Origin: Pseudophaeomoniella oleicola
Lineage: Eukaryota > Ascomycota > Eurotiomycetes > Phaeomoniellales > Phaeomoniellaceae
Assembly: GCA_003868215.1 (NCBI GenBank)
Contig: QWDQ01000080.1
Location: 1 to 64,000 of the forward strand
Reading direction: 5' to 3'
DNA: 64,000 nucleotides
The translations under genes and the position numbers were made by a program. Shown in pieces: positions 1 through 64,000 of this stretch (positions are counted from its first letter, which is position 1; each line of letters begins with the position of its first letter). Below the pieces are notes generated by a model. It was not told the origin of the DNA and made no database searches. It saw only the letters and a program-made list of their open reading frames with translations.

Positions 1-278
1 GCAATCAATTCGGCCGCTTTTAAGAAGATAGCTGCACGTTGTTCCCAAGCCATGTTGGCCCATGCTTTTCTCGATTCCAAAGCATTTGCTATAGCTTTCT
101 CAACATGTGACTTATCAGCTAAATGATAGGTTCCAACAATGTGTTGGTGGTCGTGAGGCGCTGACATGGTTCTGGTGTTTCCAGTTCTGATTTCTTCGCT
201 TCCAATGTATAAAGGAACGTCGACAGTGGTATTCCACATTTTTTTATAAGCTTCTCAAACAGCTGCTTTTTCAAAAAA
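1..278 (-). CDS. Fragment of bacterial-type 1-pyrroline-5-carboxylate dehydrogenase
   Basis: The minus strand reads through from about base 239 off the left edge with a protein containing VDVPLYIGSEEIRTGN, PHDHQHIVGTYHLADK and WEQRAAIFLKAAELI. This is the N-terminal region of delta-1-pyrroline-5-carboxylate dehydrogenase, the enzyme that oxidises the proline-breakdown intermediate to glutamate. The wording is closer to the Flavobacteriia version than to fungal Put2/PrnC as I remember them, and the codons are AT-rich. The ATG at 239 (MWNTTVD) is internal to the family: in-frame family-like sequence (EAYKK) continues upstream, but a TGA lies at 255-257 and the similarity ends at the C-rich homopolymer. 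Only about 80 of some 540 residues are present. Contamination or a chimeric contig end is likelier than gene transfer. Confidence 0.75.
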
Positions 279-317
279 ACCCCCCCTTCCCCCACCCCCC
301 CCCCCCCCCCCCCCCAA
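277..317. repeat. Cytosine homopolymer at the bacterial/fungal junction
   Basis: A C-rich stretch, ending in about 21 consecutive C, separates the bacterial-looking fragment from the fungal ankyrin gene, whose stop codon follows only some 25 bases later. Homopolymers of this kind commonly break or wrongly join assemblies, so this is the probable junction of two unrelated molecules. Confidence 0.7.
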
Positions 318-339
318 GAGAAGATCTATCTCCCCTCCC

Positions 340-2972
340 CTATTCCACCTTGACCTGCTGCACCACCTCCCTCGCCAACTCAACATCCCTGACCCACCGA
401 TTCTTCTCCTCAATCGCCCTCCCCCTCACCCTCTCGCCGCTAACGCCGACCGCATCTTTGCCCTCGATCACCAACGACATGGGATTCTGCGTCAGATCGA
501 CGACGGTCTTGCTCTTGATGCGGATCGCATTGACCTGTTCGGCCATGTCGGTGATTTTCCGTTTCGGGGTCGTCTGCATGGCCTGTTCGAGGGCTGTGTG
601 CATGTCGAGGCGTGTGGTCGGGTGGACGAAGAGCGGTTGTTTGGCGCAGAGGAGGTCAAGGGGCGTTTTGTTGTCGTTGGTGAGGACGTGCGGGTCGGCA
701 GAGTGGGTGAGGAGGAGGGTTAGGGCGGATGGGTTGCCGGTGAAGGAGGCGTGGTGGAGGGGACGCCAGCCTCGGGTGCAGGAGGAGTTGGGTTTGGCGC
801 CGTGGGTGAGGAGGAAGGTGGTCAAGGTGTCGTGGTTGTGTTCGATGGTCAGATGTAGGGGTCGGCTGCCGGGGAATGGCCAGTGGGCTTCAAGTATGTG
901 GCCAGTCTCGACGGACGGGTGGGTGTTAGATGACTTGTCTTTGTGATAGGGGGTCGAGGTTATTTTGGCCTCGATATCGGCAGTGGAAGAGGAGCACAGG
1001 AGTTTAAGAATGGCTTCGTGGCCGTAGGCAGAAGCGATGTGGATTGGTTGCCAGCCCCAGGCGTTGACATTGCTGACCTTGGTGGTACGGGAGAGAAGAG
1101 CCTTCACCATTCCAAGAAACCCGGTACGCACTGCAAGATGTAGAGGATCTTCGCCTTGTTTGTCGGCAGCATTGACAGGGGTATTCTTTTGTCTCATCAG
1201 GACATCGAAGGTTTCCATGGATCCAGATTTCACCGCAAAGTGTAAAGGTGTCTCGCCCTTGATTGTGACCGATTTTACCGACTGGCCGTTCTCGATGAGC
1301 CTCTGAGATGCCTGAGCGTTGCCGTAATACGTGGCATAATGTAGTGCAGTCCATCCACGTTCATCCTTCTCCTTGAAAGAGGCACTATTGCGCAACATGA
1401 GATCGATCATTTCGATACTGCCATTTTTCGCTGCAAGTGCGAGGGGACGGTATGCGTCTTTCTTCATTCTCCTCAATACGAGCCCATTCTCAAAGAACAT
1501 CCGAGCCGTAGAAATCTGCCCATTCTCTACGGCCGCGAGGAAGGCCTGCATCAAGATTGGGTCATTTGCCTTTTTGCTAACATTGTCGTGTAGAAAACGT
1601 GCTACGTCAAGAAAACCGTGGACGGCAGCTAGTGAGAGTGGAGTGTCAAAAGCTCTGTTCAACACGGTAACTTGGGCGCCGGCTGCAAGAAGCCTCTTGC
1701 ATGCAGGCAAGTCATTCAGGAGAACAGCTTTGTGGAGTGGAGTATCGTCAGCCACAGGTTGAATGTCTGTCGAGTCATTGACGCGTGGTACGGCGGTAGA
1801 CGACGAATTGGCCGACCTGGAGGAGCTAGGTTGCACAGAAGATATGCTCTCATACGTGCGTTCTGACGAGGCCGGAGATTGATGATGTCGCTTCTCATTA
1901 AACGCCTGGGGTTGATCCGGCTTGGTTGATCCATTGACATCCAGCGTGGTCATCTGTGACTCTGCATGTGTCGACGCCCCAGTGTGGCTGGAGCTAGAGC
2001 TTGCAAAAACACTTGTCTCTGTGACTGGAGATGATGTTATTGAATTATCAGAATACGTTGCTTTTGAGTCTGTTGGAAAGTCTGTTGCGACTGTAGGACG
2101 CCGCGTTTCCGTGTCTATCGGAATTTGGTTGGCGCCAAGTTCTGACGCATCTTGATCCGGCTCGGACATGGCGTCAGCTCGTGCATTGGGCACATGCGGA
2201 AACAATCGAGAGCTTCCCACAGGAGCTATCGCTGGTTGTTGATGTGCTTCGTAAGGAGGGGGTACATCGTCATCCATCGCCGTTTGCTGATCTGCTGACA
2301 TGGACAAGCTTTGTTGGAGGCTGTCGGCTCTTCGATTGGCTTCAATGATATCAAGGAACTGCTTGAATGCTGCACTTGCATGGTCCCAATTGTCGAGGGG
2401 TGACCGTCCATCTTGGATTGCTCGCAAGCCCAACGCAACTTCCTGGGATCTCTGCATGACTTCCTCTGGAGAACGCCTAGAAACAATCAGTACGAACAAA
2501 ATTGTAAAATGTCCCAATATCCAACTCACAGCTGCGTCACTTGCAAAACCAATTGCAGAATGGCACTGTCGTCCTTGAGCTCCTTGAGGTGCTTCTTCAT
2601 GGTACCTTCTTTGAAAACATATCGGGCTTTAATCAATCTGCCAGCAGCCGACGTTCCGATACTTCCCAGCATTCCTCCGAGATTGGACTGGACCGACCTC
2701 AGATCGTTGTTCAACCTCAGCAGCGACCCAGCGACCAGCTGTAAGGCTTCACCAACATTTTGGAGCGAGTTAAAAGTGTGATCCGCACTTGCCGATACAA
2801 TATCAATCCATGATTTCACGTGTTCAGTTACATTCTGGATGATCTTCGCTTCGGCTGTCAGTTTCTGAAGCACTCTCGTTGAATCTTGGTAGGTCTTTTG
2901 AATCTCGTAGAGTATCTTGAGCGTAGCGCCAACGCATCCCAGCACTTGGGCAGCCTGAGTGGGATCAATCAT
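340..2972 (-). CDS. Ankyrin-repeat protein with STAND-like helical N-terminus
   Basis: Two exons (2972-2530 and 2476-340) flank a 53-nt GTGAGT...TAG intron and give 859 residues. The first about 200 residues are helical and begin MIDPTQAAQVLGCVGATLKI, resembling the N-terminal domain that fungal STAND/NACHT proteins place before their signalling modules, but no P-loop NTPase is present. A Ser/Thr-rich low-complexity linker follows. From about residue 390 to 780 there are roughly ten ankyrin repeats (cores such as TPLHKAVLLNDLPACKRLL and GWTALHYATYYGNAQASQRL). A short helical tail follows. The Met at 3008 is in frame, but MIDPTQ matches family starts better. Function unknown; such proteins are thought to act in protein-protein recognition, some in non-self response. 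The stop lies close to the suspect homopolymer, so any 3' UTR may be missing. Confidence 0.85.
2477..2529 (-). other. Intron of the ankyrin gene
   Basis: The 53-nt intron starts GTGAGT and ends TTTCTAG. Removing it joins CT to G, restoring Leu, and keeps one frame through both exons. Reading through it would stop the first exon after TQL. Confidence 0.85.
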
Positions 2973-4384
2973 CGTACCGCGCCGAAGCAACAGCTGTAGC
3001 ACGAGCACTTAGAGGGTTCTAACTCTGACAGCAATAGACTGGAGCATCAAATGAGGTAACCTCTCAGTTACATAACTATTGCATTCAAGATCGCGAGAGC
3101 AGAGAGTAGAGAGGAAAAAAAGAGACAAGTATCACGCAGATCATCAGCACGTCAGCAATGGTTTCATGCCTGTCAATTGGAGCAGGGGTTGGAAAGGAAG
3201 GGTCCAACTTGTGCTCGCGGTAATGGGCATTGTAGAATTGGAAGGATAATAGCAAGGTAAGGTATGTTTGAGGTCGAGCTGATTGCTCCAAACAGACTGG
3301 CGTGTATCTTTGAGTTCGTCAGATTAACTGCGCCATCAGAGCCACGCAAATGGCTGCGTGCGTCGATAACGTTCAACGGAATGTTTCGTAGAGTCCGATG
3401 CTCACATATTGAGGTGGTGCAATTCCTCTATGCATCAACACTTCATGACCTTTGGGGGCCATAATGAGACGCCATTGTGATTAGTGTACACACCTCTGAG
3501 ACAATCGGTAATTGTGCATAGCCTCCTTCATTCGCTTTCGATTACTTGTAGCGCTTACTACGTAGTAGGTGCATAAGAATACGACGACTTTTATATTGTG
3601 GTCAAACGACAATTTTCGTAATCATGGTCTGAGAGGAAGTTGTAGTGCCTGTAGATCTTCCGGTACACGTAACTAAGATATCCAACCCGGTGACTGGCGA
3701 TTCTGGGATCATTCGAGGCCTTTCAAGAGCATCTGAGGGGAAGGTAAAAAGCAGATGAAAGGGTGGTACCACCTTTGTCAAAAGAAACTGTGATATTCTC
3801 GTATTGCTGATCCCACAATATCTGCGGAAGGTTCATCATGGGCTCAACCGCCTTGCTCCAACATTCTTCAGCCCCAGCTGGGGTCAGTGCGCCCACTAAT
3901 ACGGGTAAAGTAATAAGTCAACGTGTTTGAATGCCCAAGGGGACAACCTCTAGATGGTATGGCTCATTGGCCCTCGTCAATACAAAAAGTTGAAACTAAC
4001 GCATGATTTGACATGCTAGATCTGGTATTTGGCAACACCCGATTTTGAAAATAGTCTCAACGATGCCAGAATCGTCAGGATACCATTGTGCAAGAGCATA
4101 CACAGCCTACCATGAGCAGTCTGGCCCAATGACCATTATAACGACCAGAACGGGTGGCCTACGGTCATTTCAGGAAACGAATTATCTCCTTCATTTCCAA
4201 TTGCGGGGCCGATGGTATAAGGCTGATCAGTGTAGTCAACGACAGTGAGATCCGGCGAGAGGATCCAGCACGGTCATATTCCGATGAACGTGCTGCCAGA
4301 CGTATATGGTAATTAGGCTCGGAACGCAATCAAGCTTCACAAGGTTGAGAGAGACCCACGCCCAGAGAGCGCTAACTCACCCTC
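2973..4384. other. Intergenic, 1.4 kb
   Basis: Holds the promoter of the minus-strand ankyrin gene and the 3' side of the WD40 gene. The palindrome TACTACGTAGTA lies at 3556-3567. Short open frames here have no recognisable domain, so I see no gene. Confidence 0.6.
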
Positions 4385-6094
4385 TCATCTTTTGATCTTC
4401 TTCTTATCTGGACCTTGATCTTCGCCATCGCTTAGATCGGCGTATATCGTCTTAGGTTGTGTGTGTTTATAAGCGTTTGTGAACATGGGATCCTTTTCAG
4501 CCTTCTCGGCATATTTCAGGAGTGCTTCACGTGGATCTTCCTCTCGCATAGAGCTGAGAGGTATACTCTTTCGTATATGCTCTTCATCAGGTTGACTTTT
4601 AGCAAAAGGGGTTGTATTTGGGAGATGTGGTCGACGAGGATCACGTGAACGGCCCGATGCTGTCAATCCTATTGTAGGATGACGGGCAGAATAGCTGGCA
4701 CCAGGATTGACTGTCCCACCAGCCACAACACTGTCACCTGACACTCCTTCAGCAATGTCTGTTGTAAAGCTGGGATCATCATCCACATGGCGTCTTTTTG
4801 GTGCCTTCGAAAGTATCATCATGGCACCCTTATTTGACAATTTTGGATTGAACAAGACATGAATTTCGCCATTTGCAGAGCCGGTTACAATCTGATTAAG
4901 CTTGTCGTGCCAGTAAACAGTGATGAGGGCAGATCCTGGAGTGATTGGCGTGACAAGATCAGGTCGCAGCGTCGCAGGGTTCAGTACATACAAATCGCCG
5001 GTGTCAGAGCCTGTGATCACAGAAGCTGAGTTGGGCGAGAATCGGATGTTCGAAGTCGGGTACTGGCTAGAAGTCGATGTATGAGTGGTTGTGCTGACGG
5101 GCTGTTTGAACTTCCTTGTGTCCCACAGCTTGATCGTATCGTCACCTCCTCTTGTGACTACAAGTCTACCATCCGAACTCACATCGATCCCACTGGTCCA
5201 TGTATCGGCCTTGTGCGCATCCCTTATCTCTCCAGCAGGTCTGTTGTATGGACCTTCACCATTCCACATGACCAGGCTACCATCTAAAGCAGCCGCGACC
5301 AGCACACTACTGCTACCTTCGGCAGAAGCTCCCCAGGCTACTGCAGTCATTCTTGTCCTCCCCCCGGACCCAGCTGCCCTGGATTTGTGAACAATGACAG
5401 CCTTTTGTTTCATGCGCATATTAACATCCCAGATCCGTACTGTGCTGTCTGTGCCAGCCGTCGCGAATAGGTCCCAGTTGGTCGGATGCCATGATCCAGA
5501 CGTAATTTCTGAAACGTGGCCCTTGGTCATGTGCATGTCTCGAAGGTACATATCACCTTTCATGAATTCGCCCTCCACAGTGCCGTCCCTTGACATGATC
5601 CTCGCTTGTGGTGTTGCAGTCAGAACGAGAACAGAGCTCGGCGCATTGGGATTGAACTGGGCGAGATATATCGGATGAGTTTCAGACGCTGCTGAAGTCT
5701 TTGTCTCTGTTGGATCGAGGGATTTGAAAGCTCTCAGCGTGGTTGGTGTCAGAGATGCGAAATCGTAAAGCTTGACCGTGCTGTCGTTCGAGCCTGTGAT
5801 CATTCTCGAGCCCGCAGGGTCAATCGTGATCGTGGTAATTGCTCGATCGTGTGTTTTAAAAACTAGCTCGTGGGAGACCGGATAGTCATCTTCATCATCT
5901 GAGTCGTCCGAGTCATCATCCGAACCGTCGCTGTCTTTAGGTGAAGGTGACTGTTTGGGCTCTGCTACCTTGCGCCTTGCGCGTTCGATCTGCGCGGCGA
6001 TGTCTGTATCTTTGTCGCCCTTCCCAAAGGATGCTGGCAGGAAGCTGGAAAGCCCTTCCTCGTCCACTTCGAACTCGTCAGCCATGTTGCCCAC
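4385..6094 (-). CDS. WDR70/gastrulation-defective-1-like WD40 protein
   Basis: A single exon of 569 residues. An acidic N-terminus (DSDGSDDDSDDSDDEDDYP) precedes a WD40 propeller with blades recognisable at TGSNDSTVKLYDF, TAGTDSTVRIWDV and TRGGDDTIKLWDT. The C-terminus is basic with NTTPFAKSQPDEEHIRKS and a terminal KKKIKR likely to direct nuclear import. This order, and a long charged tail after the propeller, matches the WDR70 family. In fission yeast and humans that family is linked to CRL4-dependent histone H2B ubiquitylation and DNA-break repair. Either the first Met or MADEFEVDEEG (6085) could be the start; the latter resembles family starts. Nothing is truncated. Confidence 0.88.
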   Translation of the reverse strand: MGNMADEFEVDEEGLSSFLPASFGKGDKDTDIAAQIERARRKVAEPKQSPSPKDSDGSDDDSDDSDDEDDYPVSHELVFKTHDRAITTITIDPAGSRMITGSNDSTVKLYDFASLTPTTLRAFKSLDPTETKTSAASETHPIYLAQFNPNAPSSVLVLTATPQARIMSRDGTVEGEFMKGDMYLRDMHMTKGHVSEITSGSWHPTNWDLFATAGTDSTVRIWDVNMRMKQKAVIVHKSRAAGSGGRTRMTAVAWGASAEGSSSVLVAAALDGSLVMWNGEGPYNRPAGEIRDAHKADTWTSGIDVSSDGRLVVTRGGDDTIKLWDTRKFKQPVSTTTHTSTSSQYPTSNIRFSPNSASVITGSDTGDLYVLNPATLRPDLVTPITPGSALITVYWHDKLNQIVTGSANGEIHVLFNPKLSNKGAMMILSKAPKRRHVDDDPSFTTDIAEGVSGDSVVAGGTVNPGASYSARHPTIGLTASGRSRDPRRPHLPNTTPFAKSQPDEEHIRKSIPLSSMREEDPREALLKYAEKAEKDPMFTNAYKHTQPKTIYADLSDGEDQGPDKKKIKR

Positions 6095-7051
6095 TGGACG
6101 TCTGGATTGCCGGTCGATCGTCAGTCAAGATTGTTGCTACGTACATTGAACAACCTGATGCATGAGCTGATGTGGAGAAGGCTGCTAGGATGGGATTTTT
6201 GGCAGAGCGTCCCGCCTTCCAACATGGATATACCCGTTTACTACGTATATCTTCTGCCACGACATCAACTTGGCTTTATATTTACGACTATGTGTGTATA
6301 TGTAGCGAGTATACATCCTGCTGCCATGACGCTCTGAGGTTATACATGCAGATTGCAATGTTACTAGGAATAGAAGGTTGCAGATCTCAGCATTACCGAC
6401 AGGCGTGCAGTCTTGCAGCGACTTCAAACAGAAACCATACAGTCCATAAGGTTGTCTATCATTAAATCTGTGATTGAGCACGCGAACGCCGGCACGGGAG
6501 ACCTTGTTGTCGAATACGGCATGTCCTTTCATTAACATTCATCGTTCGCACCCGACACATCTGACTTCCAGGATTTTGTAAAAGAATATCACACTCACCG
6601 GGGCTCTGGAACAGCCGGTGCTGAAGGCACCTTGTAAACTACAAGAAGAAAGAAAAAGCTGTTCACGCCAGAGGGATATTGTAAACAACAGGAAGAAGAT
6701 AATGGTATCATTTCATGCAGCGAGTGGACATTTCATTGGTTTGCCAATTCTATGTACATAGGCTCTAGCTACCTTCCGCTGCCTCTTCAATGTATATTCT
6801 AGGTAGTGGACGTAGGTACATAGATAGCTAGTCGAAGCCTTCACTCTCCTCCTACTGCTTCAACTGGAAAATGTCATGAAAACATTACTTCTTTTTTTGA
6901 TTTTTGGAGTAAAGGATCGAAAAATGGGTCGGTGATCAGTAATGATTGCTTTTGCGTCATCTCATCTCGTTTCATGCTGCTGTTCCTGCTGGCAGCTCTG
7001 GTGCCTTCACCTCATCAGTTTGCTCTGTTGGCCCTTTTCCGTCGTCAGCAA
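6095..7051. other. Intergenic, promoter side of the WD40 gene
   Basis: Contains the upstream region of the WD40 gene and the 3' flank of the Thr-rich gene. A TACTACGTATAT half-palindrome lies near 6239. No convincing gene is seen. Confidence 0.5.
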
Positions 7052-7705
7052 TTACCAGCCATAAGAGCCACTGGCGGTGGTGCTAGTAGTGCCAGGAGTG
7101 GTGGTAGTACACTTTCCAGGGGTAGTCATGGTCGTTGTGATGGTTTTCTCTGGGGAGGTCTGCGTTGTGATGACTGTGGTTGTCTGGGTGATAGTATCGC
7201 CCGGCTGGGTGTAAGTGGTGGTCTCATAGGCGGTGGTGTAAACTTCTGCTGTGCTGTAGACGGTGGAGTAGTCTGTCACTGTTGTACCTGGTTGAGTTTC
7301 GGTAGAGGTCGAAGTCTCGGTGCAGGTCACGGTCGGGCCGGGGACGGTGACGTTGACAGTAGCGGTTTGAGTGATAGTGGCAGTCTGGCTTTCTGTCTGG
7401 GTTGCATATTCAGTGCTGGTAATGGTAGTGCTTTCGTATTCGGTGCTGGTCTCGGTCGCAGTCTGAACGTCGGTGACGGTGTTGGTCAAGTAAATGGTGG
7501 AGGTTTCCCAGCCACAGGTGCTCGTGCTTGTGCTTGTGCTATAGTATCCACCCTCAGGTGTTGTGGTGGTGGTTCCACCGTTTCCGGGAAGGGGGTTGGC
7601 TGTGGACAGAGCGCTGGTGACCTTGGTGAGTACAAATCAGAAGAACAAAGGGTAACCTGCACCTTACCTCAAGAGAAGGATCACTGAGGAGATTTGGAAC
7701 AACAT
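7052..7705 (-). CDS. Thr-rich secreted or cell-wall protein
   Basis: Two exons (7705-7668 and 7613-7052) with a 54-nt intron give 199 residues. The first exon encodes a signal peptide, MLFQISSVILLLSALSTA, continuing NPLPGNGG. The rest is almost wholly Thr/Ser/Val in short repeats of the type TVTxTxT and STEYESTTITSTEYATQT, with only three cysteines. Such sequence is expected to be heavily O-mannosylated, extended and wall-associated. There is no C-terminal hydrophobic stretch for a GPI anchor. Splicing at CACCAG, not the nearer CCAAG, is needed to stay in the Thr-rich frame. The opposite strand is open for 251 codons because Thr codons read as Gly/Ser/Cys in antisense; that frame is not a gene. 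Confidence 0.75.
7614..7667 (-). other. Intron of the Thr-rich protein gene
   Basis: 54 nt, GTAAGG...CACCAG. It joins AG to C, giving Ser directly after the hydrophobic core of the signal peptide. Confidence 0.7.
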
Positions 7706-10535
7706 GTCGATGGAGTTGAGTTGGTGGTAAGTGTTAGGAATAGAGGCACGGCTAGGTTATCAGAGAGTATGACTAGAACTCAAGGACAGGTTATACAGTT
7801 TGTTGCGAATATTCAAGTTATCGTGAAAGGACCTGAAGGAGAAGCCTGCCTTTATACATGAACATCGGAAGTAGAAGTCGAATCTCAAAGCTGCAGAAAC
7901 CTGTAGATACCCGGAGGCTGCGTACTAGAGATTTCCGTAGCCTTGCCCCTCGTTGGCAGTGAGCGAGCGATACAATCGTGCTCCCGATTGGCTGTTTTTT
8001 GGCAGGTGCCTGGGGAATGAACAGGATACTGCACGGGTGACAAAAGATGAGCATTGTTGGATGGCACACAAGGCCATCCGTCATGTTCCATCGTGAAGAA
8101 TACAGAAATAGGATGAAGTAAAACGCGTCTGATCAATGCAAGCCCTCACAGTATGGAAGACCGGACTTGGTGGAGAACATGATGGCAACGAGAACACATC
8201 ACGAGAATCCATGATCTCGTCACCAATGATCTTCTCCCAAAGTGAGACATTGCGGTGATCTGCTGCTTGCGTAGCGTACGAAAGAGGGTAGTCACGACAA
8301 CGTCGTCGGATCGTAGACAACGGTCATCGACGGCTTGGCTCGCAGAGGAACGTTCTGCGGCTCTGTTGTATTTGGGATACCTGAAATGAGGCTTATGGGT
8401 CTATCCCGATGATGCAAAATTGCACCCTATGTGGGTAGTGCCATCGATGAGGGGTTCAAGCTTCCATCCGACATCAGGTGTGCGTACCAATCCATGGTCA
8501 GCTAGCAAGATCGATACCGGTGATAGAATTCCGCCTCAGCTGTTGGGTTGCAAAACTCAATTCGTTTGAGGGGTAAGGTGCAACAGTTCCTTTCGGGGAA
8601 TCTGCTAAACATATTACTAGCAGGAGTGAAATCTTTCATGGCCGAATGGTGAATCCTTAGTATGGTCGTGATGTTGTCTGCACGCCGTGGATCTGTATAA
8701 AGCCGTTGGGGATGTCGATCATAGGACCATGCGTCAGGCACATTGCCTCTTCTAAACCAATCACGGGCGATGTAAGCTTTGCGGAGTCTTAAAATTGTAA
8801 AGTTTCGACCCCGGATTTTCGTCTGCATTCACGAACTGAAATAACGGAAATGGCGAAGGGAAAGCGAGAGAGTCGGTAGAGAGCCTATAAGACTTGGTGG
8901 CGTCTCCAGATTTGAGGCACGTTCATGCATGCAGTCATCATGAGGAATATTGAACATCCCCGAAAGGTAATCATGAAGCTTCCTTTGCTATTTGGTTCCT
9001 GTCGTGAGTTCTTGCCTTTGGTACCTTGGCTTTCGGCATGTATTTTGTTTTTGACGTAATGATACCCTTCAAGCAACCAATATTCAATAAACAAATCGAC
9101 ACGTTTTCCAGATTTCCTCGGCTGACTCTGCTGATTCTGCTGACCCGCGCTTACGCTGATCGGGTTCTTTCCAACTACCCCGCCATCTCAACGAGCTATG
9201 CCGCGTTATAGAAAGGATGGGGATGGGCAAAAGACTCCAAAACAGGGAAGGGCTGTATGAAACCACATCTTGCTCTCAAATAGAGGTGCCATTTAGGTCT
9301 CGGCTGCTTGCAAAGATGATCAGGTTGACGATCACAGAGAGAGATACTTCCGCTGCTCATAGTCAAGTCCCCTCTGGGCCCTGCCATGCCCAGACGCTTG
9401 CGCTTCTCGCCAGCCTAGCTAAAGCCGTGAATCAGTCTAGTTTCAGACAGAACACACCTTGATTGGGATCTGTAAGATAGTCTAGAGCTTGCGCCATTTC
9501 CTTGTCTGCAGAGAGAACGGGTTGTCCATAGACGAATACTGGAGGCATCACATAAAGTGACAGCTATATCCGAGCCCCAAAGCGAGAACGAGGGGTGCAG
9601 TGAACTCGCCTCCAATGACACCCAACCCGAACAAGTGGTTTGCTTTCTTCGACTCACCAATAGGACTCATGATTTCCGGATTTCATTACCTAACTCCGAT
9701 GTGACTAGGCAGGTTTGACCTTTTGTCGCAATGAGGGCTGGTCACTTTGCAGATACAAATCCAGCAAAGCTGCAAGACCTATTGATGATCTCTGAATAGA
9801 ACATTGCCCCTGCGCGAAATTACAATTGATCTTAAGAACGGATCCTAGATTGATGTACAACCACCGTAAATGAACTTCAATTTCTTGGGCGTCGGCGTGA
9901 ATGCCTGCATCACCAATGCGGCATTGTACATCATGGGCCAGAGCCATACCATTCTGTATTTAATCATTAAGCTTTGAAGTGCCCATTAACACGACTTCGG
10001 CAGCGACTGGCCATGAATTGTCGTGTCATGTAACGATGGGACGATATTGTAACATAGTCACCGGCTATGACGAACTTGTCTTTCGCAAGCCCAAGTGCAT
10101 AATGTGGCATGATTTCCTGGGTTCAACGTTTGGAGAAATCTCCGCGACGTCTTCAAAACAAAAGATGAGCAAAATCCGTGCCAAGAGTCCACGGCGGAAT
10201 GAGACAATTACATAGTCCATAAATTTTGTCCGCCGACTTCGCTCCCACTTCCCGCGGGGCACATCGAGTCATAGGGTATTCCGAACGATGCTCGTGATTT
10301 GAAGAGTACAAACTGCTATAGCATTTGAGACTTCGTGCACTTCGGGTGACTTGTACGTGGCATATATTGATATCGAAGACGTTTCTGTAGGTGTCTACGC
10401 AACCTCGCTCTATCGGGACCTTTCCGTCGTCAAATAGAGAGGACAAGAAAGTCTTGAACCACCTCGGGACGTGGCTGGAGATCGGCCTTGAGCCATAGGG
10501 AGACATACCTACGCAGTTGGAAAACCGGAAGCAAG
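7706..10535. other. Gene-free region, 2.8 kb
   Basis: Lies between two divergently transcribed genes. Open frames on both strands are short (the longest is about 117 codons) and show no domain, signal peptide or splice-consistent joining that I recognise. The right end carries the promoter of the aminotransferase gene. Confidence 0.55.
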
Positions 10536-11935
10536 ATGCCTACCAGAGAAGAAATTGCCTACTTTGGTGCCGGACCAGCACCCCTTCCAACCTCGGTCAT
10601 CGAGGCAGGTGGTAAAGCATTCGTCAATTTTAAGGACACAGGACTGGGGTTAGCAGAGATCTCCCATCGATCACCAACGGCCAATGAGATCTTAGCGGAG
10701 ACCAAAGACGCTCTAGCTAAGCTCTATGATATTCCCGATACCTATGAGATCATGTTTATGCAGGCCGGCGGTACCGGTGAGTTCAGCGCTGTCGTTCACA
10801 ATCTCGTGAGCGTCTGGATAGAGAGGAGACGCCAGAGAGCTATAAAGGAGCTTTCGCCTGCTGCAAATTCAGGTGCCGAGCCAGTGGACGCTCTTCAGAT
10901 GGAAGAATGGCTAGTGCCAAGGCTACGAAGAGAAATCGAGGAAGAGCTCAAATTGGACTATGTTGTCACTGGTAGCTGGTCCTTGAAGGCTTCCCAAGAG
11001 GCAGCAAGGCTCCTTGGAGATAAGCATGTCAACGTGGTTGTGAACGCGAAGAAGGCAAACGGAGGAAAATTCGGTCTCATACCTGAAGAGAGCACGTGGA
11101 ACCTCACGCCAACCAAGAAGGAGGGTGGTAAAGGACCCGCATTCGTCTACTACTGTGATAACGAGACCGTTGATGGAGTGGAGTTCCCGTCATTCCCGCA
11201 ATGCCTTGAGCCTCAAGGTCTCGAAGAAGAGGACGAAAGGATCATCGTTGCGGATATGAGCTCGAACTTCCTGAGTCGGAAGATTGACGTTCGAAAATAC
11301 GGAGTGATTTTTGTAAGTGTGCTTTCCCCACCGTGTCAGCGGTATGCTGAACTTCTTACTAGGGCGGAGCTCAGAAGAACGTCGGCGTCACTGGTATCAC
11401 GATTGTCATAGTTCGAAAATCTCTGCTCCCACCTCAGACGCAGATACCTCCCGTCAGCCTCATTCACAAGCTTGGCATCTCAGCTGTCCCTGGCCCGATT
11501 ATGCTCGACTGGCCTACCATAGCGGGGAGCAACTCGCTATACAATACGCTTCCCATTTTTAACCTCTGGATAGCTGGCCAAGTCATGATTCAGCTTCTAA
11601 ACACCTATGGCGCCAAGGGCTTGAGCGGACAAGAAGAAGTTGCCAATGTCAAAGCAAAACTAATCTACGGAGCACTTGATGCCCACCCAGACGTATATCG
11701 TGTGGTCCCTGATATCAGCGTCCGAAGCAGAATGAACATATGCTTCCGTATCAAGGGTGGAAACGCTGATGCTGAGAAAGCTTTCCTTTCAGGTGCGGAG
11801 AAGCGAAACCTCACAGGTTTGAAAGGCCACCGATCTGTAGGCGGTATACGAGCGAGCAACTATAACGCCGTACCCCTAGAGAACGCAGAGAAATTGGCAA
11901 AGTATCTCGAGGACTTTGCCAAGGAGCAGCACTGA
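10536..11935 (+). CDS. Phosphoserine aminotransferase
   Basis: Exons 10536-11312 and 11363-11935 surround a 50-nt intron (GTAAGT...TAG) and give 449 residues. The enzyme transaminates 3-phosphohydroxypyruvate with glutamate to 3-phosphoserine, the second step of serine synthesis, in the cytosol with PLP. Diagnostic parts are the N-terminal FGAGPAPLP and ISHRSP, the AGGTGEFSAV turn, and ADMSSNFLSRKIDVRKYGVIF running across the splice into GGAQKNVG, whose Lys264 should carry PLP. The C-terminus has GLKGHRSVGGIRASNYNAV. It is longer than bacterial SerC (about 360) because of an insertion around residues 110-150, which other filamentous fungi also appear to have. The Met at 10536 (MPTREEIAYFGAGPAP) fits better than the in-frame one at 10488. 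Confidence 0.95.
11313..11362 (+). other. Intron of the phosphoserine aminotransferase gene
   Basis: 50 nt, GTAAGT to CTAG, in phase 0, placed seven residues before the catalytic lysine. Confidence 0.92.
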
Positions 11936-12180
11936 ACTGCACCACCCGAAACAAAAAACAAAAGCGTAGCCCGAATTGGAAATTCTAGATTATGTATCTA
12001 TCACCCGGTTGTAATAAATGATCCTCTTGCCCAATTCTTACTCTGTACATCCACCAAAAGACCTCTTTCCTGTACTTAACATGCACCCACCGCATTGCCC
12101 AACCCCTCCCCTCACATTTTTAATCTTTACGTATATATATCCCACAATTTCCAAAAAAGGTTAATACGAAATATCCCACT

Positions 12181-12305
12181 GCGACAATAGTTTAAGGGTA
12201 GAATTCGAGCTTCCCATTAGTTTCCCGACTAAATGGAGATCCGTAAAGGATTTGTGTTATAATAACAGTTTGCTCGAGGCCCGCGTTCGAGTCGCGGTTG
12301 TCGCA
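12181..12305 (+). tRNA. tRNA-Gly (anticodon CCC) with intron
   Basis: The acceptor stem GCGACAA at 12181 pairs with TTGTCGC at 12298-12304, followed by discriminator A. The T arm is CCGCG-TTCGAGT-CGCGG. The anticodon stem CGAGC/GCTCG encloses loop TTCCCAT, with anticodon CCC at 12213-12215, decoding GGG glycine. The loop is interrupted one base 3' of the anticodon (after A37) by a 54-nt intron (12217-12270), the canonical position for nuclear tRNA introns removed by the Sen endonuclease. A run of eight T at 12318-12325 would end Pol III transcription. Confidence 0.92.
12217..12270 (+). other. tRNA-Gly intron
   Basis: 54 nt, inserted between positions 37 and 38 of the anticodon loop. Removal restores a seven-base loop. 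Confidence 0.85.
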
Positions 12306-12317
12306 ATATGATCCCAA

Positions 12318-12325
12318 TTTTTTTT
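12318..12325 (+). terminator. Pol III terminator of the tRNA-Gly gene
   Basis: Eight consecutive T twelve bases after the mature 3' end of the tRNA. Confidence 0.8.
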
Positions 12326-12750
12326 GGGTAAAGGGGGGGAGGGGTTTATCTTTTTGCGGGGGAGGAGGAGAGGATTAAGGGTGGTTAAGGGGGATAGTTA
12401 AATTTATTAGGTTATGATGGTTAATTTACGGCCAGCGGTATTTGCGGGATTGGGAGATATATGGCTTTTCTGACTTGTTTTGGGGGGAGGGGTGACTAAT
12501 TCGTGATAATTGATTCATTCTCGCATTGGGTTCTATAGATGTCAACCTCCTTCAGTGTTGGTGGTAATATCTGTGACCTTCAGAGCTTCTGAATCCCTTC
12601 TTCCTTCATTACTCTACGAGAGAAAAGCAAATATCAAACGAGGGCAGCCGATACGAGTCTATATGATGTTATCGGAATACTCCCCTGCCACAACGCATGC
12701 ATGTAACAGTCATCATCATCGTCATAACTGCAGTTCATTTATACCTTTCC
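12326..12750. other. Intergenic, G- and T-rich
   Basis: 3' flank of the tRNA and of the convergent O-methyltransferase gene. Purine-rich G tracts lie at 12329-12380. No gene is seen. Confidence 0.5.
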
Positions 12751-13971
12751 CTACTTCAAGCGCGCCTCGATGATAGCCTGAGGTCCCGCCGGTGCGGGCC
12801 AGATCTTTACTAATTTCAATCCGGCCTGATCCAGCAAGGCTTCGAAATCATGTTTCGTTCGCTCCTTGCCGCCGAACGTCCACATGGCGTGATCCATCCA
12901 GTAGACGGTCGGGTCTCCGTCGGTCTCCTGCTTCGGATCGTCTTCTGGCATCAGCATTTCGCCGACGAGGAACCTCGAGTCCGCGGCCATGGCGGGGACG
13001 ATCATCTGGAAGATCTTGAGCACGATTGGGTCGGTCCAGTTGTGGCAGATGCGGCGGCAGTAGTAAGCGTGGGCGTTCTTGACGGGTTGTTCGGTGAAGA
13101 AGTCGTGAGGCATGCGTTCCGAGGGGTCCACGAGGGCTTGTTCGAGGACGTGGGGTCGGTCTTGGAGGATCATCTTGCCGCGTTTGAGGGAGGGCCACTG
13201 GGAACGGATTTGAACCATGGATTGGCCTATACCGCCGCCAACGTCGACGAGGAGGGGCCTCGTGTCGAGGTCGGGACAGTCGGAGAGTTCGGGTCCGAAG
13301 GGATACATGCCTAGGACAGGGAGTGTGCTGTCCTGCGTGCTCATGGCGACGTTGAATTGGGTGAATCTGCGGGGCATGGTCGAGATGAGTTGGTAGAAGT
13401 TGCTGCCTTCACCATTGTTGGCCCAGGAGTACGGGTTGTGGGTGACACTGTTGATGTCATGGAAACCCTTTGCGTCAAAGTAGTCAGGGAGCCGAGTCGT
13501 TGCAGTATAGATGTCATCAACCATCAAGTTGAAGAATTGGACTTCATTGCCCTCGATATACGCCAGGGAGTATGGCGTATGAGCGTAAGTGTTAATGGCC
13601 GTGAGCTTAAAGATCCCCGTCAGCACGGGCACACGCAGCAGTCGGACCAATAGGGACTCGTCGACGCCAGTCTTTGCCGAGAGATCGCTGGCTGTTATAC
13701 CTCCCTCGCGGGGAATGGCTTCTGGAACTTTCATATACAGTAAAGCTCGCATCTGAACCCCTTTGGTGAGATCTGTAAAGGTATCAAACATGGCCTCTTT
13801 CGGATCCGATAAGCCGAGTTCCAACGCTCGCACCTCCTTCAGTAGTCTCAGGCGTTCCGAGCGATTCGACTGGTCGCCGGCCTCAAATGTTTTGACACTG
13901 GCCAGGACTTTCTCCGCCAGCTGGGTGAGGGAGCCTTCATGCTGTGCGACGGCCATTTTTGGAAACAGCAC
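12751..13971 (-). CDS. COMT-type (class II) O-methyltransferase
   Basis: A single exon of 406 residues. A winged-helix dimerisation region (about residues 70-140; ITASDLSAKTGVDESLLVRLLR) precedes a Rossmann methyltransferase domain. The SAM loop LLVDVGGGIGQSMVQI lies near residue 240, followed by LQDRPHVLEQAL, which binds the adenosine. YYCRRICHNWTDP carries the catalytic-base His of the family. The end has the usual GLKLVKIWPAP. In fungi these enzymes methylate phenolic hydroxyls in polyketide and related products; the substrate here cannot be told. It diverges from the LaeA-like gene across 1.5 kb, and no polyketide synthase is nearby. The start may be Met1 or Met6 (MAVAQHEG). Confidence 0.87.
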   Translation of the reverse strand: MLFPKMAVAQHEGSLTQLAEKVLASVKTFEAGDQSNRSERLRLLKEVRALELGLSDPKEAMFDTFTDLTKGVQMRALLYMKVPEAIPREGGITASDLSAKTGVDESLLVRLLRVPVLTGIFKLTAINTYAHTPYSLAYIEGNEVQFFNLMVDDIYTATTRLPDYFDAKGFHDINSVTHNPYSWANNGEGSNFYQLISTMPRRFTQFNVAMSTQDSTLPVLGMYPFGPELSDCPDLDTRPLLVDVGGGIGQSMVQIRSQWPSLKRGKMILQDRPHVLEQALVDPSERMPHDFFTEQPVKNAHAYYCRRICHNWTDPIVLKIFQMIVPAMAADSRFLVGEMLMPEDDPKQETDGDPTVYWMDHAMWTFGGKERTKHDFEALLDQAGLKLVKIWPAPAGPQAIIEARLK

Positions 13972-15498
13972 CTGGCAATGAGGTCTTTTGTGACCTTGGT
14001 ATATGCAGTTGCTTGTGTACTATACAGCATAGAATTAATATCACAATTGACCTATACCAGGGCTACGTTGAATGCGTCTCTCAACCGACGTTTCTCCGAC
14101 CACATTGCGATGGAATCCTGCGCGGTCAGAGCGTCCGTTAAGCAGATTTAACACCCCTCAGCCCACCGACAGCGACGACGGCTGGAACGGCGAGACGGTT
14201 GGGGAATTGCCATAGCACAGTAATTAGCATGAGTACTACGTTGCCATACTCTTCCCAATGGAGATCACTAAGTCGACATCCTTGTCGCACTTATGCAAGA
14301 AAAACGTGTCTTTAGTGGGCACGGATGTTCAGACCTCGAGGCGATCGTACTGAAGGGATCCCCCAGGCTGCGTCTAACCTAGAGAAATTAGAAAGGCAGA
14401 TCAACAACTCCTTGCTCAAATCTACCTGAGCCTTAGCATTGCTCGCTGACGCAGAAAAGACAGAATCAAGCTTCATGGTAGATGTATCTTCCAGATAAGC
14501 AATGACAAGGAAGGCTTGTACAGGTGCCGGCCTTGCGGGTATGACATCTCCCCGTCAATGGTGCGGACGCTTCTTAACTCGACACTACGTAGTTGTACTG
14601 TAGTAGAAAGTCTCCGAAGGCAATCAACTCCACTTGCAATGTTCCGTAGGTAGCGAGGTAGGCAGCGAGAGCACTGGTGGCACCGAGGCACTTGATGTCG
14701 TACCGAGGTGCTTAGTGGCTCACAGTGCAACGTACAATGGACTCCGACTCCAGTAAGTGATGTTCAACAAGTGGAATCTCGATGCTGCTCCAGGCTGCTC
14801 ATGGGAGATGGCCGCTCATGGCTGTTGGCTGATCCTGTTTGTCTAGTAAAAACTGGAGCACCAACATCACCGGCTCGGTTGGCGAACAGGTAAAAGATCA
14901 ACATCGGCACGACAGATGGGCCATGCGAATTCGGCCTTTCCCTGAATCGAAGAATAACATAATTAATAGGAATCTTCCGGCAAAAGGGACATTAACTTAG
15001 TACTCCGTACAAGTCTCGCAATAATCATAACGGATTGATTGGGTGGGTTAATTAATTGTTGATGGATAACTTAGTCGTAAAACAGCACGGCTGACGGCAC
15101 GGGACTGCAGGAGACGCGTCCCGTTCGTTGTCTCCCGTATTCGAGATTTTGCATGCGAGATGCCTCGATGCCTCGATGCCTGGGGACATGGTGGACACTA
15201 CTGATGTCCATCTCGTGGCTACTGGATACCATAGAGATCTCAGTCCACTCACCCGGTAGCTGAACTACTACGTACGTAGTTTAGAGTGCGATGACTGGTT
15301 CTGCTCATAGTCACTTTTGAATCTGTTAAGGCGTTGCAGCCTTCTTGTCAGTGCTCGCTTGGTAGCCTGACGTCTGTTGCTCTCCCACCGGCGGCGCTTT
15401 TCATCTCTCTTTTCTTGTCTTCTCTTCTTTACAAAAGTCCTTCGTGTCGTTGTTCGTCAATTTGTGTACGCGTTCTTTTACTGTCTCAGCGACGTGCG
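13972..15498. other. Divergent promoter region, 1.5 kb
   Basis: Lies between the minus-strand O-methyltransferase and the plus-strand LaeA-like gene and so holds both promoters. ACTACGTAGT lies at 14584-14593 and a longer form, ACTACTACGTACGTAGT, at 15264-15280. An open frame runs into the LaeA-like gene from 15334, but its wording does not resemble the family. Confidence 0.55.
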
Positions 15499-16641
15499 AT
15501 GTCTGTGCGATCCTCTATTGACAAACCTTCGATTGATCTGGCAGCCGAGGACGATTCCGATGCTGGGAGGTCTCACGATACTTATTCAACAGCGCCCACT
15601 GAGCTGTCTCACCGTGAGTCGGATTGGCAAGAGAGGGAGTCCATTGTGGATGATGGGGACAGCGCGTTAGGATCGATAAGTGGTTCCACTACATATACCG
15701 CTTCAACTTCGGCTTTCCGATTTCATCACGAGAACGGCCGACGGTATCATGCGTATCACGAAGGTCAATATATTATGCCTAACGACGAACTGGAACAAAA
15801 TAAGCTATACCTGGCACACTTGGTCAATTATATCGCGCTAGATGGGGCGCTGTTCATGGCACCCTTGGACCCCGAGGATGTAGGGAGGGTACTGGACGTG
15901 GGGACTGGGGTAGGAGAATGGGCCATTGACTTTGCCGAGCGATATCCTTCTTCCCACGTGTTGGGGACGGACCTCTCGCCCATCCAGCCGGCATGGGTTC
16001 CCGAAAATTGTACATTTGAGGTTGACGACGCGAATGATGAATGGTTGTACAGCCAGCCCTTCAGGTTCATCCACACACGAACCTTATGTGGTGGTATAAG
16101 CGATTGGCCGAGGTTCTACGAGAGTTGCCTGACACACCTCGAGGCTGGAGGTTGGGTAGAGTTGCAGGAAAATGAGGTCTATTTCCAGCGGATGGATGGG
16201 ACCAACCCGCCGAATACCGATCAGTTCCTGCGCTTGCTCGACGAAGCAGCTATCAGGCGTGGTTGTCGGATGAACGTCGCGCATGAGCAAAAGCAACATA
16301 TGCTTGCAGCCGGGTTTGAAGATGTCCACGAAGTCGTCCTGAAACTGCCGCTCAGTATGTGGCACCCCGATCCCAAGATGAAAGAGATTGGCAGGATCCG
16401 AGGTGCCGCGATGCATATGGGTGTAGAAGGTTATGGCCTTGCCCTGTATACAAGGTATTTGGAGTGGTCTAAAGAAGAATTCCAGATACTGTTGGCCAAA
16501 GTCAGGCAGGAGTTTGGAGATCAGTCTAACCAGATGTACATTGCGGAGCACTTCGTCTATGGTCGAAAGCCAGGTGGTCCAAGAATACGGGTACCAACAC
16601 CACAAATCAACATGCCTCCTGAAATGTGGGAGATCAGATGA
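15499..16641 (+). CDS. LaeA-like SAM-dependent methyltransferase
   Basis: 380 residues from MSVRSSIDKPSIDL. The first about 90 residues are polar and probably disordered. The domain starts at NGRRYHAYHEGQYIMPND, typical of the LaeA/TAM-type family, then SAM motif I VLDVGTGVGEWAIDFA, motif II VLGTDLSPIQP with CTFEVDDANDEW, and GGWVELQENEVYF. LaeA itself joins the velvet complex and regulates secondary metabolism; fungi carry many paralogues of unknown role, and this is more likely one of them than LaeA. The frame continues 55 codons upstream to 15334, but that Cys/Ser/Leu-rich stretch looks like translated leader. The neighbouring O-methyltransferase is divergent. Confidence 0.83.
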   Translation: MSVRSSIDKPSIDLAAEDDSDAGRSHDTYSTAPTELSHRESDWQERESIVDDGDSALGSISGSTTYTASTSAFRFHHENGRRYHAYHEGQYIMPNDELEQNKLYLAHLVNYIALDGALFMAPLDPEDVGRVLDVGTGVGEWAIDFAERYPSSHVLGTDLSPIQPAWVPENCTFEVDDANDEWLYSQPFRFIHTRTLCGGISDWPRFYESCLTHLEAGGWVELQENEVYFQRMDGTNPPNTDQFLRLLDEAAIRRGCRMNVAHEQKQHMLAAGFEDVHEVVLKLPLSMWHPDPKMKEIGRIRGAAMHMGVEGYGLALYTRYLEWSKEEFQILLAKVRQEFGDQSNQMYIAEHFVYGRKPGGPRIRVPTPQINMPPEMWEIR

Positions 16642-17728
16642 AGTCGTCGCTGACTGTTCGTGGTGGCAGTCGTCAATCAGGGTCTGATCACACGTTTCAT
16701 TCCCTGGATCTTCTGTCGTCTTACTGAACAGTCTGCGTACAATCATATTAGTTCCAGGCTCTCAATCGACGGCCTACAGGCAGCAACAGCAACACCCTCA
16801 CTCTCGTGATGTGCAGCTCCTCTCTCCGCATCGCTCTTCTTGGTCATTGTTCCACGATGAAACCTCCACGAAGCTTTTCGCGCCGTTACAGACCTGCCAG
16901 TGGCCAAATCATCGTATCACGCATCAGTCAGAACCTGGAAATTTCTGCTCCTGTGGGACAACAGTGGACTGACAAGCCGGCGCACTGGAAATTGCTCGGT
17001 GTGTCCATGGAATACGAGACACGGAGAAAAAGGGTGCTGGAAATATAGTCTGGTGGAAGATAGCCGTCATCGTTGATGAGACCTAAAGAGAGGGGTAGTG
17101 TTGAATAGCAGAGGAAACGGTTCCCAAGGCTTTGGCTGGTTCTCTGCTGGCACGGCCACTTGTCTGTCGATAAGGTGTAAAACATCATGAGATTGGCATT
17201 GTCATCCAGAAGGGGGTCTACCGAAGGCTGGAATGAACGACGGGAATGTAAGGGATTAGAAAGGCGTAGAGAAGCAAAAACTCCCCTCTGCATTTAGAGA
17301 TAGTTGGTGTCGGATGACACGTTGTATTGAATCATGATGAAAGACATCATCATCTTCATCATCAGAATTTATGTCAGTCTACGAGCACATCCGTTGATGA
17401 TGCAGTCGCAAACACTTTGCATACCTAGTAGCTGTACATGTATGTACGTACTAATGAGATCCTTGAGACCTCGTTTCTTTGTGTATAGGAATGAAGTTCG
17501 AGGTTGAGGTTTTAAGAAGTATGCTGGAGTTGATGGTCTTTGACTTGTAATAAATTTAATACTCGGCGATCAATCGTTTCAGTAGTCTTAAATTTTCGGC
17601 ATTGGAGTTGATGCAGCAACCACCACATTGGATCGTCGTCACGTTTGATACTGCTTACTACCTATATGCTAGGTATGTAGTCTTGGTGGTGGAAATAACG
17701 CTTTCACATAGACCACCTATGTGGCTTC
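16642..17728. other. Intergenic, 1.1 kb
   Basis: 3' flank of the LaeA-like gene and promoter of the HemK-like gene. A minus-strand frame of 121 codons (16928-17293) has no recognisable domain and is probably chance. Confidence 0.5.
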
Positions 17729-19042
17729 ATGCCGCGTCTCTCACCCAGATTGCTGGCCCAGACTGCACGCCGCAATCCTCTGCTCGCAAAGCTCCTTCCA
17801 ACATGTCGAGATCTCGACTCCGCTCGCAATGAGTTGAGATGGCTGAGAGAACACGCCGAACATGTCAGCACCCACGAATTCTTTCGTCGTTCTCCCTTAC
17901 TACCTTCCATCGGTTGGCGTGCGTTGCTCGGGTACTACGTGGCTCGTCGGGCTCGCGGAGAACCGTTACAGTATATCTTGGGCACACAGCCTTTCGGGGA
18001 GCTGCAGATTCGGTGTAAACCTGGAGTTTTGATTCCAAGAACGGCAACGGAGATCTATGTCGAGAGCCTGTGCGAAGACGTCGTTAGGCTCAATTCGTAT
18101 ATTGCAGAGGCGTCCAAGAGCAACTCTACGGAACCAAAGTTGGAGAATTGGTATCACCGGCCCAACAGGATAAGGGTGCTGGATGTATGTACGGGGACTG
18201 GATGTATTGGTCTTGGGGTATATCAGAGGCTATTTCGGAATGCACAAGCTTCTTTGGATGCGGCAGTAGAAGTCCTTGGGATTGACAGATCTCCAGATGC
18301 TGTCCGGCTTGCCTTGGAGAACAAGGAGTCTAACGGGATACATCTCCTTCATGAGGACCAGACGCGGATGCAGTCACGCTATCAAGACAACATACATTTC
18401 CGAACCGCAGACCTCCTCGCTCATAGCGCTACTGGTGGTTCTCCGACGGCCATACCGTCCATCTACGACTACCTTGATAGCCAGGGTGAGGACTATCGGT
18501 ATTGGGACATCCTGATATCGAACCCTCCGTATGTCTCGAAACGGTCATACGATGATGGTACCACCACAAGGAGCGTGCGACGGTATGAACCAGTTTCGGC
18601 CCTCATCCCAAGCTCCGATAAATTCAAACAGTTACACCATCGTTTTAACCCACCTCCCGGCGATGAGTTCTACCCTCATCTCGTCGATCTCGCGGATTTC
18701 GTCAAGGCCCGTCTATCAGTCTTCGAAGTAAGTGACACCGATCAGGCACGCAACGTAGTCCAATACATCAGACAAAAATTCCAGGAAACATCAGATAGTA
18801 ACAACAACAACAACAATAACAACAACAACAACGAGAACAACGGTCGCCAAACAGACCCGTCTCTGATCGAGGCTTGGCAAGACCAGACGCTGGATCCAAC
18901 CCATGGCGAGGACCCTCTTGGGCCTATTCGAGCAGTTGCCTGGTGGCGAGGACCATGGGCGAAATGGAGGCAAGCGACGCTCGAACGCGACACACCTGAA
19001 TACTGCAAAGTGGTCTTTTCAACGACATCGGACGTCTCGTAG
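17729..19042 (+). CDS. HemK/PrmC-like N5-glutamine methyltransferase, probably mitochondrial
   Basis: A single exon of 437 residues. It should methylate the glutamine of the GGQ motif in a peptide-chain release factor. The Arg/Leu-rich start MPRLSPRLLAQTARRNPLL suggests mitochondrial import, as for yeast Mtq1. Family markers are EPLQYILGTQPF, the LIPRTATE substrate-binding block, SAM motif VLDVCTGTGCIGLGV, and catalytic NPPY within DILISNPPYVSK (about residue 268). An Asn-rich run at about residues 358-370 is encoded by an AAC/AAT microsatellite and lengthens the C-terminal part beyond the bacterial family (about 280 residues). The run may vary between isolates. Confidence 0.9.
   Translation: MPRLSPRLLAQTARRNPLLAKLLPTCRDLDSARNELRWLREHAEHVSTHEFFRRSPLLPSIGWRALLGYYVARRARGEPLQYILGTQPFGELQIRCKPGVLIPRTATEIYVESLCEDVVRLNSYIAEASKSNSTEPKLENWYHRPNRIRVLDVCTGTGCIGLGVYQRLFRNAQASLDAAVEVLGIDRSPDAVRLALENKESNGIHLLHEDQTRMQSRYQDNIHFRTADLLAHSATGGSPTAIPSIYDYLDSQGEDYRYWDILISNPPYVSKRSYDDGTTTRSVRRYEPVSALIPSSDKFKQLHHRFNPPPGDEFYPHLVDLADFVKARLSVFEVSDTDQARNVVQYIRQKFQETSDSNNNNNNNNNNNENNGRQTDPSLIEAWQDQTLDPTHGEDPLGPIRAVAWWRGPWAKWRQATLERDTPEYCKVVFSTTSDVS
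18799..18840 (+). repeat. AAC/AAT microsatellite in the HemK-like gene
   Basis: About fourteen consecutive Asn or Asn-like codons, mostly AAC, interrupted near the end by a GAG (Glu). Located in a loop after the catalytic domain core. Confidence 0.85.
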
Positions 19043-19944
19043 GAACGGGCGGATGTGCACCTAATGCAGTCCCGGACTCTCATAGTTCAGCTTTCTACTA
19101 TACAAACTCTCCATGTAACAACATCGATTAGATATAAGTACCTTTCTATTCTACATATATACTGTTTATGTACCTATCTATATCAACCGAGCTACCTCGC
19201 TGTGCTGTACTGTGCACAATAACTTCTTCAGTACATTGCCGCTCTTTCCTGATCTTTACTAATTACTATTACAAGAAGCACTTTTCGGCCTAATCGCCGA
19301 GCTACTTTTCACCTCGCCTCAACATCCTTTCCGGTCTTCCCATATCGAAATCAATCCTATGACGATGAAGATGATAAAATCACGCCACGCCGCGCCGACA
19401 TAACGAAACGCACTATGTAATTACGTAGTACTTTGTAAGTGGGATTCTAGAACTTCCTCAAATTCTCGTTTTCCCAGTCAAGTCTACCGGGAGCTTTGAT
19501 GAGGATTAGAACCCGACTTTCGAAGCCGAAAATGCACATTGTTGTTTATGGATACATACCTACGTAGTATGTGCCAGTCATTTCCCGAGGCACGTACTCT
19601 ACATGACCTGATGGAAGGTGCTCGTTTGAAGTGACATCTAATATCTACCGTTACTACTATCTATACCAACACAAGTCCGGTGACTCGCGGATCCGGCAAT
19701 TGGCAACATTCGTTCCATATTATATCGAATTGCCGATTCTGCATAGGATATAAAAAGACTTGCGTGTTCCCGCCTCTTCCGTCGATATATCCCATAGAGT
19801 TCATTTCGTTGAAAGTCTACTGCTTGGCCTTTTTGTGCTTCTGCATTATCGTTCATATAGATCGGCTATCTGATCATTAGCGAGATAGGGAAAGAAAGAG
19901 ATAGGGAAAGATAGTTTCACTTGTTCACTGCTGATTCGATAACA
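19043..19944. other. Intergenic, 0.9 kb
   Basis: 3' flank of the HemK-like gene and promoter of the decarboxylase. ATTACGTAGTAC at 19430-19441 and CCTACGTAGTA at 19559-19569 belong to the recurring palindrome family. No gene is seen. Confidence 0.5.
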
Positions 19945-20555
19945 ATGGCGACGACTGAGGAGCTGTTCAATCAGGACCTGAAGGACCTGCATCTGATATA
20001 CAAATACGATGTTTTGGTGAACGGGAATCACGAGAAATGGGAATACGAGGTAAGAGCAGCAAGGAATGGGATGCCTATTGATCTCGCTACACCCTGTTTA
20101 CTCGATGAGATACATTTCGGTGGGTATTCATACACTGACATCGTATGACCTCTCAGATGTGGTTCTTTTCCTTCACTCGCATCGTCTACGCCATCCACGG
20201 TGGCCCCATGGCCGGCCGCCGCAACTACCAGACGGCAACCTACCAATGCATCCGTCCCGGCGCCCTCTGGCAATGCAATTGGCTCGAAGAAACCGGCACG
20301 ATCTGCTCGCTCGTGTACGACATGACGAACAAGAAGATCACCACCTTGCTCGGCTTCAGCAAAGGCCATTGGGAGAACGCGGAGGCGGCGCACGGGGACA
20401 AGAGGAACGCGCAGGATTTCGAGCGCTGGCGGGGGTTGGCGAAGATCGGGACGAATGCGGATCGGTATCTGTTGAGTGAGCAGGCGGATATACATACGGT
20501 GTTTCATGGGAAGGGAAGTTTGGAGCCGATTGAGGAGAGTTGGCCGACTCTATAG
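19945..20555 (+). CDS. Phenolic acid decarboxylase
   Basis: Exons 19945-20049 and 20157-20555 with a 107-nt intron give 167 residues, the normal size of the family (a lipocalin-like barrel). The enzyme removes CO2 from ferulic and p-coumaric acids without a cofactor, giving vinylphenols; fungi and bacteria use it to detoxify plant hydroxycinnamates. Visible signature: FNQDLKDLHLIYKYD with the paired Tyr of the active site, WEYE spliced to MWFFSFTRIVYAIHGGPMAG, NYQTATYQCIRPG and NWLEETGT with the conserved Glu. No signal peptide, so cytosolic. Unspliced, the first exon runs into stop within the intron. Confidence 0.92.
20050..20156 (+). other. Intron of the phenolic acid decarboxylase gene
   Basis: 107 nt, GTAAGA to CTCTCAG, phase 0, between WEYE and MWFF. 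It removes a frame that does not resemble the family. Confidence 0.9.
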
Positions 20556-21342
20556 TGACGGATGTTCTCAGATCATATTTCACGGCCTTCTCATGGACGG
20601 ACTCCCGTTTTCTTCTCTTCGATATACTTGCTTCATCTCTCGTACTTGTCCACTCGGTGTTTCCTTCCTTATTACGTTAACAGTATGAAGCGAGATCGAG
20701 TCATGACGGAAAAGAGTCAAAATCAGAACCAGAATCAACGAGACGGTCTTCACGTCCACAACATGCTAGGTGCAAAGGAGCTGGTATAAGGTATATTAGG
20801 TATGTATACACCAAAACGTCGTTGCGCGCGATCCGTGTTATCCGCATGCCCTGTCAGATGTAACCAACAGCAGATCCAACATCCACGACTGACTTAGATA
20901 TTATTCTTTCTGATTATCAATCGAAGTCGTATTGGAAAGCCCATCGTTCCCCAGATTTCTATTCTCTCATTGGGTCGAGTTCGATATTGATAAAGGAAAA
21001 AAATCGGTGTTCCCTCCTTCGTATTGATGAGCTATCATATCGCGGCCGTGATCGACATCAGGTCAAAACCTAGTCGGCGCATCTGCGATGGGGTGATAAA
21101 GGGTACTACGTAGTATACCATTCGGCGTTGTCCCGCGAGAATAGCTGCTGCAACCGGAAACGTAGTGCCGGATGGATCTACCTGTTTATGAAAGAGATAA
21201 CGAGACATCCTCTACAGAGAGGATGTTGGGGTAATTAATAGATAGTAGGTAAAGCAGTATCATGATCTCTCACCTCGATGTAGATGAAATACCGGCTGGG
21301 CGTGAAGCTTTGGTCTATACGTGACCCATCTTAAAGGCCTGG
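20556..21342. other. Intergenic, 0.8 kb
   Basis: 3' flank of the decarboxylase up to the transposon edge. TACTACGTAGTA lies at 21104-21115. No gene is seen. Confidence 0.5.
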
Positions 21343-21344
21343 TA

Positions 21345-21376
21345 TCTGGAATTCTATATATTCTAAGTGATTTCTA
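21345..21376 (+). repeat. Left terminal inverted repeat of the transposon
   Basis: Starts TCTGGAATTC just inside the target TA. It matches the reverse complement of the right end at roughly two thirds of positions; most differences are transitions, as RIP would produce. Confidence 0.75.
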
Positions 21377-23197
21377 CCGTAATTATTAATATTAATATAA
21401 CTACTAAAATTTCGTTACTTTATTTATCGACGTTAATTTAAACGACGACGACGATATTTATAATTTATAAAAAAGAAGAAATACGTATTTTAAAAATTAT
21501 AAAATAATTTTAATAATAATTAAAATCGAATTTCTTAATAACTAAACGAAAATTTAGCGTTTTACGGCGTTATATTAAAAACCGTTATAAAAATATCTTT
21601 TTAAAATCTATTTTTAAAAATTATAATAAACGCCTAAATAAAATTTAAAAAGAAGAATTAGTACATTATATTATTAAATTAAATAATTATTAAATTTTTA
21701 TATATTTAAACGGCGTTAACGTTATTATAGATTTAATTTTATAAAGCGTTATAAAGAATCCTAATTTAATTAATAAATATTAATTTTAACAATTTTTAAA
21801 ACGTTATTTCGACGTTTTTAATATATAATATTAAAATTTTTTCGTAATTAAATATAAAATAACGTAATCGTTTAAATTTATTAAAAAATAATATTTAAAT
21901 TTATAAAATAAATTTACGTGAGGCTATCAGTTAGTAGATATTTAAAATATAAATAAAATTAAATATAAAATAAATTATAATTATTTATAATTTATTATTA
22001 TTAATCGTTATAATTATTATTGATATTAAATAGATTTTAATAATCGCGTTTTAATAATATTAATTAAAGTTATTTTAATTATTAAAGATTTTATTTTATT
22101 TTTTATAATTCTATTTAAACGTATTTTATTAAAATAATATTTTATAAAAAAGCTATTTAATAATATTATATTTATAATTATAGATTTAGATTATATTAAT
22201 GACGAAATAATATTAACGTAAATAAAATATTTTAAACGTTATTTTATTTTAAAAATGATTAGCAGTCGATATTTATTAATTTTTAATAATATAAATTTAT
22301 ATAATATAAAATCTTTTTTATAATTTATTTTAAAATATAATATTATCGTATTCTTTTTATTAGCGTATATAATATACTTTTTTTAATTTCTTAATATTAA
22401 AGTATTTCAGTTTTTTAAATATTATTACGTTAAAGAGATTAATAAAATTATTAAATTAAAATTAAATATCTTTAATAAAATAGATTTTTTAACGGCGTTT
22501 ATAACGTTTTATTAACGCGTTTTTAAAATTAATATAATTTAATATATTTTTTATAATATAAATATTTAGTTTTTTAATCTAGCTATAAGACTTAATATAA
22601 TATATTAAAATATTTTTATTTTAATAAATAATAATATTAATATAATATATTTTCTTCGACGAATCCTCTTTTTAATTATTAACGAATTTAATTATAATAT
22701 TATATTATAAACCGCTGAACGGTTTAAACGGTTTATTAAAAATATACGTTAAGACGTTAACGCTTTTAATATTTAATTATAATTTAAAATAAATAAAGTT
22801 TTTAAGAGTATTAAATCTATTTTTATTAAAAAAAAACTTATAAATAAATAACTTTATAAGATAAGAAAATATATAAATTAATATAAAACGTATTAATTAA
22901 AAAGTAAGAAATATATATTTAAAAAAAAAATAATATATTTTTTTAAAATATAAAAAATTATTAAAATTTATAATAAAATAATAAATCTCGCTGTTATTAA
23001 AAAAAAAAAAAGAATTTAATAAAAAAGAATTAATTATATATTAAATTAAGAAATTATTTTTTTACGTATATTTTAAAAACTAAATATCATATTTAATAAT
23101 TAAATTATTTAATTAATTTTATATTCGTCACGAACGACGTTATTATCGTTAAAAATAATAAAATTTTAGTAATTACGTTAGTATTAATAGTTATAAT

Positions 23198-23229
23198 AAA
23201 AGCCACCTAAAATACCCTAGGATTTCAGA
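23198..23229 (-). repeat. Right terminal inverted repeat of the transposon
   Basis: Ends GGATTTCAGA before the second TA. It is less mutated than the left end. Confidence 0.75.
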
Positions 23230-23231
23230 TA

Positions 23232-23628
23232 CCAGCTGACAAGTAGATCACGTATAGAGAGTAACCCCGCGTCCAAGTTGGAGACTAGCAGCGTCGCTAT
23301 CGCTGTCTTTCGTCCTTTGCTTTGTCCTTTTCTTAATTGAGCAATAATAACCATCGGACTTCACTCAAGATGATGGCTCAGTAACCCCACCATAGCTACT
23401 ACGAGTACAATTTACTACGTAGTTGATCGAAGCTATTGGAACCACCATCACCCCATCATTTCGCAAAGTATTTGGAACACCTTCACTTCTTTTATCGTCG
23501 CTGTTTATCATTGACCTTCACTCTTCATTCCTCTTACTTTCCCGAGAAAACGAGAAGTCATAGCTGTTATATCTCTATCGCGTCCATTACTGTTACCATT
23601 TCGTCTGTTCACCACCCTCCAACCCACC
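23232..23628. other. Intergenic between transposon and dehydrogenase
   Basis: 397 bases of promoter and leader. TACTACGTAGT lies at 23413-23423, about 200 bases before the start codon. A pyrimidine-rich leader precedes the ATG. Confidence 0.5.
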
Positions 23629-24943
23629 ATGGCTAAACCATATACGATCCGCTGGGGCATCATGGGTAAGTAGCATGACTACCTTGGCCCTGTATAGCAC
23701 TTACTAACGGCCTGCATATAGCCACCGGTGGTATCGCTACGACCTTCACCAAGGATCTCATGGTAGATCCCAAAACCCGTGGTGTTGAGGATATCGTGCA
23801 CACAGTGACAGCCGTCGCATCTTCATCTTCCGCTGACTCGGCCAATAAATTCATATCGGAAATCATCACTCCCAAACAGTCAAAGGACGTCCCCTGCAAG
23901 GCCTATGGCTCCTACGAAGAATTGGTCAAGGACCCCAACATTGACATTGTCTACGTGGCCACGCCGCATTCCCACCACTTCCAGAACTGTATGCTTGCGC
24001 TGTCCCACAACAAGCGCATTCTCTGTGAGAAGGCCTTCACGGTCAATGCTGCGCAGGCCAAGAAGCTCTACCAGATTGCAAAGGAGAAGAACCTGTTCCT
24101 CATGGAGGCGGTCTGGACCCGTTACTTCCCTCTGTCCATCTACGTCCGCGATGAGATCCAAAAGGGAACCCTTGGAGAAGTTACTCGAGTCGCCGCAGAC
24201 TTGTCTCCAGGAATGGTGGCCGACGAGTTCGACAAATCGCACCGCATGGTCAACCTCAACCTTGCCGGAGGAGCGCTGCTCGATCTGGGTGTTTACCCCT
24301 TGACTTGGGTCTTCCAGACACTCTACCACACGATCCCGCCTGCAGAACGACAACCCCCCGAAGTATCGTCTGCGATGACCTTTTACGAGACAGGCGCCGA
24401 TTACATGACGACGATGGTGCTGACGTTCCCACGTTCAACGCCAAAAGGATTGACGAAGAGCCACGGAGTCGCCATGACTGCGTTCGACATCTCTCATGAC
24501 CCCGACGGGAAGAGCACTGCTGGGTAAGCCACACACACACACACTCTCTTTCTCTCTCATCCCCCCCCCTTCCAACAACAATGATCTCCCAAATTCTAAC
24601 CCCTCTCTCTCTCTTTCCCTCCAGCCCCACAGTCCGCATCTACGGCACAAAAGCCGAACTCCAAATCTTCGGCCCCCCCTACCGCCCCGAAAGCACACGC
24701 CTAATCCCCCATTCCGGTTCCATCACTTCCAAACCCTTCCCCATCCCCGCCGGCCACGGCATGTTCTGGGAAGCCGACGAAGCCGCGCGCTGCGTGCGCG
24801 ACGGCAAACTCGAGAGCGCGGGCATGCCGTGGGAAGAGAGCACGGCGATCATGCAGGTGATGGATCAGGTGCGGAAGCAAGGCGGGTTGACGTATCCCGA
24901 GGGGATCGAGTCGACGGAGTTTCCGGTTGCGTTGCCACGGTAA
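23629..24943 (+). CDS. Gfo/Idh/MocA oxidoreductase, D-xylose/dihydrodiol dehydrogenase type
   Basis: Three exons (23629-23665, 23722-24523, 24625-24943) give 385 residues. An N-terminal NADP-binding Rossmann fold starts RWGIMATGGIATTF, formed across the first splice. It continues with DIVYVATPHSHHFQNCMLAL and the family lysine in CEKAFTVNAAQAKKL. The C-terminal alpha/beta half has LMEAVWTRYFPL, GGALLDLGVYPLTWVFQ and TVRIYGTKAELQIFGP. These features match dimeric dihydrodiol dehydrogenases and the fungal NADP-dependent D-xylose dehydrogenase Xyd1, which oxidises xylose to xylonolactone. Substrate cannot be fixed from sequence. Cytosolic; no signal peptide. Confidence 0.88.
23666..23721 (+). 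other. Intron 1 of the dehydrogenase gene
   Basis: 56 nt, GTAAGT...ATAG, with the branch-like sequence TTACTAAC. Phase 1, splitting the Ala codon just before the nucleotide-binding GG. Confidence 0.9.
24524..24624 (+). other. Intron 2 of the dehydrogenase gene, with CA and CT microsatellites
   Basis: 101 nt, GTAAGC to CCAG. It contains short CA and CT runs. Phase 2, restoring Gly before PTVRIYG. Confidence 0.88.
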
Positions 24944-25885
24944 AGAGATTTACATAATGTTTAGTTTTTTTTATATATCGGTAATTCGAGTATGGAATGA
25001 CATGTTCTCTCTCTCTCTATCTCTCCTAATTAAATATAAGGAATAAGAACATACATAACCAACCTTCCCCCCTCCCCCCCTTTCGAAAAAAAAAAGGTCC
25101 ACGTAAATCTACTAATTTCCTCATGAACCAATTCACCTCGCCCGTCATCATTTTTATATTCCTACGTTGTTAACAACCTTACCACATATACATGCAGTCT
25201 AAAAAAGAACAAACTGTATACCAATATAAAAGAGACAGAGAGAGAGAGAGACAGAAACGAGTCTAGACGGCGACAAAAAGGGCCAGCTGTCTGAGACGTG
25301 TGAAGATTCGATCTAATAAACAACTTTCCCCCGCCCTCCTTCTTTCTTGCTCATCTCGTTATCCCAAGGATGACAAGGACTGAAGAATTCACCATCTGTC
25401 GTCTTCGAAGATTTTATTGAAGCACATATTCCAGGATGGGTGGGGGGGTTTGGCACCTCTTTTTCTCTGTCTCTCTCTCTCTCTCTCTTTTTTTCTACGG
25501 ATCCCAACAGAATGATAGAGCAACTACGTACTCATTTTCGCATCTCTGGTTAGACACAGAGAGAGAGAGCGCGGGGGAGAGAGGAAGCATAGAAGCACAG
25601 AAAGTGGCATTGGCATTCAACAACGACGACAACACGTCCCCACGTATGAAACTGTATGTGGTAGGTATTCTGCTAACAGAAAATCTGAAAATGCGTCAAC
25701 CTTCCCAGGACAGCACCATTGAAAATACGACAACGACCTCTCCACTTCCTCATATCTGCAACATAATCCGAACTCCTCCAACATTGCGGGAATCTTTTCC
25801 AAATATCTGTATGAACATTTCATGTCGTCTAGCTCGTCTCTTCCTCTGGCCAAAAATGCAGGAATGCAATGGTCGTTAAGTTTCA
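24944..25885. other. Intergenic with simple repeats
   Basis: Shared 3' region of two convergent genes. It holds GA and CT dinucleotide runs around 25225-25260, 25468-25495 and 25557-25575, plus C and A tracts at 25070-25096. No gene is seen. Confidence 0.55.
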
Positions 25886-28784
25886 TCACTGTCCAGCGTT
25901 CTTTTTCCATTTGAGCAGTTCGCTCAAACTTGCAAGACTGCAGCCATTCTTCATAAAGTCGTGTTGCAACAATTCATCGGCGCTTGCTCGAGACTTGACA
26001 TCAACGCACAGGCAGACACTCAAGAACGCCTTGAGTTCTCTGCTGAGCTTGTTCGGGTTTTTCAATCGAGGCGTGCCATTTGTGGCAATCAAAAACAAAG
26101 CTTTTAGAGGCTCTTCGTTGAGATACGGCGGTTCTGATTCGATCATCTCGATTGCCATGATCCCAAGAGACCAGATGTCAACCTTGGGTCCATACTCCTT
26201 TTGCTTGACCACTTCCGGTGCCATCCAGTATGGAGTGCCCACCATCGTAGCACGTTTCGACTTTGACTCTGTAAGTTTTGCACAGAAACCAAAATCGGCT
26301 ATGATAGATGTTAGCTCAATATCGAGAATTACTGTGGTCTGCCTTACTAATCTTCACGTTCCCTACACGATCGAGCAGCACATTATCACTCTTGATATCT
26401 CGGTGAATGATGTCTTGGCTGTGCAGATGTGCAAGTCCCTTACATGTCTAGAACAGTTAGCAGGAGCGTTGGCATTTAAAAAACAATAGCCACCCACCTC
26501 AAAACAGATAGTTGAGATCTGATCCTCTGTAATGATAGGATTGTTATCGATCACGTCAGTTAGCGCTCCACCTTCCATGAACTCCATCACAACCCAAAGC
26601 TCGTTGTTCTGTTCTTGCAGGAATGAATCGAGGAAGTTGACGATGTTTGGATGTTTACTGTCCTTCATAACAATGATTTCATTGACAATGAGTTCCTTGC
26701 GTGGCTGGTTGCGTAGATCCATTTGCTTGATGGCCACTTGACCACGTGGGCCATGCGTGCGATAGATCTCACGCGCTACTGGGGACGAAGAATTGTCCTT
26801 GACTCTCGCCACATAAACAGAGCCTGAAGCTCCTTGTCCAATCTTCTTTTGCTTGCTGTACGATTCAAGGGGATTATCCTTGGACACAACTTGCTTTAGT
26901 TTGGCCATGACCTCATTCTCGGTCATGCTAGACATGCGAACCTCCTTCTGCCTCTCCTCAGCAGGTTTCTTTGATGTGAGTGCCTTCTCGGCTTGCTGGC
27001 GAGGGTCAGCTGCCGGCGTAGGCTTTGATGGCACCGGTGCTTGCTTCGCCACGTTGAGAGGCTTTGGCTGCTGAACTGGTCCCGGTAAGCGAGTGGTTTG
27101 CTGTCCCTGAGCGCCCGCTCCATTGACCGGCCTACCCTGGGGCGATTGGCCTCTTGGATCTGCACTTTGCTGGTAACGAGCACCAGTTGGGGGTGTGCTC
27201 GGACCGTTCCTAAGCGAGCCTTGTCCATTTTGGGTTGTTTCACCAATGCCCTGTCCAGGAGTCCTTGGCGGCACTCCAGTGGTTGGCGGTGCTGGTGCTG
27301 GACGTTGCGCGGTCATAGGCTGCCTCAAGGATCCTGGTGGTTGTTGACGATCACGTTGGGAGCCTGGTGCTGGAGGAGCGGCCCTTGAGGGGTTGTAACG
27401 ATCATTCCTTGCACTCTCCCCAAAAGCACCAATTTCCTGCTGCGCCACAGGTGTTCTCGTCTGTGGGATTGACGCATTATACGCTTCCTGGTCACGCCGA
27501 TTTTGCTCATCTTCACGCTCCCGCCGTTGCTGTGCTTCCCTAATCTTACGTGCATCTTCTTCCATTCGTCGACGCTGTTCTTGGTTCGCGATCTCTTTGA
27601 TTCTTGCCGCATCTGCCTCCATGTCGTAGGGTTGAGTGTTTGTACGCTGCAAGCCCTGGTTTGGAGTGCTGGTCCCGGACCTTGGCGGAGTGTTTTCTCC
27701 ATAACCCTTAAAATTCTGGTTACTTTCAAGTCGCTGCGGGCCAGTTGGAGGAGCCGGCCGAGGGGGAGCGATACCAGCACCGCTGCCAGAGTACCCCAGT
27801 TGCTTGTTGCCGAGCGAAGTGGCTGGAGGAGTTGGCATTGCACTTGAGTACATTTCAGGATGTTGCTCTCGCATTTTGTGCTCAGAGTAGAATTCGAGAA
27901 CCTCGATGACCGCTTGAGGGTTCTTTTTGTAGTCTTCCTTTGTGATTGCTGATGCCGTCAACAACTTCTCCCACTCCACAGGTAGGCCAACAAAACCTCC
28001 AGTCTGAGGATCAAAGCCAACGTGAACTCTGTGACTGAAGTTTGTAGGGTTGCTGACACCCCCCATTCCAGGGCATCTCTCGTATATCTTGTCGATCCAG
28101 TCATAGATTTCATCGTCATTCTTCACTTCACAGATAATTGTACGGGTAGGTAGATCGCGGGAACTTCCTGGCCTGCTTATTGTGTCCTTTGGGTTCGCAA
28201 TTCGAACGATCTCGAATGCCATTCTTGTGTCCTCAGACCGCGAGACCCCCGTGACCGTGTTGAGGTTTATGGTCTGCACTAGCTTGCCATTTTCGTTCTT
28301 GAGAAAGTCGAGGCGGAATTCGCGTAGTATGAGAAACCTCTGATTCCATCCAGAGAGGAACTTGTCTTCTTTACACCTAATGTATCCTTCTTTGATAACA
28401 CCACCATTGTTCGATTTGGTTGAATTGAGAGACAGAGAGCTCGAATTAGGAAAGTAGGCACCTGAAGGGGTCGATGCACCAGGTGAGTTTATCGACATCT
28501 GACTGAAGGAACTAGGAATGCTACTTGCAGACTGAGCAAGATTGAGTCGCGGTCGATCGGTGGGCGGTCGAGGAGCCGGACCTGGGTTCATGAATTGCTG
28601 CGGCGTATAGATACTGTAGCAGAATCAGCGCTGGTGTCATACATGCACGCACGACAACAAGTAGGAAGGAGCGTCGAACGGACGACAGCAATGGTCGACA
28701 GACAGGGTTCAGCACCAATTTTCTGCCATTGGGGGGAATACATAGATCAGGGGCTTCTTACCTGCCGGACTGTGAAGATGCCAT
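25886..28784 (-). CDS. cla4: PAK-family protein kinase Cla4
   Basis: Four exons (28784-28762, 28613-26498, 26447-26348, 26298-25886) give 883 residues. Order: a short first exon MASSQSGS; a Ser-rich lead; PH domain about 80-190 ([20 protein letters not shown]); CRIB domain about 193-230 ([21 protein letters not shown]); a long Pro/Gln/Arg-rich linker; and a C-terminal STE20-type kinase from about 605. The kinase has the glycine loop [17 protein letters not shown] lysine, HRDIKSDN catalytic loop formed by splicing, DFG, and the [11 protein letters not shown] activation segment. PH plus CRIB plus kinase is the Cla4 type, not Ste20. It is an effector of Cdc42/Rac in septin assembly, polarity and hyphal growth, and is required for infection in several plant pathogens. 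Confidence 0.93.
26299..26347 (-). other. Intron 3 of cla4
   Basis: 49 nt, GTAAGG to CATAG. It splits the Thr codon just before the DFG motif. Confidence 0.9.
26448..26497 (-). other. Intron 2 of cla4
   Basis: 50 nt, GTGGGT to TCTAG, phase 0, between CFE and TCKGLAHLH in the kinase domain. Confidence 0.9.
28614..28761 (-). other. Intron 1 of cla4
   Basis: 148 nt, GTAAGA to CTACAG. It separates a 23-nt first coding exon and joins AG to T (Ser), giving [13 protein letters not shown]. Confidence 0.82.
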
Positions 28785-31451
28785 ACTGGCCGTCAAGCGA
28801 TCGTAATACCTACGTATGCGATCCTAGTATTTGATGTATTTGTTACCCGCTCGGTGGAGCAATGCGTGCTTGAGCAGACAAGAGTCCTGTCTAGTCGAGC
28901 AAAAGCACGACAAGCCAGGACTCAATACTTGTCAATGCTGAACTCTGAAGCGAGATGCTCCTCGATACCGTAGGTACTGGTACTTAGGCGCTCGAGAGAG
29001 TGGTGGAGGTGGAGCGAACTCTCAGGATGCCCCCTTACCTTTCAATTTGGCGGGGCTGAGCGGATCCGCTGCCGTGGATATTGCACAAGCAGCGCCAACA
29101 AACCAAGAGTTGGGTTCGCACGATGTCTAGGAAAGAGGATTAGGACGAGAAGAGACGGCGACTTTCGGGATGCAGTATTTGAGAGAAGTTGATATGCCGG
29201 AAGACAGTTGAACTGATAGACTATTTTTGCTTGTGATTAGGAGCGCGGCTCTGCGACCGGGACAAGCGCACAATCGAAACACTCAGTGGGGCAGTCCGGT
29301 CGTCTTTATTGAGGGAGGCGAGTCTGGGTTTGACGCTGTATTATCTGCTAGGTATTTCGTGCGACAAGTTTCAGTATCGAGCAATCGTGAGCTGTTCTGA
29401 CGTGCACAGCTATTATTCAAATAGGGCAGACGTGGTTTGTCACAAACAAAGTATTCTAAGAGAAACAGTGCTATGATAACTGTGCAATCTGAATTGGAAC
29501 TGTGGTAAGGTGAATAAGATGACGGGAAGAGGGGGGGGATGTCTATCGGGGAGGGGAGTGGCTAATTGTAGCTTATTAGAGGCGAGGTGTTACTGTTACT
29601 GTACATTACATAGCAGCTAATGTAAGGTAGTAGCGAGAAGAATGCACCGGTAGGATCATACTCTCATTTACCTCATCCCTGTCACCATTGTAAGTTACTG
29701 AAGGTACTCTTAGGCAGGATACACCTAAGTCAAATCAATTAGGTACCTAGGTACCTAGGTAGGTCCAGTCACTTACGGTACAAGATAATCAACAGGTAGG
29801 TACCTAGGTACAAGACAATCATAGGTAGGAGATAGGTATGTCCCGTGTTTTGCTCAATATTACATGTAGCCGATGTTATATTAGCCTAGCACAGGTTGGT
29901 TGTAGAATAAGGTCAGCATCTTATTACAATGATATATAGGAAGTGGACCGTCAATATCGGAAAGAAGAGAATTGAAGTATGTACATACTACAGATATCCC
30001 TCGAGCCATGCATACCGTCGAGCCGTGGGCAACAGCGATCGGTAGTGGCGATGTGGATAGGCTTGCGACTATGACTCTCCCAATTCAAGTTTGCTTCCTT
30101 GTGGGTACAGTAACATACCCAATTCCCTGATTATATGTCTGAGCGAGAATCCCTTCATCTCACCTATTGTTATTCTCTCCTTTTTGTGTAGGCACCCACG
30201 ACAAATCTCTTCATCTTTTGTCCTATGTAGGAGAAAGATCAATATCGGACTCACACCGAGAATCACGTGAAGGGTTTCCTCATCTTTCATCACAATTGTC
30301 CATTGTTCTTCATGAAACAAAGCTCTGCTCTACTGTAACCCCTGTCAATCACCAGACACATGAAGTGCCAAGCGGTGTTTTCTCTGTTACAATGGACAAT
30401 CCAGATGAAACCGAAATCCCTGACTCTTTCGGGACGCAAGAGAAAGATCCGAACCCAAATCTCTCTTCAATTCGACAACCGACTGATCTCATCCATCCGA
30501 CTTCATTCAAACGCCATCTCGGCCATGGACACGGTCAGTAGTCGTTGATGAAGCTGTCATTTCTCACCTTGTGGCAATCTTGTCTCTCATTCTCTACTGT
30601 GTCAACCTCCATAAGAGCTCCATAAAGAGGGTTCACGAAAAGCCATACATCCAGCATGTAGCCACTGCCTTCATTGGCTCTTCAAGTTTGGGGAGAGTTT
30701 ATCGCACATGCAGAGCAAGCCAAAGGAGATTCTCAGCACTTCATTAGTGACTGGGATTTTCAATGCAGCAACAATGCATCTTGGGCGCTGAAGCTGTCAG
30801 CTCGTCACAGTTCCTCATACTGCTATGAGAGCATTGTTGGCCACTTCCATGTCTGCCCACCACGGGTTAGGTCCTCATTTCCCATACTCTGTCCTCTTGT
30901 TCTATCTTTGCCAATCTCCTGTGCAATATTCCTACAGTTCATTCAATCGGCGGTATGAGTTGGGGATAGGGTCAGTCCTGGAAAAAAGCACTATCACGGA
31001 TGTTCTATCTTCTATCTTCCCCCATGATCTCTTCTACAGCTTTCTTCTTATTTACCTTGGTGAACTCAGATGGGTAGAAATATGCGTAGGGTGATTATCA
31101 TTGTTCTGGAAAAGTGTTGGAAGCATCCCCACGTTGAAACTCAACTTGTTGACATAACTATCACGCGTTCAATGTGATTCTTCTAAAGCGTCACCACTAT
31201 CAAGCCTACTACTGTGTTAGAGCTTCACCAGAAAGGTTCTAAATCGCCCTGTGCAAAACAGAGTATCTCATTGCACTCCACTAGACATCAAATGTTCTCT
31301 TTGCACTTCAACCCCTCAGTTTCTGATCATTCATCTGGAACACGATTTCTACTTACTTTAAAGAGTCCTCTTCAACACAGCCAGAGCGCGTCATTCCAGA
31401 ATACGTTACAATAGCACGAAAGTTGCTTTTGGGCTTTCTGAGGGAGGCGCT
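28785..31451. other. Gene-poor region, 2.7 kb
   Basis: Holds the cla4 promoter and the upstream region of the AT-hook gene, which is divergent to it. Palindromic AGGTACCTAGGTA motifs cluster at 29736-29830. TCACGTGA-type E-box sequence lies near 30264. Frames between 30167 and 31094 are short and unrecognised. Confidence 0.55.
29736..29830. repeat. Cluster of AGGTACCTAGGTA palindromes
   Basis: Overlapping units of GGTACCTA and CCTAGGTA occur at about 29740-29764 and again at about 29793-29812, separated by sequence with near-repeated ACAAGATAATCA and ACAAGACAATCA. Each block can fold on itself. Confidence 0.7.
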
Positions 31452-34400
31452 ATGGCCGAGATACCCCAGCATTGGCTAGGAAGTGGAAGCGTAGGCGAAG
31501 CGGGAATCTCATGTATGTCATCTACTCTTACGAGTGATGGAAGATTGACATAGATGAAGCACCTTCAAAAGGCTACTCGAGGCACTCAAGAGCTGCTAAG
31601 GTGGCTGCCAATGTGGCATTATCCGAAGACGCTCGTGGTACTGCTGCGTTCTATGCACAGCATGGCTTTCCACCTAACAAATGGTCTTTGCAACAAACCA
31701 ACGCAGATTTCAACTTTGCTGGGACAAAGCAACGAACTTCACCCTCAGCGCGCAATGGCACGGCTGGCCTACAAACAAAGAAGAGACCACGGGAGGACGC
31801 AAATATGGCATATCCAAGGATCGGAGCACCGACAGCTGTCGGCCAAGCCGCGCTGTCTATCAACCCGAACGCTGAATTGACAAAGCGAAGAAGAGTTAAT
31901 GAAATTCAATATCTCCCTTTACCAGGATATATTGGAAGTCCGTTCAATCTAGCGCCATCCCCAGCCCAAGACCCTTCTCGCTCAACCAGCAGAGAGAGCG
32001 AGTCTATTGGCTGTGGACGTGAGGCACCGAACATTGAACACAACGCACAGCATCCTCGACCAATTCAAGATGTAAGCCAGCAACGACGCATAATCACACT
32101 GAAAGTGAGCCGTGGAAAATACCTCCAACTTCTTCTTGCCCTGAATTCACAGGCAAACTCGGACAAGAGCAATGAGGCTGCTACCAATGCGCCATCTGCT
32201 CATTCGATTCAGATGCCGGAGACATCTCTGTACGGATCTAATGGTATTGCTCAGATGGGATATCACAATGTATGCAAGGGTAACGAGGCTGCTACCAATG
32301 CGCCATCTGTTCCTTCAATCCAGATCCCGGTCAAGCCTCTCTATGAATCTAATAGCATCGCTCAGACGGGGCATCACAATGTATGGATGGGTAACGAGGC
32401 TGCTAGTAATGCGCCATCTACTTTTCATGCAGGCTATGCTCCAACCGCCGTGAACGGAAACAACGCGGCCAGTCAGACCGAGAATCCATTTGTATGGAAG
32501 ACCATCGGGGCAGCTGTCAATGCGCCATGGCCTCCTCCGGACTACACCCCTATCACTCCTAGCGGTAACATGGTCATCCCTCAAGCAAAGAGTCAACATG
32601 GAAACATAATCTCTGGAAGAGTATCTGCCCAAGCATCACCGGCGCTCTCGGCATGTTTGTCTGGTCCAAGAACTCTGAACAACCCCGTGAACCAACACAC
32701 AGTAAGAAGCGAAAACTCGGTGGATGGCACGATTGTGGGAACACGATTCTTTGGCACTACGCCGAAGCAGGTGCTGAAAGTCAGCTCTCACCCTCCAGGA
32801 GCGAAACTCGCTCACAAGCCAGCACACGAATCAGCACCACCTGCCACTTTGAAGCAATCGAACATCAAAATTCCGCATCTATTACCCAAGTCCCTCGAGG
32901 ACGTGCCAAAGAGAAAAGGAAGGCCTCGCAAAGGCAAAGATGTCACAAATCTACAAGGTGCAGATAAGTTCATGTACGATGTAGACACTGTTCATCTGTG
33001 GGAGATGAGAACAAAGGAGCTCTTCATGAAAGAGACCGCCAAGGAGTGGAACTTCATCAACCATCATGATCCTTCACCATTACAGGTGGCAGCTGATGCA
33101 ATTCCAGTAATCTGGCAAGCACGATCTTATTTTGATGAACGCCAGAAAGAACTAATAGAGCTTGCCGTTGCCAATGAGAATGCCAAAGATCAATACGTTT
33201 GCCGACTCAAGGCATATTCTCCGCAGGAGCTCTACGAGCTGGTCAGTGCAAAGGCGATAGCATCTTCCCATGTTCCAGCCAGTAGCTACCAACCCCCAAA
33301 GCAGACGAGGCCGAAGAAGAGAAAGGCCCAAATTGAGAACCCTGTCGTCGACCCGGTATCCGCGCCCTTCAACTACCCGCATGTTAGTGACCAGACTCCA
33401 AAGCAGCCGTGTCCCAAGAAGAGAAAGACTGAGCATACAGTTCAGGCTCCTGCCTTTGGGCCCCGCATTCAATCCCAGCATTATCCTGGCAAATCAGTTG
33501 GCAGCTGGCAGACAGCTCAGCAGGCCATATTGGAGCAGAGAAAGCCTAGTAATATTGTCGACGTTCCTACCATTAACAAGCCCACTACCACTAATATTGG
33601 CGGCGCGCAACAGGTTTCGAACAACCAAGAGGCTGCTAAGCTACAGGGTGGAACACCTCAGAGTATCTTCCAACCAGCCGGACCTCTTCAAACTTCAGGC
33701 TCTGGAGTCCAGGGTTTACGATGTCGCAAGATACTGCAGACAGACCTGGGGAAGAAGAGAAAGTTTGAAGACCAAGAGATACAGATTGGGAGTAAAACTT
33801 CAAGACCTTCTGAAGACATAAATGGTTCGGCAGCCGACGAAAGTCTCCCCAAGCGGCAGAAGACTTCAGGCGCTGAGACCTGGCCACTGCGCTATTTTGT
33901 TCCACCGGAAGGTTGTGTGTTGGCTCCTTTCATAGACGCAGGCTGTATTAATTCCGACCTGGGTCTCCTTGACTACAGCGACTGCCGGTATCATTCACCA
34001 CGCAACGATACTGAGCTCGCATGGCTACAGGCTGCTATTAGACTAACAGTACGACATTATATAGCTCTTGCAGACGGCACCGATCCAGAGCTTGGCAGAG
34101 TAACACTCGACATGGGCTACATGGCTGTATACAACGATCTCCAGTTCCAATTGAAGATGTGGGCTCGCCGTAACCTTACTGCCCGACATTACTGGAACGT
34201 GGTGTGCATGCCAACGCTTTTCAAACTAGACAAATGGGAGGGTTCTTTTGATGGCTATCCGAACGCCGCGAATTATGGCAATGCTGAGAAAGCTATCATG
34301 GGAAGAATTGATAGACAGACGTACAGTGCGAAATGTGCAAGATGCGCACGAAGAGGAATATGGTGTGACAAAGAAATTCGAGGGAAGGGATCACCTTGTT

Positions 34401-34555
34401 CCGGCTGCAGCGGGTTAGGATTTGCTTGCATGCGCCATGATCGAGATCCCGAGACCAAACAGCAGAAGAAGCGAGAAACAGTAGAGGTTACAGCTGTTGA
34501 GGATGTCATCGAGAGGGAGACTGATGGAGGGTACTTCCGAGCTTGGGCGGAGTAA
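31452..34555 (+). CDS. Large nuclear protein with tandem repeats, AT-hook and C-terminal Zn2Cys6 cluster
   Basis: Exons 31452-31512 and 31554-34555, with a 41-nt intron, give 1020 residues beginning MAEIPQHWLGSGSVGEAGIS. Four 37-residue repeats with core NEAATNAPS start at residue 227. An AT-hook, KRKGRPRKGK, lies near 470-482. Two similar basic segments with PKKRK (nuclear-localisation type) lie near 605 and 640. A C-terminal cluster C948-x2-C-x6-C-x10-C-x2-C-x6-C979 has the spacing of fungal Zn2Cys6 DNA-binding domains, which are usually N-terminal. Between lies an acidic-aromatic domain of about 120 residues (GCINSDLGLLDYSDCRY to MPTLFKLDKWEG) that I do not recognise. A DNA-binding role is inferred; targets unknown. 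Confidence 0.75.
31513..31553 (+). other. Intron of the AT-hook/Zn2Cys6 gene
   Basis: 41 nt, GTATGT to CATAG, short for the window. It joins T to AT (Tyr) and links the only good upstream ATG to the long frame, whose first in-frame ATG is otherwise well inside. Confidence 0.7.
32171..32614 (+). repeat. Four-copy 111-bp coding tandem repeat
   Basis: The anchors AAT/AAC-GAG-GCT-GCT...AAT-GCG-CCA recur at exactly 111-bp spacing (32171, 32282, 32393, about 32504). Copies 1 and 2 are the most alike; copy 4 keeps little beyond AAVNAP. Decay towards the 3' side suggests older copies there. Confidence 0.85.
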
Positions 34556-35327
34556 GAGCAAATGATCGCCAAACCAACATTTATTAGCTGAGGAGTTTGA
34601 AAGTGTGGTTCTAAACGGATATGATCGTGGGACGTAAAAGAGGGCCAACTACCAGGAGATCTCAGCGTCTGGAAAGCTGATGGTATTAGGCACAGGAAGA
34701 AGTTGGTTTCAACAGTTGGAAGAGAGCGGTATTATTACTTGTCTGGTTAGAGCGCTGTCCTCATCATGCTACGGTAGAAGCGTAGCCATGGAATTGAGAG
34801 ACAGCACATGACGGTTGATTTGTACTTTCGGTTTTGCAATTCCCCTTTAGTATGAGACAATGACGACAATGAATGAATCAAAGGACATTTGTATATGTTA
34901 GCATGCATATTTCTTCATCTCGAAGGTGACAGGAGATCTCTTTGTTGATTTCAAATCTACAATGGAATGCCTGATATAGGCATGCTTTTAAGGGGCAGGT
35001 GGATCGAGTGGGACGCCGGGTGATCACCCACGCAAAAGCATGACGCTGAAATCACATGGGCCAAGCTTTAGGTATCGACCTTCGCTATCGGAGGCGGGGA
35101 GCGGAGCAAGTAGTTGCCTGCATCAACTATCCTACAACTACCTACCTATGTACCTATCGACATAACTTATAATCCTCGAGCACTGGCGCAACTTGATATC
35201 TGCCTTTTGAATATTGCATATACAAGTGATCACTCTGAGTCATCCTTCATTCATACTTGAGTCCGTCGAACAGAGCCCATTACAACACCAACGCTCCGCG
35301 CCACTGTGACGCAGCACCTAACCCGCC
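34556..35327. other. Intergenic, 0.8 kb
   Basis: 3' flank of the AT-hook gene and promoter of the Atg3 gene. The sequence CTACCTACCTATGTACCTA lies near 35137. No gene is seen. Confidence 0.5.
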
Positions 35328-36503
35328 ATGAATCTCCTTCACAGTACTCTTGACGTCCTGCGCGACAAGTATGCGTTCATCAAACACACGTCTACTTTTC
35401 GACAGACTGGGCAGATCACCCCCGAGGAATTTGTTCTAGCTGGGGACTATCTCGTCTACAAGTTTCCCAGCTGGTCGTGGGCCGACGCATCCCCACCATC
35501 CAAACGAGTCTCCTATCTCCCAGAAGGAAAACAGTTTCTCGTCACAAGAGGTGTCCCATGCCATAGGCGGCTTGACGACAATTTTGCGGGAGATGCAGGG
35601 CATGAAGAGGCCATCGTGCGTGACGGTTTTGGTGGACACGCTGGTGGGAAAGGCGATACAGGCGATGGTGATGACGATGACGGCTGGCTGAGGACTGGAG
35701 GCTTGGACAAGAGTCAGGAGGCGAAAATGAGGGATGTCAGGACGGTCGATGAAGCTGGAAACATGGGGGAGAGAGAGCCGGATGATGAAGATGAGATACC
35801 AGATATGGAGGATGAAGATGACGATGATGAAGCCATCATCCGAGATCCCAAAGGCGGATCTGGGACTACTGCGTACGTTGAAGCCTATCACTGAGACTGT
35901 ACTCCAACAACTGACATACGTTACAGGCCACTTCGCACTTATACTCTTTATATTACCTACACTCCCTACTATCGAACTCCCAGACTGTACCTATCTGGTT
36001 ACCTTTCTCCTTCTGAACCACTACCGCCACATCTCATGATGGAAGACATAGTCGGCGATTACAAAGACAAGACTGTTACCCTGGAAGACTTCCCATTTTA
36101 CGATCATTCCGTCAAAATGGCGAGTGTACATCCTTGCAAACATGCTTCTGTCATGAAGGTGCTTCTTGATCGAGCAGATGCAGCACTGAAACTTCGGCTC
36201 CAAAAGATGAAGTCTGGACGGTCCTCGTCGGCTGTAGAACCGAAGACTGGCATGGAAGGCCTGATTGACGACACTGATGTCAAAATCTCGCTCCAGGAAA
36301 GAGACAAGGACAGGAGAGCCCATGCTGCGGGCGTCGCCGCAGCTGGGGGCAACGGGGGAGATGAATGGGAGGTTCTGGACGAAGATGCTGGGAACGAAGA
36401 AGAGAGAGTGGCCATCAGAGTGGATCAGTATCTCGTGGTGTTCTTGAAGTTCATGGCTAGTGTAACACCGGGGATCGAGCATGATTTTACTATGGGCGTG
36501 TAA
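35328..36503 (+). CDS. atg3: Autophagy E2-like conjugating enzyme Atg3
   Basis: Exons 35328-35872 and 35927-36503, with a 54-nt intron, give 373 residues. Atg3 takes Atg8 from Atg7 and transfers it to phosphatidylethanolamine on the forming autophagosome. The N-terminus has [21 protein letters not shown], then [20 protein letters not shown] and [15 protein letters not shown]. An acidic flexible region (about 100-175) is Gly/Asp-rich, as in other Atg3 proteins. After the splice come [19 protein letters not shown] and the catalytic [10 protein letters not shown], with Cys252 as the thioester residue. The end, [20 protein letters not shown], includes the family's C-terminal helix. Confidence 0.95.
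35873..35926 (+). other. Intron of atg3
   Basis: 54 nt, GTACGT to TTACAG. It joins GC to G (Ala) to give [11 protein letters not shown]. Without splicing the frame ends at 35894. Confidence 0.92.
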
Positions 36504-37009
36504 AGCAGGAACGACATGTTCCCTATTGTGGATGCGAAATGCGGCGCGAGAGGGGTGTCTGGTGGAACAGCCCGGCCATGCAACGAAGGACTTGTGGGCA
36601 TTTACTAGGCGTTAGAACTTACGAGATATGCATCTTGGTGTAGGTAGGAACATGGAGAACAACTTAGCAGGAGCAGTCCTCTGTTACGGGTACTCATGGT
36701 GAATACTTTCCCTGATACATTTATCATATACAACCTCAAGTCCTTGACCGACGAAAATTTCCTCACTCGCTTATTAAGCCGGCGACAACCGATCAAGTTG
36801 ACTACATTCGCATACAGAACATACAGACGGCTCAACCCCTGCTGTTGTATTAGTTGGAGCAATTACGAGTGAAGATGGTCACACTCGCCACAGCTGCTGC
36901 CAATTATGAAGTCTCGAGGCATCCTGATGGTAGTGATGGTGTAACTCGACCAACGACATTCTGCCTTCATTTTCTCGAATATCCTGCTTCCAGATATATA
37001 ACTGGCCGA
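36504..37009. other. Intergenic after atg3
   Basis: 3' flank of atg3 and sequence before the exonuclease remnant. Short frames only. Confidence 0.5.
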
Positions 37010-37750
37010 ATTGTCCTACACAACAGTGGAATCTGAGGAGAAAGTAAGGAACGTGGGGAGTGAGATCCAACAACTTCCCTCCCAACCACCATCCCTATAC
37101 ATCCATGTTGAAGACGTCAGACTGTCGCACGAGGGAAGCATTCCGATGCTCCAGATATTCGGTGCATCCTTATGACATTCATATCTCATCGATCTCTATA
37201 CTCTTCAGAACCGGGCTTTCACTACCGCAGATTTTAGTGGGACGATGTTGGGAGGCCTTTTGAATGCGACCAGTATCCCAAAAGTGGCCTTCGCTGTTCG
37301 CGATGACTCAGATGCATTATACAGTCACTTTCGGATATGTGTAGATGGTGTACATGACCTTCAATCTATAGAATTTGCCCAGCCTGGTCCTCGAGACAAT
37401 TGCGCATCTGGCCTCGGCCAATGCATCGAGAGAGATGCTGCGATGACCTTCACTGAGCGAGAAGAATTCAGATCCACCAAGGACCGTGGCTTGAAGCTTT
37501 CTGCTCCAGAGCACGGTGGTAGGTATGGTGTCCTCCTGCATCGCCCGATCAGCGGTCCTATATTGAAATAAAGCGCCCAAGACGTCCAGTGTTTGCAAAG
37601 ATTGTGGAACCTCTATTCTACTTGTCTCACTGGAAGCTTGAAAGGTCAAAGTACACCTAGAGACCACCAAACGGGCTTGATGTCATAGTAGGAGGACTAG
37701 GTATGATGGGCATGGTCAACGTACGGGTATAGGGCCTTGGAGAAGCGACG
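37010..37750 (+). pseudogene. Decayed 3'-5' exonuclease (RNase D-like) domain gene
   Basis: One frame reads VGSEIQQLPSQPPSLYIHVE, LSHEGSIPMLQIF, then YLIDLYTLQNRAFTT, IPKVAFAVRDDSDALYSHF and AQDVQCLQRLWNLYS. These are the successive blocks of the DEDD-type exonuclease domain common in fungal genomes (family wording: PSLYIDLEGVxLSRHGxIxIxQI ... IPKVFFDVRNDSDALYxHF ... YCxQDVQxLPxLW). Two in-frame stops interrupt it (TGA at 37173-37175, TAA at 37569-37571). The first acidic pair is altered (HVED for DLEG) and the start is not clear. Remnants may run to about 37750. A 49-nt GT-AG stretch could splice out the first stop, but it would delete conserved residues. Confidence 0.7.
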
Positions 37751-40457
37751 AGTCATTCTGACTATTTCGCTGAGTTTCAGGTTGGCGGTGATAGCCCCAT
37801 GGGACATGATGACCATAGCAGTCACACGATGACATCCAGTAAAGCATCCAACTTCAAGCCCCTGGCTCCTCTTGCTCCAGCTACGGCATTTGAGCCTCCC
37901 ACAGCTGTGATCAAGGTCTTACTTGTTCAAGAGATGAAGAGCCAAGTGAAAGATCAGCCAGCATCTGTTGCGACTGACGCAGGAGGAGATGAGGCTAACG
38001 GACAACAAAAGGCCGGTTTAGCGATGGATCTTAGCAAGCTTCGCCTGACTATTGAGTGATCTTGGTGAGTTGGACAACGAGCCGGAAATCTTTCAGGACG
38101 AGTTGTGGGCCTACATAAGTTCATGACAGTGATTGGGTTGATGATGCCAAGGGGCTCACGGCATGTACTGTAGATGACTACGGCTACTTTGATCATTGAA
38201 ACATCGCAGGAATTTGAACATGGCCGCTGAAAGTAGGAATCGTGGATGTGCTCGACCGCGCAGGACAGACGTCGGCTTGGCAAAATAGCGAAAAATAGAT
38301 TCCGTAAAGACTGCAACTTATCCCTCCGTCTTGCGCTGTACCATCTTGAATCGTTGCTGCTGTACGCTACCGAGTATTTATGGTTAACGACAGGGGGACA
38401 TGAGGAAGCATATTTGAGCTGCTACTGAAAAACGCTAAATGTAGTCGCTCTGGCAAAGGTTTATGGTTTTGAATGATTGTATGAACAGCATTCACAATAC
38501 TGATCATTGGATGTGGGGTGTCATGGAGTGATGTTAAGACATGGTTACAGACCCCTGTAGTGTCTTTATTACCGGAAAGACAACTCGATTCTACTTTGGA
38601 TTCAGACGTGATTGAGGATATTTGCTTGCGTATTGAATTTCTCAATGGATCTTCTGCGCATCAATAAGATAAATACCCAAACTGTACGTCGTAACCTAAC
38701 ATCGTTGTGTATACCGTAGTCCTGTACATCATCATCTGATTCATTACAAAAGGACCTGAGAGATATAATGATATCATTACGGATATTATCAATTTTTCCA
38801 ACAAGCGACCCATTATCATCATATGATTTTTAATTATACATTCAGACATGCCCAGATTAAGCTCAATTGAAATAAAAAGTCACTACTCCAGTACTCACAA
38901 AAGGTGATACCAGCAAGACCAAACCGTGAGGTTGCTATTTGATATCTCACCAAATGGACAATTTGGACGATATCCAAAGAACCGAACCAATGACATAATC
39001 TTTGAACGACCATGCGATAGAACAGGAAGATACCCGTTCCGAGATCTTACCCGTAATACACATATTCCCACAAGCGGAGACACCCACGGGATCTGCATCA
39101 AGAGAAGCACCAGTCCACGTTGGGAGAGCTACTGAATCTACAAGATGATATCCTGGCCCTACGGTTAATGTCTCCTCTCGGGAATTGCTTCTGGTAAAAT
39201 CATCGTGAATGAGAAAAGCCCTGGAAGCCGTCACCTCTGGGCTCTAATCCGACAGATTGAAGATGAGATCACAGGTCTGCAAAAGAAATGGCGTAATCTA
39301 GCGAAAAAAGATACTTGCTCCATCTATATAACATGTGATCCGTGGATTTGGAAACGTCTTGACTATGGGCACATGTTCTGTCAATATTACAGGTTTGAGA
39401 CTGAGAGGATAACGAAGCGATGTTGTGTTTGTAAGTCTATGATTGTTAGGCATGGGCGGTCGTACTTTGCGGGAATAGTCTAGGCCGCCTACTCTGTATC
39501 GTGACCAATTTTGAGAGCTCATTTAGTAGAAAATACAAATATCTCCAATAGCTGACATGTTGAAGAACACAAACCACTGCACAGTCTGTAGCATGCCAAG
39601 TCCATTGCGTAAGTATGACCTGACTGACCGGGACGGACCCTCAAGGTGCATCTTGTTCGCTGAAGTGCATACGGTAAATATCGAATCACTTCTTCACAAT
39701 GCTTACTAATTTGCATTAGTACCCAAGTTGTAATTGTGCTGATCGCCAAATGAACTCGTGTATCTGCAATGAGAATGACACAATTTCCTGCTGTTGCGTC
39801 GCCCGCTCCAACAAATCTTGCTTTCTGATACTGCTAACTCCCTAATTTACGACTGAACCACATGAGATTTCTTCGATCACACCTTCGTCCGCATGACGGG
39901 AGGCACTTCAATGCTGGGATCAGCAGGACTACTGTCGTTGATGCCTACTGGTCGAGCTCGGTGATCTCTTCAAGGGTGTGACCACCCCACTGCTTTTGTA
40001 AGACGGGCCGACACTCCCGAGGAATGGTACCGGGAATGGTACCGGGAATGGATCGCCTAGTGTAATGATACTGTGACAAGAAAGATACGATTAGCCCACG
40101 ATACCGGTGATTCAGAGATGGCCCCGCAACGGGTAATAAATTCGTTAGAGGTGATCTTTCCAAAAACAGCTAGTGTCAGGGGAATGTTACTTCCTCAGGC
40201 ATATATTGAAGTAACAATACAGTATGGTAATATTGTAACATACCTTACCTATCTTACTGTACTAATAATACCACCGGTCAATTGGTCGAAGGCCAGACCA
40301 GGGAACACACGGTAACCTATCTACTTAGGTGATTTGAGGAGATTTGAAAGTCGAGGAAGTGGAAATAGCAGAAAATTGGGAAGGTAAATCAGCAGACTGA
40401 TCTCCCTTTGGTAAAATGTGATCGTTGATGCTCTGCAGCTGCCATTCTCTTTACTAC
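37751..40457. other. Gene-free region, 2.7 kb
   Basis: Frames here are short (under about 95 codons) with no domain I recognise. A 13-bp tandem repeat (GGAATGGTACCG units) lies at about 40020-40050. The last few hundred bases should be the promoter of the LysM-CBM20 gene. Confidence 0.5.
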
Positions 40458-42789
40458 ATGCTCACGATGGCTTCTCTTCCTGCTGTCATCTTACTATGGT
40501 GCGTCGCATCTCTCGAGTTTGTGCAGGGGCAGATATTCACCCAATATGTCATACCTCACAACTGGCCCGGCATCAGCCAGAGCTGCGGGCAAGCTTTGAA
40601 TACGACTGTTGCATGCCCTAGACTTCTAGCATTCATGATTCCTGAGTAAGCAGAAGCATTTCATCATCTGACCGCTCATTGTGCTCCTACAGAGAAGGCA
40701 TGAAGCTAATCAGAAGTAGCCTTCCACGTCTGAACCCCGAAAACTTGACCTCATTATGCACAACGTCTTGCCAGAGTTCATTGAACAGCGTGAGGCAAAC
40801 GATTCAACAAGGCTGTACTGCTAGTAATGATAAGATCACTTATGATGGCATGGTCTATCCAGGTAAATGACCCTTGCTTTCGATTTCATTGCGGTCCAAA
40901 GCTGACATGTAACGCCATTAATAGCTACGTATCTTGTTGATCAATTTCTTTTCGCCTACAGCGTTTCCTGCCGCAAAGATTCGTATGTTTTATATCCTGA
41001 AGACTAAATAAACTCGCGTTAATTACAAGCACAGGAATACTGGCGTATATTGTGACACATTGTCCACCCAATGGCTCCAGCTCGATACCGTGACTTCTGC
41101 AGAGGAGTGCTCCGACTGCCAATTGGGAACTACTCAGCTTCAATTAAACTCGCCATTTGGATACGACGACGACCTCGCATCTGATTATGTATCTACTACT
41201 TCTTCTTGTGGTATTGCCAACTATCCATTCACCAAACCAGGGACATATGCACTAGGGACTGCCACCCCAACGACAACTACCGCTTCTGTCTCCGGTTCCA
41301 CTGCCACAGACTCAACACCGACGGCAACATGCTACAGCTCTTACCAAGTGCAAACAGGCGATACGTGCGACAGCATAACTGAGGCTAAAAATGTGAGCAC
41401 GTACTCTATCTGGTCACAGAATGATATAGGATCAGATTGCTCCAATCTCACAGTTGGTTCGACCTTATGCCTACAGGGTGGATGTCAGACATATCTCGTG
41501 CAGCCGACAGACACATGCGAGTCAATTATAGCAGCAAGCAACAACAATGGAACCCTTTTGACCGATGGGCAATTTGTCATTTGGAATCCAAATATTGACG
41601 TACTATGCAGAAATCTGCATCTTTGGGATAACACGTATTTTTGCCTGAGGTTGGTTCAAAATCCCTTTGCCTGTGGTAGTACGTACAGATACTCAACGAT
41701 TATCTAGCCGCCCTCTGGGATTTATTGATGGACCAGATCCTTTCGATACCTCAGACTCTAATGATACAGCCACAACCAGCGCTACCTGGTCGCCAGCCAC
41801 AGTCACAAGTGAGCCACAGCTGCCTACCGCTCCCGGTACGGTTCAAGATTGTTCAAATTATCAGAATTATCGGGCCATTGTTGCCTATCAAGACGCCTTT
41901 TATCAGCCCACTGATCCGACACCCGGTTATATCGTCAATGATTGTGATTACGTAGCCTCGGACTATGGAGTCGCCTTGGACGATTTTCTAACATGGAATC
42001 CTAGTCTGAATGCAACCAATTGCAGGCTGGCTCCAGGTTACAGCTATTGTGCTTTTCAGTCAGGTTATGGTAAGACTTCGAGAACGATGATCGAATTGAG
42101 AAGATATTAACTTGACAACAGCTGAGCCATCGCGGGTCTCGACCGATGGCTGTGTAGACATTGACCCGTCCACAGTGCCGTCAGGAACAAGCAGCGGCTG
42201 CACCTGCTATGCACGAGTATTTGGATGGGGTTTCAACGGCTCGTATACTTGTGACGACATCGTTGCAGACTACGACATCACTACTTCTCAGCTACAAAGC
42301 TGGAATCCCTGGCTTGGTTCCGATTGTGACACTGGACTTTATAGCGATCTAGAGGAGGACGACAGCAGTCGAGCCGTCTGCGTGGGTCTTGGCAGTGGCA
42401 GTGGCAGTGGCGGCGACGGCGGCGGCAGCGGTGGTGGTACAAACATCGCTTGCTCAACGAATGTTGAGGTTGCCGTCAATTTCAAACTTCTCCATACTAC
42501 CCTCTGGGGTCAGAATGACTTCGTGACCGGAAATATCACAGAGCTGACCTTCTGGTCGACATCGGCAGTTCCCCTCTCAGCAGACGGTTATACCTCCACA
42601 AGCCCGCTCTGGGCTACCACGGTGAACATATTGCCTGGAGTGTCGTTCGAGTACAAGTATTACCAGACGGAGGGCGTCGCTACAAATGTTACTTGGGAGG
42701 GAAACCAGAATACCCCTTCAGGAAATCGGATGTTCACTGTGCCATGTGATGTCACAGATGTCACAGTCAATGACCGTTGGCAAGAATAG
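40458..42789 (+). CDS. Secreted multi-LysM protein with C-terminal CBM20
   Basis: Six exons (40458-40645, 40693-40862, 40925-40982, 41035-41649, 41708-42069, 42122-42789) keep one frame and give 686 residues. A signal peptide (MLTMASLPAVILLWCVASLEFVQG) is followed by the Cys-containing N-terminal region usual in fungal multi-LysM proteins (FAYSVSCRKDSNTGVYCDTL). LysM-type modules lie at about 242-284 (YQVQTGDTCDSI), 291-342 (YLVQPTDTCESI), a degenerate one at 395-458 and another at 493-553. A Gly/Ser linker (554-571) leads to a CBM20 at about 575-684, with LLHTTLWGQNDFVTGNI, PGVSFEYKYYQTEG, VTWEGNQN and TVNDRW. LysM binds chitin or peptidoglycan, CBM20 starch. No catalytic domain, so it is a binding protein, perhaps an effector or wall component. 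Confidence 0.85.
40646..40692 (+). other. Intron 1 of the LysM-CBM20 gene
   Basis: 47 nt, GTAAGC to CTACAG, phase 2. Confidence 0.85.
40863..40924 (+). other. Intron 2 of the LysM-CBM20 gene
   Basis: 62 nt, GTAAAT to AATAG, phase 1, joining VYP to ATYLVDQ. Confidence 0.85.
40983..41034 (+). other. Intron 3 of the LysM-CBM20 gene
   Basis: 52 nt, GTATGT to CACAG, phase 2, leaving a 58-nt exon between introns 2 and 3. Confidence 0.85.
41650..41707 (+). other. Intron 4 of the LysM-CBM20 gene
   Basis: 58 nt with the weak donor GTTGGT and acceptor ATCTAG. This is the only pairing of plausible size that keeps both flanking frames (CLS to RPLGF). Confidence 0.7.
42070..42121 (+). other. Intron 5 of the LysM-CBM20 gene
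   Basis: 52 nt, GTAAGA to CAACAG, phase 1, joining SGY to AEPSRV. Confidence 0.88.
42396..42442 (+). repeat. Gly/Ser codon repeat between LysM and CBM20
   Basis: GGC/AGT/GGT-rich repeats encode GSGSGSGGDGGGSGGG, a flexible linker at the module border. Confidence 0.85.
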
Positions 42790-43534
42790 GCCGCCAGATC
42801 GAGTGCTGATGGATTAACTATACCATGGTGAAGAATATGGGGTTAGTTAGAATATTCTATGTATGGACCACAAGATTGCTTTCTACTCATTCCCAACATC
42901 CCGTCGATTTGACAACATCATGTGAAATAAAACAAAATACACTCCGTCCCCCTCGGTAGCAAAGTCGTAATTTGAAGATTGATAGCTGACACGCGAACTT
43001 CTGATAAGAACAAAAAAGGGGGTGGTGCTGCCCATACAGAAAGATTTTCACTTTTTCGAGATAGATCGGTAATTCCTGAGGGAGACACAAGGCCAAATCT
43101 CGATCGACTCGCCCCCTTCCCACCCTTTGATCATCTCCTCGGACGAAGATACAGAAGTCCCAAATCCCGCTTCTCGTCCTTTGCAATTCTCTCTAAAAAT
43201 CCCCCCCCAATCTAACCCGAATTCATCAATTCCCGAAAGGGAAAATTTTCCTGAGCCCCTCCATCATTGATGGCTAGAGGCGTAAGGGAGATTGCCTCAA
43301 TGGCGTGGGTCGGTGAGAGACTCAGGGGGAGGGGGCGGGGGTTTGAGAAGTAACGTATTGAGTCACGGATTGTGACAATTCAACTACTTTCAGGAGGCTC
43401 TTCACATCGAGCAGGGACGCTTTTTCCTAGTCAGAAACTGAAAAGTGTTAGGAGTCAAAGAGACATACGTCCCTCGATTGTAATTCTACTTTTGTTGTGA
43501 ACAACATCTCAGCATTTTTGTCTTCATCCATACG
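42790..43534. other. Intergenic, 0.7 kb
   Basis: 3' flank of the LysM-CBM20 gene and promoter of the small secreted protein. C and G tracts lie at about 43202-43209 and 43325-43340. No gene is seen. Confidence 0.5.
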
Positions 43535-44129
43535 ATGCGAAATCTTTTGACGATTATCGCCAGCATTGGCCTCCTAGGAGCATGCAGTGCGGATCAGGGT
43601 CCGAACCCAAGCCTCAGCGCTCTGCGTCTCTCTCCCGATCAGTTTGGCAGCAACTCCTCCGTCACGACGGTGCCTAATTGCCAAGGGGTCCCAAACGGCT
43701 TGTCGACAAATGGAACCTGTGCAGTGACAGGGACTATCACGAAGACCGGTGTCTATCCTATCAACATGTGGTAAGTTTTTAAACCATCTCAGAGAGAATG
43801 ACAGAGTCAATCAATGTTTATACTGACTTCTCCTTTTTTTTTTCTCCCTCTCAAGGCCGAATCAACCCCTTGTAAAGCGACCAGAGCATTGTGCAGGATA
43901 TTGCCATCGCAGAGTTGGAAATTATAGTACATCTTTTGGAGCACAGCTTATGACCGCGAACTTAACGATGGGAGCGAATTCAACGATGGGAGTCAATGGC
44001 TTGAGGAGCAACGGGACCTATGCGTGCGCGTGCTTCGACAGCAGCATCGCGACGTTGAAGGTGACCGCATCGGCGAATTCTTCAACCGTGTTTTATGATG
44101 CCAGCTGTTTTGTATGCCGGGGAAATTGA
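43535..44129 (+). CDS. Small secreted cysteine-rich protein
   Basis: Exons 43535-43770 and 43856-44129, with an 85-nt intron, give 169 residues. The signal peptide MRNLLTIIASIGLLGACSA is followed by a mature part with eight Cys: one pair in NCQGVPNGLSTNGTC, then HCAGYC, CAC and CFVC. The even count, and the clustering in CxxxC, CxC and CxxC spacings, suggest four disulfides. Several NxS/T sites are present. I do not recognise a family. Size, secretion and cysteine content fit an apoplastic effector or antimicrobial-type peptide, an inference only. The intron has a long T/C tract before TCAAG. It lies 0.7 kb downstream of, and in the same direction as, the LysM-CBM20 gene. Confidence 0.72.
43771..43855 (+). 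other. Intron of the small secreted cysteine-rich gene
   Basis: 85 nt, GTAAGT to CTCAAG, with a polypyrimidine tract. It joins TG to G (Trp) so that INMW continues PNQPLVKRPEHC. Confidence 0.8.
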
Positions 44130-44473
44130 TATCTGAAGAGGTGCAACTTGGGAATAGATCTTCGTCCCCTTCTCCTTGTCCAGCCGCTCACGGTCTTCTG
44201 AAAAATCTTTTCTCGGGATCGCATGATGGGGGACAGACAGATGGGTGTGGTCGGAGGACTAAGATGAATGTTATGAAAAGGATAACGTAGAGCATAATGT
44301 TATCCCTTCGCCGACCATTTCAAATATCTCGAGCTCTGCCCATGCATTTGTATGTCTTTTGACGAGATCCATCTTACAAATCAAGATATGTAACCCGAAT
44401 GAACAGGATTTATAGACGAATCAAGCATCAAAACTATACAGAGTCTGTAGATCTCCACACCAGGATTCGTCTT
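44130..44473. other. Short intergenic between convergent genes
   Basis: 344 bases of shared 3' flank. Nothing recognisable. Confidence 0.5.
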
Positions 44474-45731
44474 TCATCCATCCGCCATGCCGGGCAATGG
44501 TACACGAACATAGTACCACGCCATGGGAGCCATCAGCAACGCGAACACTTCAACCCACGCATCAAGTTCAACTCTTCCCCAAGAGAAGTCCTCTTCGTCT
44601 TCGTCAACGTAGTCGTCTACTTCCTCTCCTTCCCTATCGAGAGTCTCACTCTCTTCTTCTCCTTTGAAACTGTTAGCAATATCCCAAAACAAAGAAGTTC
44701 GTTTTTTCTTCTCTCCTTACCCTTATCGCTATCGAGCCAACTTATCAGATTGACATAGCCCGGGTCAGCACCTTGCTCCTCTGCAAGCACGCTCTTCATT
44801 GCATCTTCGTCTACATGCACACAGAAATCCCATCCACGATTTCGTTTGCTATACGCCGTTATATTCACTTCTGGGCTGTTGTTTTCCGGAGGAGATCTCT
44901 CTGCCATCTCTAACTCTCCTTCGGGGCGACGCCACACGGCGAACCGCTCAGTGACATCTTGTATGGAAGCGCCATCAAGCTGCTCGGAATCTTCGATGAC
45001 TGTCCATTTCAGCGAAGATTCAAGGTCAATTCCATTGTAATCTGAGAGACGTCGATGGGTTTTCTCTCGGTACATTGTCATGAAGCGATCCCAAAGGGTT
45101 TGATCGGAGTACGTGCATCGATAAATCACCCATCCCCAAGCGTGCGACCCCTCCTTGGTCAACACACTTTTTGGTACCATGTGTGAAGGGCCTCTAATCT
45201 CTCAAATATTCCATATGTCTCCTCCAATCTCTTCTCATCATCAGAAGGATCTGCCAGAGCTACGTTCCTTGTGATGTGGAACCCTTGGCGTCTTGCACTT
45301 CTCCTGATACCACAAATGGCTTTCCAAAACTTGGCTAATCCGCTCTCTACTAATACAACCCACGTGATGTCTGATCTTGTCTCCAATGACCGTACCATCG
45401 CGTCATATCTTGCAAAATCCTCATCACTCGACTCATCAGGCATCAATATTGGAGCTAGAGCACGTTCCAGCGTTTTTGAAATATAACGAGCCTCGCGTAG
45501 GGTTTTATGTTGAGAGTCGGGAATTTCTGGATATGGAAAGTATTTTGCCAAGCGCTGCAGCATTTCGCTGGTGAAAGCGGCATTCGAGCCAGTTCCAGCA
45601 ACGACACTGGAGGTGAGAAGTTGGCTCATTTTTTCTCGACGAGTGGAGGTTATGAATTCTTGTGGGTTTTTGAAAAGTAATGGCAAGAACTCGAGGGAAA
45701 AGGTTTTTGGGATGACTCTGAACATAAGCAA
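44474..45731 (-). pseudogene. Frameshifted hypothetical gene
   Basis: Two overlapping minus-strand frames hold parts of one protein. The upstream frame (45731 to about 45170) has TSEMLQRLAKYFPYPEIPDS, RSDITWVVLVESGLAKFWKA and FERLEALHTWYQK. The downstream frame (from about 45165) has TKEGSHAWGWVIYRCTYSDQ and KWTVIEDSEQLDGASIQDV. After a 59-nt intron (44720-44662) the end is WVEVFALLMAPMAWYYVRVP. The order matches a widespread fungal hypothetical family that I know only by its WGWVIYRCTY block; its function is unknown. The frames change at AAAAGTGTGTTGACC, where an extra GT (or a net 2-bp change) would explain the break. No GT-AG pair of workable length bridges it. Recent mutation or a sequencing error are both possible. 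Confidence 0.65.
44662..44720 (-). other. Intron of the frameshifted hypothetical gene
   Basis: 59 nt, GTAAGG to TTCAAAG. It joins SDKG to EEESETLDREG and leads to a typical family C-terminus. Confidence 0.65.
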
Positions 45732-46312
45732 GTTAAGATGTTCAGAAGAAAGAAATCACAGGATATGCCCAGGGTCGAGTTGAAATGGAGGTTTAGACGG
45801 TGCTTTACCTATTCGGGTGGCTATCTCAGTATTTCGGTATCCCCAATGAAGGATCTCGGTCGGCTCACTTACCCGACACAGGTAGAGGATAGCAAACTAT
45901 GAGTTTCTTCTTTCTAGCTAGCAAGTATATTAGCTATAACGTAGTAGCATTGACATAGGTAGCTACCTACTCTCGGTAGATAAAACTGGAAAAATAAATC
46001 TTTAAGTGCTGATCTCATCAGCCAGATTTCATATAATAACTGTTTTCAAGTAGTTGATCACGTGTTACAAGCATAAGGTAGGAGTCACTCTGAGTCGTCT
46101 TGCTCCCTGTGCTCAGGGTGGCATGTATCACCGCTCAGCCTAATTAAGGTGAGGTTGGGGCAGAATACTATCATCCCCACCGAGGTTCGCAAGCGTCATA
46201 TCCGCTCAGTTGATGCCCATGCCCCACGGAATCGCCGACTCCATGCCCGAGAGGACATCACCTGCGCAACGTTCAACGCACCTTTTTCGTGCGGTTGCCA
46301 ACACTGTTAATC
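45732..46312. other. Divergent promoter region, 0.6 kb
   Basis: Lies between the frameshifted gene (minus) and the Nudix gene (plus). An E-box-like CACGTG lies near 46060. No gene is seen. Confidence 0.5.
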
Positions 46313-47218
46313 ATGCCCGGACAGGACCCCAAGGCAACAGATGCGAAGGTCCTCAAAGAAGAGCCGCTGGTATTGCTAGAGACCATGACCCATTCAACTA
46401 TGACAAACTGACTTCTCGCTTCAACAGTATCCGAAGGATGCAGTATGGATGCGCCTGAAGAAGATCATCTATAAAGATCCCTTTGGCAAGACGAGAGATT
46501 GGGAATCTGCTGAAAGAACGGTACAGCTCACGTGAAGTACCTACGCCAGCACTATGTTTGGTCTTCGCATCAGTCAATCATGACCATGTTCGAGACCGGT
46601 AATTGATCTGCGACTAACCGGTTCCCATCAGACCAGACCCAAATCCGCACAAGCCGACGGTGTAGGCGTGGTTGCGATCCTACAGAAGCCTGCTGGTCCA
46701 GAGCTTTTGTTGCAAAAACAGTTCCGACCTCCTGCAAATAAGGTCATGATTGAAGTACCATCAGGTCTTATTGACGCAGGGGAATCACCAGTGCAATCCG
46801 CTGTGAGAGAGCTGAGGGAAGAGACTGGGTATATTGGAACAGCCGAGGAGGGCTCAGATGATACGATGATAATGTTCAATGGTAGGCTTGTTATCGATAG
46901 CACTCCCGTTTACCTATCCTCTGGGTCACACTGCTCTTTCATGATAATCTGACAATTAGTCTCCTCGCAGACCCGGGCTTTTGTAACACCAACACTTTGA
47001 TGATCCACGTCAAAGTTGACATGACAGATCCCCGCAATCAAGACTTGAAACCAGAATTGGAGGAAAATGAATTCATCGAAACATTCTCCCTACCCCTCAA
47101 GACGTTATGGGAAGATCTCAAACGTCTTGATCGCGAAGGGTATGCCGTTGACGCTAGGGTTGGAACGCTGGCCGAAGGATTTGAAATGGGAAGACGGTTT
47201 GCTGGGGGCAAGATATGA
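46313..47218 (+). CDS. Nudix hydrolase, ADP-ribose/ADP-sugar pyrophosphatase type
   Basis: Four exons (46313-46369, 46428-46520, 46632-46881, 46971-47218) give 215 residues. The enzyme hydrolyses ADP-ribose and related ADP-sugars to AMP and sugar phosphate. The Nudix box is complete: GLIDAGESPVQSAVRELREE followed by TGY, matching Gx5Ex7REUxEExGU. The lead WESAERTTRP, followed by ELLLQKQFRPP, matches the NUDT5/Ysa1 group. After the last splice DPGFCNTNTLM and ELEENEFIETFSLPL continue the family. All four exons were needed to recover the N-terminus (EPLYPKDAVWMRLKKIIYKD). Cytosolic; no targeting signal. Confidence 0.9.
46370..46427 (+). other. Intron 1 of the Nudix gene
   Basis: 58 nt, GTATTG to CAACAG, phase 0. 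The donor is weak but frame and family wording agree. Confidence 0.78.
46521..46631 (+). other. Intron 2 of the Nudix gene
   Basis: 111 nt, GTACAG to CATCAG, phase 0. It contains TCACGTGA-like sequence near 46529. Confidence 0.82.
46882..46970 (+). other. Intron 3 of the Nudix gene
   Basis: 89 nt, GTAGGC to TCGCAG, phase 1, joining MFN to DPGFCN. Confidence 0.88.
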
Positions 47219-49104
47219 TCATCTGAACAGCATGTGACATGCTGGAAGGGAATAGCCGCCGCTGTCATATTCCATTCCTCGAGAGGGTTCAAGCCGGAGC
47301 TCTTGCAGCAAGGAAACTTGGGTTCATATGCGACCTGTCAGAATTCATTGTTGACGGGAGAAGTGGTGGAAAGGTTGGGCATTTTATGAAGCTCTCCTTT
47401 ATGGAATGTGAAGCAGCACAGTTCTTTTTCCTAGACTGAGTGTTGTCTCGAACCTCTCTCTCTCTCTCTCTTCCCAGCCCCTTCAGCAAGTCAACCACAT
47501 CTAACCTGAAACTCTCCTTACATAGAGTACACTCTTCAAAGACAAAACTTCCTCTTTCCGATCAAACATTCCTTAGAGATATCCATCCCTCTTTCCTTTC
47601 CTTTTTGTGCTTATCGCTTTGCTTCCCTCACATGACATTATGCATGCATGCATAACTTGCTATAATATGCACACACTACCGTCCCCTACCTACCTTACCT
47701 GCCTTACCTATCTACCCTACCTACCCTACCGCATCGTTGCATATGCAACCACTTCTTTCAAGAATGTTCCCTCTCTTTTTCCCTTATCACATGCCTCTCC
47801 CTACCTCAGTCCTTTATCTACTTTCATACCTACCTACCTACCTCTCTCCTCTCTCTACATGCATTGCATTTGCATTACCATCATATCATGCAACCACTTC
47901 CTTCGACTCACTACTACTCTTTTCCTTTTTCACTCCATACCGCCCCTCTCACCCCCGCCCCCCTCTTTCTCAGCGAATACTACGCCCACCCAGAGTCTAG
48001 ACCTTACCTAATGATAGGAAGTTTTTCTCCCCTCCCCCTTACATCCTAAATCTTGATTTCTGTCCTGCCCGCTAATCCTCTACCCCCGCCCCTGCTGTCC
48101 TGTCCTGTCCTGTCGTTGACCCCCTCTTCATTATTTCTTTCCTATTCGTTGGTTCGTTCGTTCGTTCGAATGGTTTAGATTCGATCTGATCTGATATCAT
48201 CCGTGCATTCCATCCGTCCATCGATCGGCCCTTTTTCAACACTCCGAGAAAGTAGATGATTAGAGATTAAGATAGATAGATAGATGGTAGTAGTGGCCAG
48301 GGTACTAAATACTGTTAAACTTACTCAGTTGCTCAGCCAATCTACCTAGAGAGAGAGAGATAGCGAGAAGAACAGAAAGGGGAACTTGGGTAAATGATTT
48401 TCGCAATGTTTTTTCTTTTCCGGTTTTAATAATAATAATAATAATGATTGCAAACGAGAAACCCCCGTTCAATTTGGGGGTAAATTTTTCGATGATGGGA
48501 CTTAATAATTCGTTCTTTTAAGAAAACCTTTCATGTCTTGTTGTTCGTTAAGAGAGAGAAAGAGAGAGATGATAGGATTGTAAAACTGTACCCCCAATGA
48601 TATTCATGATATTGATGCTGCTGCTGCTGCTGCAAGTCTTATCTCTCTTACACGATGACAAAACGTATGATGATGATGGAAAGATGAGCAAGGCAGTCCA
48701 TGACATGTCATCGTACAACAACAACAATATGCGAAGACAAGTAACTAGCTACCTAGGGCTAGCTTATGCAATCAATGCGGAAAAAGAAGAAAGAGTCTGT
48801 ATCCAGCTAGCGAGATCCAGAGTGAAGAAGCGGCGCAGATGTATGATAAGAAAAAGGAAATAGACGTGACGGTTCGTTGGTCGTTGGACATTTTCCGGAG
48901 GATAGGCGGAAGAAATGGGGGGGGGGGGGGGGGGGGGGGGGGGGAATCTCTTCTCCTGATCCTTTCCTTCCCTCCCACCCTGCCTCCCTCCTTTTTGGAA
49001 GCCCTTGATTGATTTTTCCTCCCATCCATCCATCCATCCAACCTTGCCCATGTAGGCTCCCTTCTCGCCGTACAACAATTTGTTGAAGAAACAACACCAT
49101 CCGA
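47219..49104. other. Low-complexity intergenic region, 1.9 kb
   Basis: No gene. It is built from CT runs (47457-47475), TACC-type repeats (47685-47735 and 47825-47845), TCCTG and GTTCG repeats (about 48098-48168), GATA repeats (about 48275), AAT repeats (48427-48445), GCT repeats (48617-48633), a G28 homopolymer (48917-48944) and CATC repeats (49023-49039). Frames encoding poly-Pro or poly-Leu here are products of these repeats. Confidence 0.7.
48917..48944 (+). repeat. G28 homopolymer
   Basis: Twenty-eight consecutive G. Its true length is uncertain because such runs are hard to sequence. Confidence 0.9.
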
Positions 49105-49696
49105 TCATCGGCTTCTCACTTTGATCTCTCCCAGCCGTCCGGTGATGACCAGGCCCTCATCATCTGTCGTTTCCTTAGCCCTTCTGCTCATCCATTGCTT
49201 TACTTTCTCGAACGCATTTTGGCTGTCGCTGCCCACTGGAACAACGGGGGCGGCGAGGTTTCCTAGCGAGGCTGACGCCGGGGTAGATTTAGAGCCAGGG
49301 AGCTTGGCAGTACTGTAGCCGTCAATCGTGGTGGTGAAGGTGAATTCGTCCCCTTCGGTGGAGGACGACGGTGGTATTGAGGGCGACGAAGAGCCGTGGC
49401 TGTGTGACGTGTGGAGGAGGTGTTGAAGGTGTGAGGCGCCGTGTTCCGGGTATACGGACTCGTAGGCGCTGGCGCGGACATGGTTGGGATTTAGAGCGTG
49501 CTCAATATCATGCTGAAGTAGAATCTGTTAGAGACGGCCTGGCAAGGAAACGAGGCAAGGATAGCAGCTCGGGACTAACTTCATTCACACCACTTATACG
49601 TAGTATCTCGATCTGTGATGCCAACGGTAATGGTGCAGCATTGACTGCAGAAAAGAAAGCGAGGGAGGATGCGAGGATGACACTCTTGAGCATCAT
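49105..49696 (-). CDS. Small secreted protein of unknown function
   Basis: Exons 49696-49580 and 49512-49105, with a 67-nt intron (GTTAGT to TTCAG), give 174 residues. The N-terminus MMLKSVILASSLAFFSAVNA is a clear signal peptide followed by APLPLASQIE. The mature part is His/Ser/Pro-rich in the middle (YPEHGASHLQHLLHTSHSHG) with no cysteine, then TEGDEFTFTTTIDGYSTAKL and a basic end FEKVKQWMSRRAKE. I recognise no family. Without splicing the first frame stops after 49508. The His-rich segment could bind metal, which is a guess. Confidence 0.6.
49513..49579 (-). other. Intron of the 49.1-kb secreted protein gene
   Basis: 67 nt, GTTAGT to ACTTCAG, phase 0. It joins SGVNE to HDIEHAL and opens a 135-codon second exon. 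Confidence 0.6.
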
Positions 49697-51259
49697 CTTG
49701 GCGATTGTGAAGTGAGAGACTGGATAGAGAGCGGATGTGCGATCTAGGATGCTAGGGACCTTTTGAGGTATATTAGTGCTTCGTTGTCGAGACGTGCACT
49801 CTGTGAACCCAGTGTCCTTTGGATGTTCGTCGACACGACCGGGTGACAGCAGTTGGGCGACGTGTTCCAACGGAAGGTCGCTGACAGCGATTTTCGCACA
49901 AATGCTGGGTTGATGTGTGTGAAATGAATTGGAATACTCTCCGATACGCTATGTCATGTAGACCGCAAACAAAAAGAACGTAGGTATGAAACTAAACTAG
50001 CTCGACCTGGAGCTTGAACAAGAACAGAACGAAAACAACAACTAGGAGAGCAGAAGAGCCGAAATATGAATGTTGAACAATAGGACGGCGGAAGTAGTTG
50101 CATTCCTCTCGTGGCAGCCCCCCCAAGAGCCCGAGGAATGTACGTAGGAGTCTATCTGCTTGGTGGGTGACATTCTCCACCAGCGACTCGACTCACTTAG
50201 CAGGTGCATTTACCATTTTACCCGATGCTTTCGATGAAACATGAGGGATGGAGAATGAGGTGATGTGATCTACCAACTTACTACGTAGGGGTAGGGGGGT
50301 GGTGGTGGTGGAAAAATGGAAAAAAGGGGAGTCAACTCAACGTGCGTCTCGGACAGAGAATGTAGCACCGGCGGGGAGAACAGAACCAGGGACCACCTTC
50401 ATGGAGCCCGTTCCTGTCGTGGACGCAAGCGGCCAGAAACGCGGGACGAATAAGAGCGTGCAGGTAGCAAGGTGCAGATCCTTGGGATAAGCCATGACGA
50501 GTCGCTCGGTGTGCGAATGTTTCGAATTGTCGCTCCAATGAGAGGTCGGAAGTGAAGGTTGCCGAACTGCATCCTTGCTTCAATTTCAAGCCCGAGAATA
50601 TCTGAGGCGACCAGGGTTTACTTACGGCTCACCAAGGTACAGTACACCATCTTATCGTCGATAATGACGGGACTTATTGAATGGCTGGGGGAGTAAGGGG
50701 AGGCAGCAGTGAGGGTTGAGGCAAGGGTCACTGAAGAATTCATGCCGAAGCTACACAGAAATGTAGCATCATGAGAAGACGATGAGCAGCTTGTGATCAA
50801 TCAAGTTTGCCATCGGATATTGAGACCAGCATCATTTCATATGTGGTGGTATGGAGATACTGGTATTAGTTAGCAAATTGATTTGTATTCGATGTATGTG
50901 AAACGGTGCCAACTGCTCTGCTACTGGTGATCAGTCTCCGCACCGACTCCTGGCAACACTTTGAACTTCATATCTTTCTGACAGTCTTCCAAAACCAATA
51001 TCCATCAATCGAATAGTTATTGTCCACTAACTTATGTGCAGACGACGATAGTAATGTCTTTGTTATCCTATTGTGACGCCATGGATGGTCTGTACCTGTC
51101 CCCGGCTTCGGTAACGCTCTAAATTCAAATAGATCACCTACTGTACCACCAATACCCACTTGCCTGCTAACTGAGTTGCACAACGCTGCACACGCTGACC
51201 GGGAATCCGTCAAAATGCCATGCACTTTTCATATCCGCATATGTAAACATAAGAAAACA
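49697..51259. other. Gene-poor region, 1.6 kb
   Basis: TACTACGTAGGG lies near 50278. A 52-codon minus frame (50495-50337) ending SVLPAGATFSVRDAR has protein-like wording and might be the last exon of a small gene; a frame at 50743-50618 (ISPVIIDDKMVYCTL) could belong with it. I could not build a convincing model. Confidence 0.4.
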
Positions 51260-52714
51260 TCACCTGAAATGCCCACAGTCGCTGGCTCCAAATGCAGACC
51301 CAAAATTCGTACTCTTTTTTAATTTCAGTCTGGGTTCGTCGTCTTCTCCTGCCAACGCTTCCACCTGGGCATCTTCTGTTCCATCGGTCTTGTGAGATGG
51401 ACCGACAACCCTCTTTGCCTCCATGAGAAGCCGTGCGTCCAGCTCTTTCAGGAATTCGCTCTCGGCGCCTTCCTCGTGTTCACTGTCCATGGTCAAAGGG
51501 CCCTTCAACTCAGAGTCTTCGTCGCCGTGGGTAGCTGGCGGTTCCTTCGCTCCAGATAAGTCTACGTCCTCGGGTTTCGGGGGACTGGCGTCAGGAAAAT
51601 ATGAATCCGATCGTTCAGTTGGCGGCCGTACAGGTCGCTCAGCTTTGGACTCTGGTTCGGGCAACCGTCGCACCGGTGTAGAAACATCCGATGGTTGCCG
51701 ACTTGCCTCCAAAGGCCCGTCGAATGCCAAAGGCGTATGGCCCGCATTGGTCTTGAGGTGTGGTGCTTCGGGGATAAGTTCATTGTTGACCTCGATGGTA
51801 AGCTTCGAGTCGTTGGGCGTTTTCGTTTGGGGCGATGGCGTGTGAGGCGACGAAGAATTTGGACTGATGACCTTCGCTACCAATGACGGGGGTAAAGCAG
51901 TCGCTTTGAGAGTAATGCCATCCAGTCGGCTATCTAGCATCTCAATAGGGATGCTGACATGCGCGGCGTGAGTAAGGTCGATTGGTTTGCTCCCTGGTGA
52001 CAATGCCCCGTCGAAACTCGGCGGTGAGCCAAGCTCCGAAATCTTTGGTAGTGTAGGTTCTCCTCTCTTACTATTGTTGCTCTCGTCCGAGAAGACTCGG
52101 GTAACAGCTTGGCCCATGTCCGGCGTCTCCCACACAGGATGTGCAACATTGTTAGTCGACGGTGGCCCACGTGCCATATCGCGAAACTTCGAAGCGAAGC
52201 TAGAGTCGGACTGAAATGATTGGAAGCTTCTTGATGGTGTCTCGTTACTATACCTCCTCTTCACTGTACTTTTGGCCTTCATTCTGTTTTTAAATTCTAG
52301 ATCTGCAATGCGCGATAACAGCATTCGACGCTCAGCCTCCCAAAGCTTGCGTTCTGCTTCGAAAGTCGCTCTTTCGCGCTCGAAGTTGTCCCTCTGTGTC
52401 TCTAACAAGGCCCTTGACTGTTCAAAAAAGGCGCCGACGTCATGTTGGAGAGTGCCAGGGGCGGTTCGTTGAGAGCGACGTGGTAATGAGCTTGCAGAGC
52501 TGATGGGCTCCTGGAGAGGCACTGTCGTCGCTAGTGAGTTCGCTCTTTGCAATGGGGACGCCGATGGAGGTGAGAAGTGTACTTCTTTCAATGTTCGTCT
52601 TAACCCGTTGGGCCGCGTATCTATAGAAGGCAACATGTCGTGCGCAATCGGAACGTCTTTGCCAGACAGGGGCAGCGCTGGACTGGGATCAGAGGGAATC
52701 GCTGTTGAGGCCAT
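51260..52714 (-). CDS. Coiled-coil, Ser/Pro-rich protein of unknown function
   Basis: A single exon of 484 residues. A coiled coil runs from about residue 90 to 150 (FERERATFEAERKLWEAERR, then MLLSRIADLEFKNRMKAK). The remainder is Ser/Pro/Glu-rich, probably disordered and phosphorylated (many SP and TP sites). A second short acidic helix lies near the end (ESEFLKELDARLLMEAKR), followed by LKLKKSTNFGSAFGA, which I believe is a conserved C-terminal block in filamentous ascomycetes. No catalytic domain. Function unknown; a scaffolding role is only suggested by the coiled coil. Confidence 0.75.
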   Translation of the reverse strand: MASTAIPSDPSPALPLSGKDVPIAHDMLPSIDTRPNGLRRTLKEVHFSPPSASPLQRANSLATTVPLQEPISSASSLPRRSQRTAPGTLQHDVGAFFEQSRALLETQRDNFERERATFEAERKLWEAERRMLLSRIADLEFKNRMKAKSTVKRRYSNETPSRSFQSFQSDSSFASKFRDMARGPPSTNNVAHPVWETPDMGQAVTRVFSDESNNSKRGEPTLPKISELGSPPSFDGALSPGSKPIDLTHAAHVSIPIEMLDSRLDGITLKATALPPSLVAKVISPNSSSPHTPSPQTKTPNDSKLTIEVNNELIPEAPHLKTNAGHTPLAFDGPLEASRQPSDVSTPVRRLPEPESKAERPVRPPTERSDSYFPDASPPKPEDVDLSGAKEPPATHGDEDSELKGPLTMDSEHEEGAESEFLKELDARLLMEAKRVVGPSHKTDGTEDAQVEALAGEDDEPRLKLKKSTNFGSAFGASDCGHFR

Positions 52715-54423
52715 GATGGTCTACCATAAAAAACGATATGACCTCGTGAATGAAGCGCGACTCGCACGGTCAACCCTTCCCATTCACCGTCTCCAAGTTG
52801 ATTTGTCGGAGCTTCTAATCGGGTGCTGAAGACAGGCGGTTCGACCTATCGTAAACATCAAGTGTCTCCAATTGGGTCAACGTTACTAATGCGACGAGCG
52901 TTCCACTGCAGAACAGCGGTCGCTCCTCGGTCTGGACAAGTGGCGGTGATATCCCCTGTACCTGGCGCAGGCTGGACAAAGATCGATCCAATAGCGGATA
53001 GCCACGTGAACCCGGTTACGCTAGTGGGATTCGATGTATGAGACTGGCGAAACGGTCAATGAGTGGGTGAAGACAAAGTGGAAGAGAGATGCAGTAAGGA
53101 AGGTATGTAAGATGAGATAGTCAAGGAGTGACGGTTGCAATAGACAATTATGTTGGTGAAGTGGTGATGGTGGTGGTGATGATCTTTGATCGTAAAATGC
53201 TGGTGATTGCTGAGAAAGGGTGCTGCTTAGTGGAGGTGAGTGACGCAGGGAAAATCCTTCTCCAGTCATATCAGTCAGGTACGGCTAAGGCGAGCAGGTG
53301 AGGCCTGTCTGTCTCATTTCCCCATCTTCCTGTCGATACTGCCTCGACTGTCTTCCTTGGGGAAGTGATTGGCCTCCCTCTTTACCTAATGATGCAAAAA
53401 GGTTTTAACCGTAGAAGAGCCGAAGGAGAAAGCTTGAGCCTTGTCGGCCACCCCAACTTACCACGGTTCAGGTACTCGACAATCCTCTTGAGTCTGCCCA
53501 ATCAAAGAAATTTAAATTCAGTTTGATTTTGATTTTGATTTTGATTTTGATTTTTGGTTTCCGATCTTACTCTGTTACCAATGTGCTCATCTTCTTTGTT
53601 GCAGCTGTTTCATTCTTTTCTATCGACTTCATACCTATCACTTTCTTTACTTTCCTCTGAAGTCCGTGGTCCTTTTCCGGAATTGTTCTGTGGTGGGGGC
53701 CATCGGGTAGCTCATCTCCCTTTCTATTTGATGGTCGGTCCAGATAACGACAACCATCCAATTTTTTATTTGACAGCATCTGCAAAGAGCAACATGGCCG
53801 GCCTTTTCGCCCCAGCAAAAATAGAGACCGGCGTTGTCTATCTAGAAAGGATGGATGATATTTACTATTCAGTTGACGTGCTATGCCTACTGTACGCATG
53901 TGGTGGTGGTGGAATAAAGATCATAAGCATCTCCAGACCGATGCATTAAGTGACCATTTGCCGACTTCGGCCACATTTGAGTCGTCCTTCGATGCATCTC
54001 GCTGCCTGCTGCCTTTTATCAAGAAAGATAGGTATCTACCTCAGAACTGTCATCTCCCAGAGGCACCACTGTAATGGTTGCTGGCCATTTCTCTTTTCTT
54101 CCTCGGGAATACTTGATTTGTCCAGCCACGGCCCTGCCATCACCCCCGCAAACAGATCAGGGTGGTCTCATTCGTGGAGAAAAGCCCAAATCGACTACAG
54201 CCATGAGATCAATGAGATCAATGATATTATCAGCCAGTTCACGAAGCTTGAGGTCATCATGCCCTATGCTCCTTGCAATAGGCAAGTAACAAATAGATTG
54301 GTCTGGCGACGCTTTACTAAAGGTAATGCTATGCTTGTCTTTCTCAATACCTCTCTCTAACCTGAATACCCTCATATTCCTCAAGGAGTCGGTCATTTTT
54401 CTTGCCTGTAGTCAGAAACAACG
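52715..54423. other. Intergenic, 1.7 kb
   Basis: Divergent promoters of the coiled-coil gene (minus) and the esterase gene (plus). A (GATTTT)n hexanucleotide run lies at about 53521-53552. A plus frame at 53554-53949 is open for 131 codons without any recognised domain. Confidence 0.5.
53521..53552 (+). repeat. TTTTGA hexanucleotide repeat
   Basis: About five tandem copies of GATTTT. Confidence 0.85.
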
Positions 54424-55571
54424 ATGGTCCATTTCCTGCCTATCCCTCTTTTTCTCGTCCTGTTGGGCCTTGATTTCTCTTCATCATATCCCTCTTCGGG
54501 TTTCTCGTGGCAGTCAACAAAGGCATTGTTAGCCTTTGGGGACTCATACACATACGTGCAAGGTTCTGCTGGCCGACAGAACTATTCTTTCATTGCAGAT
54601 GCTCTGTCTCCTTGGTATCATTCGCAGCAGCTTCTGAATGACACCATCATCCAAAACCAAACTGGAACGTCTGCTGGCGGCCCTAATTGGGTGGAGTATC
54701 TGACCAAGTGCGGACTTAAGACGGAGAGACCTGCAGATTGCACATCAACAGATCAGAAGCAGCTATGGGATTTCGCGTTTGCTGGTGCAGATGTGTCGAC
54801 GCGCTAGTAACATCCCCTGTAGGCTCTCATCATGATTTCAGTCTGACTCAGACCTTATAGTCTACCTTTGCATCACGGGTATTCGATAGACCTTGACTCG
54901 CAGATCTCTTCCTTCGCTCAGCAGGCTTTCCCATACCTCCCTGTCAGACCCAACCGCACCTTGACCGCAGTGTTGATTGGCATTAACGATGTCTCTGATT
55001 CTGCCAAGAACACAAGCATCAGCTCTTTCGGTGCTTTCTATTCTCGGATCATAGGGACCGCATTCCAAAGTGTGAGTCTTCTCTACCAGCTTGGGTATCG
55101 GCATTACTTATTCTTGAATCTGCCACCCCTTGAGCATACACCTGGAAACGTTGTTGCCGCAGCAAACAACGAAACCCTCTCGCCAAACCCTTCGCAGGTA
55201 GCAGAATGGAATACGCAGCTCGCAAGGGCGTCGGACAACTTTGCACGGAATCACACTGATGCTACAGTCATGGTGTTCGACACCCACACCTTCTTGAACC
55301 ACATTTGGAACGACCCAGAATCTTATGACATCAAGGACACAACAACTTATTGCACGCACTACGATGCTCCGGACATCGCTAGCAACTATGCTGCATATGG
55401 ATGCTTACCGGTTCAAAAATATTTCTGGTATAGTAAGTACCTTACCCATCTGGTATATCTCGGTACATCGAAACTGAAACGGCGACCGTCGTAGATACAG
55501 GACATATCACTTATCGTGTTCATGGTCTCCTCGCTGAAGGTGTCCGGGAGTTCTTGGATAGTCAAGCGTGA
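54424..55571 (+). CDS. Secreted GDSL/SGNH esterase (CE16-like)
   Basis: Exons 54424-54806, 54861-55432 and 55495-55571 give 343 residues. The signal peptide MVHFLPIPLFLVLLGLDFSSS precedes SGNH block I ALLAFGDSYTYVQG with the nucleophile Ser. Block II Gly is probably in FAFAGADVSTRYLP across the first splice. Block III is LTAVLIGINDV (GxND). Block V comes from the last exon as YNTGHITYRVHGLLAEG. The usual DxxHPT is replaced by NTGHIT, so the catalytic Asp is not obvious, though His is kept and similar endings occur in this fungal subgroup as far as I recall. The family removes acetyl groups from plant polysaccharides or acts on lipids. Several N-glycosylation sites are present. Confidence 0.85.
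54807..54860 (+). other. Intron 1 of the esterase gene
   Basis: 54 nt, GTAACA to TTATAG, phase 2, joining STR-Y to LPLHHGYS. Confidence 0.82.
55433..55494 (+). other. Intron 2 of the esterase gene
   Basis: 62 nt, GTAAGT to GTCGTAG, phase 1. It is needed to bring in the catalytic His block. Confidence 0.85.
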
Positions 55572-58035
55572 CCAAGTCAATTGCTGCAAGATATTGCGCC
55601 GGGTCTAGCGGAAGTTGAGAAGGGAGTATCCGGATAGTGCACATCGATTCACTATCTGAGTGGGTCATCCTCGGAAATACTGATCAACAACTGATACGCC
55701 GGCTGAGATCTCGTAAGATGGTCACGCGCACCATGGTCGTCTGTAGAGAGTTGATCAAGGTTCCGGACATGGACAGAGTGTGTTAAGAGATCGGTATTTG
55801 GGCAGCGGAGACCAGGCTCTACACGAGCATCACAGAAGCAGTGGCGGCCCCTTCACATGCAGCAGGCGTACACCCGCCGTTCTTGTTTGACTAGACCTTT
55901 TGTAAATCTAGTTCTACGCGCCATAGATGCAAGACACCGGGAAGAAAGATGGTGTGTACAAGAACAGTAGATCAAGATATTGAGCCTCATGATTGGCTTA
56001 GTCTAGGCAAAGTCGAGCAGCGATAGCAAGTCTCGAGTCGTCTGATAACCCCGCAACACCACCACCACATGGGATCAACTAGGATCGAATGGGCGAATCA
56101 GCGACGATTCAGGTCGGACGTGTGCACTCCACAGCCATATTGGATAGCGTAATCCAGGCGCAAAGCAGTGCTCAGACATGCCCACATGACGACTTGGACA
56201 AGAAATGAGTTTCAGACGAGCAAAAGGACAATAGAAGGAGCAGAGGAAAGGATGGGTGAGTAGCCTTGCACAACCCTCATCATGGGACTAGTTAGTCCAA
56301 GGCGAGGTCGGGAGAGAGACCAGACAAGCGAAAGGAATAAATAGATGTACAAGAGAAGGGATGAAACGGGAACAGCAAATCGGATGCTACCCTCTTGCCA
56401 TGTCTTGCTGTTGCTCTGTAAGACAATAATTCTGCACTCGTTCGATTTGTTGAATTTTGAGATCCGTGGCTTGTGCAAACATTACACCGCAGGCAGTGAA
56501 TACTACAGGCCAACCTGAGACTGATTCTCCTGACTGGGCGGGCATATTGAATGAACCGGAGGGGGGAGCTGATTCTGCGATGAGGAAGCATCTCCAGTAT
56601 TTGATCGATCACAGTCTGGATATTGGTCAGGAATCAGCGCAAGAACACAGTTTTGATGTGACGGATCATTGGTTGCGAGCTAAGGTACGGATTCAGAAGC
56701 TAAGGGGAGTTGCTGCTGCACCTACAACATTGGATTCCCTTTAACTAATCCTTGGGTTCTCTAGGCGAGCGCGACTTGCCCATCTTTGTCTAACCCGCGT
56801 GCCCGTGTCTGTCGAATTAGACCAGTCCATCCCACCTGCATACCGGATTGGTTCAACTGTTGGATGTAAACCTGGGATTCCAGCAAAGAGCGGTTTCCTC
56901 GGTTCCCACGTCTGATGGTGCGGTGCACTTGCACTACGGTATCACACGAGTTGAGCTGATCTGAGGTAAACCTTTTGGTCGTCGCGGTTCGGTTCTCAGC
57001 CCTTGTAAGTTACAGGTCAACTAACTACTTCTTCCAAAGTGGTGCACCCGCAATCCACTCGACGCTTCCCCGTGTTGTCCCTTATTGCTAAACAAACCCC
57101 CTCCCTCCGTCCCGAAACGACATTGGTAGAAAACCATCCTCGATCAACTTTCGATTCAATCAATCAATTATCCTCGGTGCTATCGCATCAACTATCAGCT
57201 CTGAATCGCATACCACAAAACTTTGATTCCACCAAAAGGCAGCTCTCGGAGACTCAACAAAACGTTCCTTTTCGTTGTTGCATAAATCGTTGAAGTAAAC
57301 GATCTGTTGTTCCGCAAGTCAGGTGCTTCGAGACTCAGGTAAGGCAAAACATCCCCATCAGATCACCTGACATGATCGACCCTTCAAGCTACATGAAATC
57401 GCATCGATCATCAAAGAGTTATCTCGGGCTGCGAGGGCCAACAATGCATTGATGATGGGTCGCATGCGCTCAATGCCTGACAAGCTTGCGCCACGCTGCT
57501 CATTATTCAACCTCGCCGTTGCTCATGTCGCACATCGCGTTACCCAAGCTTGCCTAACTGTCGGTCTTGTTGGGGCGCTTCTCGAGAGATAGACTAGTTG
57601 ATCGATGTCGGGTACCTTGTGACTATCTTTGATACTTGGTCATGCTGCTGCATTGCCGCGTCGAATCCTGAAGAGGTTATGAAGTTGCACCACCCGCTGA
57701 TTCATAGTCGCAGACTCCCGCTCACCCAAGTCTCAATGAAACAACAGAAACGGTCTGGATAAACGAATTGAAAACATCCATCGATCACAAAGCTGAAACA
57801 ACAGACGGCCTCCCACATCGCTCGTCTGTTGGAGTTGCGAACTGTTCCTGCTGTGGGTGTCCATCCGCGTGTTCCTCAACTCAAGGGAACCAAGTCAAGG
57901 TTTGCAATTCCTTCAGCACGACATCGATTATATCAGAGTGCTAACCGATATTCAAGCTTCGGAACTTCACGCTCGAAGGTTGAGCGACGACAGTCTGGTG
58001 TGGCAGGATTTCGCAGTTCGGTAGACCCAAACACA
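55572..58035. other. Gene-poor region and long leader, 2.5 kb
   Basis: 3' flank of the esterase gene and promoter or leader of the bHLH gene. A 95-codon frame at 56457-56744 and an 84-codon frame at 57039-57293 have no recognised domain. From 57829 the frame is open into the bHLH gene. Confidence 0.5.
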
Positions 58036-58919
58036 ATGGCCGACCAATCATTAGATCCGACCACTCCGCTTCCACCGGAGGGGTACACTTCAGTGTCTTC
58101 AAACAAGCGCAAAAGAGAAGACAGCGAGCAGGGAGATAGTGGCAGAGGGCTGAGGCCACATACAAATGGAGATTCGACACCTGTCCACAATCAAGAGCAG
58201 ATACAGCAGCAGTTACTACAAGCCATTGGTCAATCGAACGGCGTACAGGATGACGATAGCGCTCGAACAGCTCAGGCTGCGCTCGCGACTCCGATGGCGT
58301 CTTCAGACTATCCTCCTCCTCCTGACACGCCTTACGACACTCAGGCGCACGCGCTGTCTTATGGTGAAGACCCCCGTCACAGTCCCTCGGCAAGCATGAT
58401 TGGTTCTACGGCACATGCTCTATATGCAGCTCGTGAAGCCTCATCTCCGAATGCTCATTCCAAACCACCAGTAGGATCCGAGGAATGGCAACAGATCCGA
58501 AGAAGCAACCATAAAGAAGGTAAGTTCTTCTGTCGATCACTGGCAACTGATCCGGGCTAATATGATTTGTAGTCGAGAGGAGGCGACGCGAAACGATAAA
58601 TGATGGTATAAACGAGATTGCCAAGATCGTACCAGGATGCGAAAAGAACAAAGGTTCTATCCTGCAACGTGCAGTGGCTTACATCACAGATTTAGTGGCA
58701 GAGCGGAGCCGATGGCATAACGAACGTGGCACTCTCGATGCTGCAGTAAAAGAGCTGGCTTTCAGGATTGAGAAGATGAAAGAACAGGCAGATTCAGCTT
58801 GGGCGGATAGTGTTAAGTGGCAGAAGCGTTGTCGCGAAGCCGGCTTACATTTCGATGACTATGATGAAGCTGTGGTCGGTGAGAATGTTGGCCAAACAGA
58901 ACGGGTCGGTGCTGAATGA
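58036..58919 (+). CDS. Cbf1-like bHLH transcription factor
   Basis: Exons 58036-58519 and 58573-58919, with a 53-nt intron, give 276 residues. The disordered N-terminal half (MADQSLDPTTPLPPEGYTSV, KRKRED, Gln-rich) precedes a basic helix-loop-helix assembled across the splice: IRRSNHKEVERRRRETINDG continuing INEIAKIVPGCEKNKGSILQ. The HKEVERRRR basic region with E and R spacing predicts binding to CACGTG E-boxes and matches Cbf1/CPF1. A leucine-zipper-like coiled coil follows (LDAAVKELAFRIEKMKEQAD). Cbf1 acts at centromeres and in sulfur-amino-acid gene control in yeast. The frame is open 69 codons upstream to 57829 but MADQ fits a start better. Confidence 0.9.
58520..58572 (+). other. Intron of the bHLH gene
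   Basis: 53 nt, GTAAGT to TTGTAG. It splits the Val codon within the basic region HKE-V-ERRRR, a position inside the DNA-contacting helix. Confidence 0.93.
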
Positions 58920-59688
58920 CCTGCGAACAAAACACAATCTGGACTTTGGGGTTCCGTCTCTTTGATTCCTGTACATGAGCGAATGGCGTTGGACTGGAGC
59001 ACAGGAAAGGGGTATTGGGAGCATGATCCGATCAGATATGTCTGACAGGATACTGGCGTTACTTCAGATGTCCTTGGCTTCAATTCTATGCCGGGATTCA
59101 GCATTCATGAATCCATGAAGCAAACATCCCGAGTTTGCTCACCTTTAGCATGAGCATTTTGTATCAGATCTTAATATATGCACTCGTACATGAAGTAGCA
59201 AACAGGAGTACAATTTCAATACATATGCACGGTTAATGTCATGTGACCGAAGATAACGGGGCAGATTTCGCTCACATCAAATGCTGCTTTCATATGCCTA
59301 GCATGCTTCTACACAGCCAAACGCAAAATCGTCCAATAAATTCCTTTCGCCAAAGTCTTCTGGGGTATGTCTGTTGCTGTTAAACTCTGGTACAAGTATC
59401 TACCTATATATTCGGCATCTCCCAGTAGTCCAACTCTTCCGTCTATTGGAACGGAGGGACGAGCTGCCAGAATTCGCGCCTTCTGTTTGCTACATTGCAC
59501 ATTGCCTAGCATGTATGTACCTTGCTGAAGGGTGTGCGCAGCCTCCTTGCGCGTAATCGTCATATATCAAAACTCATCACCATTCTGCATTACTCCCAGG
59601 TCCTCTGAGTTTTTTTGGCTTCGCTCCGATTGTTTTTTTCCTGCAGTATGGTCGTTCTTGTTGTGATACATTAAATTCATCCGCGAAC
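58920..59688. other. Intergenic, 0.8 kb
   Basis: 3' flank of the bHLH gene and promoter of the DUF1152 gene. No gene is seen. Confidence 0.5.
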
Positions 59689-61371
59689 ATGTCGACGACA
59701 CGGGAGCTATGGCCGCTCAAAGAATTAGCCGCAGCGTTCTGTTGCTTCGAAGATAGGATCCTCGCAGTATTTCAGAGACTGCCACATAACGTGCGCTTCA
59801 TTCTACAGAGGCACCGTTCATTAAGTACCAGCCAGAACCTACCTTTCGTTCAGGTTGAAAACGAGATCGATCTCTGCCTAGCTTTCAGAGACGTTACTGG
59901 CCCCGGCATATCAGATGCTGCACTCTTCCATCTCGCGCGTGTTTGTGACGAGGTCTGGCAGTTCATCTTTCAGAATCACACCAGAGCTAGTCAGAGCAAA
60001 TCTCATGATAAGCGCTTGCTTCAACGTGTCTTTGTCGACCTTGGGCAACTCGCAAAGGGCGTAAGAAGCAATCCCGAGAAGATCGACCACGAAGTCAAGT
60101 TGCAAGTAATGAAATACGTTCCTGAACTGCATGGCGCAGATGGTGAAGCAAGGGTCATCGCGTCGTGGCAACCAGTCGTCGCAGTGGACCTTTCAGGATT
60201 ACCAGCCTTGCCATCATTAAGCGCCTCGCTTCCCGGGACCAATAATACTCAACCACAAGTCTTCACTGGAATTGGCACTGGTGGAGGCTCTGATATCATT
60301 TCGGCCAGTATATTAGGCCACCTCTTGCGTCAAGCGGGTAGGGAGATGGACCTTCTTATCTCAACCCGTTCACTCCTCACCGGTTCGCAAGGTAAACCTG
60401 GAAGCAAATCTATAGGTTCAAGGCGGGAGATATATGACCATGGGGGACATGCTTATGACACTCACAAGCAGGCTGTGGCAGACACGTACAGGGTTTTGGA
60501 AAAGACAGCAAGCGAAGGCAGAGATCTAGAGACCATCCCTTTGCCAAATCATAAGCAGGTTTGGATCGTGCTCGATCACGGTTCAGATATAAGTACGGCG
60601 CTTGAAGCCCGTCATGCGCACTACGAAAGGGGTTCTTCGACGCCCCCGGCTCCGTCGATCCCAACAGTCCCCGCTCTCAAGGACCAACTCTATGGCGTTA
60701 TCGACTACTACTGTCGCGGGAACGAGTCGGGCGGACGACCCATCGATACAGTCTTGGCAGTCGATACCGGTGGTGACGTTTTTGGGTCTCTTGCTACATT
60801 AGATCCCGCCTGGTATCCTAGCGGTATTGAGCAAGCAACAACACCGAAGTTCAGCACTCCAGACCAGGATACACGCACGATCCTTGAGCTGTGTCGTTCC
60901 GATCGACCTGGTCTGAACCTGGTCCTTGCCGTCCTTTGTCCAGGTTTAGACTCTCCACCAAATCTCTTTCGGATTGCCAAAGCGCTCCAAGCTGTTCGTT
61001 ATATTCCCAATGCCTCTGACAGGAAGCTCATGATCAGTCTATTGACTGAGCAGTATCATATGGACGGGACCGACGAGAGCCGATTTGGGAAGAGCAGTCT
61101 CTGTCTGCTGGAGGCGTTGAAGAGGAGGGATCGTCTTGAAGAGTCTCTTACTAATCAGGGTGAGAGTGGTGTTGGCAAAAGCACTTCTCAATCTGCGGGC
61201 AGTGGAGAGTGGGTTTGCCTTCCTCTTCCACCACATGTCATTCAGACGCGAGAAAACCCATGGGGGTCTTTCGTCTGGGTAACAGATACGATGGCTGAAA
61301 TTGTCATACTCGACGCAAGGAAACTGGGCAGTGTCATCAACCAACTGCAACCTGAAACAAAGGATGCTTAA
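59689..61371 (+). CDS. DUF1152-like protein
   Basis: A single exon of 560 residues. The first about 195 residues are helical (LWPLKELAAAFCCFEDRILA). The rest resembles DUF1152: VFTGIGTGGGSDIISASILG at about 200 is the Gly-rich, nucleotide-binding-like signature. Then come IDTVLAVDTGGDVFGSL, LNLVLAVLCPGLDSPPNLFR, and a C-terminal FVWVTDTMAEIVILDARKLG. DUF1152 is best known from bacteria and archaea and has no settled function; the Gly loop and the DTGGD motif suggest binding of a nucleotide or a phosphate. Cytosolic; no signal or membrane segment. No neighbour helps assign a role. Confidence 0.75.
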   Translation: MSTTRELWPLKELAAAFCCFEDRILAVFQRLPHNVRFILQRHRSLSTSQNLPFVQVENEIDLCLAFRDVTGPGISDAALFHLARVCDEVWQFIFQNHTRASQSKSHDKRLLQRVFVDLGQLAKGVRSNPEKIDHEVKLQVMKYVPELHGADGEARVIASWQPVVAVDLSGLPALPSLSASLPGTNNTQPQVFTGIGTGGGSDIISASILGHLLRQAGREMDLLISTRSLLTGSQGKPGSKSIGSRREIYDHGGHAYDTHKQAVADTYRVLEKTASEGRDLETIPLPNHKQVWIVLDHGSDISTALEARHAHYERGSSTPPAPSIPTVPALKDQLYGVIDYYCRGNESGGRPIDTVLAVDTGGDVFGSLATLDPAWYPSGIEQATTPKFSTPDQDTRTILELCRSDRPGLNLVLAVLCPGLDSPPNLFRIAKALQAVRYIPNASDRKLMISLLTEQYHMDGTDESRFGKSSLCLLEALKRRDRLEESLTNQGESGVGKSTSQSAGSGEWVCLPLPPHVIQTRENPWGSFVWVTDTMAEIVILDARKLGSVINQLQPETKDA

Positions 61372-62754
61372 ATGAACGTGAAATGGTCAGTCCGGAGCCC
61401 GACGGAACAGTTGTTTAGTAGCCTCTGCTTATAGCCTTATCTTATAGCCTTCAATGGAATTTTCGTGTACATAATTATCTTTAGACTGGTGACGTTCTGC
61501 TTGCAGAGTGCAGCACCGTTGAGGCTTCAAATCTGCACTCTCATATGATCTACATTGCAATCTCGGGTTTTCAAGTGGCACCAACTTGCAAAGAGAGGAG
61601 AGGTTGAAGGCGTCGGTCACTTGTATGCAGCCACGACGGTCGAATACTAGGCCCCTAAAAGGGACTAGTGGATATCTCGCCCTACATCACGAACCGCCGT
61701 CGATAATCCCACTTCATCTCCATCGTCGACTTGCCTCTTTCCTCTTCTCATCACGGGAAATACGCCCTGCTGCGCAAAGTGAGAGCAGTCCTTACGTTAC
61801 ATCATCATGGTAGTGTTACCGATATAGGCAAACACTGCATTATGGGTCAGGCAGACAAAGTAGGCAACTAGAGTCCACTCTATGTACTGAACAGGCGTTT
61901 CTCAAGCCCATTTCGTTTTAAGTACCTCATTGACCGCTCTTCAGGCATCGTTTCTCCCTTTTCTCATTCCTCGCGAATCTTTGCTGACATGATGTCCGAT
62001 CAGTCGGATCGGTGGTGTCTCTGTTCTCATATATGATCTTTTCACTGCCCCATTTGTCGCCTGGGTCGTCTTTCTTGCCTTGAGAAGAAATCTGCTCCTT
62101 TCTATTGAATGTACTAGAGCATCACCATCGTTCCATTTTGCCTGCAGGTTGATGCGTTCATGTGACCGATCGTCCAAGGTTATGGCCACCCCAACTGAAC
62201 ATTTTCCAATTTTGGGGTTTCCCCTCCTGTTCCAGGCGCAACGAGCTATGGATGCCTCTGGGACCCAAGTGTCCGACCGCCAGCCAAACGGGTGACCGAC
62301 TTTTCCGAAATGTCGGATTTGTGAAGTTGAAACAGTAGGCAAAGTCCTCTTGAGGAGCAGCCAGGCATCGAAAACCCTTGATGATACATACAATTCGAAG
62401 GTTTGCACGGTTGGGGGTGATTGTTGCACTTCGCCTCGCCTTTCAACGTCGGTCGAGTATGGAGGAATACCCTACACTTTGGCAGTTGTACAGCTCACTG
62501 TACGTAAAAACGTTGAAAGTATGGGAAATGTCTCTCTTGTCATCGACTGGTCTATTCAGTGCATCGCCCATCTTCCTCACTCCAGTTTGTGCAATTTTGA
62601 GGAATATATTAGACAATTGCTTCTTCCTCCCGTTTGATTCACATCATCTTCAACCAAAGTCTTCAACAGCAGCAGCCCGACTTTTCATTCCTTATCCTTT
62701 CACCTTAGTCAATCAACTAGCACCACATTACCCTAGGATCGATATCATCTCAAT
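61372..62754. other. Intergenic, 1.4 kb
   Basis: 3' flank of the DUF1152 gene and leader of the small CxxC gene. A minus frame (61941-62429, 162 codons) and a plus frame from 62378 lack recognised domains. The last 110 bases are pyrimidine-rich, as in fungal 5' UTRs. Confidence 0.5.
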
Positions 62755-63081
62755 ATGCCTAGCAAGACTACTCCATCTTGTAACGATCAAGGTACCCTTG
62801 GCGGTTCCTCAATTTCACTCGGCAACAGGCGCTCCCGGCCCATGCATGCCACACACACGAATCGTATCGCGGTTTCACCTACCACCGCGCCGCCGTCACC
62901 CTCTCCCATGGTAACTTCCGACATTGGACAGAGGCCTCGTCGTTCTGGTAACACACCAAATGCTTGGGCTCTGTCCGGAGGCAAGAACGTGTACTGCACC
63001 AACTGTAAAGATGGTCCATACGCAGCAGGCGGGCCTAATGTCGCTTGCGTCATTTGTGGCACCAAGCTTCCCGGTCGTTGA
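62755..63081 (+). CDS. Small protein with C-terminal CxxC pair
   Basis: 108 residues, single exon. The N-terminal 75 residues are Ser/Pro/Thr-rich and low in hydrophobics. The end has YCTNCKDGPYAAGGPNVACV followed by ICGTKLPGR, two CxxC knuckles 16 residues apart, as in zinc ribbons. No signal peptide. I recognise no family. The coding call rests on the zinc-ribbon-like ending and a leader typical of fungal genes; an upstream or downstream intron could extend it. Confidence 0.5.
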   Translation: MPSKTTPSCNDQGTLGGSSISLGNRRSRPMHATHTNRIAVSPTTAPPSPSPMVTSDIGQRPRRSGNTPNAWALSGGKNVYCTNCKDGPYAAGGPNVACVICGTKLPGR

Positions 63082-64000
63082 TCTGACCTGGGATGAAAGA
63101 GGGGGAAAAGAATAGGAAGGTCGAGAAGAAGTCGAGTCCGCAGCTAGGGCATGTCGTCCTAGCATTGAGTGTAGTGAGATACCAAGAGCCTAGGCATACA
63201 CGGGGGAGATCCGGGCTGTCGTTGATGGAACGCCCAGACGACAAGAAGAAGACAACGATACTAGGATCATGTTCCAGTCTACTACAGCCTACCACCCTCG
63301 ACGCCCTCTATATCATATACCCCTCCTTCTTCTGGAGACAGAGTCACTCGCTTCCAATCACTGGAGCCATTGTACCATCGCCAACCCCATCGATCTTTCA
63401 ACCATGGCAATGAATTCGCCGTCAATCAGCCCTTCGAAACTTTCACCGTCCTTAGATATCTCGTCCCTTTCCCCTTTCCCCACATCGATTTCTCCTATAA
63501 GCATGCGCGCATTTGGTTCTGGGCGTTCATTTGGTTCGATTTGCATCAGGTCAGGTTCAGGTTGTGGTTGGGTCAGGTCAAGGTCAGGCAATGTCATTTC
63601 ATTGCTGCGTTCTGTTCAAATGGGATACCTGTATCTCAACAGATTGGACGGAGTCTCGGGTGGTATTTGGCAAGGATTTGATTTGATTTTGGTCTGGTCT
63701 GGTCGATGCGATATATACCCCCCCTTGATTACAACACTCGCTGTAAGGTTCTTATTAGATAGCTAGATAGTTATAGATTTTTATATTGGCGGTTTTTTTC
63801 TTCCCTTTTTTCTCCCCGATATCTCTCTCTCTCTCTCTCCCCTTCGCCTTGAACAAACCTTTCCCCCCACACCATCGAATACTCAAAATTCAATATTGAC
63901 CTCTTCTTAAGGGGATGGGTCTAGTGTATACATCTTTGGAGAAGATTAAGGAGAAGTAAGGAGAGGGAAATGGGTCTCCTGGTCATGTCATGTCATGTCG
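63082..64000. other. Right edge, low-complexity intergenic
   Basis: Contains TCAGGT/CAAGGTCAGG repeats (about 63545-63590), CT runs (63822-63841) and TCATG repeats at the end. Frames overlap one another without domains. No gene is seen. Confidence 0.5.

What the first reader, a model, noticed from the sequence alone, without database searches (positions are those of the whole stretch)
40458..42789. LysM modules fused to a starch-binding CBM20 with no enzyme
Six exons hold one frame from signal peptide through four LysM-type regions and a Gly/Ser linker to a CBM20. Chitin/peptidoglycan-type and starch-type binding modules in one secreted, non-catalytic protein is an unusual pairing that I cannot recall as characterised. 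It could tether the hyphal wall to plant starch or to alpha-glucan, or mask both chitin and alpha-glucan of the fungus's own wall from recognition. This is the best candidate here for an undescribed function.
Basis: partly seen in the sequence, partly recalled or inferred. Interest (0 to 1): 0.8.

Follow-up and report, generated by a model that had tools for sequence, protein, structure and literature searches.

The report
LysM protein ending in starch-binding module
A fungal gene encodes a secreted-looking, enzyme-free protein that joins four chitin-binding-type modules to an intact-looking starch-type binding module, which suggests a protein that ties chitin to alpha-glucan, although binding has not been tested.

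Summary
A six-exon gene at 40458-42789 (+) encodes 686 aa: signal-like start, Cys-rich N-terminal domain, four LysM-type modules, Gly/Ser linker, C-terminal CBM20 (66 bits, cut-off 23). LysM4, linker and CBM20 share one uninterrupted exon, so the fusion does not depend on intron calls. Pfam passes only LysM1; LysM2-4 rest on profile comparison and predicted folds. The CBM20 keeps the site residues recalled for A. niger glucoamylase (Tyr527 replaced by Trp) and its Cys pair.

The body is an ordinary ascomycete multi-LysM protein: 78 relatives found, none listed with CBM20. Where it has CBM20, 31 of 51 aligned relatives have more LysM. Its best-supported group (97/99) holds a Cercophora protein whose C-terminus is another module, one that in this genome was found only behind GH71 alpha-1,3-glucanase domains. 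So in one small clade the same C-terminal position holds two modules borrowed from alpha-glucan-active enzymes.

I read it as a wall lectin bridging chitin and alpha-glucan, the fungus's own more likely than plant starch. Binding, expression, secretion and species are untested. It is a new variant of a known kind. The paper searches listed no such fusion, but they are limited.

The parts
40458..40645 (+). exon 1, with start codon (40458; a second in-frame ATG at 40467) and signal-peptide-like stretch 40458-40529 (aa 1-24)
   Evidence: signal peptide by eye, no predictor run
40693..40862 (+). exon 2, Cys-rich N-terminal domain
   Evidence: aligned with relatives
40925..40982 (+). exon 3, N-terminal domain
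41035..41649 (+). exon 4: end of N-terminal domain, LysM1, most of LysM2
41342..41473 (+). LysM1 (aa 242-285)
   Evidence: Pfam PF01476 47.6 bits; genome search 30.5 bits
41483..41711 (+). LysM2 (aa 289-345), spans intron 4 (41650-41707)
   Evidence: hhalign to LysM1 97.9%
41708..42069 (+). exon 5: end of LysM2, Ser/Thr-rich spacer, LysM3
41850..42056 (+). LysM3 (aa 392-460)
   Evidence: hhalign to LysM2 97.4%; helix-helix unit in the model of P0004 at low to middling confidence
42122..42789 (+). exon 6: LysM4, linker and CBM20 in one uninterrupted frame, stop at 42787-42789
42151..42387 (+). LysM4 region (aa 475-553)
42385..42447 (+). Gly/Ser linker (aa 553-573)
   Evidence: a 35-base piece of it (42391-42425) occurs once in the genome assembly
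42448..42786 (+). CBM20 (aa 574-686)
   Evidence: Pfam 66.4 bits; A. niger glucoamylase starch-binding domain E 5.3e-18; site residues

Best explanation
The gene encodes a secreted, non-catalytic, two-specificity lectin. The LysM modules bind chitin in the fungal wall (inferred from the family). The CBM20, on a flexible Gly/Ser linker, binds alpha-1,4-linked glucan (inferred from conserved site residues). Held on chitin at one end, it ties or covers alpha-glucan on the hyphal surface, so that it strengthens or shields the wall. It arose within an ordinary ascomycete multi-LysM family when the C-terminal LysM position was taken over by a CBM20. Shown here by computation: gene model, modules, site residues, a different C-terminal module in a clade mate. 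Inferred: secretion, ligands, the direction of the exchange, and the role in the fungus's own wall rather than on plant starch.
For: Modules in one protein. CBM20 keeps the equivalents of Trp543, Asp554, Tyr556, Trp563, Lys578, Trp590, Glu591, Asn595 and both Cys, with Tyr527 replaced by Trp (residue roles recalled). Relatives: 78 LysM proteins, none listed with PF00686. Of the 51 aligned, after LysM4: 31 have a further LysM-type stretch (WNP), 6 end within 50 aa, 4 have another tail, 10 lack an aligned LysM4. The window groups with P0004, P0009 and P0023 at 97/99, and these three share its short LysM2-LysM3 spacer (43 aa against 46; only one other of 51 is as short). P0023 ends in a module that in this genome was found at 6 places (five at E below 1e-5, one at 0.05), all behind GH71 domains in two loci; a profile from five GH71-side copies finds P0023 at E 1.5e-18 and none of the other 82 proteins held above its threshold. 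GH71 enzymes commonly carry CBM24, which binds alpha-1,3-glucan (PMC12394665, PMC11837517, passages). The genome has five GT5 places, two in open frames over 2200 aa (one scanned). LysM proteins shield hyphae from chitinases (PMC7176902, PMC6773873, PMC7337405, passages); C. rosea LYSM2, with LysMs at 235-280 and 289-339, has a similar layout.
Against: CBM20 modules are known from starch-degrading enzymes; the other three CBM20 places in this genome sit with GH15 (two) or alpha-amylase domains, so starch is the default ligand, and binding to wall alpha-1,3-glucan is not shown. The P0023 module is called CBM24-like from its position, not from a CBM24 profile; a module attached to GH71 need not bind: the C-terminal beta-sandwich of A. 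nidulans GH71C showed no significant binding to the insoluble polysaccharides tried, alpha-1,3-glucan and starch included (PMC12394665, passage). P0004 and P0009 show no such module (P0004's only match is a weak one inside its LysM3; P0009 ends before LysM4; their models may be incomplete). The tree is midpoint-rooted with eight open forks and two long rows. No expression, localisation or binding data; the fungus is unnamed.
Confidence: 0.45

Rival explanations
1. Starch tether: the LysMs anchor the protein in the hyphal wall and the CBM20 holds hyphae or the local enzymes on starch granules of plant tissue or grain.
For: The CBM20 is closest in the PDB, by sequence, to glucoamylase starch-binding domains; site residues kept; the genome encodes two GH15-CBM20 genes and one alpha-amylase place with CBM20; a laccase of Zymoseptoria tritici carries a functional CBM20 with Kd about 33 uM for beta-cyclodextrin (PMC6700816, passages).
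Against: No amylolytic family among the 18 ORFs of the window scanned, of 46 listed; the clade mate's module is GH71-type, not starch-type.
Confidence: 0.25
2. LysM effector with an extra module: the protein mainly scavenges chitin fragments or shields chitin; the CBM20 only adds weak avidity or keeps it at the surface and has no role of its own.
For: The window keeps 35 of the 37 columns that are at least 90% conserved in the family, the other two lying in the stretch it lacks; none of the relatives examined has a CBM20; chitin shielding is reported for LysM proteins (PMC7176902, PMC6773873).
Against: The recalled ligand residues of the CBM20 are kept although it shares only 36-47% identity with the four other CBM20s compared, which suggests selection for binding.
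Confidence: 0.2
3. Artefact: an assembly or annotation join of a LysM gene and a CBM20 gene.
Against: LysM4 and CBM20 share one open frame; a 35-base piece of the linker occurs once in the assembly; the linker starts just after the family's conserved end of LysM4; the contig runs on for 48 kb downstream.
Confidence: 0.05

Closest known systems
Ascomycete multi-LysM secreted proteins (the relatives; by layout only also Clonostachys rosea LYSM2, PMC7176902)
   Same: Same N-terminal Cys-rich domain and LysM series, 22-46% identity; the body of the window protein belongs to this family
   Different: After LysM4 these have further LysM modules, nothing or other tails, no CBM20 in the set examined; 47 of 51 also have a longer stretch (83-158 aa, holding one more LysM in the consensus) where the window has 46 aa
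MoCVNH-LysM lectin of Magnaporthe oryzae (PMC4392113, passages)
   Same: Non-catalytic fungal protein that combines LysM with a second lectin type of different sugar specificity
   Different: LysM is inserted in a CVNH domain there; no CVNH was found here
CBM20 of glucoamylase and alpha-amylase; CBM20-laccase ZtrLac1A (PMC6700816, passages)
   Same: CBM20 appended to another module; in the genome's own GH15 genes also C-terminal
   Different: Those carry an enzyme; here the partner is a chitin-type binding protein
Cercophora scortea P0023, LysM protein with a GH71-type C-terminal module
   Same: Same LysM family, same clade (97/99), short spacer, C-terminal module of a presumed alpha-glucan binder
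   Different: Module is CBM24-like (alpha-1,3-glucan) by inference, not CBM20
Subgroup C killer-toxin-like chitinases (LysM-CBM18-GH18)
   Same: Secreted fungal proteins with LysMs
   Different: No GH18 and no CBM18 found here

Membership tests
CBM20 (PF00686) | profile score above the curated cut-off | tested here: met
   66.4 bits against 23.3
CBM20 (PF00686) | two starch-binding sites (A. niger residues 527, 554, 556, 563 and 543, 578, 590, 591, 595; roles recalled) | tested here: met
   8 of 9 identical, Tyr527 replaced by Trp
CBM20 (PF00686) | binds starch or cyclodextrin | not testable with these tools
   needs protein
Ascomycete multi-LysM secreted protein family | sequence kinship over the N-terminal domain and LysM series | tested here: met
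   78 relatives, best E 2.9e-141; grouped at 97/99 with P0004, P0009, P0023; 35 of 37 near-invariant columns kept
Ascomycete multi-LysM secreted protein family | secretion signal | tested here: inconclusive
   hydrophobic first 24 aa seen directly; no predictor run
LysM effector (loose sense: secreted LysM protein without catalytic domain) | LysM present, no catalytic domain | tested here: met
   only LysM-type and CBM_20 families at E <= 1
LysM effector (strict sense: LysMs and no other annotated domain) | no other domain | tested here: not met
   CBM20 present
LysM effector (loose sense: secreted LysM protein without catalytic domain) | binds chitin and perturbs host immunity or shields hyphae | not testable with these tools
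   needs experiment
CVNH-LysM lectin | CVNH domain | tested here: not met
   no CVNH family in the Pfam scan
Subgroup C chitinase | GH18 domain | tested here: not met
   no GH18 in the protein; GH18 matches lie on other contigs
Starch-degrading CBM20 enzyme | catalytic domain such as GH13 or GH15 | tested here: not met
   none in the Pfam scan; found beside the genome's three other CBM20s

The most novel reading that the evidence does not exclude
A small clade of fungal LysM proteins has repeatedly exchanged its last LysM for alpha-glucan-binding modules (CBM20 here, a GH71-type module in Cercophora), making dedicated non-enzymatic proteins that cross-link or jointly mask chitin and alpha-glucan in the fungal wall.
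Probability: 0.3. Interest if true: 0.7.

Novelty: new variant of a known kind. Interest (0 to 1): 0.5.

Why it matters
How chitin and alpha-glucan are held together in fungal walls, and how both are kept from recognition or digestion, is to my knowledge mostly discussed in terms of enzymes and of chitin-binding effectors alone. A natural protein with a chitin-type end and an alpha-glucan-type end, with a clade mate bearing another module of that sort, would make non-enzymatic bridging directly testable: two recombinant proteins, a few polysaccharides and one deletion would decide it.

Tried and rejected
Two separate genes: rejected, because LysM4 and CBM20 share one exon and frame.

CBM20 copied recently from the fungus's own glucoamylase or amylase: rejected, identities 42.9, 39.6 and 36.4%.

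Search for other LysM-CBM20 fusions: residues 460-686 gave 4 hits (three LysM proteins, one amylase), probably swamped by the Gly-rich linker; residues 574-686 gave no hit among 189 candidates, although by its PDB score glucoamylase CBM20s should pass, so the word filter was too strict. These two calls do not show absence elsewhere. All three protein searches are used.

N-terminal domain: hhalign shows no likeness to LysM; no fold assigned, and the fold lists barely test that part.

P0023 tail against solved structures: best E 0.19, not meaningful. Two hundred shuffles of this tail reached at most 1.9 bits against the two GH71-locus proteins, the real tail 72.5 and 64.0.

Neighbours: no chitinase, amylase or alpha-glucan family among 18 of the 46 listed ORFs; small or intron-rich genes may be missed. 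The stretch 36700-40400 upstream has no other match in the assembly.

Bacterial promoter and terminator scan gave nothing above shuffles and does not apply to a fungus.

Full report
What is there. On the + strand at 40458-42789 six exons joined by five GT-AG introns (47-62 nt) give one frame of 686 aa. Pfam finds LysM at aa 242-285 (47.6 bits) and CBM_20 at aa 581-662 (66.4 bits), two further LysM-type families weakly, and no catalytic family. The six-frame genome search finds the CBM20 without splicing (70.4 bits). LysM4, linker and CBM20 lie in one open frame from 42100 to 42789, so the fusion does not hang on any intron.

The CBM20. It aligns to the A. niger glucoamylase starch-binding domain at E 5.3e-18. 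Of nine residues that I recall as its two binding sites, eight are identical and Tyr527 is Trp; the first Cys and the Cys before the end of the A. niger domain are kept. Identity to the other three CBM20s of the genome is 36-43%, to A. niger 47%, so it is not a recent copy of them. Those three sit in two GH15 frames and directly behind an alpha-amylase frame.

The family. The protein search gave 78 relatives, best E 2.9e-141; 76 list PF01476, two list no domain, none lists PF00686. That search scored only the 7996 candidates sharing most words. Scanning 51 of the 78 again gave CBM_20 only in the window protein, and the window CBM20 found none of P0001-P0079, only the amylase P0080 and the window's own exon. 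In the 51, the stretch between LysM2 and LysM3 is 83-158 aa in 47 and 20-43 aa in 4, against 46 in the window; the consensus holds one more LysM there. After LysM4: 31 have a further WNP, the LysM hallmark used as the test, 6 end within 50 aa, 4 have another tail, and 10 rows have no aligned LysM4. The window keeps 35 of 37 columns conserved in at least 90% of rows; the other two lie in the stretch it lacks. This genome shows no second LysM gene (one further match at E 0.65 is chance level; a loose first look, so a lower bound).

The sister group. A tree of 50 rows (2 of 52 dropped as shorter than 300 aa) puts the window protein with P0009 (Parachaetomium), P0004 (Podospora appendiculata) and P0023 (Cercophora scortea) at 97/99; it is midpoint-rooted, has eight open forks and warns of two long rows elsewhere. 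The same three have the short spacer of 43 aa. P0023 ends in a Cys-rich module without a Pfam name. In the window's own genome this module was found at 6 places in two loci, five at E below 1e-5 and one at 0.05, each behind a GH71 domain. At C2 it is in the same open frame as the end of the GH71 domain; at C63 the module frame follows the GH71 frame, and part of that GH71 match holds four in-frame stops that may be introns. A profile of five GH71-side copies finds P0023 at E 1.5e-18 and no other of the 83 proteins held above its threshold; next is P0004 at 0.03, inside its LysM3. Two hundred shuffles of the P0023 tail stay at or below 1.9 bits against 72.5 and 64.0. Published passages say that CBM24 is among the commonest partners of GH71 and binds insoluble alpha-1,3-glucan (PMC12394665, PMC11837517). 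That the P0023 module is a CBM24 is my inference from this position; no CBM24 profile was run. Against it: in PMC12394665 the C-terminal beta-sandwich of A. nidulans GH71C showed no significant binding to the polysaccharides tried, so attachment to GH71 does not prove binding.

Reading. Two related LysM proteins thus carry, at the same C-terminal place, modules that elsewhere serve alpha-glucan-active enzymes. The genome has five GT5 places, two in open frames of 2227 and 2276 aa; the one scanned has GT5 and GT1 families, as alpha-1,3-glucan synthases do (recalled; no GH13 part was seen in that frame). It has GH71 at six loci (seven matches). LysM proteins protect hyphae from chitinases in Clonostachys, Trichoderma and Zymoseptoria (passages). 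I therefore favour a wall lectin that holds chitin and alpha-glucan together or covers both (0.45), before a starch tether (0.25) and a LysM effector with an incidental module (0.2). CBM20 is known to bind alpha-1,4-glucan, and binding to the mostly alpha-1,3-linked wall glucan is not shown; this is the weakest step.

What is known. A review lists for fungal LysM proteins chitinases, pure LysM effectors, and fusions with CVNH, amidase and polysaccharide deacetylase, and expects the list to grow; the word starch does not occur there, and the CBM families named in the passages shown are 50 and 18 (PMC4392113, passages). The closest precedents are the CVNH-LysM lectin (same paper) and a laccase with a working CBM20 (PMC6700816, passages). 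Paper searches for LysM or CBM50 with CBM20, starch-binding or the Pfam numbers listed no title or abstract opening on such a fusion; two searches showed 15 of 499 and 25 of 114 papers. Of the 13 papers I opened three by passage, and of this and later questions ten more by passage; none was read whole. PMC4039746, the one paper found with both Pfam numbers, has them in different proteins; it also lists a 'starch binding domain' protein with a chitin-binding (PF03067) domain, which is probably a starch-active oxygenase (recalled) and not a LysM protein. Subscription papers, dbCAN and InterPro were not searched, so 'undescribed' is provisional.

Limits. Two of the three protein searches were poorly suited to find other fusions. 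No expression evidence exists here. Signal peptide by eye. The second in-frame ATG at 40467 is also possible as start.

Noticed in passing
window 43537-44129 (+): Small two-exon-like frame just downstream, with a signal-peptide-like start and several Cys; a small secreted protein by eye, not scanned.
   Followed up: no
G000 C63:2098-3990 (-), loci L018, L020, L029, L030, L032: GH71-type locus with Cys-rich modules behind it; part of the GH71 match shows four in-frame stops, which may be introns or decay.
   Followed up: partly
P0023 (Cercophora scortea), residues 541-623: LysM protein ending in a GH71-associated module; a LysM plus CBM24-like fusion if the module is CBM24.
   Followed up: partly
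window 31538-34555 (+): Open frame of 1005 aa without any Pfam family, with a Cys cluster near its C-terminus that looks Zn-binding by eye.
   Followed up: no
window 7052-7636 (-): Ser/Thr-rich repetitive frame without a Pfam family, possibly a wall or surface protein.
   Followed up: no
window 17699-19042 (+): PrmC/HemK-type methyltransferase frame with a run of Asn codons inside.
   Followed up: no
G000, PF00704 search: Only three contigs hold GH18 matches (C23, C83, C40; the last below the cut-off), and no LysM match lies there: few chitinases for a filamentous fungus, though counts are lower bounds.
   Followed up: no
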